Positions 1-64,000 of a stretch of 64,000 nt of DNA are shown piece by piece. Position 1 is the stretch's first letter; every line of letters begins with the position of its first letter. The position numbers and the translations under genes were made by a program. The stretch is from Bryoerythrophyllum caledonicum. Its lineage: Eukaryota > Streptophyta > Bryopsida > Pottiales > Pottiaceae. The DNA lies in assembly GCA_963971425.1 (NCBI GenBank), contig OZ020524.1:868001-932000 (forward strand), in the 5' to 3' direction. Under the pieces are notes generated by a model. That model was given only the letters and a program-made list of their open reading frames with translations. It was not told the origin of the DNA and made no database searches.

Positions 1-1065
1 TATTGTGGGATACCCGACATGTGTAGAGGAGCTTCGAAAACAAAATTCAATTCTCGTTCGACACGTTACAGTTTCTGTGTAAGCACCAGGCATGGCGACC
101 CGGGATTAGATATTGTATCATGGATTTGAGTAGTTGCCCTGAATGTGGAGTGCCAAAATTGAGGAACCAAAAGAATTGGGTGACCAGGGGATGTCCGGTT
201 GAATTTAGAGTGCAAATATTGAATGGAGGAGGCTATATGGGGTTGAACAAATCATGCACATGTGCATGTGGGGCTTAGGCTTAGGAGTCGAGGTGGAGCT
301 TGTGGATACTGTAGTACTATTTAAGGAATGTCAGCCAATGGTCGAGGAAATACGCATGGTGAGATTTCTAACCCTCCAAAAATTTCGACTTGTAGATCTC
401 ATACTGAGTTTGTATTGAGAAAAAGACACAGTATCCGCACATCCTGTTTCACCCTCTCTTTTAGCCTGACACAGACCAGCCACCTTGGGAAAACACGACT
501 TTCAGGAAACCCTATTAATGTCATGATGCTCTTAGTTTTCAGTATAAACTTCATTGTTATTTAAAATTTTATGTCTTTTTGTAAAGAAAAAGAAGGTATA
601 CTTTGATCTTGAGAGGAGGCTGATGTGAATAAAGTGTGTGTTTGTGTCTTTTAGACATGGATCTAGTGGGGGAACAAAATGAACACTCTATGTAAAATTG
701 ATATAAATTTAGTGGTAGAATGAACGAACACTCTATTCACGGCAGTCTGGAAGTTCTTCTTCTGCCTACCGAAATTCTTTCTTTCAAAAAACTATTATTT
801 TAATTACTAAGATTGAATGTGACTCTTGAGGTGAAAGGAGAAAGTGACAAGGCAGGAGGTCAGCGCACATGGGCTGCTTCACGGATTTGCTGCACTATGC
901 TCCAAGGACGACTCATTATTATTATCCAGACAGTCACCGGATAACTCACCCTCAAACATATTAAATACTTTTCTTCTTCCTTTTCTATGTCACCTTTTCC
1001 TAATGAAAAAGTTCAGAAACATAGTATATGAATTCGGGGTAGATTACAGTTTCCTGAAAGTCCTT
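1..1065. other. Gene-free left edge
   Basis: I see no supported gene here. Open frames are short, lack splice partners and show no family motif. Composition is AT-rich with scattered A and T runs. The segment ends at the TTAA that opens the first dispersed element. A diverged transposon fragment could be present but I recognise none. Confidence 0.5.
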
Positions 1066-1843
1066 TTAACCCCTAAATTTCTTGGACAATTTCTCACCAA
1101 AAACACTTCAAAACTGCTCGTTTAAGTGCACTGAGTAAGGACAAATCAAAAAACTTTTATTTGTAGTTTTAACCGTGGGATCTCAATTAAGACTTACATA
1201 AAAAAATTCATAAAGTTTGACTGCACGGATTGTAATATTATAGTGTTTGAAGTAGAGAAAAGGGTCAATTTTCTTCCCTCCATTTAGTAGATCAGCAAAC
1301 TTTGACTACACTTGGTGTCAAATTTTTGCACTACACTAGGTCTAAATCCAAATGATCAATAAGAAGGCTAACACCACATAATGCTGTAGAAAAAATAAAA
1401 TGTAAAACATATGATGATCTCAAAGTTTTATGTGAAAAAGAAGAAGTTTTTTTGGTACCTTGCCCGACAATGTGGAATAATGTGTGAAAATGTTTGACAT
1501 GAGTTAATATGCTTTTTTTTTTACTAAAGACAAGATATTTTCTTTGGCAATTTGGAAGGAAATAATATTATTAGCTAGATTTGAGAATTTCACATTCAGT
1601 AGAGTGTCCTAGCAAAAGTTTTTGGAGTTGCCCGACGTGCCTACTCTCCCCATTTGAACTTCAAAACCCTATAATTTTTTCATAAAATGCCGGATTTAGG
1701 ATAAAAATGGACTTACACAAAGCTTTTAGTAATGTCCATCTACATTAAAAATTTCAAAAAATGATGTTGTAAATTGACGCAGGAGGTACCTACCCCAACC
1801 TTGTAGAGTCCCCCAAGGGAATATTTGGAAATTTAGGGGTTAA
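1066..1843. mobile_element. TTAA-flanked non-autonomous element, copy A (internally deleted)
   Basis: The element starts TTAACCCCTAAATTTC and ends GGAAATTTAGGGGTTAA, so its ends are inverted repeats of about 16 bp including TTAA. It has no coding capacity. Its interior is recognisably the same sequence as copy D (58813-59763) in the same orientation, with shared blocks around the words 'aaaaacacttcaaaa', 'agtgtttgaagt' and 'ggtaccttgcccgacaatg'. Relative to copy D it lacks about 170 bp in the middle (near 1342-1350), explaining its length of 778 against 951 bp. TTAA at both ends could be a target-site duplication, as in piggyBac-type elements, or the outermost bases of the inverted repeat. 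Confidence 0.75.
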
Positions 1844-2670
1844 AAGAGGAAAGAAAAGAGAAAGGTAGGATGAGACTTAAGTTCTAAAAGAAAGAGAGCA
1901 TGAGGAATTTCATGTTGTCTATATTTACACCAATGAAATGCATGAGTGGTAATGGCACACTATGTTCTTGGGCTGTCCTCATAATACCCCAAGTTCCCAA
2001 AGATTTGACTGATAATTCTCCCACATCTTTCCCAAGCTCATATCACCCTCTTCATGTGCTCCCATTAGACCATAAAATAGGAGATGACATGCAGGGGTCA
2101 CCCTTTTCACTTTGAGGAAAAATCTAGCAACAACTTTTGTTTTTCTTCTGGGTCTGAGCAACCAATCAACTTTGTAAGTTGACGACATTTAGAGTAGGGA
2201 GAGTATGGGTTTGTCCACACTGGTGGGTGAAAGTTTGGAGGAATCTGAGAGGCACTGTGGACATGGACCAATGTTTGGGAGGATTGAAAGAGTCATGGAG
2301 TCATTGGGCACCATCATGATGAGATCCGGAAAAAGCCCCAAGGAACACATGGATGATTGCCATGGACTAACTCAAGACATTAAAGTACCTGTTGTACCTT
2401 GGTACTGCATTGCAGAGCGAGTTAGAACAGGGGAGAATGGTTGATTTGTTTTAGTAGAAGCTTAACAAAACAAATAAACCATGGAATTGTACGAGATCAT
2501 CCCTTCTTCTCTTGTTCAGTTGTAGCTAAAGATGAACTGTAATAAAGAATGGAATATAAGAAACAACTAGAGTAAAGCCCAAAGTTGTCCCAGGCATATC
2601 CAGGTAATGAACACTACCGTACACTGAGTCCTGGTGGGAGGTGAATAATTTGAACGACACAATAACCCCA
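1844..2670. other. Spacer without recognised features
   Basis: This lies between copy A of the TTAA family and the MITE pair. Short open frames on both strands have no motif that I recognise. It may be old transposon debris, but nothing supports a specific call. Confidence 0.4.
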
Positions 2671-2946
2671 GCTAGGGCAAATTGACCCCCTCGCTGGGAC
2701 TTACCCAAGGTGGGACCCATCTAACTTGCACAGGGTCATTTTTTTGGCCCTCTTGTTTTGGAGGATTTAAAGGCTTTTTTTGGATTCTATGGACAAATTT
2801 GGAGCCAATGGATGTTGTTAACCCCAAAAGACCCTTCCTTACTATAAATAAGACCCCATCCAAAAACAAAATAGGGGCCAGGTTTGGTCCCACCACCTCG
2901 TGGCCCCCTCGGGTAAGTCCCAACAAGGGGGTCAATTCGCCCTAGC
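2671..2946. mobile_element. MITE-like element, first of an inverted pair
   Basis: A 276-bp element whose ends are long imperfect inverted repeats: the left end reads GCTAGGGCAAATTGACCCCC and the right end is its complement with a few mismatches over about 33 bp. It is non-coding. Open frames of 87 codons on both strands arise only because the element is nearly palindromic at its ends. It is related, in opposite orientation, to the element at 2997-3272. No clear target-site duplication is visible beyond the inverted repeats. Confidence 0.75.
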
Positions 2947-2996
2947 CAGCCCTCAAGAAGTGACAATAGTGGTGAGTCAGCCACAACATCGCCATG

Positions 2997-3272
2997 CCCA
3001 AGGCAAATTGACCCCCTCATTGGGAATACCCAAGGGGGCCAAGAGGTGGTGGGACCAAACCTGGCCCCTATTTTATTTTTGGATGGGATCCTAATTATAG
3101 CAAGGCACTATCCTCAAGGGTAAATGATGGCCGTAGGCCCCAAAATTATCCCCCAAAAATCCCAAAAAGCCTCTGGACCCCCCAAAATAAGAGGGCTAGA
3201 AAAATGACCCCATGCAATAAAGATGGGCCCACCTCAGATAACTCCCAAAGAGGGGGTCAATTTGCCCTGGGC
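2997..3272. mobile_element. MITE-like element, second of an inverted pair
   Basis: The same length class as the element 50 bp to its left but inverted. Its block 'gtgggaccaaacctggcccc' at 3049-3068 is the reverse complement of 'ggggccaggtttggtcccac' in the first copy. The ends carry the same GGCAAATTGACCCCCTC inverted repeat. It is non-coding. A partial identity of the flanks (gcccA/gggc, then a CATGGCCATGG palindrome on the right) blurs the exact boundary by a few bases. Confidence 0.72.
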
Positions 3273-3570
3273 GCATGGCCATGGCCAAGTGTGATGTGGA
3301 CAAAAAGAAGTGTGGGAGGACTCAGACTCATGTGATGGGACTCATAACTTATTTCCTCATGTCACTTCCCCAAGCCATACAATGCCTTTTTCCAACACCT
3401 TGTGACATTCCTGAAGGGTGAACCATGAAAGTGTTCTCCCACTTGCATGTGCACAAGCATAAAAAGTAGGCAAATCTTTGGTAAAGAATGAGAAATTGGA
3501 ACAAAATACCATACTACCGTGCGCATCAGTTTGGGCACCAATGCGCAAATCAATTAATTTTTGGTTCGAA

Positions 3571-3648
3571 CACAACGGGTATCATATAGGTATTACATGA
3601 GTATTGCCTAGATATTACAAGAGTATGACCTTGGCATTACACGGGTAT
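3571..3648. repeat. 22-bp imperfect tandem array
   Basis: Three 22-bp units (3583-3604, 3605-3626, 3627-3648) share the pattern TATTACA..AGTAT, with a partial unit before them. It lies about 220 bp upstream of the TATA-like box of the GABA transaminase gene. No function can be inferred from the sequence alone. Confidence 0.6.
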
Positions 3649-3865
3649 CACCCTCCATTCCGATCAACGCATAGGTAGTAGTTTACCACGAGGTGAATCT
3701 GTCCCTGTGATTGGACCCGGAAAGGGACCTTGTTCCAACAAAGCCCATTATACGATTTGGACTGACTCGACCTGCACGATCCCGTTACTGTGGAGTGGCA
3801 GAAAAAGGTGCTGCTCGAATAGCGTCCCTTCCCCATCCATATCCATCCCACACTTGTCCCTCTAG

Positions 3866-3871
3866 TATAAA
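3866..3871 (+). promoter_or_regulatory. TATA-like box upstream of GABA transaminase
   Basis: TATAAA followed within 30 bp by a pyrimidine-rich tract (ttctctctcgcattcctcct), the usual arrangement of a plant core promoter. It would place transcription start near 3895-3900 and give a leader of about 230 bases before the ATG at 4127. An in-frame stop at 4088-4090 confirms that the reading frame does not extend further upstream. Confidence 0.45.
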
Positions 3872-4126
3872 CAGCGCCTTCTCTCTCGCATTCCTCCTCA
3901 TTCCTCTCATCGTTGGCGGACCAGCAGCTCGCCTCCTAGTCTCACTCGCGAGGCATCTTTCTCCCAGGTCTCTTCTCCTGGATGTGTGCGTCGTTTTAGA
4001 GCGGCCGGAGCATCGATCTGCTTCGTCTGGAATTTGGTTGAGAATTCGTGGAATTGGATGCGACGACGGGGGGAGTATTCTTTGGTTTAGAGCTTGTGGA
4101 ATTTGATCTTGTGCAGGTTGTGCGGC

Positions 4127-7100
4127 ATGGCGACCGACGGTCTGAACGAGGGGATGAAAGGCATGGCGGTCCAGGACACGTTTGTGAACACCAAGGTCCA
4201 GCCGTCTACGGCGGACGCGGTCCAGCACACCAAGGAGGCCCTTAAGGAGCACCGGTGAGTGATTCTTGTTAGGGTTAGGGAGCTTGAATTAGCTTGAAAT
4301 CTATTCGTGGAGTACTGATATGGTGAATTGGTGCAGAGGAGGCGAGCACAGCATGTTGGCGCCGTTCACGGCGGGGTGGCAAATGAAGGCGGGCGTGCCG
4401 CTGGTGATTGAGCGGGGAGAGGTATGTCTATGGAATTGGAGACTTTTTTTTCCTGTAGTGGAAGCGCCATTGTGAGTTGGTGAGTCTGAGGTAGCGGTGG
4501 TTTGTTATACAGGGAGTGTACGTGTGGGACAACAAAGGCAACAAGTATATTGACGCGTTGGCTGGGCTCTGGTGCACGGCTTTGGGTGAGTGATGACAGG
4601 ACCTGATGATCAGTTGATTTTTTTTGTTGTTGATTCCACCTCAGTACTTTAATTCTTGTGAATGTATGATTTTTACGTTTTTTTCTTCTTCTTCTGACAG
4701 GTTTTAGCGAGAAGCGCCTCGTGGCAGCTGCGGAAAAACAGTTGAACATCTTGCCTTTTTATCATAACTTCTGGAACCGTACCACGCAGCCAGCTTTGGT
4801 TCGTCTCTTGTTCTCGTGTTTCGGTGATAGAATGACGCTTCTCATTTTATTGAAGCTTTTACACTTTTGGGGGACTTGAACTGAAAGATTGAGGAACAAG
4901 AAAGATGAAGCCCGATGAAACTAGATTTTCTTTCTTGGTGTTGGAATCTTTCAGGATTAGTGGAGAGCTTAGTCATTTACTGTGTGCTTGAAGGTGGTTA
5001 GATCTCCTAAGATCAGTGTGTGCAGTACTTTTGGGAGGATGATGATTTTCAATCAAATGTCGATTGTTCCAATTCTGGCTTCTCGTAACCCGTGCAGGAC
5101 TTAGCAGAGCAGCTGATTGACCTATTCACGGCCTCCAAGATGAGCAAGGTCTTTTTCTGCAACAGTGGCTCAGAGGCGAATGACACTCAGGTACGTTGCT
5201 TAAGTCTTTTTATGTGGATAATCTCGAGATAACCAGGTTCTGAGTAACATGATGGCATTATTGAGGTTGATTTGAATCTTATATTTGTTCTTGCCAGCTC
5301 AGGTTTGAATTATCTTTTTTCTCTAGGTTATTTTTGTTGGACATTTTTTGGTTCGAAACAGTCAGATTGACAATCATGTGACTTCTTCGACGATTTTTGT
5401 TCGTATCATTACCGAATAACTGATGGTTTCTTTTCGGTGTCATTCTAGGTGAAACTGGTGTGGTACTACAACAATGCTCTAGGCCGACCCAACAAGAAGA
5501 AGTTCATCGCTCGCCAGAAATCGTATGACTTCATTCTGGCACCTTAAGCATCCCTTCAGTGTTCTCTCTCTCTCTCTCTCTCTTCCCTCGTCGGTTATGA
5601 AATTTGCAACTTAGAATGTAATCATGTCGAATATGGCGATGTAACTTTATCAACTTAGAATGTGTATTTATTGCTGGCAAGGGTGCCTTTCCTTGGCATT
5701 GTGGACTTTATATATTATTTGAGAATTCATACTGTATGTCTCTTGGACAGGTACCATGGATCAACACTAGTATCTGCAAGTCTTACTGGGTACGTATTTT
5801 TGTAGCATTTCGTTTTACAGAACATGAAACACGAAGAAGAACCACTTGTTGGCCTGCTCTTTTGTTGCTTGTCTCCTCCCCGTGGCATATATTTACTTGT
5901 TAGGGGTCGAACAGTCCACACTAGTTGATGTACGTTTATTCATACAATGTGGGGTCGTGTTGTTCCTGGGTACAGATTGCCATCTCTTCAGAATGGTTTT
6001 GATTTACCAGTCTCATTCGTCCTCCACACCGATTGCCCGCACTACTGGCGCTATCATTTGCCAGGTTAGTGGTTGTCTTTCTAGTACTTGGATGTTTCTG
6101 TCTTTGATCAGTTCTCATATTTAAAAATGTGCTAAGCACACATGACGTGCTGTACTTATTATGGAAGTTTGCAAGACGTGGGTTTATTCATTATCCAATT
6201 CCTCCCATTATCAATCAGGTGAATCCGAAGAGGACTTCGCTACACGACTGGCAGAGAACTTGGAGAAGCTAATTTTGAAGGAGGGACCTGAGACCGTAAG
6301 TGAAAGTTTCATCCTATATGGGGATAGAGCTTATTGATTTGCGTTTAGCAATCGAGGAGTGAACGGATGATGTGGAATTGCCGTACGTTACAAGTAGTGC
6401 GTGACGATTGTTACAAGTACAGGCATATAATCTCTGGCTTGAGTTGGGAGCTTTACTTTTGTTGACAATCCATTTCCTGACCTGCTTTCTCTGCTGAGTG
6501 GTTATAAAGGAGGAAAGTTGGTGGTTTGTGCAGATTGCTGCCTTTATCGGTGAGCCCGTGATGGGAGCTGGAGGCGTCATGCCGCCTCCGAAGACGTACT
6601 GGGATAAGGTAAGAAATGTTATCTAGGTTATATATTCTCTTCATGTTTTCTTCAATTGATTTCAACTGCGAAATTCTAAAATATCAGTAGGATTTTCTTG
6701 TGTAACTACTCATGAAGAGGGGTTTCACTATTCTTGCTTTTGCAGATTCAACCCATTTTGAAGAAGTACGACATTCTTTTGATTGCAGATGAGGTACTGC
6801 ATTCTTATCTAATCAATTATTCCCGTCGTATCAAACTTGTTCCTTGCTTGTCCATGAGCGGAGTTCAATGTATGGACCCTATTCTTTTCTATATATTTGT
6901 TAACAGGTATTGTGATCAGCCAGTTTGTGCTAACAACTTTTAGATTACCTGGTTACAGGTTGTTTGTGCGTTTGGCCGACTGGGCACCATGTTTGGTTGC
7001 GACTACTACGGCATTAAGCCAGACCTTGTATCTGTTGCCAAGGTAACACATCATTCATTTATTGTTGTTGTATGGCTATCCTTGAATCCTGTTTCGCAAC

Positions 7101-8544
7101 ATTTCACGTGGATTTCGTCGAGCATGTTTTTTTCCTTATCAATGTCATACTAGATATTCCACCCATGAAGTGCCTATGAGCAGAATGGTGGATTTCAAAC
7201 AGTATTCTATTCTGTTTGTGGCTCTGTGTTTTTGTATTCATTTCCTAGATGTTTCGGTTGGGCAATAGGCACTATCCTCGGCATACCAGCCAATAGGAGC
7301 GGTCTTCGTCAGCCAGGAGATCTTCGATGCGATTTCCAAATTCAGCGACGGACTCGGTATGTTTGTGCCTCTTTGTACTCAAGAATCACATATTGTACCT
7401 GATCCAGATGTACGTTGTATTGATGTTGGGAGATGGCCGGTGACATCTTTTTGTGAACGTAGATAGGTGGGGAAATTTTGTCACAGTGACTGAATGTACC
7501 ATGTATTGAATAATGTAATTCAACATTTTGATGGATTATTGTTCTGTATTAGGCGCATTTGGGCACGGGTTCACGTATTCTGGCCATCCAGTTCCATGTG
7601 CTGTATCGTTGGAGGCACTGAAGATTTACAAGTAAGTGATGATGGATGTGAATGCTGCTTGTTTTGGGAATTACCTCTCATTTTAAGTTTCGTAAAGATC
7701 CTACTTTGGTTTGGTTGTGATTGCTTACTTGCAGTCAGAGAAGTTCAGGCTCTGAAGCTGTAAATGACATATCCATTGTGCATGATAGGGAGATCGATAT
7801 TTGTGCGAAAGTCAACAAGGTCATCCCCCCATTCCAGACGGGCATGAAGCAGCTCGAAAAGAGTTCCATTGTTGGAGAGGTACTTTTGTTTCTGTCTTTT
7901 TCGGATGCGAATGCCTGTTCATCCCCGATTCTGAAGTATATTGTTGAAAAGTTAAAGATCCATTCAAGAGGATCCGCAGTAGAATTTTCTATGATCGGAG
8001 GAGGACAAAAAACCGTTCATATGAATGATGAACTATAGCTCAATAGTATAGAGCTCCCTTTGTTGTTACCCCTGGCTGACAACCTATCGTTTGTCATGAA
8101 GGTGCGAGGGGTAGGCTTGGTGTGCGCAATCGAATTTGCTGCTAACAAGGAGACGTGTGAAGCGTTTCCGGCCAAATGGGGTACGCATCACATCCCTCTT
8201 GATGACATTCTGTTACCGAGCGCGCTAGACACTGATATCCTCTTCATTCTGTTGCAGCTGTGGGTACGCACTTCGCTGGCCAATGTGCATCACGCGGTAT
8301 GTTGGTGCGCGTGGCAGGCGACATCATCATGATGTCTCCTCCACTGATCGTCTCCGATTCAGAAATCGACTTCGTACGTTCTCTAAACTCCTAAACTCTT
8401 CAATCACTGTCATTTACAATTTGAGGACCATGGTCACGTACTGAAACCGGTTTGTGGTCACAGATGGTGAAGACAGCTTTGGCGGCCGTGTCGGAGACCG
8501 AGAAGCACGTGGCTGAGAAGACGAGCCACAAGGAGGCCTCATGA
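4127..8544 (+). CDS. GABA-T: GABA transaminase (class III PLP aminotransferase)
   Basis: Plant POP2-type enzyme transferring the amino group of GABA to pyruvate or glyoxylate, giving succinic semialdehyde. Eighteen exons: 4127-4254, 4337-4421, 4513-4585, 4701-4798, 5098-5190, 5449-5522, 5751-5789, 5976-6064, 6219-6295, 6534-6608, 6746-6793, 6959-7042, 7269-7356, 7553-7631, 7789-7879, 8102-8180, 8258-8373, 8464-8544. Phases match throughout and give 498 aa. Family marks: [11 protein letters not shown] near residue 90, NSGSEAND at 150-157 (cofactor phosphate binding), LIADE with the PLP-contacting D292, SVAK with the Schiff-base lysine K321 at the exon 12/13 junction, [10 protein letters not shown] near 354-363. 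The N-terminus is acidic/neutral and reaches the catalytic fold within about 45 residues, so no mitochondrial presequence is visible, unlike Arabidopsis POP2. A cytosolic form is likely unless an upstream exon exists. The next gene on the same strand starts 500 bp downstream. Confidence 0.95.
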
Positions 8545-9047
8545 GCGTAAATACTCACAACACCACCGTTAGTATATACACCCCTAGCACCCAACCGTGG
8601 CAGGATAATCGGTAGAGAAATAATGACAGCCGAACATGTAAACATCTTTGCTATCTCACAGACCTCTCTCGGCCTGCTGAAGAGTGGAATCATGCTGCTT
8701 TGTTAATACGTTAACAATCCAGATTGTGTTCAAGTCCCCTCACCATTTGTTTTTTTGGCATCTTTATGACTTGTTGCATTTCCACCTTCTGGCGAGCTAT
8801 TTCATGTGCTTTTTCAACCATATTATTCTCCTCCGGTCTCGGAAAGAGAAGATGCATCGGAGCCGTCGAGGCGAGATGCGGAGAGTGAAGACGTGTGGCG
8901 CTCCGTCGTGGGTCCACTTCATGTCTTTCATTCACCGCTTTCTCGCACCGCATTTCGCATTCCATAAACCCCGAGCGGCAGTTGAAATCCGTCTTGGGTT
9001 CCTTGCGTGTGAGTGGAAACCCTAGGAAACGCTGTGTGAGGAGGAAA
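8545..9047. other. Intergenic spacer between GABA transaminase and SOUL genes
   Basis: About 500 bp holding the 3' UTR of the upstream gene and the promoter and leader of the downstream one. A short pyrimidine-rich stretch lies near 8750-8790, but I find no convincing TATA box. No other gene is supported. Confidence 0.5.
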
Positions 9048-10919
9048 ATGGCGACGATGCAGTGCGCGGCTGCTGCAACAATTGGCGGCCTGGCGCCGAT
9101 TGGCGCTGGCAGAGAGAGCAGCTCCGGGCGCAAGAGCATGCGAGCGGCGATGATGGTGCAGAGGGGCAGCAGCAGCAGCGTCGCCGGCAACAACCGCCTG
9201 GCGTTGCTGCAGGCGCTCTCGCAACAAGCGGCGGCTCGCTCCCAACGCTGTGAGCTCGTCGTCTTGCCCTAAATTGATGTCGTGAACCTAATTTACGTGC
9301 CTGTGGCTGACCTAATTTGTATGCTTGCGGATGCAGCTCTGCAGGATTTGTTGTCGGAAGTGACGAAGTACGTGAACCCGCCGAGGAACGCGGATGCGAG
9401 GAACCTGGAGGAGGCTCTCATGAGCGGTAAGTAAACACAGCATGTGTGTTGTTCGTTTAGGCCTTTGTAGCTGTTGCCGACAATTGCCTGAGGTCAGGTT
9501 CTGCTCCGACCCATGTTGCGATTGCGAATAGTTTGTTGATGGTCTATGAGGCTGAGAACGGCTCTCTCTCTCGTGTGTTTCGTTTCAGTGCCTGATTTGG
9601 AGAGCATACCGTACGATCTTGTGCGGCGCGCCGCAGACTATGAGATTCGGGACGTGAAGGTGAGCCACCCGCGCCTCGTGTGAGATTACTTACTTGCTGA
9701 TGTGCTCGTTGCAGTTTTGAGCAAGATTGCCGGAGATTGTAGTACTATAAGGTCAGACATGTGAAAATCCAGGTCTGCTACACGCCCCTGTTGCTAAACC
9801 GTGTTCCTGTCAGCCATATGTGGTGGCTGAGACAACAATGTCCGGGCGTAGCGGCTTTGATTTCGCCAGCGCTGGCCAATCCTTCAACACTCTCGCGGCC
9901 TATCTCTTTGGCAGGGTACACCATCCGAATCTTTTTATGATTGGCAGTACTAGTACTCGAACTTGATGCCTGCTGCTAGCCTAGACCCAATCAAAGAGTA
10001 GTGCTACTTAGTCCATTCAATTCTCCAGTGTGACAGATGGTACTGCTGGCAAAAGAACCAGTAGCACTAACTCAGTGTCAATCTCGTGGAAGCAGAACTC
10101 GAAACGGTCGGAGATGGCCATGACAACGCCTGTGATGACGAACAGAGGTCAATCAGGAGGCGAGAGAATGGACATGACCACCCCTGTGATTCAACAGGTA
10201 CTACTACTGTAACACACGAATTACTCTGGATCCTAAGAGCCTCTTGGACCGGAAAACACTCAATGGGTGTGCTGATGTGCAGAGAGGAGAAGGGCAGTGG
10301 CGGATGTCGTTCGTGTTGCCAGCCAAGTACAACGAGGACGCGCCACTGCCAGTAGACTCGGCCGTGGTCATCCGCAGAGTGCCCGCCAAGAAGGTGGCGG
10401 TGGCAGTTTTCTCCGGATTCGTGACAGACGACGAGGTGAAGCGCCGGGAGCTCGCGCTGCGCCGCGCCCTCCTCAAGGACCCCGTCGTGCGCGTCAAACC
10501 CGACGCGCAGCCCGAAGTCGCCCAGGTGCACATTCCTCTTCTCCTATCAGAGTTATCCCTAATGTCACACGCAGTTTCAATAAGAGAAAAATACCGCTAA
10601 GATTCTCGTGTAAACTCTCTCTTCACACTCGAAGATGGCTCAAACTAACCTGAGTTGAGAGGTCACGAAGCTCTTCCATTGAAGGTTGAGACCACGAAGC
10701 TCTTCTATCAAGATAATAACTAGGTAGATTTACGAAAGAGTACTGGGATATTTCATTCAGACCCTGGGTGAGTACATGCTGAATGTTGTTGCATCATCAT
10801 CATTTGGTTGCCTGAAAGTGATTGGTGTGGTTTCTATGCAGTACAATCCTCCGTTCACGCTGCCATTCATGCGGCGCAACGAAGTGTCGCTAGAAGTGGA
10901 GGATGTGTTGAACCCATGA
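9048..10919 (+). CDS. Plastid-type SOUL haem-binding protein
   Basis: Small haem/tetrapyrrole-binding protein of the SOUL/HBP family. Exons: 9048-9249, 9337-9426, 9589-9659, 9814-9915, 10096-10197, 10283-10525, 10842-10919; 295 aa. Residues 1 to about 65 are rich in Ala, Ser, Arg and Gln with few acidic residues, as in a chloroplast transit peptide. The SOUL domain follows: [33 protein letters not shown], then [24 protein letters not shown], a second [27 protein letters not shown] and [18 protein letters not shown] at the C-terminus. It resembles plant plastid SOUL proteins such as Arabidopsis At3g10130. The acceptor of exon 5 (cag ending 10095) has a weak pyrimidine tract, but it alone restores the conserved [17 protein letters not shown] reading. 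Intron 6 contains a degenerate tandem repeat (10654-10712). Confidence 0.9.
10654..10712. repeat. Imperfect tandem duplication in SOUL intron 6
   Basis: Two adjacent units, 10654-10684 and 10685-10712, share GTTGAGA..CACGAAGCTCTTC; the second lacks three bases. It is intronic and does not affect the reading frame. Confidence 0.65.
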
Positions 10920-13782
10920 AGCAGCAAAATGGTGATGGAACAGCAACAGCAGCAGCAGCATGACATGCAACAGTAGAAAAACAAGGAAGTAAGCTGTCGG
11001 TGCATTCACCTAGTCAGTGATTTTCTCAGACTATAAAACTTTGCGGTGTAGTATTCTCTATACCTGTACCTTACATAGAATAGTAATGTATTTATTGCTT
11101 CGCGTCTTGGATGTTCCGTCTTCTGTATCTGTAATATATTCCTAAGAATAATGGCCACCACTTTGCTTTGAATTCCATGTCTTCTTCTTCTTTATAATTT
11201 TTTAAATTTTTTTATGGAGTGTGCCGTGCCATTCAAGCCTTGACCGCTTATCAGCCTCCTTTCCATCAATGCCTGTTATTTTTGGATTCTGTCATTTCAT
11301 GAAACTGAACTTTAAATATTGTCTCTTCTAATTTTAAAACGTGAAATTCTTAATTTTTTGTTTGACTGGGAGCTAGATATGATTGGCAAAAAAAGGTTGA
11401 ATACCCAGTAGAATTTGCCTCATAATTAAATAATGCTTCCTTCATCCATTGAATGGGAAGGATTTTACAGTTTCAAGTGTGATTTATGCTAGTAACAGAA
11501 TACTTAGTACGTGGAAAAAACATAAATGAACAGTGGACGTTTTGAAACAAAAGGTGCAAATTGTACCCTCTAAGATGCCTTTGAAAGTGTCTTTGTCATA
11601 ATATTGGAGCTCTAATTTATTGTTCTAAAATGCTATAGACTTTTCAAGATGCTATGCTCTGTTTGGAGAGCGCAACCACTTCAAAAGCAAGTTCTGAATA
11701 TGTCATCCAACAGTGGAGCGCTTTGAAGAAAATTGGGGTCGTCGAAGAAAATTGGGGTCGTCATGAGTCGTTGTGTAGCTGGCAAGGCAACCTTGCAGTG
11801 TGGGTTAGGGAGTTTCACTAGGCTTTTGCCTCTTACGTTGCCAGCTCTTACGCGTTGTTCTCATTGTTCTTGGTTCCTATTTGCAATCAAACTTTGTTTG
11901 TTTTGTGCTAGAAAAAAAAGAAAAACATGTCATCTAACATTTTGGGTCACTTTTAGCAAAACATTGCATTGTTCTTGGATAAGTTTTAATGCCCCATTTA
12001 AAATCTATAAAGTGTACCCTTTTTATAAAAGAGTATTTGAGGTAGTCAAGAACACATATATCACAAAAATCTTACTTCCACCATTTTTAACAACTTTTAT
12101 TTGTGGAACTTTTTATAAAAGGCTAAAATTGACATTAAGAGAAGTTGTTTTTTTGTCCACTTATCTATGCTTGCTTCTAGAAGTCTTAAATAAAGTTTCA
12201 ATCGACATACATTCAAAGCTTCCACCTTTATCTCTAGCCTAATATTGCTATACATTAAAACTAGATTTTTAATATATAAATTTATCCATGTGGTGCTTTG
12301 GTTTGATTCAAAACATATCAAGAAATGAAATAAAATCACAAGCTACATATAGAAAAACCAAACATGACTCTTGTCAATCAGTTTTTTTTTTCAATTACTC
12401 ATTCATTAGCTTCTAGTTGTGCCCATATGTCGGTTGCTACTTAGCACACTCGTAGAATCCAAGTACAAGAAGAATTAAAATCAAGTTTGGAAGAAGAGGT
12501 AGGAATAATAGCAAAAATAGGAGTAGAAGTCGAATTAATAATAAGAGGTGCGAGTAAAGTGACAAGACTACTCAAGTACAAGATGATCAAATGAGGTTTT
12601 CTTGAAAGTGAAAGGAGGTCACCTTGCATGTCACCCTTTACTCTATGGTCCTATGTTAGTAACTGGGACCACATGGCCAAGGTGACATTGGCTTCAGAAA
12701 GGTATGTGGAACTCTCCAATTAACTCTTAGAGAGCTTATAGTATTGCAAGGTACCCATTTAGCTTGCATTGGGTAGGGCCCAAGAGCATTGATTGCCATG
12801 CATTCTATTGGTGCAGAAATTCCTCATGTTGCCTTTCTTTCGGCATCTGAATCTCACTCTGCTTTTTGTCATTTTTTCTCTTCAAAGACTTTCAAGAAAA
12901 CTCTATTATCAATCACACAAGGTAACCCCGCCATAACCAACCGGATCCCATAACCAACGCTTATATCCAACCTACTTCCATTCCATTACCACCCATTCAA
13001 CTCCAAATGCATGTTTGCTTTTAGTTAGGACCCCTTACTCTTGATGAGCACTTTTAGGAGGTGCCTATTGGGGGCCATTGGCTAATTCACATCAAATTTA
13101 TGAGATTCTCATAAAAAATGAAATGAAATCAGTTGGTTCACATTTGTAATTCTATTGACTATTACTAAACAATAAATGAACCATTATTTGGGAGCCTCTC
13201 CATACATACACATTGCTTAACTTGTCACTTATGGGGGAATCACCTGAACCCTCTAAGGCCTAAAGTCCATTTTTGGGTCTAGCAGGCACAATAATCTCAA
13301 TAGCAAACGCTACATCAGGCCACCTCCATGAAAAACTAAAGAGGGACATAAAGGTGGAGGAAGATGGGCGTCTATCAAGACCATCACCACGACAATCAGT
13401 GCAAGCATTAGCAAGCTAGAGTGATTTCGGTAGATTTTCATGGTGAAATGTACCCACTGCATAGATGTCATTCAGCATGATCTAGAACACTCGTAGATTC
13501 CCACAGACCAGAAAAGCTCATCAGCTTCAAAGAGTTAATAAGATAGGCGACATAGGAGAGGGGAAGTCAAAGGGGTTAGTGAGGGGAAGAGAACGGACAG
13601 AAGTCGTCAGGGGAATGAACAGAGGCCGGAGTAACGTGGGATGGATGGGGATGGGGCCCGCCACAGGAGACGAGCGAAATGCAGACAGGAAGAGTATGGG
13701 GGGGCACTGAGGGGCCGCCAGCAAGGAAGGTAAAATAGTGTGGGCAGAAATATGGGGTGGGCGGAAAGAAAAGGAAGGCCAA
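10920..13782. other. AT-rich intergenic spacer
   Basis: Holds the 3' UTR of the SOUL gene and nearly 3 kb without a supported gene. A perfect 19-bp direct tandem duplication lies at 11725-11743/11744-11762 (unit GAAGAAAATTGGGGTCGTC). Open frames here lack splice partners and known motifs. No terminal repeats were recognised. Confidence 0.5.
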
Positions 13783-14022
13783 TCTCTTTCTCTTTCTCTT
13801 TCTCTTTCCACTTGACGTCAGACAATACATACATCATCATCACGTCTGTCTTTCCGTGTGCTGTAGTCTAGCCCCTGTCTTCGTCTTTCTCTTTCTCTTT
13901 CTCTCTTTCTGATGCTACACCAACGACTTCGCTCTCGCAACTTTCTCCAGCTTCGTTCCGCCATCGCCACGCCCGCTCTCCCCGCGTGCGTGTGTGTGTG
14001 TCTGTGTGTGCGTGTTGTGTGT
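13783..14022. repeat. Pyrimidine and GT microsatellites in the leader of the CW gene
   Basis: Three low-complexity tracts: (TCTCTT)n at 13783-13808, CTTT/CTCT at 13884-13910, and (TG)n with interruptions at 13986-14022. They precede the CW-zinc-finger start codon by 270-500 bp and probably lie in the core promoter and 5' leader, where plant genes often carry Y-patches. They create long spurious Arg/Glu-rich open frames on the minus strand. Confidence 0.7.
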
Positions 14023-14288
14023 TTCTTCTGCTTCTGGCGTGTTCCGTCTGCATCCATCGCTGCAGCATTTGCACCCACGTTGCCACATTCCCGGAATTCG
14101 TCTCTCGTAGGGTTTCGCGCGGGGTGAATCCATTCGCTTGCGTTCCTGGCTGGGGGAGGACGGTGCGGTGACCTGAGTTGATTGGTGGGAGGTGGTCGCG
14201 GCGGCCATGCAGCCTCCGGCCCCCGGACCGCGGTTAAAACCCTAGGAGGGAGCGCACCGAGGGGCACGGCGAGGGAGCGCGGCGGGAG

Positions 14289-17200
14289 ATGGCGGGTGCC
14301 ATGGAGGAAGAGGATGCGGAGCTCGAGGAGGGGGAGGCCAAGGAGGCGCTCGATCCCGAAACCGACTTCTCGTACATTGTAAATGCTCCAATTGTGCTGC
14401 CAATTCGTGTCTGGATGGGAGGAGTGAATGCGCGGACTAGGTTTTGCCACATTGTCGCAGGAATTGCGCGCCTTGGTGGTTGCGGTGGCCGTGGCTTTTT
14501 GGTTGTATCGGTTTTTCGGCGAGGGCGTAGGGGTAGCTTTGAATTTTTGGACATTCCGTGGATTGGTGATAGTTTTGGCTCGGGCACCGCTTTTGGTTGC
14601 GGAATCCCCTTGCGTCTAGATTCTTTTGACTGTATGTGAGGGAATCCTCGCAATTGCCATGTCGCGCGACGTCAGAAAACTTGCGCCAATCGCGTTATCT
14701 AGTTGCAGGCAGAGTAATCGGAGCTGCGTCTTGGAAGCGACGTAGAGAAGGGTTTGTAGAGTTGTTGGCCTCGTCTACCTAGGAAATGAGCTGCGAGGAC
14801 TTGTGCTCTGTGAATTTCCGAGGGCTGAAATGGCTTCCGGTGTTGTTGTGTGGCAGGAAAGGAGATTGGAAATGGTGTTGGGAGAGTGCCAGAAGGAGTT
14901 TCAAGGGGGGAACCTTTCTACGGAGAAATTGGGTATGCTCTCTCTTATCCGCACCACATGTAGAGCGAATTGCTTCCGTCCCTTCCCGCGTTTGGGAGGC
15001 AGGGAAGGGATTGTGCCCGGTCGGTCTAGCCACGCCTTGCTTGAATACCTAGTGTATGTGTGTATCAATCACGTCATGTTGCCAAGAAGAGGATTCTTCT
15101 ACTTGGAGCAACTGAACGATGATGCTTAAGGTACATACACGCTGAAGCCAAGGTTGGGTGATCTCAGGGTCGAAATATGGAGGATATGGCACTTTCCTGC
15201 CAACACAGGCTCGGATCCCATCTGTGCTGGCGGATCGACATCCTGCAGCGCCTGCGGCGGAGGTTGCGAGGCCGGTGGGAGAAGGAGTTGCAGCAGAGGT
15301 GACGGATACACACATCTTGCTACCGTTTTTGTTGAAACAACGCAGTTCATGTGGAAGTCTATCATCACTACTAACACAGAGGTGTGTTGGATGGCAGCCT
15401 GTGAAGCGCTCGGCGGGGACTTCAGTCTCGCAGGTCAGTGTGAAAGAGAACGGTGGGGTTTCGAAAAGCAAGCAGGTGAAGCTGAAAATTAAACTGGGGA
15501 AACAAGCTACGGGAACAAACGAAGCGAAACGGAAGGCGCTTTACAATGGACTTGGCTTGGATGGTGAATCTGAGGAGGATGCCTCTGTGGAGGAGGATGA
15601 CGACAATTACTCTCGTTCGAATGTGGAGTCCCCTGAACCCAGCCCCATGGCCATGATCGAGGTATGTCTGTCATGTTCCCCTTCACAGCAAGTGCATGGG
15701 TTCTGGATTAGGAACCAGAACATCGTTTATGATCTGTGAAGCAACCTGATGGATTCATCGCCATGACTCTTGGGACAGATGATGTCAGCGCCCTGCCCCG
15801 AAGGAGGCTTGCTCTCACCATTGTCGGATAGCACTTTCGAGAACATGGACGGGAAGGAATCCATTTTCCACACGCATAAAGCCGGGAATTTCTCTACAGC
15901 TACCTCAAATGCATATCCTCCTGGCAGCAAAGTCGATCTGAATTCACCTCATGGGTCTGGTTTAGACTACAGGAAAAGCAAAGCGTTCGATGTAGACAAG
16001 CACACCATGGACGGGAAAAAGGGTGCCGATTTCGCAGCTGAGTCTAATGGGACTCAAGGGAGGAAATCAAGAAGGGACTCTGACGCGGAGAAGCCGTTCG
16101 TGAAAGAGAGGCAATCCAAGTCTGGCAGGAATGACGTTGTTAGAGTGGAGCAACAGGACCCTCTGGATGACAAGGGGATGGAGGGATTTGGAAAGGAGGA
16201 GTTCGATCTAGTCAGGGACCCATCTAAAAGCTATCGTAAGCACCATCTCGAAATGAACAAGCCACCGGCTGTGAACGGTCAAAAGGACAAAGACGTCGCC
16301 GATGGTAAGGGACCTGGGAAATCACAAGCTTCCAAAGTTAGGGAGAGCAAGGAGTTCTCCCGATCTAAAGCTGTGAAGGCTCAGAATTTGAAGGAGAATG
16401 AGGTTGCCCGGATGGCGGATAGTGAGAACGATAAGGGGCTAACCTTGCCTGATGCCAGAAAGCAAGGGAAGGAAGAGAGCAAGATCACGGCTCCTGTAAG
16501 AACCAAAGAGAATTCTAAGGAGGGGTTTAGAGAAAATCAAAAGAGGGATGTCGCAGGAGATGTGAAAGCTAAAGAGCTTGTCAGGGACGCCGCTAAGCCT
16601 GGAAGTAATCCGAGTTCTACTAAGAAAACAAGTAGCGGTGTTCATGGTCGGAAAGGTGTCTCACACGAGCACAAGAGTTCCAAGAGTGCTCATGAGAAGA
16701 AATCGTCTATGAAGGAGCTTGAGAAAGACCGGATGAACTTATCCGAGCCCGTGGCTCTTAAGGAAGAGGAGAAGGTTCCAGCAGTTGTAGAGGCTGCGCC
16801 AGCTTCTTTGGTGGTCCCGCAACTTGTTCTAGACAACTGGGTTGAATGTGACAAGTGTGAGCAATGGCGGTTGCTGATGCCCCACGTGAACCCAAAGCCA
16901 CTACTGCTGAAGAAATGGCGCTGTAAAATGATGGATTGGCTGTAAGTCCCCGAGAGAGCTCATTTTTTTTCTCCAAGATCTGTACATGTCTTTACGTTCA
17001 CCTAGTTTTTCACATTTAAGGACTGCAGTGGTTTGTACATGTGTTAGGGGATGTGTGGACAATGTTATATACCGACATGCATGGATAGGGTCTACACGCT
17101 ATAGGTTGTCTGCAGGAATTTTCTTGTTGTGGGTGTTTATTTGAGCTACTTTCCTGCAAGGCTGACAAAGCATGGCTGAGGAAACAGGCCTGGAATGAAC

Positions 17201-20200
17201 GACTGCAAGTTCAAGGAGGAGGAAACCACAGCGGCCGTCTACCAGAAGTTGGGGTATCAGAATCCTGCTCTGCCTGCTGGAACGCTGCCCGTAGCTGCTG
17301 CTGCTATGGCTTCTGCCGCTCCGATCGCTCCTATTGCTCCAGCCCCAACAGCAGAGCCGCCTGTGGTGGAGAAATGGGCAGATGAGGTGGATACCAAGAA
17401 GAATTTTCTTCCTAAGAAAGGTGTAGCACGAAAGTTAGGAGGTTCTGTTCCCAAGGTTGCTGGTGGCAAAGGGGTTGATGGAGCAGTGAGAAGTAAGAAT
17501 GACATGGGACTAGATAATTCTGGCGATGGCACAACAGTGAGCGACAAGCATAAGCCTAAGGCTAAGGAAAAAGTCAAGCGCATACGTCCTCATGAAGGTC
17601 GGTTTTCAAATTCTGTGCGTTTAGGGTCCGTAGCCATATTACGTCTTTCTTGTTCAAACATCCGGGACTAGTTTGCTTTACATCACAATGGTACTGTTGG
17701 TTATTACATTTTATTAGATAGTTGTGAACTGGGGTTGCTAACATTGAAAGTGTTGCCCTATGCGTTGTAACAGGTGAAGATACGCGCATCTTCAAGAAAA
17801 AGGTTCTGCAGGAACAGGAGCGCAATCTGGAAGCATCACAATGGAGCAAGGAGGCTATGGATGTAGAATCTTTCCAGGGTGAAAGAGAGCGAGGAGAAAC
17901 TCAAGGTGGTGGTCCAGGGAAGAGGAAAAAAGTGGGCATTTCCGAGGATCTGGAGGAGACTCCGAATCTGAAAAAGAAGAAAGGTGGCAGGGCAAGGCTA
18001 CAATTTGATGATTTAGTGCCTAGTGAGGAAGAGTATGTGGAAACAGACAAGAGGACCAATGTACAGAAATCAAAACGGGAGTCGTCAATGCTGAGGCCAA
18101 AAGATGTCTCGCACAGTGGCCTACACGATAAAGAGACACAAGATATCAACTCTGTCTTGAAAGACCTAAGGGAGAACGACGGGGTTCCAGACAGGCGTAG
18201 AGAGGACAGAGATCAAGGGAGAAGGTCCAAAGGCTCAGAGAAGCAGTGGAGATCGAAAGAGGATGCTAGTGACTCTGAGCAAAGAACATTTAAGAAGCGC
18301 AGAGACGACGCATCCTATGACAGGCCTAATCAAGCCAGTCCTCGGGAGAAACCTGCATATGGAAGGGAAGATTTCAATCGTTCGACTTCTTCAAAGGTTT
18401 CTAACTCATCCTCGGGCTCATTGAAGGGCGTGGGTTCTCCTCTGGAATCTACTGTCTCATCATCGCCTGTGAGAGCATCTAATGGAAAAGAAGAGTGGTT
18501 CACAAGACAGAGCATCAACGCCGCTTTGGCCGCTGACATTGCTATGCATTCGTCACCAGACGCCAAGCATGTTCGTGCTGCGTCACGGGGCTCCTCGTTT
18601 GACGAAGGAGATAACCGTCATCCTGGAGCTACACACAATACCACAAGATTTGCGAAGCAAGATTCTAGTGGGGAGGCTCGTGACGATGGTTGGTATGACG
18701 AGGAGGACAGAGGTGTGGATCGTGGACATAGCCACAATCATCACCCAGAGCGGCATCCTCACAGCTCTGGAGACATTGATGACATGGATGGTCAACAGGT
18801 CAGACGGAAAGGCAATCGTGAGCGCGACTTTGATCGCAGAAGGCTTGATATCCGGGACAATGACCATCTAGACCACAGTGATCACATTGCCAAAGATAGG
18901 AATACGAGAGATGAGAGGTGTCGTCCTCCACGGGAAAGTGGCCCGGAGAAACCTGGAGAAAGGTCTTGGGAGGAGGACTTAAAGCCCGATGGGTCTAAGT
19001 ACTCCCACAGACGAGATGATACTTCAGCGCAGGCACATGGGGCCAGGGGCGGTGGACCTTCCGGCAAAGAAACCAATCGGGAAAGCGACAGAGTCGTTTC
19101 CAATGTGCGTAAGGATGGTGGTGCAGTAGAACCATCGGATACCAATAAGCGACCAGGTGCATCATCCAACAGTCGTGGTGGTGGTGATAGAGGAGAGACT
19201 TTGAAACGGGAAGATTTGGAAACTGGACTCGTAAAATCCGGCGAGGCAGCAACAGGCAGCCCTGCAAAGCGAGACTCTCAACACTACACACAGGCCATCC
19301 TGAGTTCAAATGATTACAAGAAGTCTGCGACGGATCTGAAGCACCTTGCAGATCGACTGAAGGTTTGATTCCTCATCCAAGCACGCATATTAAATACTAA
19401 CCAGAACTCAGTTTCAAATCAAGAGTCAGTTCCGAGCAGTATGAATTGCTTGCAAGAGACACGTGATTCTGACACATGTTTTTGTTTTTATCCACAGCAT
19501 ACCGACGAAACAGGGAGTACCAACGTGTATTTAAGTTCAGCGCTGCAATTCTTACAATCAGCAGCAGTACTGGAGTCCGTACAAAGAGAGAGTACCACCA
19601 ATAAGTCCATTGAATTATACAGGGACACTGCTGGTCTTTGCGAGTACGTTTCTGAACTTCGAACTGTTGTCACTCCCCTTCGGTCGTTTTTCTTTGCGTA
19701 CCATGCCATGGGCTTTGAGGCTATCGTCTCATTTTTTTTCTTTCTTGTCGTACCAATAACTAATCTGTGATTCTGCTATGGATGCCCGTGTGGCAGGTAT
19801 TGTGGTAGTCAGTACAATAAACGTGGGGACATTCGAGCTACAGCTCTTGCTTACACATGTGCAGCTGTTGCTCGTACGAGGCTCATGTTGTGTAAGAAGA
19901 CTTCCTTCGCAAACGACTGTAAGGAGTTCCAGTCTGCTGCCAATTTAACATCTGGCCCACACATGCCCTCAAACGGTGATCCCTTTGTCCATCTTATTGC
20001 CTCTTTATACCCGGTTTTAAAAGCAGATGCTTGAGTCAAGATCTCAGCCTCGTCACTAAACAGCTCTGATTTTCATGCAGGGGAGTCTCCATCGTCTTCA
20101 TCAGCCTCAGATGTGGACAATCTCAATAAGCACCACGGCATAGTTCCTGTTAGCAAGGCCTCGTTAGGGAAAGCGGGAATAGTATCTCCGCAAGTGCCGT

Positions 20201-20544
20201 CAGGAGCAACTATCAACATTCCCTCAAGGTTGCGTCCAGTTGCGACGCGGTTTCTGCGAGATGTACGTGGTTTGCTTTCCTCGTCCTTCTTTTACAATTG
20301 CGTGTCTGTGTTGCCTCGACTGGCTTCTTACCAGCGATATTGCTCCGACTTTCAGGCTCTGGACATGAGCGCGGTCCTGGAGTCGTGGCAGAAGGCTGCA
20401 GATGCAACAGCCAAGGCTGAGGCCAGCGTGGAGACGCGGGGGATGGCGGCCGTGAAGCAGGTGGGTGAGTTGGGTGGGTTTTGTGGAGATATTGATGGAG
20501 TTGTACGATTAGTACGAGTGGCACTGGATGCCATTGGCCACTAG
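14289..20544 (+). CDS. CW-type zinc-finger protein (plant chromatin-reader family)
   Basis: Exons: 14289-14378, 14857-14932, 15168-15661, 15779-16941, 17188-17597, 17774-19362, 19498-19643, 19797-19975, 20081-20262, 20356-20544; 1505 aa, or 1478 if 15299-15379 is removed. The N-terminus carries the acidic ELEEGEA..FSYI and SKYGGYGTFLPT motifs shared by the plant family (for example Arabidopsis At3g62900, At4g15730). The CW finger spans about residues 573-615 with zinc ligands C577, C580, C602, C614 and aromatic-cage tryptophans W574 and W583; an intron splits it at residue 608. CW domains bind methylated H3K4. The middle is a long, charged Lys/Glu/Arg-rich disordered region (residues 230-560 and 680-1270). 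The C-terminal helical part (STNVYLSSALQFLQSA, RATALAYTCAAVARTRL) is also conserved in the plant proteins. Nuclear location is inferred. It converges with the GLR gene. Confidence 0.92.
15299..15379 (+). other. Candidate retained or facultative intron (exitron) inside CW exon 3
   Basis: An 81-bp segment starts GTGACG and ends AACACAG, has a T-rich middle, a length divisible by three and no in-frame stop. Removal and retention both preserve phase (GVAAE-RCVGWQP against GVAAE-VTDTH...QRCVGWQP). I treat it as coding in the main model but cannot decide from sequence. Confidence 0.45.
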
Positions 20545-20598
20545 CTAGGCGTGCTCTTACGCATCTGAAAGATTTAAGAGCCGAGTAGTAGTATTATG

Positions 20599-20650
<52 letters not shown>

Positions 20651-21994
20651 CAGCAGCAGGAGGGGAAGGAAGGCGGAGACAAACGCACACCGAAAGTGCA
20701 TAATCCTGCCCTGGTTTGTAAGTTTACATCCCCATTTCAGTACATCTTGAGAGAGGATTCGCTTGTACCATTTAATGTCACGAAACAGAGAGTTTGAATA
20801 GGTTAGGATACATTGCTTTCACCTGCCGCACTCTTTCAACCAAATGGCTGAAGAGCACCACAGGCTTAAAATTGTCAACTCCCTTGGTCTTCTTAGACTA
20901 GTAGGTTAGCGAGCGAGAGAGAGATAGAGAGTAGCTTTTTGTAGAAGAAGCTGAGATCCAAGAAATTTTGTTGGCCCCTTCGCAGCATCTCGTGTAAGAA
21001 GTTATTGTCCAATAATACTAGAAATCTCCTCTCCATCGCTCATTCTTCCTCAATATTTTGATCTCCAATCTCATTTCAACTTTCTTGTACGCTTGCATTA
21101 GAGTTGTTGCCTATTTGGAGCAAAAACTATGTTGAAATTTTTTAAAGTCGATAAACCTTTGACCATTCATAAATCTGTGTTGTTCCTTTTTCCCAAATTG
21201 TGTCAAACTGAATTTTCTATCATTTCAAATGAGATTATCTAGTATTAGACATTTCATCTTCTGAAATTCAAAAAATAAGACGAGAAAAATATTTCAAATG
21301 GTCCACTTATAAATTAGAGAAATGAGGAATTTATTAGAAGCAACTTTGCCTGATTGAAATCAATTATGAAGTGGGAAAACATGCTTAGAGAAAAGTGGAA
21401 ACACCAAAACAAAAAGGCATTAAAATGCATTGATATACTACGGAAAACCAACTTCTTTTGGTATACACAACACAGCGACATTCTTGGGGCTCCATCTTCA
21501 CGGACCCATATTCCTGTTCAACAATTCTTATGCTACTTTTTGTAATTAAGATCAGCATTCTGAGGCAAAAGGTGAAACTCTAGATCCCAATGAAGAAATT
21601 GCTCCCACACGAGAATTTCACTAATGTAGAATCATCACAGCTCATCATACTATGAAAAAAGGCCAGCACCTTCTGTAATCTCACATTGGGACCATCTAAC
21701 AACACAAACCAGAAAACACACCCACTTTGGGTACACTACTACAATATCTCAGCTACAGCTTCTCTCTCAAGATTCACTAAATTGTTCATAAAGACGCAAA
21801 CAAAGGCTCAAACATCGTTGCCAAATGACTATGCACATTACCACCGCCAACATGATTATCATGCTCTAAGCTCCCCAAACGAAAGAACTCGGTCTGTCGA
21901 TGCCTACTACTCCTACCAAAACGCTTCACCATTTGCACGGCGCGTTACATCACCTGCTATATGACGGCCATCCTGACATGCTTTTGCCATGGCT
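20545..21994. other. Convergent intergenic spacer with (TAG)n microsatellite
   Basis: This holds the 3' UTRs of the CW gene (+) and the GLR gene (-). A near-perfect (TAG)n tract lies at 20600-20643, about 55 bp after the CW stop codon and so probably within its 3' UTR; a CAG stretch follows. The rest is AT-rich and I see no gene in it. Confidence 0.6.
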
Positions 21995-24900
21995 TCATGC
22001 GGACGCTTGCAAACCCGGATCATGCAACTTCGAGTTCTGGATCTCAAGCGTCTCCCCATCCCTGGCCTCTGCTGGATTAGCCATTGCAGCCTCTACTGGA
22101 GTGGGGTCTGCTACAGCTGCTGTGGTTGGGTTGGGTGCTGAATATTCACGGTCTGACCTCCAGGACGTGGTGAGGTCCGGGGGAGCGGAGTCTCTGAGGG
22201 AGTCAGGGGACCTGTCGGAGACGCCGGGGTTGGGCATGCTGGAGGACGCGCTCACCACGTCCGGGGACCAGACGTCCCTGGTCTTCTTGCGGCGGCGAGA
22301 GCGCCGGGGCGTGGGCGGCTCCTCCTCCTCGATGAACATCACCAGCGACCGCAGGAAGCTCTTGCTCGCTTCCACCCGCGACATCTTCCTCTGTGGCCAC
22401 GCGTGCAACCCACACATGAGCAAAGTCGACAATATGAAGGGAAACCTCAGCACAACGAAGCGTTGAGAGTCTTCGAAGTACCTCGCTGTTGATAGCAAGC
22501 CCTTGAGACATCTTCCGGTGGCGCAGGACCATGCGGGCCCAGTACACGAGGCAACAGAAGATGGACGCACAGCCGGTGATGAGGAACAGGCCCCAGAACG
22601 TGCCCAAGCCGAGCTGCGAGGTCTCGCTCGCCACGTTCCGCTTGGTGCAGCTCTCCGTGTTCAGCCACAAATCGTGGATCCGCTGCAGCTCCCCGTTCTC
22701 CGACAGCTTCAGAATGGCAGTCGAGAAATCGATCGCCAGCTGGGAGCCCTTGGGAAATGCCTGCACAGCAACTGTCAGAACTACTTCTTCTGGCCAGGCA
22801 CGAGAGGTGGAGAGGGAGGGTGGGTGCTTACGAAGCCCCAGCCGCCCTTGGTGAACTCCTGGCCGGCGATGGTGAAGGCGCACTCGGAGGAGAGGAAGAG
22901 CTGCACGTAGGGGAGCTCGTCGACGATGGCGCCGACGCCGCCGCGGGCGGGGCCGCGGGTGAGCGCGGAGGCGTAGGCGGCGAGCGTGTCGAGCGGCACG
23001 AGGCGCTCCTCCGCGACGTTGAGCTGCAGCAGGTAGTCGCGCACGAACGAGCCCGTCTGGTAGCCGATGGGCACGTTGCTGGTGAGCAAGCTGGAAATGC
23101 CCTGGATGGTGGGCAGCAGCTGCTGGACAGTCAACAGCGACGTCAGGCTCGCGGTGTAGGAGCTGATGATGATGAGCACCACAAACAGCCAGATGATGAG
23201 AACCGCCCTACCCAGCGTGCTATTCACTTTCTCCCCTGAAAAAGCAGCAATCACCACAAATCAACAACCATCATCACAAACCATAATTTCATCACATTGA
23301 GATTTTTCAAGTCACATTCACGGCTTACTTTGCGAGAAATCACAGTCACGGCTTACTTTGCGAGAAAAACAGCGTCGAGAATATGAACCTGCAAGATCCA
23401 TGCGACAAAGTGAGTACACATTGAAGGTGGAAAACAAACAAGGACAGCATGCAGATGGGGAGAGTGGCCGCAGCGACGTACCAGAGAGTGGTGACGACCT
23501 GTTTTTTGGGGCGGCCCCGGAAGTGGCGATTCTTCTTGTGCTCGAGGTGCCAGATGACGAGGCCGGTGAAGAAGAAGAAGGCGCCGGTTGAGCACCACAT
23601 GGCCGGCGTGAAAGGGCGCATGAAGGCCCAGGCTTGGTTACTCTCGCCCTGCCGGATGGGCACCACGACGGCCAGCCCCGACGTCGTGTACGGCTGTGTG
23701 AAGTCCACTGTCATGGAGCGCTTCGTGGTGATCGTCACATCGCCCACCACCGCGTCGTAATCCTGCAGCTCATCTACACACCCGCTTTATGGATCCACAT
23801 GGCCTCCAAACCAAAGCAGCGGTAGCGTAAGCCATTACCTTCTCCACGATCTCGTTCACGAGCGCGTCATAGCTCGGTGTTGAGCTCCCGTTGCCGTACT
23901 TGGTGAAGCTGTATGCAACCGAGTAGGGCAGGTTGTTGATCGCCTGCTGGAACACGTCGATGCAGAACCCGTGAAACGAGGTGCGATTCTCGGAGTCGAT
24001 GGTCGAGCTCACAAACTCCTTGTACCCGATCTTGTTCGGCACGCCGATCACCAGCGGCCGCCCGTTTTTCGGCACCACCCACCCCCGCGGCACCTCCATC
24101 TGGCCCCCCGGCCAGATCACAGCTTGTAACTGCAGACCGAAAATCGGTGAGAAATCAGACCAGGACAACAGATCGGGATGGACAGGAAGTGCGACGTAGT
24201 TCTCACCCCGAATTTGGAGCTGTGTTCCACAGCATGGCTGACGCCGAGCGAGGTGGTGGTGTTGCGCGGCGCGGCGGGGAGGCAACCCGTGGCGTTGGAC
24301 CAGAAGCCGACGACGCGCAGGCCGTTGCCGACCATATTCATGATCTCGAAGGACGACCCGATGAAGTCCCCGCGCTCGTCGACCTGGACGGAGCCCGTGA
24401 CGCCGGCGAGCTGCGTCTCGAGCAGTGCGCGCTTGAAGAGCGCGCCATCGCGGAACACCTTGAGCTTGGCCATCTCGTTACTCCCTCCAGCGTCGCTGGG
24501 ATACGTCATGGGGTCCACGAACAACGTCGCCCCGCCCTGGTCCAGGAACCTCCGCAGCGCACGAGATATCATCCACACCGCATCGTACGCGTACAGCGCG
24601 TACACATTGTTCATCATGGCCGCTTCCGCGCCGTGGTACGCCCTCCAGCGCTCGCGGTACGCCTCCAAGAGCGGCGACGGCGGGATGTAGCTTCGCGTGG
24701 CGAGCACGTACTGCAGCGAGGCGACGAAGTTCGGATCCGCCTGCAGGAAGTCCATGACGCTCGCCATGGCCTCCGACACGATCCACACGTACCCAGATGA
24801 CACCATCTGCAGCCACTGCGCCATGATGAAGAGCTCGCGCCCCACGTTGGGCTCCATGTGCACCACGAACACGCGCGACTCCATCTGCGACAGCATCGCC

Positions 24901-25715
24901 AGCAAGCGCCCCAGCCCGTCGCTCGTCACCTTCGGGTCCAGCGCCGCCTTGTACACGATGCTCGACCCCACCGCCTTCAGCGAGTCGCCCAGCGCGTCGA
25001 TGCCATTGTTGCCGAAGTCGTCGTCCGTGTACACCGCCGTCACCTCCCTCCACCCGTAGTACTGAATTACACCTGCATCCCATCCCCTCACATCATCCAT
25101 CAAAAATGCCCACTAGGCGATAACAGAGATTCAGCTAGTCTCCTCACCGGCGATGGCGGCCATCTGCACGCTGTCGCTATGCGTGAGGCGCACGAAGTAG
25201 GGATACTGATCCTCGGAGAGCGAGGGGTCAGTGGCGGAGAACGATACCAGCGGGACGTGCGTGGCGGTGCACATGTGCGACACGAAGTGCGACACCACGG
25301 ACGTCTGCGGCCCCACGAACGCCACCACCTCCTCCTCCAGCAAGTTCATCGCTGCATGGGAACCAAATCACGTGTCATGTTCGTCTTGCGATTCATCCAC
25401 TGGGCAGAGCTCATTTCATGGAATCCACTTACCTGCGGCGGCGCCCTGGAACGCGCTGCAGTTGGTGTTGCCGAGATGCAGGACGAGCTGCGTGTCGTTG
25501 CCCAGGACGGAGGCATTGTTGACGTCGCGCACGGCGAGCTCCAGCGCCGCCTTGGCCGCGCGCCCGATCGTGGAATTGAAGGCGAGAAGCCCACCGATAG
25601 CGATGGACGCCGCGGGCGGGCTGCTCGGGGCCGGACCAGCTGCAGCATCAGCCATGGCCATCACCGCCGCCACCAGGAGGAGGATTGCCAATGACCCCCG
25701 CCATCGCTCCCACAT
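21995..25715 (-). CDS. GLR: Glutamate receptor-like cation channel (GLR)
   Basis: Plant GLR, an amino-acid-gated cation/calcium channel of plasma or internal membranes. Exons in transcript order: 25715-25433, 25351-25148, 25072-24207, 24129-23839, 23762-23482, 23388-23357, 23235-22832, 22760-22482, 22390-21995; 1011 aa. The ATG at 25713-25715 opens a hydrophobic signal peptide ([10 protein letters not shown]). Then come the LIVBP-type amino-terminal domain (about 45-450), ligand-binding S1 (about 465-600), M1 near 602-620, the pore segment [14 protein letters not shown] near 637-651 (assembled over 32-bp exon 6), M3 659-690 with [10 protein letters not shown] at 677-686 (counterpart of animal SYTANLAAF), S2, M4 near 841-864, and a Ser/Pro-rich cytoplasmic tail with [16 protein letters not shown]. 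Slightly longer than typical GLRs (900-950 aa). The acceptor of exon 5 could lie 6 bp earlier, adding two residues. Confidence 0.94.
23312..23367. repeat. 28-bp tandem duplication copying a splice donor in GLR
   Basis: Units 23312-23339 and 23340-23367 differ at one base. On the minus strand each contains CTCGCAAAGTAAGCC, the end of exon 6 with its donor. Only the upstream donor (exon end at 23357) keeps the frame into exon 7; use of the second would read into TGA. Confidence 0.85.
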
Positions 25716-26844
25716 GCTCACGAATCCTTTGCAGCACCACCACCACCTCCAGGTGCTGCACCTCAACCGTCCTCTCTTCTCCTTCCAATCTGACGCGAGA
25801 TTCCAACCGTGGCTGCCGAATTGTCAAACGACGAGAAGCTGGCCCTTTCACCAATTCCACTCCTCGAGCTCCAAGAGCTCTTTTCCCGCTTTAGCTCACC
25901 ATGAAACACATGTGCAACGTGTGATGTTAAAGGGCTGCTTGGTGATGATGATCTCCGCGCATCTGGAACATGTCAGATTCATAGATCATTGGAGCAGTGG
26001 CCGGCAGCACCGTCTAACTTATTCTTTGGACTATTTTATCTGCAGGCAGGGGCCCATCATTCTCTGCCCTTTAGACCCTCCTGGTGACTTTCCTGCCCTT
26101 GTCTCTTCCTGGAATTGTCGCTTGTGGCAGAATATGTGAGCAGACACAGAAGCTGAAGCTGAAGGACTGTAGATTGATAGCTGCGTGATGCGTCACCTAG
26201 AATGAGGGGAGAGCAGGTGAGGAGTAGGTGATTCCCCGGCGGCTCTCCGGGCATTCCGATCCACGCGCTTCTCAAGGACTTGGGATGTCTGTACTCTTCA
26301 TCTGTAGGTAAGTGAATGTTCTCCCTCTCTAATTATACTGCCATGGCGGTGCTGTACTCAGTCTGTCACTGGGCCAGGTGGGAAAGCAGTGCCTATCATG
26401 TTGCGTGCCTGGCATTCATGACGTTTTGATACTAGATTCTCCGGTACTTGTGTTTTTCTGTTCACTCGATAGTGGCCCCATACTCGTACCATGGTTTGGA
26501 TGACCACCAGCGTGTGTTCCGTGTCGAGGTCCCTCGAATATTCCTTCAGCCAAAAGCAGCCGCAAATATCAATGTCTGAGTGATAGCAATCATGAGGGGA
26601 CTTTGAAAGATGCTTGGTCAGAGCTCCACAGAATTTGGAATATAAAAGGAGGAACTATATACACTCTGCTCACGAACTTACAGGAAAGGTCAATGGGCTA
26701 CCACTAGTGAGAGGCCCAATAACATTTATTACAAGCACAGCTACAAACGATGTGGCGATGGAGACGGACCCTCTGTATGCCAACGACCCTGTCTGAACTT
26801 AATAGACCTTGCTAATGTTAACAGGATGAAACATTCGGTAAGTT
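25716..26844. other. Spacer: GLR promoter region and TBC 3' UTR
   Basis: About 1.1 kb between the GLR start codon and the stop codon of the upstream TBC gene, both on the minus strand. I identify no separate gene. Open frames over 25.4-26.1 kb on the plus strand are shadows of the GC-rich GLR exon 1. Confidence 0.5.
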
Positions 26845-29800
26845 CTAGCCTGAGTTCAGGTGCGAAGGTGAACGATCGAACATGACGCGCCACATGAATG
26901 CGCGAGACAGGACCATTTCCAGCTCTTGATGAGTCCAATTCTTGGTAGGAATCGTCTGTAAGAAAAGAATCATCTCTTGGAAATCCAGCTGCTGTAGTTG
27001 GTCTGACCACTGCGATCAGAAACAAATAGATCCGTAAGTCATCTGCTCAAATTTGGAGAGAAGAGAACAGCTAGCATCTTGCAGGAGGCACAAGAGTTAA
27101 AGCTTGTGATGTTTAGGAGAATATAATATAAGGGTTGACTAGACACTCTGGCGAAATGACTTACAGTAAGAAGGAAACTGGCGCAAACATATACGAGATA
27201 CTCTGGAAAGTTGTCTGCTTCTGCTAACCATGTGTCCCAAAGGCGGCCAACAAGTTGAAAAGGAATCTGCTCGAGCAGACAGAGAAATGTCAGTTGCAAA
27301 CATTCAAGAGACAAGAATGACATAGTTGTAAGTTACACAACAATATATACAGCCCTAGTGAAACCTACGAGTTATACGATGATATTCTCTAGGTTCAACA
27401 CATGGTTGATATAAAACCTGTTGTCATTATTTATCTACGGAAAATCTTCTAAACATAAAGGACTATCTATACGTTGTCTTCTTGGCATGACCACACGTCT
27501 CCTCTTCCCAGAAAATTACTTAAGATGAGAATGACAACAGTGACCTATCTACAAAACCTGCTAAGTACATGAAATAAACCAGACCAAACGGTGGAAATCT
27601 CATACCTCCCGAATCAGGAGGCAGTTCAACCAGCGAAATGAAAACTGGAGAAACTCCAACCCCTCCTGCTCCAGATGCTTCGCAACAGGTTCTGGATACC
27701 AAGAGTCTTTCAATGAGATTTTTCCTTAATGGATATCTCTATGTAACTGGTTATAAGAAGGCAATCATTGACGCTCGCCAACAAAGATCACATCTTTTCA
27801 GTTGCTGCAAAGAATGACAGATGCCGCACTGCTCTGCGCCCATAGTCTTGATAGATACCAGCATTCAAGCATGTTGTACATATTTATTTGTGTTCTCCTC
27901 TTCATTTCTAAACAGGGCTAGCGCCTCTACTGGAGTGCAAGTCCTAAACAGCATAAAGCGCGTTCAGCTACTTATAATACACCCAAGAAACCACAAAGTG
28001 ATGGCAGGATAAAGGGGATACCATCAATACGGCGGACCAGCTCCTTAAACCTGAACACAAGCCTCTGTATGCCAGGCTGTGCAAATGTGTAGTGGTCCTG
28101 AATACCATCCAATAACTTTGACAAACATCCAAAAGAATCTGCTTCCACCTGCGCCCTCAAAACTCCCCTCAAATCAAAAGCAAGCCCTTAACTAGTCGTG
28201 AGGTTGCCTAGCAGAATGTACATTAGGGCTTCGAACATCAATAGCAATAACTGACCTTGGAGATGATGCCTGGAGACAGTTTGCTCATGTCCCACATGTC
28301 TATATCCCCTTCTAGGTACTCTGATAGAAATACAACAATAAATGGTGTAGCCAAATCATTGATACCCTGGACATAACCGCTTGCTGGATGTCGAATGGCC
28401 CTGTAAAAGAATGGAACGACGTTACCAACGGCCATCAAATAAGATAACAGCAGCATCTTGCAACTAAAAAACTGGAGTTCACTTCATAATCTAGTTTAGA
28501 CTGCTTGCTTTGAACAACGATAACGGAAAAATAAGTACGTGACTAAGAAAGTGGGATTTATCACATCAGACTACTGATCTGGACGTGAGAGGATCGGCAT
28601 ACCATATATACAAAATGCGCTTCAAGGTGGACTGGATAATTGAATCCTGGAAAAAGGGCACTTCAGGCAGTGTTCTTGGCGCATCCACACCAATCTGCAA
28701 TTCAACAAATATCAACAAATAGCGAAAAGGTTATCCACAGGTCTTAGTCCTGAAGTTCCTGCGATTTGCCAAATGAAGTACTAAACTAGGACTTATCAGA
28801 AAAGTATGAATGCTGGAGAGAGCAGACAGAACCTGATGTAGCATCACAATTTCATCCTCAGTGCGATCAGCATCTGGTATATCATAGTATTGTGGCACAC
28901 AATCCATATACTCCTGTCGCTTTCTTGCCAGAGCTGCCTCCCTTCTATCAGAATTGGGTGATGCATAGCCCTTCCACCCCAATTTTATGTCACTAGCTTC
29001 TTGAAGAAGACAATCTTCATACAAAGCTCCGTAAACCAATCCAATTAAAGCCAAAACACAACAAGAAGCAACGCTCACACTTACCAAAAGCAGCCGCCAC
29101 ACAGTTGGCCTAAGAAAGGGAGGAACGCCACTCCATGCAAGTTCCCGCAGTGCATCTGTCTCAACACACAACAGACCAGATGTAAATCATGTCACACGCA
29201 ATTGAGGGAGGGGGGCAAACAATGCTAGCTTGCTACTCACAAAGCACTCAAAGGTCTGTAACTAGGTGCTCAACCCCATCGCTCTCGTCAACACTACACA
29301 CGCGGTAATCAGCTGCCCTCCAAACCATGTGCGTGACTCACCTACATCAACACTTTGAGCAGCCAAGATCTTCTTAAACCTTGCAACTCGAGCGGCATCG
29401 GTAGCTCGTCCTCCAGGAAGCCGGGAGCTTTCCGACCCGCTTCCTCTACTAGAAGTATCAAAAGGATAGCTGGGCGACGCAACGCAAGGCTCGCTGTTCC
29501 CATCACTTGCATCACTTGCAAAGCTCTGTCACACAAAATTGAACCAAACCTCAGACATCACTTCACCAACAATGCACACACAACTTACGTGTCACGACAA
29601 CACTCACTTTCGATTCGGTGAGCGACGGGCCTCCACTGTCACAATCCTCGCCTCCTCTGTCTGAGGTCGATGCTTCGCCATTCGAGTCTTTCCGTCCCAG
29701 AATCCGCCCAACACCTAACAACCTGCGCTCAAACATCTCATCAATAACTTCTCTCACCCGCATTTCGCCTCAATTAATATAAAAAATCCAGCAAACTCCA

Positions 29801-30066
29801 CAAATCTTGCAAGAGAGCGCAAGAATTCCCAAAAAACCCTAAATTACAAAATCCTCGCCCATTGAGGTCAGGTCGCCACAGAAAAGGCGCAAGATCACGG
29901 TAAACAACATGAGAATGACAGATCCAGAGGGAGAGAGGAAATGCGGGCAGATCGCGTACCCGGTGACTTTGCGGAGGGTCTGGTTGAGGCTGCTGGTGCG
30001 ATCGCCATTGGCGACGCTCCCTCCGACTGCCGCAGCCGGAGATCCTCCTCCTGCCGGGGGCTTCAT
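26845..30066 (-). CDS. TBC-domain Rab GTPase-activating protein (Gyp1/TBC1D22 type)
   Basis: Accelerates GTP hydrolysis by Rab/Ypt GTPases in Golgi and endomembrane traffic. Exons in transcript order: 30066-29960, 29722-29608, 29525-29342, 29155-29085, 28970-28833, 28694-28603, 28400-28256, 28148-28022, 27691-27606, 27266-27165, 27009-26845; 443 aa, the normal plant length. A Ser/Gly-rich N-terminus (about 1-130) precedes the TBC domain (about 135-400): ALRELAWSGVPPFLRPTVWRLLLGYASPNSDRR, the arginine-finger motif IGVDAPR (R212), the glutamine-finger motif YVQ (Q247), CLSKLLDGIQDHYTFAQPGIQ, and RLWDTWLAEADNFPEYLVYVCASFLL. Both catalytic fingers are present, so the protein should be active. It ends WRVMFDRSPSHLNSG. 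The gene lies upstream of and in the same orientation as GLR, and head to head with VPS13. Confidence 0.95.
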
Positions 30067-30501
30067 AGTGCGAGTGGCGCGTGGAGTGGCGTGGAGCGGG
30101 CGTGGAGCGCAGGGGTAGCGTAACCCTAACGCAGCAGCAGCAGAGGTGCAGCAGCAACGGGAGCGTCAGCCATGCGAGCAGCGCCGAGGTGAGCCTCCCT
30201 CCGCAGTAAAATCCTACACTCCGGTGTGCTCTGTAGCGCGCATCCCCCGAGGCTATGGTGGTGAAGATGCACAAGAGCACGACAACGCCAGCAAACACAA
30301 CGTAGCACATCTGTCTCTCCCTCCCTCCCTCCCTCCGTTGGTCGTCCGTCGTTCGTTCGTCCGCCTCTCGCCGCTTCGTCCGTCGCTCGCCTCTTTGATA
30401 TGAAGGGCTTTGAAAGTTCTTGAAGAATGTAAAGAGATGTCATGTATTTGTGAATAAATTTTTAGGATGTCTTTCATAGAAATATATCTAAAGAAATGAT
30501 T
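30067..30501. other. TBC promoter and leader region
   Basis: GC-rich sequence directly upstream of the TBC start, with CCCTCCCT and CGTCCGTCGTTCG low-complexity tracts at 30311-30390. These are typical promoter/leader features but no defined motif can be called. The GC-rich part ends near 30400, where AT-rich repeat DNA begins. Confidence 0.4.
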
Positions 30502-31434
30502 TTAACCCCTAAAGGACCAAACGTCCCCCCGGGGTCATTTTGGATTTTGGGCATGTACCTACAATTCGAAAAAAAATCCTTTTTTAATCAACTTTTTTTT
30601 CAAGATAGGATCTGATAAGAGCTTCGTGGAGATATTTTTTTATTTTTTTTTGGATTTGTGGTTTGAAAGTTAGTATCACTTAAAGCCAAAAGTGGGACTT
30701 CGGGCACCTCCAAAAATTTTGACAAAAGTTTCTATTAACATTGAGATTTTTCACACATGTGAAGAATATTTCCTTATTTGGAAATTTTCAAAAAAAAATC
30801 TTGTCTTTAGTGTAAGAAGGCATTTTATTCCAAGTCAAACATTTTCACTCATTCTCGGGCAACGGGGGAAAAAAACTTCATCTTTTCTACATAAAACCTA
30901 GAGATCTTCATATTTTTCACTTTTGTTTTTTTCAACAACAATATATGGTGAAAACCTTCTAATTGACCGTTCGGATTATCATTTGACTACGTACGTAGTT
31001 CACAAAAGAATAAAACGTGAAATGGCAATTTTTTAACCTCCACTCCTTGCACACTTGTTTTGAATATGCTACACTCCTTTTTTACCTCTAAAAATTGGTG
31101 TGTTGACAAATAACATCATGCTTAAGACAATGGTAAAAGATTTAGACCTTGTACAATGCAAAAATTTGATACAAAATGAAGTCAAAGTCAGCTGATCTAC
31201 TCAACGCAGGGATGAAAATGAACCATTGTTTTGACTTTAAACACTAAAATCTATCAATCCGTGCGGTGGATCGCAACCAAAATTTAATGGCATGTTTATG
31301 TGGAAGTCTATTTTAAGATCTTACGGTTGAAAATCCGAAATTCACTTTAAAATGTGATTTTCATGTCTCTTTTTGACAGTGGCAGTTTTGGACTGGTTTT
31401 AGAGCGAATTAGGTCGTGGTCCTTTAGGGGTTAA
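30502..31434. mobile_element. TTAA-flanked non-autonomous element, copy B
   Basis: A 933-bp element with perfect terminal inverted repeats: TTAACCCCTAAAGGACCA at the left and its exact complement at the right (ending 31434). It is non-coding. The first 60 bp (acgtccccccgggg, then tttgggcatgt) define a subfamily shared with copy F at 60556. The interior shares blocks with copies A, C, D and G, such as 'cgggcacctccaaaa' and 'ctcgggcaac'. Perfect end repeats suggest it is among the younger copies. The flanks beyond TTAA show no further duplication. Confidence 0.85.
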
Positions 31435-32651
31435 ACATATTCACGCTATTGTCATTTGAATAATCTAGTTTTCATAGATTTGTATCAACTACAATTTGTA
31501 GGTAGTTATAGATTTCTACCATAGCCCATGCAGAAAATAATTCATTTGAACCTTAACGAAATCTTAGGTAAATTACAGTTTAAAAGTACCCAGAGAGAAA
31601 ACAATTCCATGATAAGAGTGCCTAAAATTGTAAATATCAAGCAAACATTGTATAATCAATTATTTTTACATAAATTATCTTGACTTAATTGCCAAATCAA
31701 ATCCTCACATATATAAATGAAAAATTTAATGATGTGAACCAATTTTTTGAAAAAAAAATCCAAAAAAAATTGAAGCTATCTTTAGAAATACTATTTGCTA
31801 GATTTAATCCTCGGATAGGCTATATTGGGTCAACAAGTCCATTCTATACAAAATCTATTATAATTCTTTTATACAATGTCATACTCATATTTTTTTACAT
31901 ACACATAAATTTTGCTCCTTTATTTTTGTCAGGCAATTTCAAGATTTTATTTGCGAACCTTTTCATATGATTGAAGAGAAACTAATTTTATTTGTTTAAT
32001 CTATATTCATTAATATTACTAAAATCTATATTTCTACTTGTTTTACTCTTTTAGTGATTTGGTCCTTTCACTCATTCATCTCATGTTGTTATGGAAGGTG
32101 TGGAGTTTCAGATTGAAGCTTAAATATTAAAAAAAAAAAAATTCTAATGAAGAAAAGAATAATGAGAAGGGAATGAGAAAATAAAGAAAGAAGAAAATAG
32201 AAGGGTTGTAAAGGAGAAGATACATGCATAGCTCATTTTCCTAACTATGAGGTCCTAGAACAATAGGGTAAAATGTGAAGTTTTCAAACAAGAATAATAC
32301 AATCCTCAGACTTTGTCTATTGCAAAAGTTGTGTAATATTGTCAATATTGGATGAAGGTTTGTGTTGAGAAATATTCAAAATTGATATATATGCGTTCAA
32401 CTAATCAGCCCAAATAGCACCTCAAGTAGTAACTTTAGATAATAAATGATCTTTCAAATATTAAATAATAGAGAGGTCTATTGCATGATTCTAGATTATG
32501 GTCAATTAGGAATTTAAGATTGTGTAAAAGAATTCCTATGGTGGAAAGGATGTGAAATGGATATCATTCATTCTCCTATAATAATACTAGATCGTATGAT
32601 TTTTTACTAGGCTTAGATCTCATCACAAGACTTCAAATAGCTTGTTCTAAC
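31435..32651. other. AT-rich spacer between copies B and C
   Basis: Very AT-rich sequence with A and T runs and no motif-bearing open frame. I see nothing in it that I can name. Confidence 0.5.
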
Positions 32652-33585
32652 TTAATCCCTAAAGGACCATTGAAGTGTCAAAATGGGCTTTTAAAAGTTT
32701 GGTCAGGTTCCTATGGTGTCAATTTCCAACATTCCACTTTGAAATTTTGATTGTAGAAGGCAAGTACTAAGACCTCGGTGGGAGAACAATTATTTCCTAA
32801 ATCTGACATTTAATAATGAAAAAGTAATAGGATTTTGAATTTCAAATGCGAAGGGGGGGCAAGTCGGGCACCTCCAAAAACTTCTGCTAGGACACTCTAT
32901 TGAATGTGAGATTTTCAATACTAGCAAGTGACATTATTTCTTTTCATATGGTCCAAAAAAAGTTCTTGTATTTAGTGAAAAATAGCATACTAACCCAAGA
33001 CAAACATTCTCACACATTGTCGGGCAACATACCAAGAAAACTTCTTCTTTTCCACATAAAACTTAGAGATCTTCATATAATTGAATTTTTATTTTTTCAA
33101 TACCAACATGTAGTGTATATCTTCTTATTGACCATTTGGATTAACAATTTGAAACATATTAAGTTCACAAAATATGAAAACGTGAAATGGCAAATTTTGA
33201 ACCTCCACTCTTTGCACAATTGCTTTGAATATACTACATTGTTCCTCTACCTCTAAAAATTGTTGTCTAAGGAACTAACATCATGCTTAACATGATGGTA
33301 ATGGATTTAGACCTTGTGTAGTGCAAAAAATTGACACCAAGTCTTCCCAAAGTCTGTCGATCCATTGAAAATGAAGTCTTGCTTGACTTCAAACACTATA
33401 ATCTTTCAACTTGTGCAGTCGAAGTTTATAAAATTTTGTGAGTATGTTACTTAATAGGTATTAATTGAGATCTTATGATCTGATCTAAAAAAAATAAAAT
33501 TGTTCCCTCTTTTTTTCATTGCACTAGAATTCAACAAATTTGAAGTGTTTTTGGTCTGAAATTGTCACGATATCTTAAGGATTAA
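32652..33585. mobile_element. TTAA-flanked non-autonomous element, copy C
   Basis: A 934-bp element starting TTAATCCCTAAAGGACCA. The right end (cttaaggattaa) is a degenerate complement. It has the second subfamily's beginning (gtgtcaaaatgggc, caggttcctatggtgtcaatttcc), which matches the reverse complement of the right end of copy D. It is non-coding, and older than copy B to judge by its end mismatches. Confidence 0.8.
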
Positions 33586-34127
33586 TTAGATACCAATACC
33601 CATTAAATTTTGGTTTATTTCCTCTCTACATGTTCGCAATATTTCACAAACAACTAGAAATAATAAATTTGAAGAAATTAATGAGTTGATATTGTTTCTA
33701 TATGTAGTATTCACAAACAAGAGAAGTTTTTTACACCTTGTGACCATTGAAAAAATAAATTATTAAAATCAAACATAATTTTAAATTTGAGAAACATGTT
33801 CTAAAATTTCAAAATGATTAAATATTTTATTGTATATGATTTGATTTAACTTTTCTAAAATACTTAATATATATGACATGTTGACCTCTATCTATAATAT
33901 TAATTAGAAACTTTGATTTATATTACAATACATACTTTATGTATCTTATATTCTAATACAACTCATTCCAATTTCTTGAAAGATATATTTTTCAATCATT
34001 CTTCATTTTTACATCAACCTCAAACTTTTTAAACCCAATAGATTGAGTTTACTCTCCCATTACAAAGAAGAGCAACTTCAACTTCTAAGAAAGTTCACAT
34101 CTTAATGCGTACATTGCGCGTCTAAGG

Positions 34128-34181
34128 CAAAGTATTGGAGTACCACTATTTGTGCAAAGATAGTGGTACTCCAATACTTTG
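34128..34181. other. Perfect 22-bp stem hairpin
   Basis: Left arm 34128-34149 and right arm 34160-34181 are exact reverse complements (CAAAGTATTGGAGTACCACTAT), separated by a 10-base loop. Pairing may continue imperfectly outside the arms. It could be a fold-back element, a small-RNA precursor or a DNA cruciform site; sequence alone does not decide. Confidence 0.8.
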
Positions 34182-34204
34182 GCATGGAGGTGCGTATCAA
34201 AGAA

Positions 34205-34400
34205 GTGATTACAACCAACCCCCTCTACAACAACCTTGTTGGTTTTGCCTGCTATACATAAGAGGTCTCTATATTGAGCGGTTGTTATAGCGGAGAAGGT
34301 GGGTACAGCCTCTTACACCAAGTGTTGTTTTTATGAAAAGAGAAGATTTGTTCTAACCCAAGCTACCTACTATAACGAGATTGTTGTTTTATCAAATGCT
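34205..34400. repeat. Dispersed repeat, copy 1 (second copy in VPS13 intron 18)
   Basis: Shares an ordered series of words with about 42295-42515: 'ctacaacaaccttgttggtt', 'tgcctgctata', 'tattgag..gttgttata', 'ccaagtgttg', 'agaagattggttct'. It is non-coding, with no terminal repeats identified. Boundaries are approximate. Confidence 0.6.
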
Positions 34401-35556
34401 TCTACAAAGGAAGCTGACATACGTGAAAAGAAAAGCAATCCTTAGAATACATAGAAAACAATCATTTAATCAAGAGAGCTCACTCACCATATATTACAAC
34501 TTGGACCTCCAGACTCCGGAAGCATACACTAAATTACACACATGAAAGAGAAGAGATGCGACACTCTATACACCGTACCCAAGGGCCGAATTTGGAAAAA
34601 AATATTTCTAAAAAATTCTCTTCTGGAAATTCTTTCTTAAAAACATCAATTTTTGAACTCAGTAAAAAAATATTTGATGAATATTCTATTTTCCAAACGT
34701 TAAAGAACTTCTGTTTGTAGGAATAAATAATTATCCGGCATAAGAGTGCCTAATCCGACCCTAGGCACGGTAGCGCACGACGGGTATCCGGGAAGGCGAC
34801 GGTAGTAGGTTGGGGCATCCAGGGTATGTGTGCGACGGTAGTAAGTACGGGTATGGTCGCATTTGGGTCCGGGCATGTGGGCACGAGGTCCGGGTATCAG
34901 GGTGTCTGGAGGGAGGAAAGGAAAGCCAAGGGAAGGGAAGGGAAGCGAAAGGCGCACACACGCGAAGCAGCAGCAGCAGTAGCAGCAGCAGAGCAGGCCA
35001 TTTGCAATGTTGTCGAGGTGCTCTCTCTCTCTCTCTCGCATTCCTTTTCTCGCTCGGTTTATTTCCGTAATTTGTTTCTTGCTCCTTGTTGTTTTTTATG
35101 TTTGATCAATTTTTTTCTTGTCATTTCATTTCAACACGATCCGATGCGCTCCGATTCTCTTCTCCACCAATGGCCTCCTCTCTGCTAGGGTTTTCGTCAC
35201 TTACCGTCGTTTCTACTCTTTCTCAGGGGATTAAAATACGCAATTGCACCGAAATTCGGAGTAATTGTGATCGTGTTACGGTTGTTTGGCACGCAGGATT
35301 GCGAGGTCCATCTCTGCATGGAACCGGAATCGGCCGGTGGTGAATCCGGAACGTGTTCGATTCGTAACGCTGTGAGGAACCAGGAGGAGGAAGCGGAGGA
35401 CGAGGAGGAGGAAGAGAAAACCGGACGAGAGGAGGTTTTTTTTTTTTGAATTTCTAATTCTTACTGAGGGATGAGAATGTTTGATCGCGGAAGAAGGATT
35501 GTGGTGTGAGACGAGCAGATGCTGCCATACACCACGGGGCAGACAGGCGGCTTACG

Positions 35557-38500
35557 ATGCTGGGGAGCGTGGTGTACCAGGTGCTGGCTGGCTACCTGGG
35601 CCACTATGTCAAAGACATGCAGCGAGAGCAGTTCCGGATTGGCCTCTGGAGTGGTACGCACTGCCTCTTGCAAGCCCAGGGCTTTTACTGTGGAGTCTCA
35701 AATTAGGGTTTCAGCTTGGTCTGGCATGATTAAACTATCTTCGAATGTTGATTAATATGATTCTCATGTTTTGACAAAGATGATCAGGTTTAGTGAAGAT
35801 CCGGTCTTTCGCATCGATGTTAGAAATTGATGTAGCTCATGTTACAGTTTTTTAGGTTGATTTCCTCATACATCTCCTCAGATACGTAAATTAACTCAGG
35901 CTGTGCGAATTAGAAAACTGTATGTTGTGGTGTTTGGTACTTGTTAGGGTTTATCTCTGAAGAGCAAAATTGTGTCTAGGAGATTCATCTCACAAACATA
36001 CCTGTTTATTGGATTCTGCGATGAGTTTTGCGATTGGAGCACTGAAGTGCGATTTGCCGTCGTGAATGATTGCAGGAGAGGTTCTTCTGGAGAATGTGGA
36101 TTTGCGACTGGAGGCGTTTGACTCCTTGCAGCTTCCATTGACTATCACGCAAGGCATGTGCCCGGTCCTTTGATTTTATAGCGGCAAGGCGAGTTTTGCA
36201 TTGAGAGGGAAAAACATGCTTCAAGCATCATGATGAGCAATATTTGTATGCGCTTGGCGCTGCTGACCAACTTGCGGGATGGTTTGTTCTGCAGCTTCAA
36301 TTGGGAAACTTAGGATTCATGTTCCATGGAAAAAGTTGGGCTGGGAGCCTATTCTGATTTCTCTTGAAGACGTTACCATCCGTGCTGGTCCTCAGGATGA
36401 CGGGGAGGTGTGTTTGTGGTGTCTATTTTATAATTTGGCATTATGTCTTAGGTCTTTGAATCATGCACTTCTACTTGCTTTATAAGGGACCTACTTGCAC
36501 GCTGCCTCTCGGCAGCTTGTCTCGTGCTTTCAATTTTCTTGTGACTTCTTGGCATTCTTAATGACTTTGATTATGTTGCAAAAGGTTGAGATCTACTTTT
36601 GAAGTTTGTGCTTTCTTATGAAATTTTCGACTGTGCTACGCTTTCAGTGGGACGCAGAGACATCCGAGAGGAGAGAGTTGGCGGCTAAGAAGGCTGCTTT
36701 GGCATCAGCGGAAATTGCCAAGTTTACAAAATGTGTTTCTGGTATGTTACTCAAAGGACTGATGTTTCGTGCACAATCATGGGTCTCTGATAAGTTCTGC
36801 AATTACATTCTGTGTTTGTGAAACGAGTAGTCGCATGGCACATGCGGCAATTGACCTGAATTGTAGCACATGTTTCGAATTACCAACTTGGGATATTCCT
36901 TATCTCTCTGCTACTTGCACACGAGTAACATGTTTTAGCTGGATATTTTCACATCCTCTGTCGCTAATGGTTTTAGATTTTCTGATGTTTTGACAGAGAC
37001 GAAGTCAGGGCAGTCTTTCTTGTCCAATTTCTTCGGAAAGGTATGAGGTTTTGGCTTTGACCTTCTACCTTCCGTTGGTTGTTCCATCTTCTTGACATTT
37101 TGACGTACGTAAAGGCTTCATCGTGGTGATGGATGTTTTTGAACAGATTATCGACAATGTGCACGTAGTTGTGAAAAATGTGCACATCCAATACCTGGAC
37201 AAGAAAACTGATCCGGAGGTGTTTCTTTTAACCCATCCTTGGTCTATATATAATCTCATATATATTGTAAGTGTCAGCAAAGGGGTGGTTGAGATGGAGG
37301 CTGGTCCCCTCGTGTGGTCATATTCTGTTTAGTTGTAAGTTCTATTCTTGGTTTTTTGTTGTCGAACTGCTGTGAACATCTCTGGTCTTTTGAAATGGGT
37401 ATTTAAGATTCAAGCATTTTTGGAAGAACTGGGCCTATGTTAAATTAAATTAAATTTATTCTTCAGTTATCATAAATATTTTGCAGAAGTTGTCTGTTAA
37501 TGGTTTGTTACTGTTTGTTCACTTGGTTTGGTTGAATCTGCTGCAGGCATAATGTTTGTGGCATGTTGGTATTGGTTGATTCAGGTGATGTTTCTCGTCG
37601 GTTTAACGTTGTCAGCCCTTACAGTCAGCACCAGTGATGCATCCTTTGCAGGGTGTGTTTCTAAATTTGCAGACATTTCACGTCTTATCTCATCCTTTAC
37701 TTATACATCTGGGATTTGGATTCACTCATGAACCTTTGCTTTGTCCTGTCAACGTCATCAACCTCATCTTTTGTTTTAATGAGCGTATTATTATAGATCT
37801 CTATTGATCCAATAAGTTACATGGCTTGTTCTTATTGATGATGATCATCTTCGGTTGTAGATCTGCGGGGGGTGGAAAGGTCAGGGGCAGTCAAGAGCAC
37901 AAAGTAGTTGAAGTGAAGCAGCTCGCAATGTATTGGAATCCACAGAGTCATCCCTTGGGTGCCTCTTTGGAGGCGACGGACAATCAGATCATAAACGTTT
38001 TAAGTAGAGAGGAAGATACTCCTGACAAAGTTGTCTACTTACTGCGTCCAACAGATGTGACTCTGAAGCTCCTGGTATACGCTTAGTTTCTTCAGTCTCA
38101 TCTTCCTTCTTCTCATTAGGTTGTCAAGCTGCATCTCTCCATGGTATTTATTTTGTGTAGAATAACTAACCAACGCCAAAGTAGACACCGAGTATTATAA
38201 AATATGTACTCCTGACATGATTGCTTATTAGCTTCAATAATACCGTTCTCCGCTTGTTTGGAGTTTGAATCACCTTAGGCGATTGGCTTCACTTTACATT
38301 AATCACTTTTAGAACGTGGCTGTAGCAGTGTCTATGCTAATGATGATGCATCTTTTGGACAGCTGAACAAGAACATGACGGGAGAGGAAGGGGTTGCACA
38401 GTATGCTGTTGTAGTTAACGTGGATGATCTGGTGAGGGTTTTATTTTTGTATTGGAGGTTCTTGTTGTTTGAGTGTTTGGTCTGTTGCAAGATATTTTAT

Positions 38501-41500
38501 GAGAGCAGCTTCTTGCATCATTTACTATTGAGAGATATTGTTGTAGACAAAGTTGTGAGGTTTCATTGTACTTCGAGCTTTACCCATTGGGGCTGCTTTC
38601 AGATGTCGTTGGCTGTGGGCTGTTGTATTGTTGCTGAACTGTTACGCTGCAATCATTTTGCTGAAGTATGGTTGTTCTTGCAATTAAGGAACAATCATTG
38701 TAGAGTTGTTCTTGCATAACTGCTTGTATTGTTGTGTGCGTTTAGTCGCTTTAGTTTTGTCACCGTTCTTGCCGTTCAGCTTCTAGTCTGGAAACAACTT
38801 AGAGTCCATCGCATCCTTGATAGGGTATATTTGTGCTTTTGCGTGCTGTAACATGGAATTAGAACTGCGTCTTACGTGCTCTTGAGTTTTTAAGATTCAA
38901 GCGGGTGTGTTGGGTGTTGCTGCAGTCACTTGCTTTGGAAGATCTTCAACTTCGGGGGATGCTTTTGCTATTTGATGCGATCTCCATTGCAAGGGCAAGA
39001 GAAAAGTAATAATCTTGAAACACTCTGATGGAGCTTGTATTTTTAGGATTTTTGTATTTTTGTATTTTTAGGATTTTAGAATTGTGCATGTTCGAAGTTC
39101 ACAATCTTGCCAGGTTTTAGATACTTTTGGAAGATGTAGCACTTGCAGGCCATGGGTATGCTCTTGTATTGTGTGAGGTGCTGTACACCTTGGATTTGAG
39201 ATGCTAGATATTTCAGTTTAATTTTGAGACTGATTTGGTGTTTTTAATCTGTAATGTTTAATGATGTTCAATTTTCTTTACGTTTTGGTCAAACTAGATT
39301 TGCTCTAAAGAAGGTGTTTTCTCTGAGTTGTAGATATGGAAGATTTCGACCACTAGCAAATGAAGGACAAGCTGGAGGGCAATCAGAATGGAAAAAACAG
39401 CTCTGGCAGTACGCTATTGATGCAGTGTTGTCAGATGTTCGCAAGACTATGTGGCGACGGTCCCTTGGTTATCTTATGTGGCGGAGGTAAGGCTTGGTCT
39501 GTCATATGCTCTCTACTTTCTGCGTCCTTGACAATGTATGTTCTGGTTGCATGAGACGAAATTTAGTTTTACACTATGTTCGTTTTTGAGTCCTGCTCAA
39601 ATTTGTGGCAAGGCCTTGAGATTTTTAAGCCTGGTCTCTGAATTCTTGAAGTTTTATCAAATGGAATCTTACACTGATTTCTCTTACTTGATACATTTCA
39701 CTCTTTAGAAAATTGTGTATTAGAAGATCGAAGTGAAGTGCTGAGTTCTTGCAGGGCCTATCGTGAGCGATATGTGGATCTATACATAGATAAACTCGAG
39801 AACTTGCAGCGTGGACAGGTTTGTTAAATATCTGCTCTCAAAAAGATTTTTAGTTATTTTCAGATACTTTATGTGCAAGTAACTGATGAACTTCTGCGTA
39901 GTCTTGTGTGGTGCATCCGTTGCACCTGAAAGGAAATAGCAATTAGCAATTAGCATGTAGCAATTTACTTCATATATTCACATAATGCTTGGGTGATAAT
40001 TGCAAATATCGACATGTATTTTTATCATTTATCGACTTGTAACTTGTAGTGATTTTTCTTTGAGCTGTAACATATCTGATAGAACGCTGATGATATTTTC
40101 GTATTAAAATTATCTGCGGTTGAGGTGTACTGTAGCCGTCAGGTGAGGAGGAGTCTGTGGAACTGGAAGAGATAGAGAGGCAGTTTGAAATGGATGAAAT
40201 TCTCTATTTCAGATCGTTAGCGGAGAGAAAAATGCCGCTTGAGGTGAGCCTTCTCACAGCGCTTAGATTTTTCTCGATGCTTTTGGCCAGATGAAGCTCT
40301 TTTCAATGTTCTTTACTGCTTTGTATGGTGCAAACTTGATGATCGAGGTCGGATATATTACCTCTGTTATTTTGGCAAGTTTACCAGGCGTTTCTTGTTT
40401 GTGGTCATGTGGGGATCTCTGTCTGTTTGTTTGTTTGTTTCTATAGAATGTGACAGAATTTTGACTTAACAGCCTGTCGAGGCTTAATTTTTTCGCAATT
40501 TTATCTAAGAAATGTGGCGCCAGGATATATTTGGAAATGCAGCAATACTGGAGGATGAAAGCGGTGGTGGAGAGGAAGGGCCGACAGCTGCGGACCTCCT
40601 CACACCTCAACCTGTGCTTCAGCAAAAGGGTTGGCTCAACTGGCTTTCTCTTGGATTGCTTGGTGCAACTGACCGTCCTGATGCGGGACAGATTTTTCCT
40701 CAGGAAATTATCAAGGTGAGACGATCTCGTTTGTTTTGATAAAGGAACGAATCACAATGACTTTTGAAGTGCTTATTTAATTATTGATATTGGATCTTTT
40801 AATGAAAGAGATATTTTACTTGTGATATAGGATCTCTACGAGGCTGCACAACTTCATCCAATGCCAATGTTGGAGAACGGGGAGACATCCAAGGGCCAGT
40901 GTCAACTTGCCATAACGCTGCATGTTGGAGAACTATTGGGAAGTCTACATAGCTCGTGAGTTCATATCGTGGTTCACTAATTTTGTGTGACTGCTGTGTC
41001 TATGCGTTTGTTTAATATTTTTCTTCTTGTCGGATTTTGGAGGCTCAATATGGATAATTTAAATCATCAAACTTGACTATGTCTTTAGTTTCAGGTAAGG
41101 AGAGTCAATTACATTCCTATTAGATTAATGAGATAACTGCGAACTCTTATGCTGTCAAGTTACACCTGTCTACAAAGCGTACTTATGAAAAGTAATTCTT
41201 CCGCAGAAAACTAGGTCAAGATATATTGAATATATCAGTTCAAGGCATTGCTGTGACAGCTCAAAGGTGGCCTGAGAAGACAACTGTTTCAGTGATGGTC
41301 CGCACTCTTGAGGCTGTAGACCTGTGCACACCTGGCACTCGATTTCCTCGCATTCTGGCTCCATGGGTACTCTACTCTCATCTTGCAGATTGTTTTGATC
41401 CTGCAGTTCTTTATTAGGTCAGTCTGAAGAGTTCATTCACTGCCTTAGATTACATATGTTACAAGTGCAGTGTTGTCGGTCAGCAGAATGGTTCTGAGCA

Positions 41501-42101
41501 TTCTTGGATTGTGTGCTCGAAGCGTTGATTTCCTTTGCACTGAAATAAATTCTTGCAGGGTAAACTTACATCTCGAGCATCCCAACGAAAGCCTGCTAGA
41601 CGTAGCTATGCTGAAGCTCTAGCTGGCAGTGGGTTGGTGCGCAGCGTTAGTGACGGCAGTATGTCTTCCTTTCAAGGAAGCTTAACCTCTGATGAAGATG
41701 GTTCAGCTGGAGAAAAATCTGAGCCACTCTTGCGTGTGGAGGTCGAGTTGCAGCCAAAGAGAAATGATCATGACTTGAGTATCACTGTATGTCAATTGTA
41801 CTGTACTTGCTATGTGTATTTTCATTTTGAACATGTTTCCAATCAGTCATTTGGATCGCGTGCTGGATTCTTTCATACTTCTTTGTGACCTTACTGTACC
41901 TCAGTGAGTGCGATTGCAATTTTTTGAGAGTCGGTGCTCGTTATTAAATTATGTGAATATTTTACAGACGTGCTGGTTTTTGTTTGTTGCTCGCCCCAGG
42001 TGGTCCTGCAACCTGTTGAGTTTGTCTACAGTGCAACGCTCATCAAGCGTGCATCTTCGTTTTTCTCCTTTCCAGCGTCGCAAGAGGTTCTCAATGATCA
42101 G
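35557..42101 (+). other. VPS13: VPS13 part 1: exons 1-18 (residues 1-687)
   Basis: Exons: 35557-35653, 36076-36153, 36295-36407, 36648-36741, 36997-37040, 37147-37218, 37585-37652, 37861-38074, 38363-38431, 38926-39005, 39334-39486, 39755-39818, 40136-40243, 40524-40715, 40831-40955, 41207-41366, 41559-41786, 42000-42101. Exons 1-3 encode chorein_N. Exons 7-8 carry FLVGLTLSALTVSTSDAS and LAMYWNP, the second family hallmark. Exon 18 encodes VVLQPVEFVYSATLIKRASSFFSFPAS, the conserved strand before the first linker. Exon 14's acceptor (cag ending 40523) has a poor pyrimidine tract and is the least certain of this block. Confidence 0.88.
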
Positions 42102-45100
42102 GTCTGAATGTAATGAAGCTTTCACACATTCAAATGCTCCTTATAAAGAAAAATCTCTTTTTCTGATATTCTGATTTGGACGTAATAATTGAAGCCAGCT
42201 CATACAACTAAATTATGGATGATGGATGCCACTGTTCCTGTCGTACGTTCTGTTATAATTTAGATTTATCTAGAAGTATATTTATGCATACAGTCGGCTC
42301 CCTTTACAACAGCCTCGTTGGTTCTGCCACAGCCTCGTTGGTTCTGCCTGCTATATTGAGAGGCTGTTATAATTTTGGGGGGGGGGGGGGGGGGGGGGGG
42401 GGGTAAATGAGTGTACTCCAAGTGTTGCTGTTATAAAGGGAGAAGATTGGTTCTGATTTCAACTGGCTGTTATATCGAAATTGCTGTTGTATCAGATGCT
42501 TGTATAAAGAGAGCTGACTTTCCGGTATTTTGGATTATAGCTCTATTTAATGAAGCGTCTGTGGTTTTGAATTTGCAGGTAGATTCAGCCTTGAAGAAAT
42601 TGGAAGACGCAGCAGTCACAAACTTCAAGTGCGGACTTAACCATGCTATTGACATCTAAGTTCAGTGTGTTGAGAGGAGAATTCTTAAATGCTTTCCAGT
42701 TGATTATGCTAACGAAGTTTATTCATATGATTAATTATCGCCTGAGTGCTGGCTTGGGAATCTTATCACATAATAGGGTCGTTTGTGACAGACGCATGTA
42801 TCCGAATTGTGGTCGATAATGCTTCTTGAACACTTTTGAGAGTTTATTCACCGTGGTTGGACATGATGCCGTTTGTGAATCTCGTGTCCGTGTGGGTCAA
42901 TAGTTTGGTCTTCTAAATTCGGACTCTTGGACATGGCTGTGGACTGCCTTTAAATACTGGAACTTGCCCGGTGTAAAGTAATTATCCAATAATCGTATGT
43001 GTTCACCAATGGGTGTGAAGTCATGATGTAGATGTATGTTCATTTCCTGAAATAATAACTGGCTTGAATACTTCTAATCAAGTCTTTGATGTCATTAGAC
43101 ACAAGGTAGTCGAGAGGAAACGTCTTCGATTATTACTAGACATCAGAAGACCAAATTTCTTGTTTCCAGAAAGCAGCTTGACTTCAAATGGGATTCTTAT
43201 GGTATGTATCTCTTCACCTTCTTAAGCTTTTGTATGTTGGTCTCTGCTCGTGATTTATCGTTGATAATCTTCTTAAGAGAATGATGTAACTTCTACCTAG
43301 TCAATTTTTTCTTCTCCCTCGTCTTAACATGTATCCTGGGTTTCTGTATCTTCGAATGTATTGATCTCTTTCGTTGGTGGTATGAGTTGTAGATTCTTGC
43401 GGTAGACTCAATCATCCTTGCCTCTCAAGAATTGAGGTACGCCTTGGAAGACACATCTTCGAAGGGACTCTCCAGGACTGCTATGCTTCATAGACATATT
43501 GGAATTAAGCAAGGGATATGTCTGAGTACACAGGTACGAAACTTTCATGAGTTACAGCGTAGATATAGGTCATTATGATACCCATACTGAGGTGGGTGCA
43601 TCAGTTTGCCATCACATTCCCTTTCGACGATAGTAGGATCGTGAGCTTTCATTAATGGGTCTGTTCGAGTAGTTGACACACACAATCGTGATGGTTTGTG
43701 GCGATCAAGAATTATAGGTATTGCATTTCAAAGACCACGAACCACCACCGCAATCCCTGAATTTATAAGCTTCAACACAGATTACTGTACAAGTGTCCTA
43801 TCAGTGTTCTGTTCTGAGTGTTGTGGTGATAATTATAGCTTTTGATGTATGTTTGAAATGATTGTTGGAAATGGATGTTTGACGTATGCTTGAAATGATA
43901 GGCAGAATATTTCTGTATCATCCTGTGCTTATTGTTTATAAATATGTCAGATCAAAACATAAATTTTCTGCCTCTCATTTTAAATATCCAGCAAGCATTC
44001 ATGTTTAAGAAATTAGACATGTACACTTAATTTGATGCCGTTATCTTGGGTTATCCACGGTTGTGGACGTAGAAGTTGTGGTTGCCATTAAACCATTCTT
44101 GAGTGGTTGGCTGGCAGGAAATTTTCCTGTGAGTGATATATGACTGGATGTTTGTAGGGACAAAATGGACGCAACCAAGATGCTGGAGACACCCCCTTGG
44201 ACAAGTGCGGGCATTATGACCGCTTTCAGCTGAGGCTGACAGGTGCACAGGTAGGTGGCTGTTTCAAATTTCTACTACTTCTGTTTGTTCTATGCTCTTG
44301 ATGTAGCTAGTTGAAGAGGCATTCTAGGCTACTGTCCTATTTGTGTAAATGTTTACGTTTTTATCATTACCTTGCTTTAACATCTAACTGGCTTATTGCA
44401 GGTTCTTATATCTGGAAAATCGGGTGATTGGCATGAAACTCTAAATAATCACGAAGCAGACATGGAGTGGCATCTTGTCAAACGTTTTAACCTGCAAGTT
44501 GCGATTGACATCATTGTCAAAGAAAACCATCTTTTTCCTCGACTGAAGGTGACAATGAAGACTTCATGTTTAAATCGTAGCACTAGCTTCTTTGTGAAAA
44601 TCTTGTAGTTCGCTTTGATTGAGTACCATTCTTGTTTCCTTGGCCAACCCTAAAACTGTATGTCATCTCTTATTGTCACAGATACATGGAAACCTGCCTG
44701 CCTTACGACTTCATTTTTCTTTAGGAAAATGCAGAGCTGTCAACGACCTTCTAACCAAGCTTCTCGACGGTGGTCAACTGAATAAGAGTGGATTAGACAC
44801 TGGTGCATCTGAAATGCATTCTAATGTGAGCGCTCATGGTTTTTAATGAAGCAGTAGAACTGAATTGTGTCAGAAAGTTCGTGAAGTAGAAATTTTAATT
44901 TTTGTTTTTACTCTCAACCTTTGTCATGGATTAATTCCTTCAGTTCGCTGTTATTTTTATTTTTATTTTATTTTATCATCATGTACTTGTGCCCTGCACC
45001 CTTCTTTCAGGTTGCCAAGGGGATGACTTTGTTCACCTGGGAAATGAGCTTAAAGTTCAATGTTGTTACTGTGGAGCTGTCCCTGGATAGTGAACGGAAT

Positions 45101-48100
45101 GAGTCCTCCATGCAACTGGAGAAAAAGACTTTGGTTGCACAAGGACAAGAGATGACCATCAAGTGAGTTGTTTTTTAATTTCATTGTGCTATTTGAACGA
45201 TAGGTGTTGGCTGGAATCTAAATACCGTTAGATTAGAAAAGGTGCCTTGCAATTGATAAGTATCGGCAGCTTCTGCATGTACGGTAGTAGCTGTGATTTT
45301 TTAAAAGATATTTAAGTAAGTATTTCAATTTTCTAGAGGTTTCTATCACATCTCAGGTTATTGATTCTCTTGCAGATATGTTCAGCGGTCGTCGCATGCA
45401 GACCTAGAACTTCTCATGAGGTCGGTACATGTGGAGGATGCAAGTGAACTTGCGAGCAGTCCTTTCCGATACTTGCTGTACTGTGCTGGATGTCATCGAT
45501 CGATTACATCTCTTACCCCAGTAGTCGATACGAATCCCATTCCGTCAAAATCAGCTGAATTATCCGAGGAGAAGTACGCGGTTTGCTTAAAAATGGTTAT
45601 GGATGGACCACTGGGTGTGCCCAAGATGGGAATTATGGCTGCTCTTCATGGTCTTGAGATTCACGTCAATCCCATAGTATTTCGAGCTTTGCATGGTTTT
45701 TCGTTGGCAGCATCAGCACCAAAGGCTTCGGCGTCGTCTGGGAATTCACATGCCTTAACAACAATTAGTGATGCAATTCCTAATGGTTTCCCAACTGATT
45801 CTCATACATTAGATGAGAATTATATGGATGGCGAAGAAACTGGACAAAGCTCAGTCTTTTCAGGCCTGCCGATTAAATCACCAGTGCACAATCAAATGCA
45901 GGCAATTGCTCTTTCTCCTACCTCTCCTAGTTCTTCAGACGAAACTACTCAAGATGCAGGAAATGGAGGAGAGAGGAAAGACGGCCTGCTTTTGTTCTTT
46001 GAGAAACTTACGAGCCAGCTTCTGCCACTAAGTGCCATGTTCCAGAACCAGGTTGCACGCAATGATTCTATTATCATCGATGTACAGCTTGACAGCTGTG
46101 GAGTGCATTTTCTGGACGCTGGAGGGACTGTTGGTGTATTATTGCTTCCTGATGCAACTATATGCACCTCTGTTCCCTGTATCACTTCATCTGGCGAACA
46201 GTCGTGGGAGATTGTAGTGGTTTCTTCAGGTGTTCGGCTTAAAGGTACTCATTGGGCTTCAGGTAATATCAAAGAGGATCCTGTCGGAAGTTTGAGCTTT
46301 GGACCATCAGCTACTTGGGATGTCAGAGTCAGAAAATCCGAAAGTGGCAATTTGGATGTGGTTATACAAATCCACAAAACCCAAGTTGTACTATTAGCTG
46401 ATTACTTGGCTGGAGTAATTCAATACTTTGATAGTTCTCATTGGACATCCCAGAGCAATTCGAAATCGAAATATACTGCTGGTAAGAGTGCAACTATCTG
46501 CTGGAAGGTCGAAGTGGAAGATTCGGTGCTATTTTTGCCTCGGGAGCAAAGCAAGTCTGAGTTTGTACAACTGGTGCTTGGGGAGTTCCTTTTTACTGCC
46601 GTGGAGGACCACAACCCGACCACTTCCTATTATATCGTAGGGCAGAGAGTTTCAGTCCGAGTGCATGGGGCAGGTGATGATGGTGATGATCGGCCTGAGA
46701 CGGATTTTGCCCAGTCAAGTCGTGGACAGACTTTAGTTGAGAGATGGGATGGTGAACTGCTGATTGAAGTACCTCCTAATAACCTTCCAACATGTTTGGA
46801 GCTTCATTCATCTGTATTGGAGCTGATCTTGGATGGTAAGTCATTCCTCACATTGTCTGATTCCTATCATTTTCTCTTGCCGTTCCAGTGGTATTATCAA
46901 TCACGGAGAGTTTTTTCCAGTTACGGTCTCTAGATATCGATGACTCGTGTAGACTGTGGCTGTCCTGAAATCAAATTGCATTTTGCAATCTCATGCAGGG
47001 AACGTTTTGGAGGAGCAGGGTGAAGCATTCCAATCTATATCGCAGGACCTTTCCGCCATTGAATGGATCTCCAACACTATGGCTTTGACAACAGTTCGTG
47101 GCGGTCTTGCAAGCTGGATCCCAGGGAAATACGTTCATGTGAATACGGGTCCCAGTACGGGTAGCTTGAACCTAAAATTTTGTGCACTGAAGCTGTGCAT
47201 CTCTTTTGCAACTCCTGATCCGGGAAAAAAGTCGCTTCTACCAGTTGCCATTCTTCAGATAGACTCACTGGACGTAGATGTCTCTTTGATTCGAGGAATA
47301 CTGGAAGCCTTAGCTCTGGAGGCGCTTGGCATTGTGCTTTTCCAGCATGCTACTAAGTTAAAATTGCTCCAGTGCAAAGCTGGTGAGGAGTTGGCCATGC
47401 AGCCAGCACTCAAACTCTTGGTTAACTCAGAAGCGCCAGAAAGTGAAGTTCATATCTCTCTCCCCTCCACTCAGGTATGGCTTCATATTGCTGCTTGGAG
47501 TGAAATAGGTCCTGTTCTTGCCGCTAGCCTGAAACATAGCAGCCCTCAGACTGTATCCGGCGCTTCCAGTCTGCTAGAGCCTTCTTCCGGTTCATCGAAG
47601 ACACCTCCGAAGGTAGAAATTCTTGTTCTGCAAGAAGATCTTGACTACTCATCGTCCCCACGTCAAGATTCACGGACATCTCTTGCTTCTTCCAATGTTC
47701 ACATCCCTATCAGTAAGAGCCAACAGTCTAAGAACGCCGCTGTTCTTGTCAAAGTAGGTACATTCAGCTTAGTTTTGCTGGTGTTAGATTCTCCTAACAG
47801 AGCCCAAAAATCTGAACGGGTTGTCGAGGACGAGGACCCGTCTTTACCACAGAAGACGATGCCAGGAAAACTGCTGTCGTGCTCTCTGTCACTTCGTGTG
47901 GACGAGTTTCGATTTAATGGGGATGGCACTTGGACATTAGCAGCTGGTATTACGCAGGGAGAAGGAAACGTTGTAGAAATCTTTGAAGACCAAGATCCTT
48001 TCCAAGAACTTTGCTTTCAAGCAACGGAGCTATGTGTCTCTGTAAATGGTAGTTTCCAGCAGTCACCTATTGTGAGTTTCGATTTGAAAGCCAACGCGGA

Positions 48101-51100
48101 GTGCATCAACTTTTGGTCCTCTTATCCTATCCTGCGATTTTTTCGTGAATTTACTTTTGAAGAATTGGAGGTGGGGCCTCCCTCAAGTTTGGATATTGAA
48201 GGCAAGGCTGAAATATGCTTACAACATGCTTCGATTTTGCTTAGTGATGGTCGTGTAAGTTTCGAATTCCAAACTTGTTGTTTATTTGTTGCGATTGGGG
48301 TCCCCATCGTAGTATTCTGAGCTGTGTATTCTTATTTTACATCGGATTTGTTATTCTTTTTTTTACATGTTTCTTTGTAGCATGCATGAATCAGGCCCCT
48401 GTTGGTGTCTGGGCTGGTAAGACTTCGTGTGTTTTTGTTTTTTTCTAGATATGTAGTAGGTTTTACTGGAAATTTAAACTTGTGGTTTTGTATGTTTCAT
48501 GTAGTGGAGTTGTAAGGCACCTGTTATGGAGCTCTTGCTGGGAAATATTATTGCACATGCAAGCTATTGCGCTCAAAGACTGGAGGCTTCACTTTCTACT
48601 GATTTAGAAGCTAATTATCACAATATGCATAAGGTAGTTTATTGTTCCACCCAATTTATCAGGTTTTATGTCTTCTACATCTGTTCAGATTATTTTGTGA
48701 ATTCACTTCTGAATATTGTCTATGAAATGGAATCTGGTGTGATATTAGTGTTAGTCTTGGAAGATATTCTCTGTAAACTTCCATAGCAACTGTAGTTTCA
48801 GGATTGCTTCGCTGCTGTAATTTCTAACTACGTCAGTATCACTAAGTAGTAGCTTGATTAACGCTCCTATCACGAGGTTTACAATAATCCAAAATCTGTG
48901 TGCAAGCTGGGCTCGTCTGGTATTCAGAACTGCGACTTAGTGTACGTGCAACTGCCTGAATCAAAATTTTCTTAACAGGTTTCATGGGAGCCTTGGGTAG
49001 AACCCTGGACTGTGAGGTCTGCTTTGACAGTACACAATGCGGTTGGTGCGTCCAAAAGTCAGGACCGCACACAGGTCACGGTGTCTTCCTCGGCAAAATT
49101 GAATATCAACATCACAGAGTCTTTTGTGCAGGTAGTGTGTTATGTTTGTTTGGTTCATCAAGCTGGACGAATTGTTTTGTGTTATAGTAGTCTGACGATT
49201 TTCTGAATAGTCTTGCTAAGAGGGCATTGACATGTTTTTGGGATTTTGTGTTGTAGGCTGCTTCTCGGGCAATCGAGATGGCTCATGATGCATGGTCAGA
49301 TGACTCCATGGCAAGGGATACAAGGCTGGGTAATTCGAGTCATTATGCACCTTATTGGCTTCAGAATGATACAGGAGTGGCAATTACTTATTGGCTAATA
49401 GGTTCTCGCCATAACCGTGATGATATAGACGACGTGGATGGAGCTTTTGGTGCATGGGGTAATGGGAGTGGTACAGTTGTGGAACCTGGAAAATCAGTAG
49501 CCCTGTACCAACAAGGCAGTGTTGAGGAAGTTTCAAGCAGAAAAAGGAACAGTGGCTTGCTGAGAAGTGCGGAACCTGCGAAAATGTTTGAGGTTTTGTT
49601 GCCGCATCGCATGATTTGCGTCCAGATAGAGGGCACGTCCCGACCCTCACCACCGTTATCGATCGATCTTGTGGGATCTCGATCTTTTGAAGCATCCTTT
49701 TCAGAGAATGAATCTGGAGATGGTCACAACGCAAGCGGGAATAATGCTTCAGGAAACCTTTCGAGGCAGAATTCATTTCAGAAACTTGAGGCAGACAATC
49801 GTGACAAGGGTGATGTGTTCCGCACCCCTGTTGTGTTTGAGGTTACTATGCAGCGGTATAGCAAGTTGGTCCGCCTCTGCTCAACAGTAAGTTATTATCT
49901 ATTTTTGAGATGAATTTGTTAGTAATGCTTGAATATTGCTATCCGCTTTGTAATTTCAGGCCAATGGTCATTTTGGGGAGTGCTTCAAACAGCTGCAATA
50001 TAGTATACTATAAGCAATCTTGATATTCAGAAATCTAATCCTGTCGAACTTGATGTGACAGGTGTTAGTGGTCAACATGATATCGGTGCCTCTGGAAGTT
50101 CGATTTGACATTCCCTTTACGATTTCACCGAAGGTAAAAGTCAAGTAACTAAGCGTTGCTTCAAATGCTTAGTTCAGGTTTCGAAATCCACTGTTCTCAC
50201 AAAAACTTTGAAATGTGTCTTGCTCAGGTTATGGAACCAGTACTTCCAGGTCAAGTGATGCCTCTTCCTGTCCACTTAGCTCAAACTGGGAAGATACGGT
50301 GGCGTCCCTTGGGGAATAATTACGTGTGGAGCGAAGTACAATCCATAAGGCACTTGCTACAATTATCAGAATCCCTGCAAGGGCTTCATCGCCCAGTTCT
50401 TTGTTACCCAAATAGTCGCACCAGTCGCCCATTTCGGTGTTGTCTTTCACTTAGTCATTCCCCTATTGCTGGTGTTGATAGCAGCTTTGGAGAGCTGACA
50501 CAAGATCCTCTGGAAAGGGGAAGAGTTTCAATGGGAAGACCAAAAGAGTTCAAGCTTTGGGACATTACGCTACAAGCTCCACTTGTAGTTAAGAATTGCC
50601 TTCCCTTGCCTGTTTTGATCACCATCGACAGCGGGACGGGTTCCATTGTCAGCCACACAGCTGCTGAGGTATGTCCATCCTACAATTCCTCATTTTTCTT
50701 TGTCGTGCTCTTGTTAGAGAGTCTTCCACAGAGTCAGGATATTGTCAACCTCACCTTTCAGTGAGGCTTGTGAAATCTCATCTCGGTCGAAATTTCACAT
50801 GTGACTTTGTGTTCACGTTGTGCATCTTAATCCCGACTTTGGTCTTGGTGGTGGATTTTGTTAGATTGTAGATCAGAAGAGTTAACCTAAAGCCGTTGTC
50901 ATTAAAGATGGGATTTTAGACAAGTACAGAAAGTAATGCTTTTGGTATGTTCATGTATTAATATATATTTTGTATGCGCAGGGCGACTCCATATTTGTGT
51001 ACGATGTTGACACAGTACACAACCTCACCGTCACTTTTCGGGTTCGTGGGTTTGTAACAAGCAATGCAACCGTTATGCAAGCGGCACAATCCATTACAGA

Positions 51101-54100
51101 ATCTAGTAGGCGGTCAGATAGAGAAGGCCGCGTTAAAGCATTTGAAACTGTGAACTTCTTGCCCGAAATTATGTCTGGTGAGCTTCTTGTATTGCAAGTC
51201 CACCTAATTTATGTTCTTCTCTGGCTGACTTCTTGTGTACCTTGAATTCGTTGGTTGTATATCAACAGGATAAGTTTGTCAATGTCTTTCCCATGTATTA
51301 TTTGTTTTTTTTTCATTCTAGGACGCTTTCTGCTGTAAGTAGCCTCTTCGTCTCCTATTTTAGTTGGTATATAATCATAATGCAAGTATATTCATTGCCG
51401 TTCATTTGAATGGCATACACTTTTTTTTCCAGCTAGCCCTGTGGAATGAGACACCCTATGGTGACATTGCCGACGGGATGTAGAGGGCTCGGGTCACAAG
51501 ACTGACTCCTGTTTTTTGCCTCAAGCCATGTAGCCCTTCGATGTGAATAGATCATTTACACGTAGAATGGTCGAAAAATATGCATTGTCCTACGCACTGA
51601 CATGGCTTGGCATGTGCAGATCCTGTCGTTGCTGCTGAGGTCGAATTTACGATCAATATGACAAGCGGTACTCGCGAAATTTGCATAAGCGTGCCGTTTT
51701 GGCTGTACAATTGCAGTTCTTTCAATTTGGCAGTAATAGACGGCGATGTTGATGCCTTTTCTGGCCGCCAAAAATATCTTCCAAAGGTTCCGACAGAGGG
51801 TACTGATGAAGAGAAACAACAGACAGATATAAGGCCAGGTCTTGCTTGCCTACAGACAGGTGAGCAGCAAGCCGGAGAAGTAAGCTTTGGATGGTTTCCC
51901 AAACGTGGTGTGCGATTAATTTCTCAGCGAGCGACCTCATCATCAAGCAGGAAACTTATCGACTGTAAAGAGTCGACATCTTCGAAAGGTGAAAACCTCG
52001 CCGATAATTGGGGATTACTAGTCCCTCTTATGTATTCTCCAGTGAAAGGAACAGAATCCAGCGAGCACAGGTTTAGGGCAAGAGTTGTGCATCCTGCGCA
52101 CGTGGAAACCCGCAACTCGAATGAGCAGTCATGGTCGCGACCTTTCTCTGTGGATATTCCAGATGGAACTACGACAGTGACAGTTCCCCGTCCTCAAAAC
52201 CAAGGAGCATATGTGTTTTCTGTCATTTGTAATCCTGTACTTGGATCTGGTGCTGGAAAATCAAAAACGGTGACCTTCAGACCAAGGTAGTGTATTCGCT
52301 CATCTCTACAATTTGTCAATCTGGCACTGTTTCAATTTGAGGGAATAGCATCAGGCACATCGGAATATTGAACTGACCTTGAAAGATTTTCACTCTTTTC
52401 TTCCTGTGGCAATGCAGATTCCTACTGGCAAATTCATGCAAAAGAGATCTTTGTGTAAAGCAGCAAGGAACTGATGCATTCGAGCGTCTCCCTGTTGGCC
52501 AACACTGTCATCTGCATTGGACTGACATGACCAAGTATGGTGGCTGATTTTGACCTTGATCAATCTACGTCGTCATTTGGATCTAGCCATGACCATGAAT
52601 TTGGATTTGATCTTTATGCTGCAACCTACGTCTTGGGGATGACAGGGACGCTTTTGTATGAAATTAATGTATGCTCGAATTGATCTTAGTTGTGTAGGGT
52701 TAGTCTCTCTCCGGTATTAACAGTGCTCCTGGTTTGCAGGGCCCTGCTAGTATCAGTGCGCATTAGTGATCATGGATGGGACTGGTCGGGTGGATTTGCT
52801 CCGGACCAATTAGGCGATACTCAAGTGAAGGTGCGGAATCATACATCTGGTGCTACCCAGATGCTCAGGGTGGAAGTTAGCACGATGACGCCATCAGACA
52901 CGAATTCGAATAAGGGTGTTAGTCCAGGAACTGGCAACCTGGGCACATGTCTAATCCTGATCTCCGACGATGAAACAGGATTCATGCCATACCGCATTGA
53001 GAACTTCTCCATGGAGGTGGGTTTGTGAACTTGAGTCACTTCCATTGTCTTCTGTGTGAGTAGACTTCCTAATAATTGACGTAGCTCAATGCTCAATATG
53101 TCTCAACCAGATTTGGTATTTTCCTCATTGCAACTCTGGATCTGTGTCTTATGAATCGTGTTTCATTGGTTGATAAATAGAGAATTCGCTTTCATCAGCA
53201 AAAGTGCGAGAAAATGGAAAACATGTTACACCCATACAGCTCATTCTGCTACGCATGGGATGAGCCCTGCGACCCCCATCGTCTTGTCCTTGAGGTAATT
53301 TGAAGGACGCATCAATCTTATGCGCCGTCCTTGTTTTCGGTGCTGTTATATTTTTGTGATTGCCCAAGTTGTTGGTATATTATTATTTGGATATCGTTTG
53401 TGGTCTATTGGAGACTTTTGTCTAGTCATTCTCGAGCAGCTAGTGCTGCAGCGTTTCACTAGGTTTTTAGTGGCTGTGGGATAATGCACCCCCTTGAAAG
53501 CTGATTTTGAAATTTGTTTTGAAATTATCAATGATCACAGGTTACACTTTACTAAATCTGATTGTCGTTGTGTTGATCCTTCTTTACCATGGAAATTGCT
53601 TTGTTCAATCAGATTCCCGGTGGAGGGCCTCTAGGGGTGTATGGACTGGACGAGGTGAAAGAATATTCTCCGATTATGCTGTTGTCGACTTCGCAGGTAT
53701 GGCGCATGGTCTTTACAGCGTCTTAATAAATACTTTAGAAACATCTTGGATGTGCCTTTGTTTACGCATGTGATTGTGATTTGTTCGTGGAACTGAAAGT
53801 TATGAGTATGTGTGTATTTGCAGAAGCCTGACCGAACATTCATAGTCTCAGTCCGAGCTGAGGGACCGATCAGGGTATTTCCTCTTCTTTTCCTGCCACC
53901 TTCGATCACAATTCACCTTTTCACACATGATCCATGTTCTAATTTTTGTAATTTATGATCGAATGTAAGTGCCATATCGCTGGGTCAAGGAGCATCTCGG
54001 ATGCTAATCAGATTCCATTCTATTTTGTGTACAGGTTCTGAGTATTGCCGATACATCGTTGCACGTGATGAAGAATCCTTCAGAGAGTAGCAGCGTTTTT

Positions 54101-57100
54101 GCTTCGAGTCAACCCTTTGCAACACCCAGTAGTCGCATTTTGGAGTCTACTGTGACAGACACAGAATCTGTGAAGGAGCTCTTGGTGAACTTTTCCCACG
54201 TAGGAGTGTCTCTCATTGACTCTGTCCCACAGGTATAAATATTTTGTTGCGGTGTCCTCTTGATTGTCTGCTTAAACATAATTACCTAGCTCACAGCTTG
54301 ACATCAGCAATATTTCATTGATTACTTTTAGACCAATCACTGCAGGTAGGTTAGTGCTGTTCTCTGTGTTAATAGTACTGCTACGCTATCCTCAATGGTA
54401 TGCTACATCTGTTTTTCTCACCATGCGTTTGTTCTGTAAGTGTAGATCATAATATGAAGTGAAATCATAATTTGCAGGAGATCGTTTTCGCATGTGCGAA
54501 GGGATTACGTTTGCAGCTCACGCAAGGGCAACATCAGCAGGAGGTGAAGCTGGAAATTGCTGTGATCCAAATTGACAATCAGCTCCGTTTTTCGACTTAT
54601 CCGGTCCTGCTATCAAGCACTTACCCCCATGCTAAGCTGGATGAGGTCGACAACAATGCTCGGGTTGGGAAGGAATTGAAGCCTTCTGAGGGCGCTTCCT
54701 TGAGCTTACTAGTTGCAAAATGGCGTCATCCTGCAGGCTCCGTTGACTGCTTCCAGTGTGTCAGTCTTCGGTTGGTTTACATGCCGCCTCCTTTCAAATT
54801 CAACTTTATGGTCTATTTTGAATATTCGTGCTACCGCAATTGGGAGATACATGCAGTGGCCATTTCTTTGTATTGAATCATTTGCATACGTGTTGCTAAT
54901 TCGGCTAACTCAGATAATGCTGACTACAATTAGGGCGTTATAATGACTGTGCTTTCCGTGCTGTTCAGGCTTGTGCCCATGCGATTGGAGGTGGAAGAAC
55001 AGGTTGTTTCAAGCCTGCTCAGTTTCATGGACAAAGCAATGGAGAGTTTTCCAAGCGTGAAAATGGATAAACTAGGTTCAGTTAAGGTTCCAGCATGGTC
55101 ATTACTGCGGTGGAATCGTTTCAACGGTCAAGACCAATTTGCTGGTCGACCTTGGAAATTTGAGGTCGTCCAGGTTTCAACAATTCAAAGCAGAGATGTA
55201 AGTTTTAGAAAAGTGGTTAAACGCTTGGAGGAGTATCAGTGCTGGGCAGCGGCTGCAGCAGTGGAGCCAGTAGGTGGACCTCACCAAAAACTGCCGTTGC
55301 TAGCGAAGGAGAAATCCAAGGCGTACATAGAAATGCTGCATATCAGCCCTATTGAACTGACCGTGAGGTTTGTCCCATATCCATTCATCATAGTGTTGTG
55401 ACACTTTTGGGTCTACTATTGTATTTAAATTCATGGTAGGTCCACAAATAGGTTTGGCCAGGTTTTATTAGACTTGCAAATTGAGTCTACGTATGTCGTT
55501 CATTTATCTGTGAGCTCGGTGCTAAATTTTTGGGTTACTTTTGCTGGGGCTGGTTATTAGCTTCTCAAGCACACCCTGGCTATCCAATCAAGCAGGAGCG
55601 ACTACCAAAAATTCACTACTTTGGATGACCGGAATGATGCTTCAGGTGCTTCTTCATCCAGTGCTCTCACTTTTGTGATTTTGTGCTCTACCGACGGTCA
55701 CATCTTCATTTTCTTCCTTAAAAACATGAGGAATCTCTCATAAAACACTAGTCACCTGGCTGATTTGTTTATCAAGGATGTTTGACTTAAGGTACTGAAG
55801 TGGCATTTCAATGCTGAGTTAAATTGCTTCACTTTTGTGTCCAGGCTTCATATGTTTCTGCACACTGCTAACTCTGGTAGAATGTTTTCGTCATGGGCAG
55901 CACCATGTGATGGCCATTGCTGATGCAGAAGATGCCGTTATGAATTTGCGGCGGTTGACGCTGGCACATCCTTTGGCAAGTTGGGATGCAATACGGGGAA
56001 TGATCACTCGGCATTACACTCGACAGCTTTTACAAGAAATTTATAAGGTAGGGTGTCTAATTGGAAAGTGAGGCCTGTTTTTCCGGAATCCTCTGATTGG
56101 TTCATGCGATCTTATCAATCTTGTATGATGTTTCTGTGAATGGTGTATAAGAACTCCATCGTTCTACTGGTGTAGAATAGAGAACGATGAAGATGGCGTG
56201 TGTGTCACATAGTGAGTTGTGTGATCTTGTGCAGGTAGTTGGATCTGCTGATGTTCTAGGAAACCCAATTCATTTCGTCCGCACTCTAGGTTCAGGCATG
56301 TGGGATTTTGTATCAACGCCGGCAAAAAGTTTGAAGCAGGTACGTTCAATTACAGTCCGCCTCTTCTGGGGAAATGTGACTAATTGTAAAAGCTTGGAGA
56401 CGAGATTATAGGAATTCTAACGTATTGTTCTTGGTCGATAGGCCCTCGTGGGCTAGTCTGTTATTATGGTAGACATTCATCAGTTTTACTAACAAGTCGA
56501 GTTCTTTCTTGCTGACACAGGTTGCTGAGTTCTGTGTTTTTTCTTACGTTGTGTTCTCAGAGTCCAAGGCAGCTTGCAAGAGGACTTGTTCAAGGGACGC
56601 ACAGCCTCTTTAGCAACACAGTTTTCGCATTTAGTAATGCAGCTACTCGAATGAGTAAAGTTGCTCGCAAGGTATTTCTTAACTTTCAACTTATATGCGA
56701 GAGTTGAGATGATAATTGGAAGGAAAACCTAAAAGTGCTGTAATATTTTGTAGCACCTGCATGTGGAGTGACTCCTGTAACTGCATTTGAAATGTACAAT
56801 TTCTCTTTAGCGTGTGGAATTGAGTTTAGTAAGAGAATTTTGGTGGCAGAGTGCAGCATGTTGATAAGGAAGCATCAAATTGATTTTTCCAAAACCCTCA
56901 ATACACTGACTGCTGTATCATTCAGACGGTCACAGCTTTTGCTTTCGATAAAGAGTACGTCGACAAACTGGAACGCCGCGAACATTTGCATGGATTGGAA
57001 GATCTTAGTGTTGTCAATGAGTTTTTGGAGGTGTGTATATTCAGTTTCGTCCTCTCTCGACTTATCCTTTCTGATTTCAACAGTATTTTTGCTGGACCCC

Positions 57101-58188
57101 ATGCAATTTTTCGCTGCTGAGGGATCATGTATGTGTTTGTTTCTGGTAACCAGGGTTTGACAGGGCTACTTCAAGCTCCTGTTAGAGGAGCTGAAAGAGC
57201 TGGCCTTCCCGGAATGCTATCTGGTACTCGTCTAAACTTTTCGTCCCATTTAAAGCATTTCAATCGGTTCCTTACGTTTTTTTGTGTGTCAGGAGAAACT
57301 TACCGTTGGTCGCCTTATGGTTCATACAGGAGCTGCTGTAGGAGCTTTGGGAGTAGTGGCAAGGCCCGTTGCTAGCATCCTCGAGGTGGCCAGCAAGACC
57401 GGCCAAAGCATTGTGAATCGGAGCAGCCCGAAGCAATGGCGGGCCACGCGCATCCGCCTCCCTCGCCATTTGAGAGAGGACTCCCCTCTGCTGCCATACT
57501 CGTGGGAGAGCGCCGTGGGCAGAGCAGTGCTCCTGGAGACCGACGGCGGCTGCTTCCGGAATGAGGTACCATATCAACATCAGAACCCATCTCTTTCCAA
57601 GAACCGAAAGGAAATTATGGCACATTTTACCATCCATGAGAGCATTTAGTTCTGTCTAGTTTAACCTCTGTGGATAGAAACAGAACCGTTCTCTGTGTGT
57701 CCAATAGGGTCAACCTTCCTCTGTTCATTGGCAGCTCCTTGTTGAAAGTTTCTAGTGATTGGAATGATGAACTTGTAGTTGTCCTCATGGGCACCTCACA
57801 GGTTTTGATGCTGTGTCTGCCGCTTGCTCGCGGGAACGAGTTCGTGTTGTTGACACACACGCGCATACTGAAAGTGAGCAGCGTGAAAGTGGACTATTTG
57901 TCCGGATTCAAGTGGCACATGGAGTTGGTGGCGGCGGTGGAGGACATCCTGCACATGGACCAGGTGGAGACGCGGGTGAACGTCCTCCTAGGCCCAGCTA
58001 GGCGGGAGTTCGTCCGGACGCAGCACTACTCGGGGCTGGGCCACAGGGTCATGCATCTCCCAGCGCACGAAACGCTGGAATTTCTCGACGAGAGCGCTCT
58101 GCAGCAGTTCGTTGGCGTTCTGCACTTCCTCGAAGATCGTTTGCACCACAGCCGCTCCACAATTTTGATATCAACTCGGACAATATAA
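35557..58188 (+). CDS. VPS13: VPS13-like bridge lipid-transfer protein
   Basis: Giant chorein-family protein that moves bulk lipids between membranes at contact sites. Fifty exons give about 3566 aa, with phases consistent across all junctions except one non-canonical donor after exon 19. Order: chorein_N (1 to about 110; VVYQVLAGYLGHYVKDMQREQFRIGLWSGEVLLENVDLR, KLRIHVPWKKLGWEPILISLEDV), extended beta-groove repeats, the WEPWVEPW segment near 1924, a VAB/SHR-BD region (about 2360-2800) ending GFMPYRIENFS and YAWDEPCDPHRLVLE, then the ATG2-like C-terminal region (RHYTRQLLQEIYKVVGSADVLGNPIHFVRTLGSG) and a PH-like end. Start: the ATG at 35557 matches the family N-terminus directly and no ATG lies upstream in frame nearby. 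Intron 2 is GC-AG. A G27 tract lies in intron 18. Exon coordinates are in the three part entries. Confidence 0.95.
42295..42515. repeat. Dispersed repeat, copy 2, in VPS13 intron 18, with G27 tract
   Basis: Related to 34205-34400 in the same orientation. It contains a 20-bp tandem duplication (unit ACAGCCTCGTTGGTTCTGCC) and an uninterrupted run of 27 G at 42377-42403 where copy 1 has ordinary sequence. It is intronic and non-coding. The G run is a likely site of length error in the assembly. Confidence 0.65.
42579..50668 (+). other. VPS13: VPS13 part 2: exons 19-32 (residues 688-2353)
   Basis: Exons: 42579-42655, 43099-43201, 43393-43533, 44158-44250, 44402-44548, 44682-44825, 45011-45162, 45376-46835, 46999-48254, 48505-48633, 48979-49131, 49257-49886, 50062-50133, 50228-50668. 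Exon 19 ends in FKCGLNHAIDI, matching the animal/fungal AGLEYAIENHK segment, and its donor reads CTAAGT. Exons 26 and 27 (1460 and 1256 bp) are the two largest and contain acidic Ser-rich linkers. Exon 29 has VSWEPWVEPWTV. Exon 30 carries APYWLQNDTGVAITYWL, the start of the VAB-like repeats. Confidence 0.88.
50982..58188 (+). other. VPS13: VPS13 part 3: exons 33-50 (residues 2354-3566)
   Basis: Exons: 50982-51177, 51620-52286, 52418-52534, 52740-53016, 53181-53294, 53613-53696, 53824-53874, 54035-54232, 54478-54770, 54969-55367, 55561-55645, 55901-56047, 56235-56339, 56561-56671, 56926-57030, 57154-57223, 57330-57565, 57802-58188. Exons 34-37 encode the SHR-BD-like region (SVPFWLYNCSSFNLAV ... 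MPYRIENFS ... YAWDEPCDPHRL). Exons 44-49 encode the ATG2-like C-terminal helices. Exon 50 encodes a PH-like end (LLTHTRILKVSSVKVDYLSGFKWHMEL) and stops with TAA. The acceptor of exon 49 (cag ending 57329) was chosen because the better-looking site at 57293 breaks the phase. Confidence 0.88.
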
Positions 58189-58812
58189 CTTCACTTCTTT
58201 CTCGTTATTAGGATCAGGTACCTGTTTCCTCTCATTCTTTTTTCACAGTTACATCATATTTGGCAGTGAGCACCTCGGTGAGCTTCGGGGTGGCACTTAC
58301 AATTTTGTAGAGACATGCTGTTAGCACATGAAACCATGCTATGATTGATCTGTTCCAAGCCTTTTAATTTTTTGCTGGCCTTTTCCAGCATCCCAAGTAT
58401 CTAATGGCCTTAGTGTACACGTTATGGGTTTGAAACGCTGCTCTTGAGACTCTGCAACTACTCTTGACTTTGATTTTGAAAACTACTCATAATTACACTC
58501 TAACCTCTCTCATGTCGTACTCGTTTGTATGACAAGTTCATCTGAATTTTGTCACAAGGTCCAAGCTTAAAAGTTGGTGAGAGATATTCAGTTACCAAAC
58601 TTATGCAGCACCATCTGAAGGTCTTATCTGCAATGCAGGGTTCCCAAGAGTGATAGCGTTGAGGTTTTATCGTTACACAATTGTCATGGTATCATACTTG
58701 TGAATTCTACTGACTTGCACAGTGGCAAGGAAAGTATGGTATGATTGCTATTATGACACCAATGCAAATGCCATCAGTCACATGAGATATGCATTTTGCA
58801 TGAACGGTTCAT
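58189..58812. other. VPS13 3' UTR and spacer
   Basis: A 620-bp AT-rich stretch after the VPS13 stop codon. No gene or repeat is recognised before the TTAA of copy D. Confidence 0.5.
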
Positions 58813-59763
58813 TTAACTCCTAAGTTACCGTGACAGTTTTACACCAAAAACACTTCAAAATTAACGGATTCTAGTGCAATGAATAAAGAAGGTAACAAAA
58901 ACTTTGATTTTTAGTTCTGACCGTAGGATCTCAATAAAGGCTTATTAAGTGATACCTGTACAAAATTTCATAAACTTTGACCGCACGGATTGAGAGATTA
59001 TAGTGTTTGAAGTCAAGCAAATGGTTCATTTTCTTCCCTGCGTTTAGTGGATCAGCAGCCTTTGACTTCAGTTGGTGTCAAAAAAATTCACTACACAAGA
59101 TCTAAATCCATTACCATCTTGTTAAGCATGATGTTAGCTCCTTACACACCAATTTTTAGAGGTAGACACGGGGTGTAGCATATTCAAAATAAGTGTGCAA
59201 GGAGTGGAGGCTCGAAATTTGTTAATTCACACTTTAATTTTTTTTTAACTTAATATGTTTTTTATTGATAATCCGAATGGTTAATAAGAAGGTTTACATT
59301 ACATATTGTTGTGGAAAAGATAAAAAGTGGAAAATATAAAGATACCTAGGTTTTATGTGGAAAAGAAGAAGTTTTTTTGGTACCTTGCCCGACAATGAGT
59401 GACAATGTGTGAAAATGTTTGACTTGGGTTGGTATGCTATTTTTCACTAAAGACAAGATTTTTTTTGACAATATGAAGGGAAATGATATTACTTGCGAGT
59501 ACTGAAAATCTCACTTTCAATAGAGTGTCCTATCAAAAGTTTTTGGAGCTACCCGAGGTGCCCGCTCTCCCCGTTTAAAATTCAAAACCCTATAACTTTT
59601 TCATCAAATGTCCAATTTAGGAAAAAATTGTTTTCCCACTAAGGTCTTAGTAATGTCTTTCTAAAGTAAAAAATTCAAAGAAGAATGTTGGAAATTGACA
59701 CCATAGGAACCTGACCGATCTTTCAAAAAGCCCATTTTTGACACTTGGTACCTTAGGGGTTAA
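58813..59763. mobile_element. TTAA-flanked non-autonomous element, copy D
   Basis: A 951-bp element starting TTAACTCCTAAGTTACC and ending GGTACCTTAGGGGTTAA. It is the fullest copy of the orientation shared with copy A. Its right 80 bp, reversed, match the left end of copies C and G (ggaaattgacaccataggaacc). It is non-coding and carries the shared internal block TTGGTACCTTGCCCGACAATG at 59380-59396 and nearby. Confidence 0.82.
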
Positions 59764-60140
59764 TTGTTCCGGTTGTACAAAGATTTGGAAGGGAGTGATG
59801 TGATATGTGTGTACCCTGATATTGGAGGCTTGAATTCGGGCCATAACCAGTACAATTTGGGCTGCTTCTTGCATTGCAAGCTCAAAAAATGGCATATCAC
59901 AAAATCGTGGAAGGACTTGTTGCTCCCGTGATAACCGGCCTCCTCCAAGTCGTTACCTATCACAATGGAAAAAAATAGTGGGTGAAACAAGGAAACAAAG
60001 AAGGCATTATGTAATGGTCATGATGTAGTAACAATAACAAACAGTATTATAGTTTTTCGAAAAATAATATTAAAAGGTGAAACAAAGAAGGCACATGTGA
60101 TAGGGTAGCGGTAAATTTCTTGAGTTGTTGAGAAAATTTG
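59764..60140. other. Spacer between copies D and E
   Basis: AT-rich sequence with no recognised gene or repeat end. Confidence 0.4.
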
Positions 60141-60362
60141 TCAACCTCTAAAGGACCAAGGGTTTGTTTGGGGGACAATTTATCACTTTGATTGCATTTA
60201 TCTTTTAATACTTACGGTCATAAATCACAAAAAAATTATCACATCATCTCATATAAGTATGGAAGTCAATTCTATAGTTACATTTTCAAAAAGTTCATCT
60301 AGGCAGGTTTTAATCAATGGAGTAGAGATTCCTCTAAAATGCCTTGGTCCTTGAGGGGTTGA
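60141..60362. mobile_element. Short element with TTAA-family ends, copy E
   Basis: A 222-bp element whose ends TCAACCTCTAAAGGACCAAGG and CCTTGGTCCTTGAGGGGTTGA are inverted repeats closely related to those of the family. The outermost four bases are TCAA/TTGA, complementary rather than directly repeated. The interior is short and different, so it is a MITE-sized derivative. It is non-coding. Confidence 0.7.
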
Positions 60363-60555
60363 AGCCAATGTCGCCAAACCGAATACATGGTGATTCCATT
60401 CAAAGGCCATCTAGTTACTTACGAAACATAATATTATTCAAAAGGAGTTTGAATGATACTTGTAAAATTATTATACACATGATAATGTGTTTGCGCAAAA
60501 TATATGTTGGATGGCTCATGATATGCAGATCCGGATATGAAAAAGGATATTCACA

Positions 60556-60810
60556 TTAACCTCTAGAGGACCAAGTGTCCCTTAGGGTACGATTTTAATT
60601 TTGGCATGTTCCTAAAAAAATAAAAAATAAAAATTCTTTTTGAAAGTTTTTATACCAGCTTTTCTTTGATAAAAGCTTGTTGGAGGTATTTTTATTATTT
60701 ATTTTGGATTCATAATTTGGAAGTTAGTACCACTCAAAGTTAGAAATGGGGACTCCGGGCAGCTCCAAAATTTTGCTAGACGCTTTTATTGACATTGAGA
60801 TTTTTCATAC
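60556..60810. mobile_element. TTAA-family element, copy F, truncated
   Basis: Starts TTAACCTCTAGAGGACCAAG and follows copy B for about 250 bp (gtgtccc, ttttggcatgttcct, ggacatccgggc-like block, ctattgacattgagatttttca), then stops abruptly where copy G begins with its own TTAA. Its remaining two thirds and its right end are not found. Confidence 0.7.
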
Positions 60811-61300
60811 TTAACTTCTAAAGGACCAAGTGTCAACAATGGTCAATTAGTTAGTTCAGTAAGGTCCCTATGGTGTCAATTTCTAGAATTCCTTTTTGAA
60901 AATTATACTTTAGAAGGGCACTAGTAAAACCTTGGTGGGAGAACACTTTTTTCCTAAATCCAATATATAATGAAAAAGTTTATAAAGTTTTGAATTTCAA
61001 ATGGAGAGAGGAGGTGCATCGGGCACATCCAAAAACTTTTGCTAGAACACTCTATTGAATATAAGATTTATCAATACTAGCAAGTAATATTATTTCCTTT
61101 CACATTGTCAAATAATATTTTCTGTCTTCAGTGAAAAATAGCATATTAACCCAAGTCAAAGATTTTCACACAACGGCACAAACTGTCGGGCAAGGTACCA
61201 AAATAATTTCTTCCTTTTCACAAAAGGCATAGAATTCTTCATATTTTTTTACCTTTTATTTTTCCACGACAATATGTGGTATAGACCTTCTTATTGACCA
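60811..61300. mobile_element. TTAA-family element, copy G, truncated at right
   Basis: Starts TTAACTTCTAAAGGACCAAG and follows copy C through 'ctatggtgtcaatttct', 'gggcacatccaaaaacttttgctagaacactc' (in part), 'gtcgggcaaggtacc' and 'gtggtatagaccttcttattgacca'. The match is lost near 61300. It appears to sit inside copy F. It is non-coding. Confidence 0.7.
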
Positions 61301-61869
61301 AAAGAAGAAAAATGATGGCCTCCGGAGGAATCCGGCGTGAATAAAGTGTCTGTTCGTTCCACCACAAAGCCCATGTCCACCGGACATAGGTTAGCAATAT
61401 AAAACTTTTCCCCCCTCTCAAGGGTAGACACTATGTAACAAGTAATAAGTGACCAGAAACAAGTAACCAAAGATAAATCAAAGGCATAAAGGCCAACTCC
61501 GAGCATTCTAGAGGTTTTCTTGTTTTAAAAGGTTTGTGTAGTTTTGATCGGGTATCTTGTAGTTCAGGAGGGGTTGGTTATTTTTGAGCTTTTGTTTATG
61601 TTGAAGTATGGACATTGCATGTTGGATAACAATAGTGTTGATGTTTTTGAATGTATTCCGGATTGGGTCAATGGATATTTTTAATGTTTTTTCTAGTATT
61701 GTCATGGAGGATATAAAGGTGGTAGCTTATGCACCGAATGAGATGATATAAAAGGATCAACCTTCTAGCCAAGTGCTACAATGTCACCAATTAGTGGTTG
61801 GTGTTTATTTATTTTGTGTTTAATTGCTTCTGGAAAAAAATATGTCATTACAATACTTGAATTTAATAA
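61301..61869. other. Unassigned repeat-like stretch
   Basis: The phrase 'gtgaataaagtgt' near 61338 recurs near 627 at the left edge of the window, suggesting another diverged repeat, but no termini could be found. Part of it may be the untranslated tail of the LINE-like element to the right. Confidence 0.35.
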
Positions 61870-64000
61870 ATTGGATAGTAAGGTTAGGGCATGTTTGGTC
61901 TGGTGAGGGTTCTATATATGGTAATCCTTTGACGCATAGTATGCATGGTTTTAATCTCGCATTGCAATGGCATCTTTGAGTTTCACATGTGAATGGAAGT
62001 ACCCATGGGGGAGCCGTGTTTTATTGTGGATTGTTGTTGAAGGTTTTGGCGTTTATTAAAATAATGCAACGTGATTTATTTGAGGATACAAGTAGTTTTC
62101 AAATTTTCCACATCGCTCTATTGTGCCTTTTGATAATTAGTCAGTGTATGTGGTGGTTTTGTCATTTAAGTAATATGTGTAGCCATGGGTCGTAGTTGGT
62201 ACTTGGTGGTGCAAATTGGACATGTTATGGATGGGAATCGATCTATTTTAGAAAAGAGTTGTTTGCAAGCGTTTCCCATGTATTGTCCGGTACGGAATTC
62301 AATAAGACATCTATTTTGTGAGTTTGTGATTATGGGATTTTGTTAGAAGTTTGTAGAGAGTTCGTTGTCGACATTGTTGTTGCATGTCCATTTGTCTATG
62401 TTAGGAAATCTTTTGGAGATTAAGTCAAGGTTATTGAAGAGAACTTGTTTTTTGAGGTATTTATCCAAAAATCTAATGGGGCCTTTGTCTTCCATAGATG
62501 TCCAATCTTCTTTTGAAAGTAGTGTGGGGTAGCATGGGCATGTTCATGTGTGGTTGGCATTTTTATGGGATTTTTCACTTCCTACTTTGGCTAAGTTATC
62601 AGCTTGCTCATTTCTAGCTATGTTGGCATGGGCTCTAGCATTATGAAGGGTTGTAATTTGTGCGTGGTTTCGTAGCATTTGAACCATTGACATTACTATG
62701 GCTTGGTTGGGGTGACTATTGTGGAGGGTAGGATGTGTTTTTTGTATGTTTAGTAGATATATGACATTTATACAGTTGGTGAAAATATGGGCTGGTTCAT
62801 TAGCATACCGTGTGGTGTGGATGGCCATTTTGGGGATGGCCATCATTTATGTTCTATGGATATTTGGAGGCCATGGAGTCTTTTGGCTAGTTTAATTTCT
62901 TTATTAGGAGCATATATACCATATCCGGCTTTTTGTGTATGCCAATGTCTAGGACTAACCCCTGTTGGTTCTTTAAAGGACCCATTGATATACTAGCTAT
63001 ATGCGGGGTTGAATTTTAATAGGGTGGAATTTTGGTAGTTAGGAAGAGGGGGCATGTTTATGTTTTGGTTTTGTGGCATAATGGCATAGTTTAGTTGGGA
63101 CCATTTTATATGGACAAAAGCGTTGCCTATTGAACCGAATATTTTGTCCCTTTCAAAAAGTGAGTAAAATTTGGTGATATCAGTAGAACATGTAATGGAA
63201 GATGAAAAGTATGAGTGTTGGATATTAAAGGATGTGATTAATGAATATAAAATGGGTGTAGGTAGTGTGTTTTGAGCAAGTTTGAAGGGGTCGTTTTTTA
63301 GGATGCGGTATTTGTATCATTTGTACATCCAAACTATTTTGGTTTTGAATGGTCGGGTTATTGGTTATATGTTTATGGCGGTTGATATTGTTTTATGATA
63401 TTGGTTCCATAGCCATTGTAGTCTAGTGACGAGGATGACGAATAGATGTTGTCCGTTATCTTCATTACTATATATATATATATATGCTTGCTCTTCCTTG
63501 ATTTCAATTGTGTTGGTTGTTGTAAGGTTATCAATTTTGGGGTTGCATTTGGTTATTTGAAGATTGAGTAGAGGAATAGTTATTGGAGGTGTGACAGATC
63601 GTGTATCGTGTAATTGTTCTTAGAGGTAATGTGCTTGAATGAATTCAAAGTAGACTTTTTTTGGATGTTTTTGGTAGTATTGTGCTAATTTTGTGGTATT
63701 ATGAATTGAGGTATTTTAGTTGTGCCATGGGAAGAGATTTTGTTGCGGTAGCCATTTATTGTAGGTAGAGTTGTTAGAGTGCCATTGGCATAAATATTTG
63801 GTGTCTAATTTACAATTTTATGTGAGTCAGTGATTTTCTATGTTTGTGGTCAATAATGGCATATATAGGATATGTGGAGGGATTTTTGAGGATGTATGTT
63901 GGGGAGGAGGTAGGGGTTTGTGTTGGGGATTGGGGGAGTGGAGTGGTTGGGGGTTATTTTTAGGGAGAATGTTATTATTTGTGATGACGTATGGATCTTT
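61870..64000 (-). mobile_element. Decayed LINE-like (non-LTR) retrotransposon, RNase H region
   Basis: On the minus strand, conceptual translation shows a type-I RNase H fold: a GSFKEPTGVS segment near 62960, GYGIYAPNKEIKLAKRLHGLQ near 62880-62940, IFTNCINVIYLLN near 62760-62790, SMVQMLRNHAQITTLHNARAHANIARNEQADNLAKVGSEK at about 62560-62690, then a Cys-containing tail further left. RNase H followed by a Cys-rich tail fits plant LINEs; a reverse transcriptase, if present, would lie to the right, beyond the window. Several stops and frame changes show it is dead. The left limit is uncertain and the element continues past the right edge. Confidence 0.6.

Follow-up and report, generated by a model that had tools for sequence, protein, structure and literature searches.

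Elements in a moss genome that are, in all likelihood, non-autonomous piggyBac transposons

The window analyzed here, a 64-kb stretch of a 437 Mb moss genome (G000:C12:868001-932000), contains full and truncated copies of short, non-coding elements bounded by TTAA, which are very probably non-autonomous piggyBac transposons (MITEs). We make this assignment because empty sites carrying TTAA were found, the ends of the elements begin with CCC, their copy number is high, the genome contains piggyBac transposase genes, and the ends of one transposase-bearing element, L037, are homologous to those of the copy under study (the focal copy, 30502-31434). The family to which the focal copy belongs is young-looking. 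An LHCII protein from locus L053 fits the moss host: after one long fused chain (9vfj), its best structure matches were 8htu (472 bits) and 7xqp (470 bits), both from Physcomitrium, and the next reached 439 bits.

Results

Elements in the window

The initial annotation of this DNA had listed a dispersed family of seven copies, and a related sequence was present at every one of the seven positions. The features of the window and of the focal copy are as follows (positions are those of the window).

30502..31434, + strand: the focal copy, a 933-bp member of type B with TTAA at either end and a perfect 18-bp inverted repeat, TTAACCCCTAAAGGACCA
30502..30691, + strand: left end region of type B (B 1-190); L037 and L033, both transposase elements, have similar left ends
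30785..31267, + strand: core (B 284-766); common to the other three full copies, 74-79% identity
31268..31434, + strand: right end region of type B (B 767-933); part of a stretch of ~200-228 bp to which the right ends of L037 and L028, also transposase elements, are similar
1066..1843, - strand: full copy A of 778 bp, with TTAA at either end and a perfect 16-bp inverted repeat
32652..33585, + strand: full copy C of 934 bp, with TTAA at either end and imperfect inverted ends
58813..59763, - strand: full copy D of 951 bp, with TTAA at either end and imperfect inverted ends
60141..60362, no strand assigned: 222-bp element; terminal sequence similar, edges TCAA/TTGA, interior unmatched by the four full copies
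60556..60810, + strand: truncated copy, left end only
60811..61300, + strand: truncated copy, left end only

All four full copies start and end exactly with TTAA, as had been annotated. They were also described as non-coding and 780-950 bp long; they measured 778-951 bp, their longest ATG frames were 29 aa (copy A), 25 aa (focal copy B), 102 aa (C) and 32 aa (D), and their A+T content was 66-68%. The interior blocks said to be common to them were confirmed, at 40-433 nt and mostly 74-84% alike. The elements thus have the properties by which MITEs are recognized: they are non-coding, have inverted ends, occur in many copies and are homogeneous in length (778-951 bp). The claim that all share the same inverted ends applied in part. 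The 18-bp perfect repeat belongs to the focal copy alone; the 16-bp perfect repeat of copy A differs from it in the sequence after CCCCTAAA, and the inverted ends of copies C and D are imperfect. Likewise, the list of seven reduces to four full copies, two truncated ones that retain the left end, and the element at 60141-60362, which has end sequence alone in common with the others and gave no match to the four full copies (blastn, E 1e-4). The inverted ends of this last element are piggyBac-like, and the TCAA on its left and TTGA on its right may represent either mutated TTAA or a variant target.

No piggyBac-like protein was detected in the window by tblastn with five piggyBac proteins of the same genome (E up to 1). 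Near the copies lie a glutamate-receptor-like plant gene (24117-25112, - strand; ANF_receptor, 6e-47; best solved match, Glutamate receptor 3.4) and a plant CW-type zinc-finger gene (15767-16945, + strand). The window also contains nested long inverted repeats at 2674-3268, with arms at 2674-2717/3225-3268 (84%) and 2791-2930/3012-3151 (76%) and ends AGGGCAAATTGACCCCC / GGGGGTCAATTTGCCCT. This region resembles a fold-back or a further MITE-like element, and no relation in sequence to the focal MITE family was seen.

Copy number and divergence in the genome

The exact 18-mer TTAACCCCTAAAGGACCA occurred 5,530 times in the genome (2,743 + 2,787). Its abundance is not due to chance, because the same pattern read backwards occurred 0 + 0 times. 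For the type-B right end, the exact 19-mer CCCCTAAAGGACCACGACC was found 533 + 562 times. When the focal copy was searched against the genome and the 40 best of 6,607 first-look candidates were scored, 46 rows were obtained, 40 of which (including the focal copy itself) were 97-100% identical to it; at least 39 other copies therefore match 932-933 of its 933 bases at 97-99% identity, and the seven annotated copies are the window's share of a much larger population. Among the matches listed for contig C1 up to 5.7 Mb, TTAA preceded 26 of 27 type-B right ends, and 19 pairs of facing 18-mers lay 900-1,000 bp apart. The type-B right ends listed for C1 were unevenly distributed, with 27 in the first 5.76 Mb and 7 at 26.5-41.5 Mb.

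The mean K2P distance among the eight best-scoring copies, including the focal copy, was 1.27% (range, 0.5-1.8%). The whole family is more diverse than this value, because the eight were chosen for their likeness to one copy. In the earlier description of the elements as "non-autonomous debris", the word "debris" undersells a family whose best-matching copies differ by ~1%.

Target site

TTAA was present on both sides of all eight copies that were examined with their flanks, which were otherwise different. For each of these copies, a query was built from its flanks joined across one TTAA (200 + 4 + 200 bases). Scoring of the 40 best of 2,824 candidates gave 84 rows, of which the top 40 spanned the junction at 91-94% identity. 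These 40 belonged to two of the eight copies (11 to the flanks of L007 and 29 to those of L003); for the remaining six, no junction-spanning empty site appeared among the 40 candidates scored of 2,824. The L007 site was a single TTAA in all five relatives examined (five of the 11 rows), and the L003 site was a single TTGA, not TTAA, in all five examined (five of the 29 rows). None of the ten aligned relatives had a gap at the insertion site, and two had single-base gaps elsewhere. The check proposed in the initial annotation thus gave, for two of eight copies, one four-base word at the point where the inserted copy is bracketed by two TTAA, and the duplication of 8-9 bp that was to count against piggyBac was not seen in the empty sites.

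Insertion at TTAA was also visible within the elements themselves. The transposase-bearing element L023 sits at a TTAA of a MITE-core copy, with flanks matching on both sides; the left end of the L033 element adjoins the same TTAA of another core copy, its right side being unmatched, and the same TTAA is unoccupied in copy C of the window. A second piggyBac-like MITE family was represented in L023 and L024 by an element of 887 bp (7607-8493) with ends TTAACCCCTAAAGTCGAA. The empty site of this element in L021 was a single TTAA.

The empty-site data fix TTAA as the target. One TTAA-type word stands in the empty site and two stand there after insertion, with short inverted ends that begin with CCC beside TTAA, as in piggyBac; a duplication of 2-4 bp is formally compatible with these sites. 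They show no longer duplication, and thus neither the 9-11 or 8 bp nor the 3-bp non-TTAA word of Mutator, hAT and CACTA elements. Since TTAA is palindromic, empty sites alone cannot separate a 4-bp duplication from one of 2 or 3 bp, and the link to a transposase therefore carries that weight.

piggyBac transposase genes and the ends of their elements

A profile search of the genome with PF13843 (DDE_Tnp_1_7, the piggyBac domain), in which 116 of 305 candidates were scored, gave at least 120 rows, the best with E 6.2e-81; the same domain was found in none of 14 control genomes. The annotated absence of a transposase is therefore true of the window and untrue of the genome. Internal stops were absent from 47 of 120 rows by hand count, and many rows carry stops. 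Twenty loci were chosen among the stronger rows, and ten-kb stretches were examined. The three catalytic Asp motifs lay within one open frame at 17 of these loci, 15 of which had a C-x2-C...C-x2-C motif after them; at L021, L022 and L034 an Asp motif was missing from the open frame. Stop-to-stop frames reached 1,059 aa, with long low-complexity N-termini. The L028 protein matched the solved piggyBat transposase (E 1.4e-28) and 6x67 (E 2.6e-27) with the Asp motifs in register, and a Pfam scan of four proteins returned DDE_Tnp_1_7 only. A tree was built from 13 of the 20 transposases, leaving out the seven for which a motif escaped either the first motif pattern or the open frame; in it L028, L033, L037 and L040 formed one clade (support, 99/99).

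The ends of the transposase-bearing elements are TTAACCCCTAAA... or TTAACCCTTAA..., several of the 20 loci having an end that was missing or ambiguous. Two pairs of elements fix the borders, because their members are alike up to both TTAA-bounded ends and differ in their flanks: L026 and L030 (97.2% over 4.9 kb) and L023 and L024 (99.4% over 5.8 kb). L037, which bears a transposase, measures 7,557 bp counted from one terminal TTAA to the other, and its perfect inverted repeat is 20 bp long with TTAA included. Read inward, the left end of the focal copy matched that of L037 at 66.5% over 209 columns (E 4e-10) and that of L033 at 79% over 72, and its right end matched that of L037 at 74.6% over 228 (E 1e-36) and that of L028 at 75.9% over 203. 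The last 18 bases of the L028 element are exactly TGGTCCTTTAGGGGTTAA, which is the focal 18-mer at the right end. For L028 no left end was found; its place is taken up by a run of N and by an old MITE nested there. The DDE_Tnp_1_7 domain and Asp triad expected of piggyBac are therefore encoded by elements with homologous ends and not by the MITE itself.

The initial annotation had foreseen a longer member with the same ends and a transposase. Transposase-bearing elements with homologous ends were found; among the 20 loci examined behind the 120 rows, none combined TTAACCCCTAAAGGACCA at either end with the subterminal sequence of type B. Two candidate routes to such an autonomous member were also followed. 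The sole pair of facing 18-mers 2-20 kb apart (6,483 bp, contig C1; 100 listed) proved to be two type-D-like MITEs, and the pattern TTAACCCCTAAAGGACCAAGCC, taken from the L028 end, occurred at 24 places, of which, by eye, only that of L028 had a listed transposase less than 10 kb away. The partner to which end homology led was of piggyBac type, and not of the other superfamilies that had been named as grounds for rejection. The piggyBac-type interpretation first proposed from the window is thus supported by the empty sites, the DDE_Tnp_1_7 genes and the transposase elements with homologous ends.

In L021, L023 and L024, the end that resembles the left end of the focal copy is situated downstream of the transposase; in L033 and L037 it is situated upstream. 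Either the gene or the ends have apparently been turned round between these two sets of lineages.

A common core with different ends

The core of the focal copy (B 284-766) recurred in the other full copies, all three of them, at 74-79% identity (lowest E, 6e-121). End sequences of the focal copy (19-190 and 767-915) were compared with those of the other copies against shuffled sequences that preserve base composition only. They were no better than shuffled against copy C (z 0.9 and 0.9), weakly similar to copy D (z 2.9 and 0.8) and somewhat alike to copy A (z 5.0 and 12.1), and the ends of copies C and D were plainly alike (z 57 and 34). One core of ~480 bp therefore travels with different ends, since the core is alike and the ends of the MITE types are largely unrelated. 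As a native part of a transposase element, the core was not found in the 20 loci; its occurrences there, judged by alignment, looked like nested MITEs or fragments.

Discussion

The TTAA target by itself would suit elements of other kinds. Tourist-like PIF/Harbinger MITEs (3-bp TTA/TAA duplication) or Tc1/mariner-like MITEs (TA), in which the extra bases of TTAA belong to the element, agree formally with the empty sites of L007, L003 and the 887-bp element, TTAA being a palindrome. In such elements, however, the outer T and A would be free flank, yet both are constant in eight of eight copies and in 26 of the 27 listed ends, and homology links the MITE ends to the ends of elements that carry a piggyBac transposase; we consider this origin highly unlikely. 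Kolobok and Sola3 elements use TTAA, as these copies do, and another TTAA-duplicating superfamily of this sort would account for the target, but not for ends homologous to elements that encode DDE_Tnp_1_7 proteins, so that we regard it as extremely improbable.

A further question concerns mobility and leaves the piggyBac assignment in place. The MITEs may no longer move, their transposases being silenced or dead and the near-identity of the copies reflecting a past burst or the choice of best matches. The eight copies compared were indeed the best-scoring ones, and many PF13843 rows contain stops. Against this stand at least 40 rows (focal copy included) at 97-100% identity to the focal copy, two TTAA-bounded pairs of transposase elements that are 97% and 99% alike in different flanks, and the three Asp motifs in one open frame at 17 of 20 loci. 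On this evidence we place immobility somewhat short of an even chance.

For the focal family, the piggyBac reading takes its simplest form as an internal-deletion product of a relative of the L028/L033/L037/L040 clade, because of the end matches and the clade itself. The MITE would have been born when a transposase element lost its coding interior, and this coding-less element would then have multiplied in trans. A transposase of the L028/L033/L037 clade would recognize the MITE ends together with the adjoining ~200 bp, excise the MITE and reinsert it at TTAA; excision would leave no scar, to judge from what is established for the piggyBac family. The burst would be recent and may continue.

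The boldest reading of the core and its ends goes further. piggyBac elements would be diverse and still mobile in the moss lineage, and the MITEs would be modular, the ~480-bp core being re-equipped with ends of different transposase lineages and hence independent of any one transposase; type B would have ends like those of the L028/L033/L037 clade, and types C and D other ends. The ends could be exchanged by insertion at the core-internal TTAA, as seen for the L023 element and on the left side of L033, followed by recombination or template switching. A duller reading is that the ends diverged fast and were never exchanged. We put forward the modular reading tentatively and think it rather unlikely as a whole.

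piggyBac is a standard genetic tool, familiar from insects and scarcely reported from plants, and its host range is well documented. The solved transposases 6x67/6x68 ("Transposase"), which we take to be Trichoplusia ni piggyBac, and the piggyBat transposase (9c0f) belong to a superfamily with the same TTAA target and CCC-beginning inverted ends as the moss elements, the same DDE_Tnp_1_7 domain with Asp motifs in register, and a Cys-rich C-terminus. The moss elements differ in that they reside in a land plant, that their stop-to-stop frames extend to 1,059 aa and that the N-termini of these frames are long and of low complexity. piggyBac-related MITEs have reportedly been described from coral and silkworm; like the moss copies these are short, non-coding and multi-copy, whereas the moss copies are in a plant host. 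Plant MITEs are usually sorted into five superfamilies.

The moss elements also differ in their ends, CCCCTAAA or CCCTTAA; CCCTT is given as the most conserved end motif in a survey of animal piggyBacs (PMC10813416). A 2025 study of 207 plant genomes, four bryophytes among them, places MITEs in five superfamilies and, in its main text, has no piggyBac class; a term search of that text returned "piggyBac" 0 times and "TTAA" 0 times (PMC12550479). The MITEs described there resemble the moss copies in being hundreds of bp long, A+T-rich and non-coding, with inverted ends and many copies, and the moss copies differ by their TTAA target and piggyBac ends. Plants are mentioned elsewhere: the abstract of the animal survey names plants, beside insects and fungi, as sources from which piggyBac has been isolated (PMC10813416), and the repeat table of the C-fern paper lists 1,230 PiggyBac copies amounting to 122,417 bp (PMC6890710). 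A moss genome paper (PMC10619864) was matched by a literature search on native piggyBac through "piggybacking" alone. The kind of element is thus known and its host setting is unusual, because the moss copies have the hallmarks of piggyBac, PMC12550479 is without it in its main text, and PMC10813416 and PMC6890710 mention it for plants in the parts cited.

The host range of piggyBac would be widened by a land plant that has piggyBac-type ends in the thousands, copies that are nearly identical and numerous open-frame transposase genes; such a plant would also offer plant-adapted piggyBacs as candidates for seamless excision in plants. Copies of this sort may be overlooked or misnamed by annotation schemes that have no class for TTAA.
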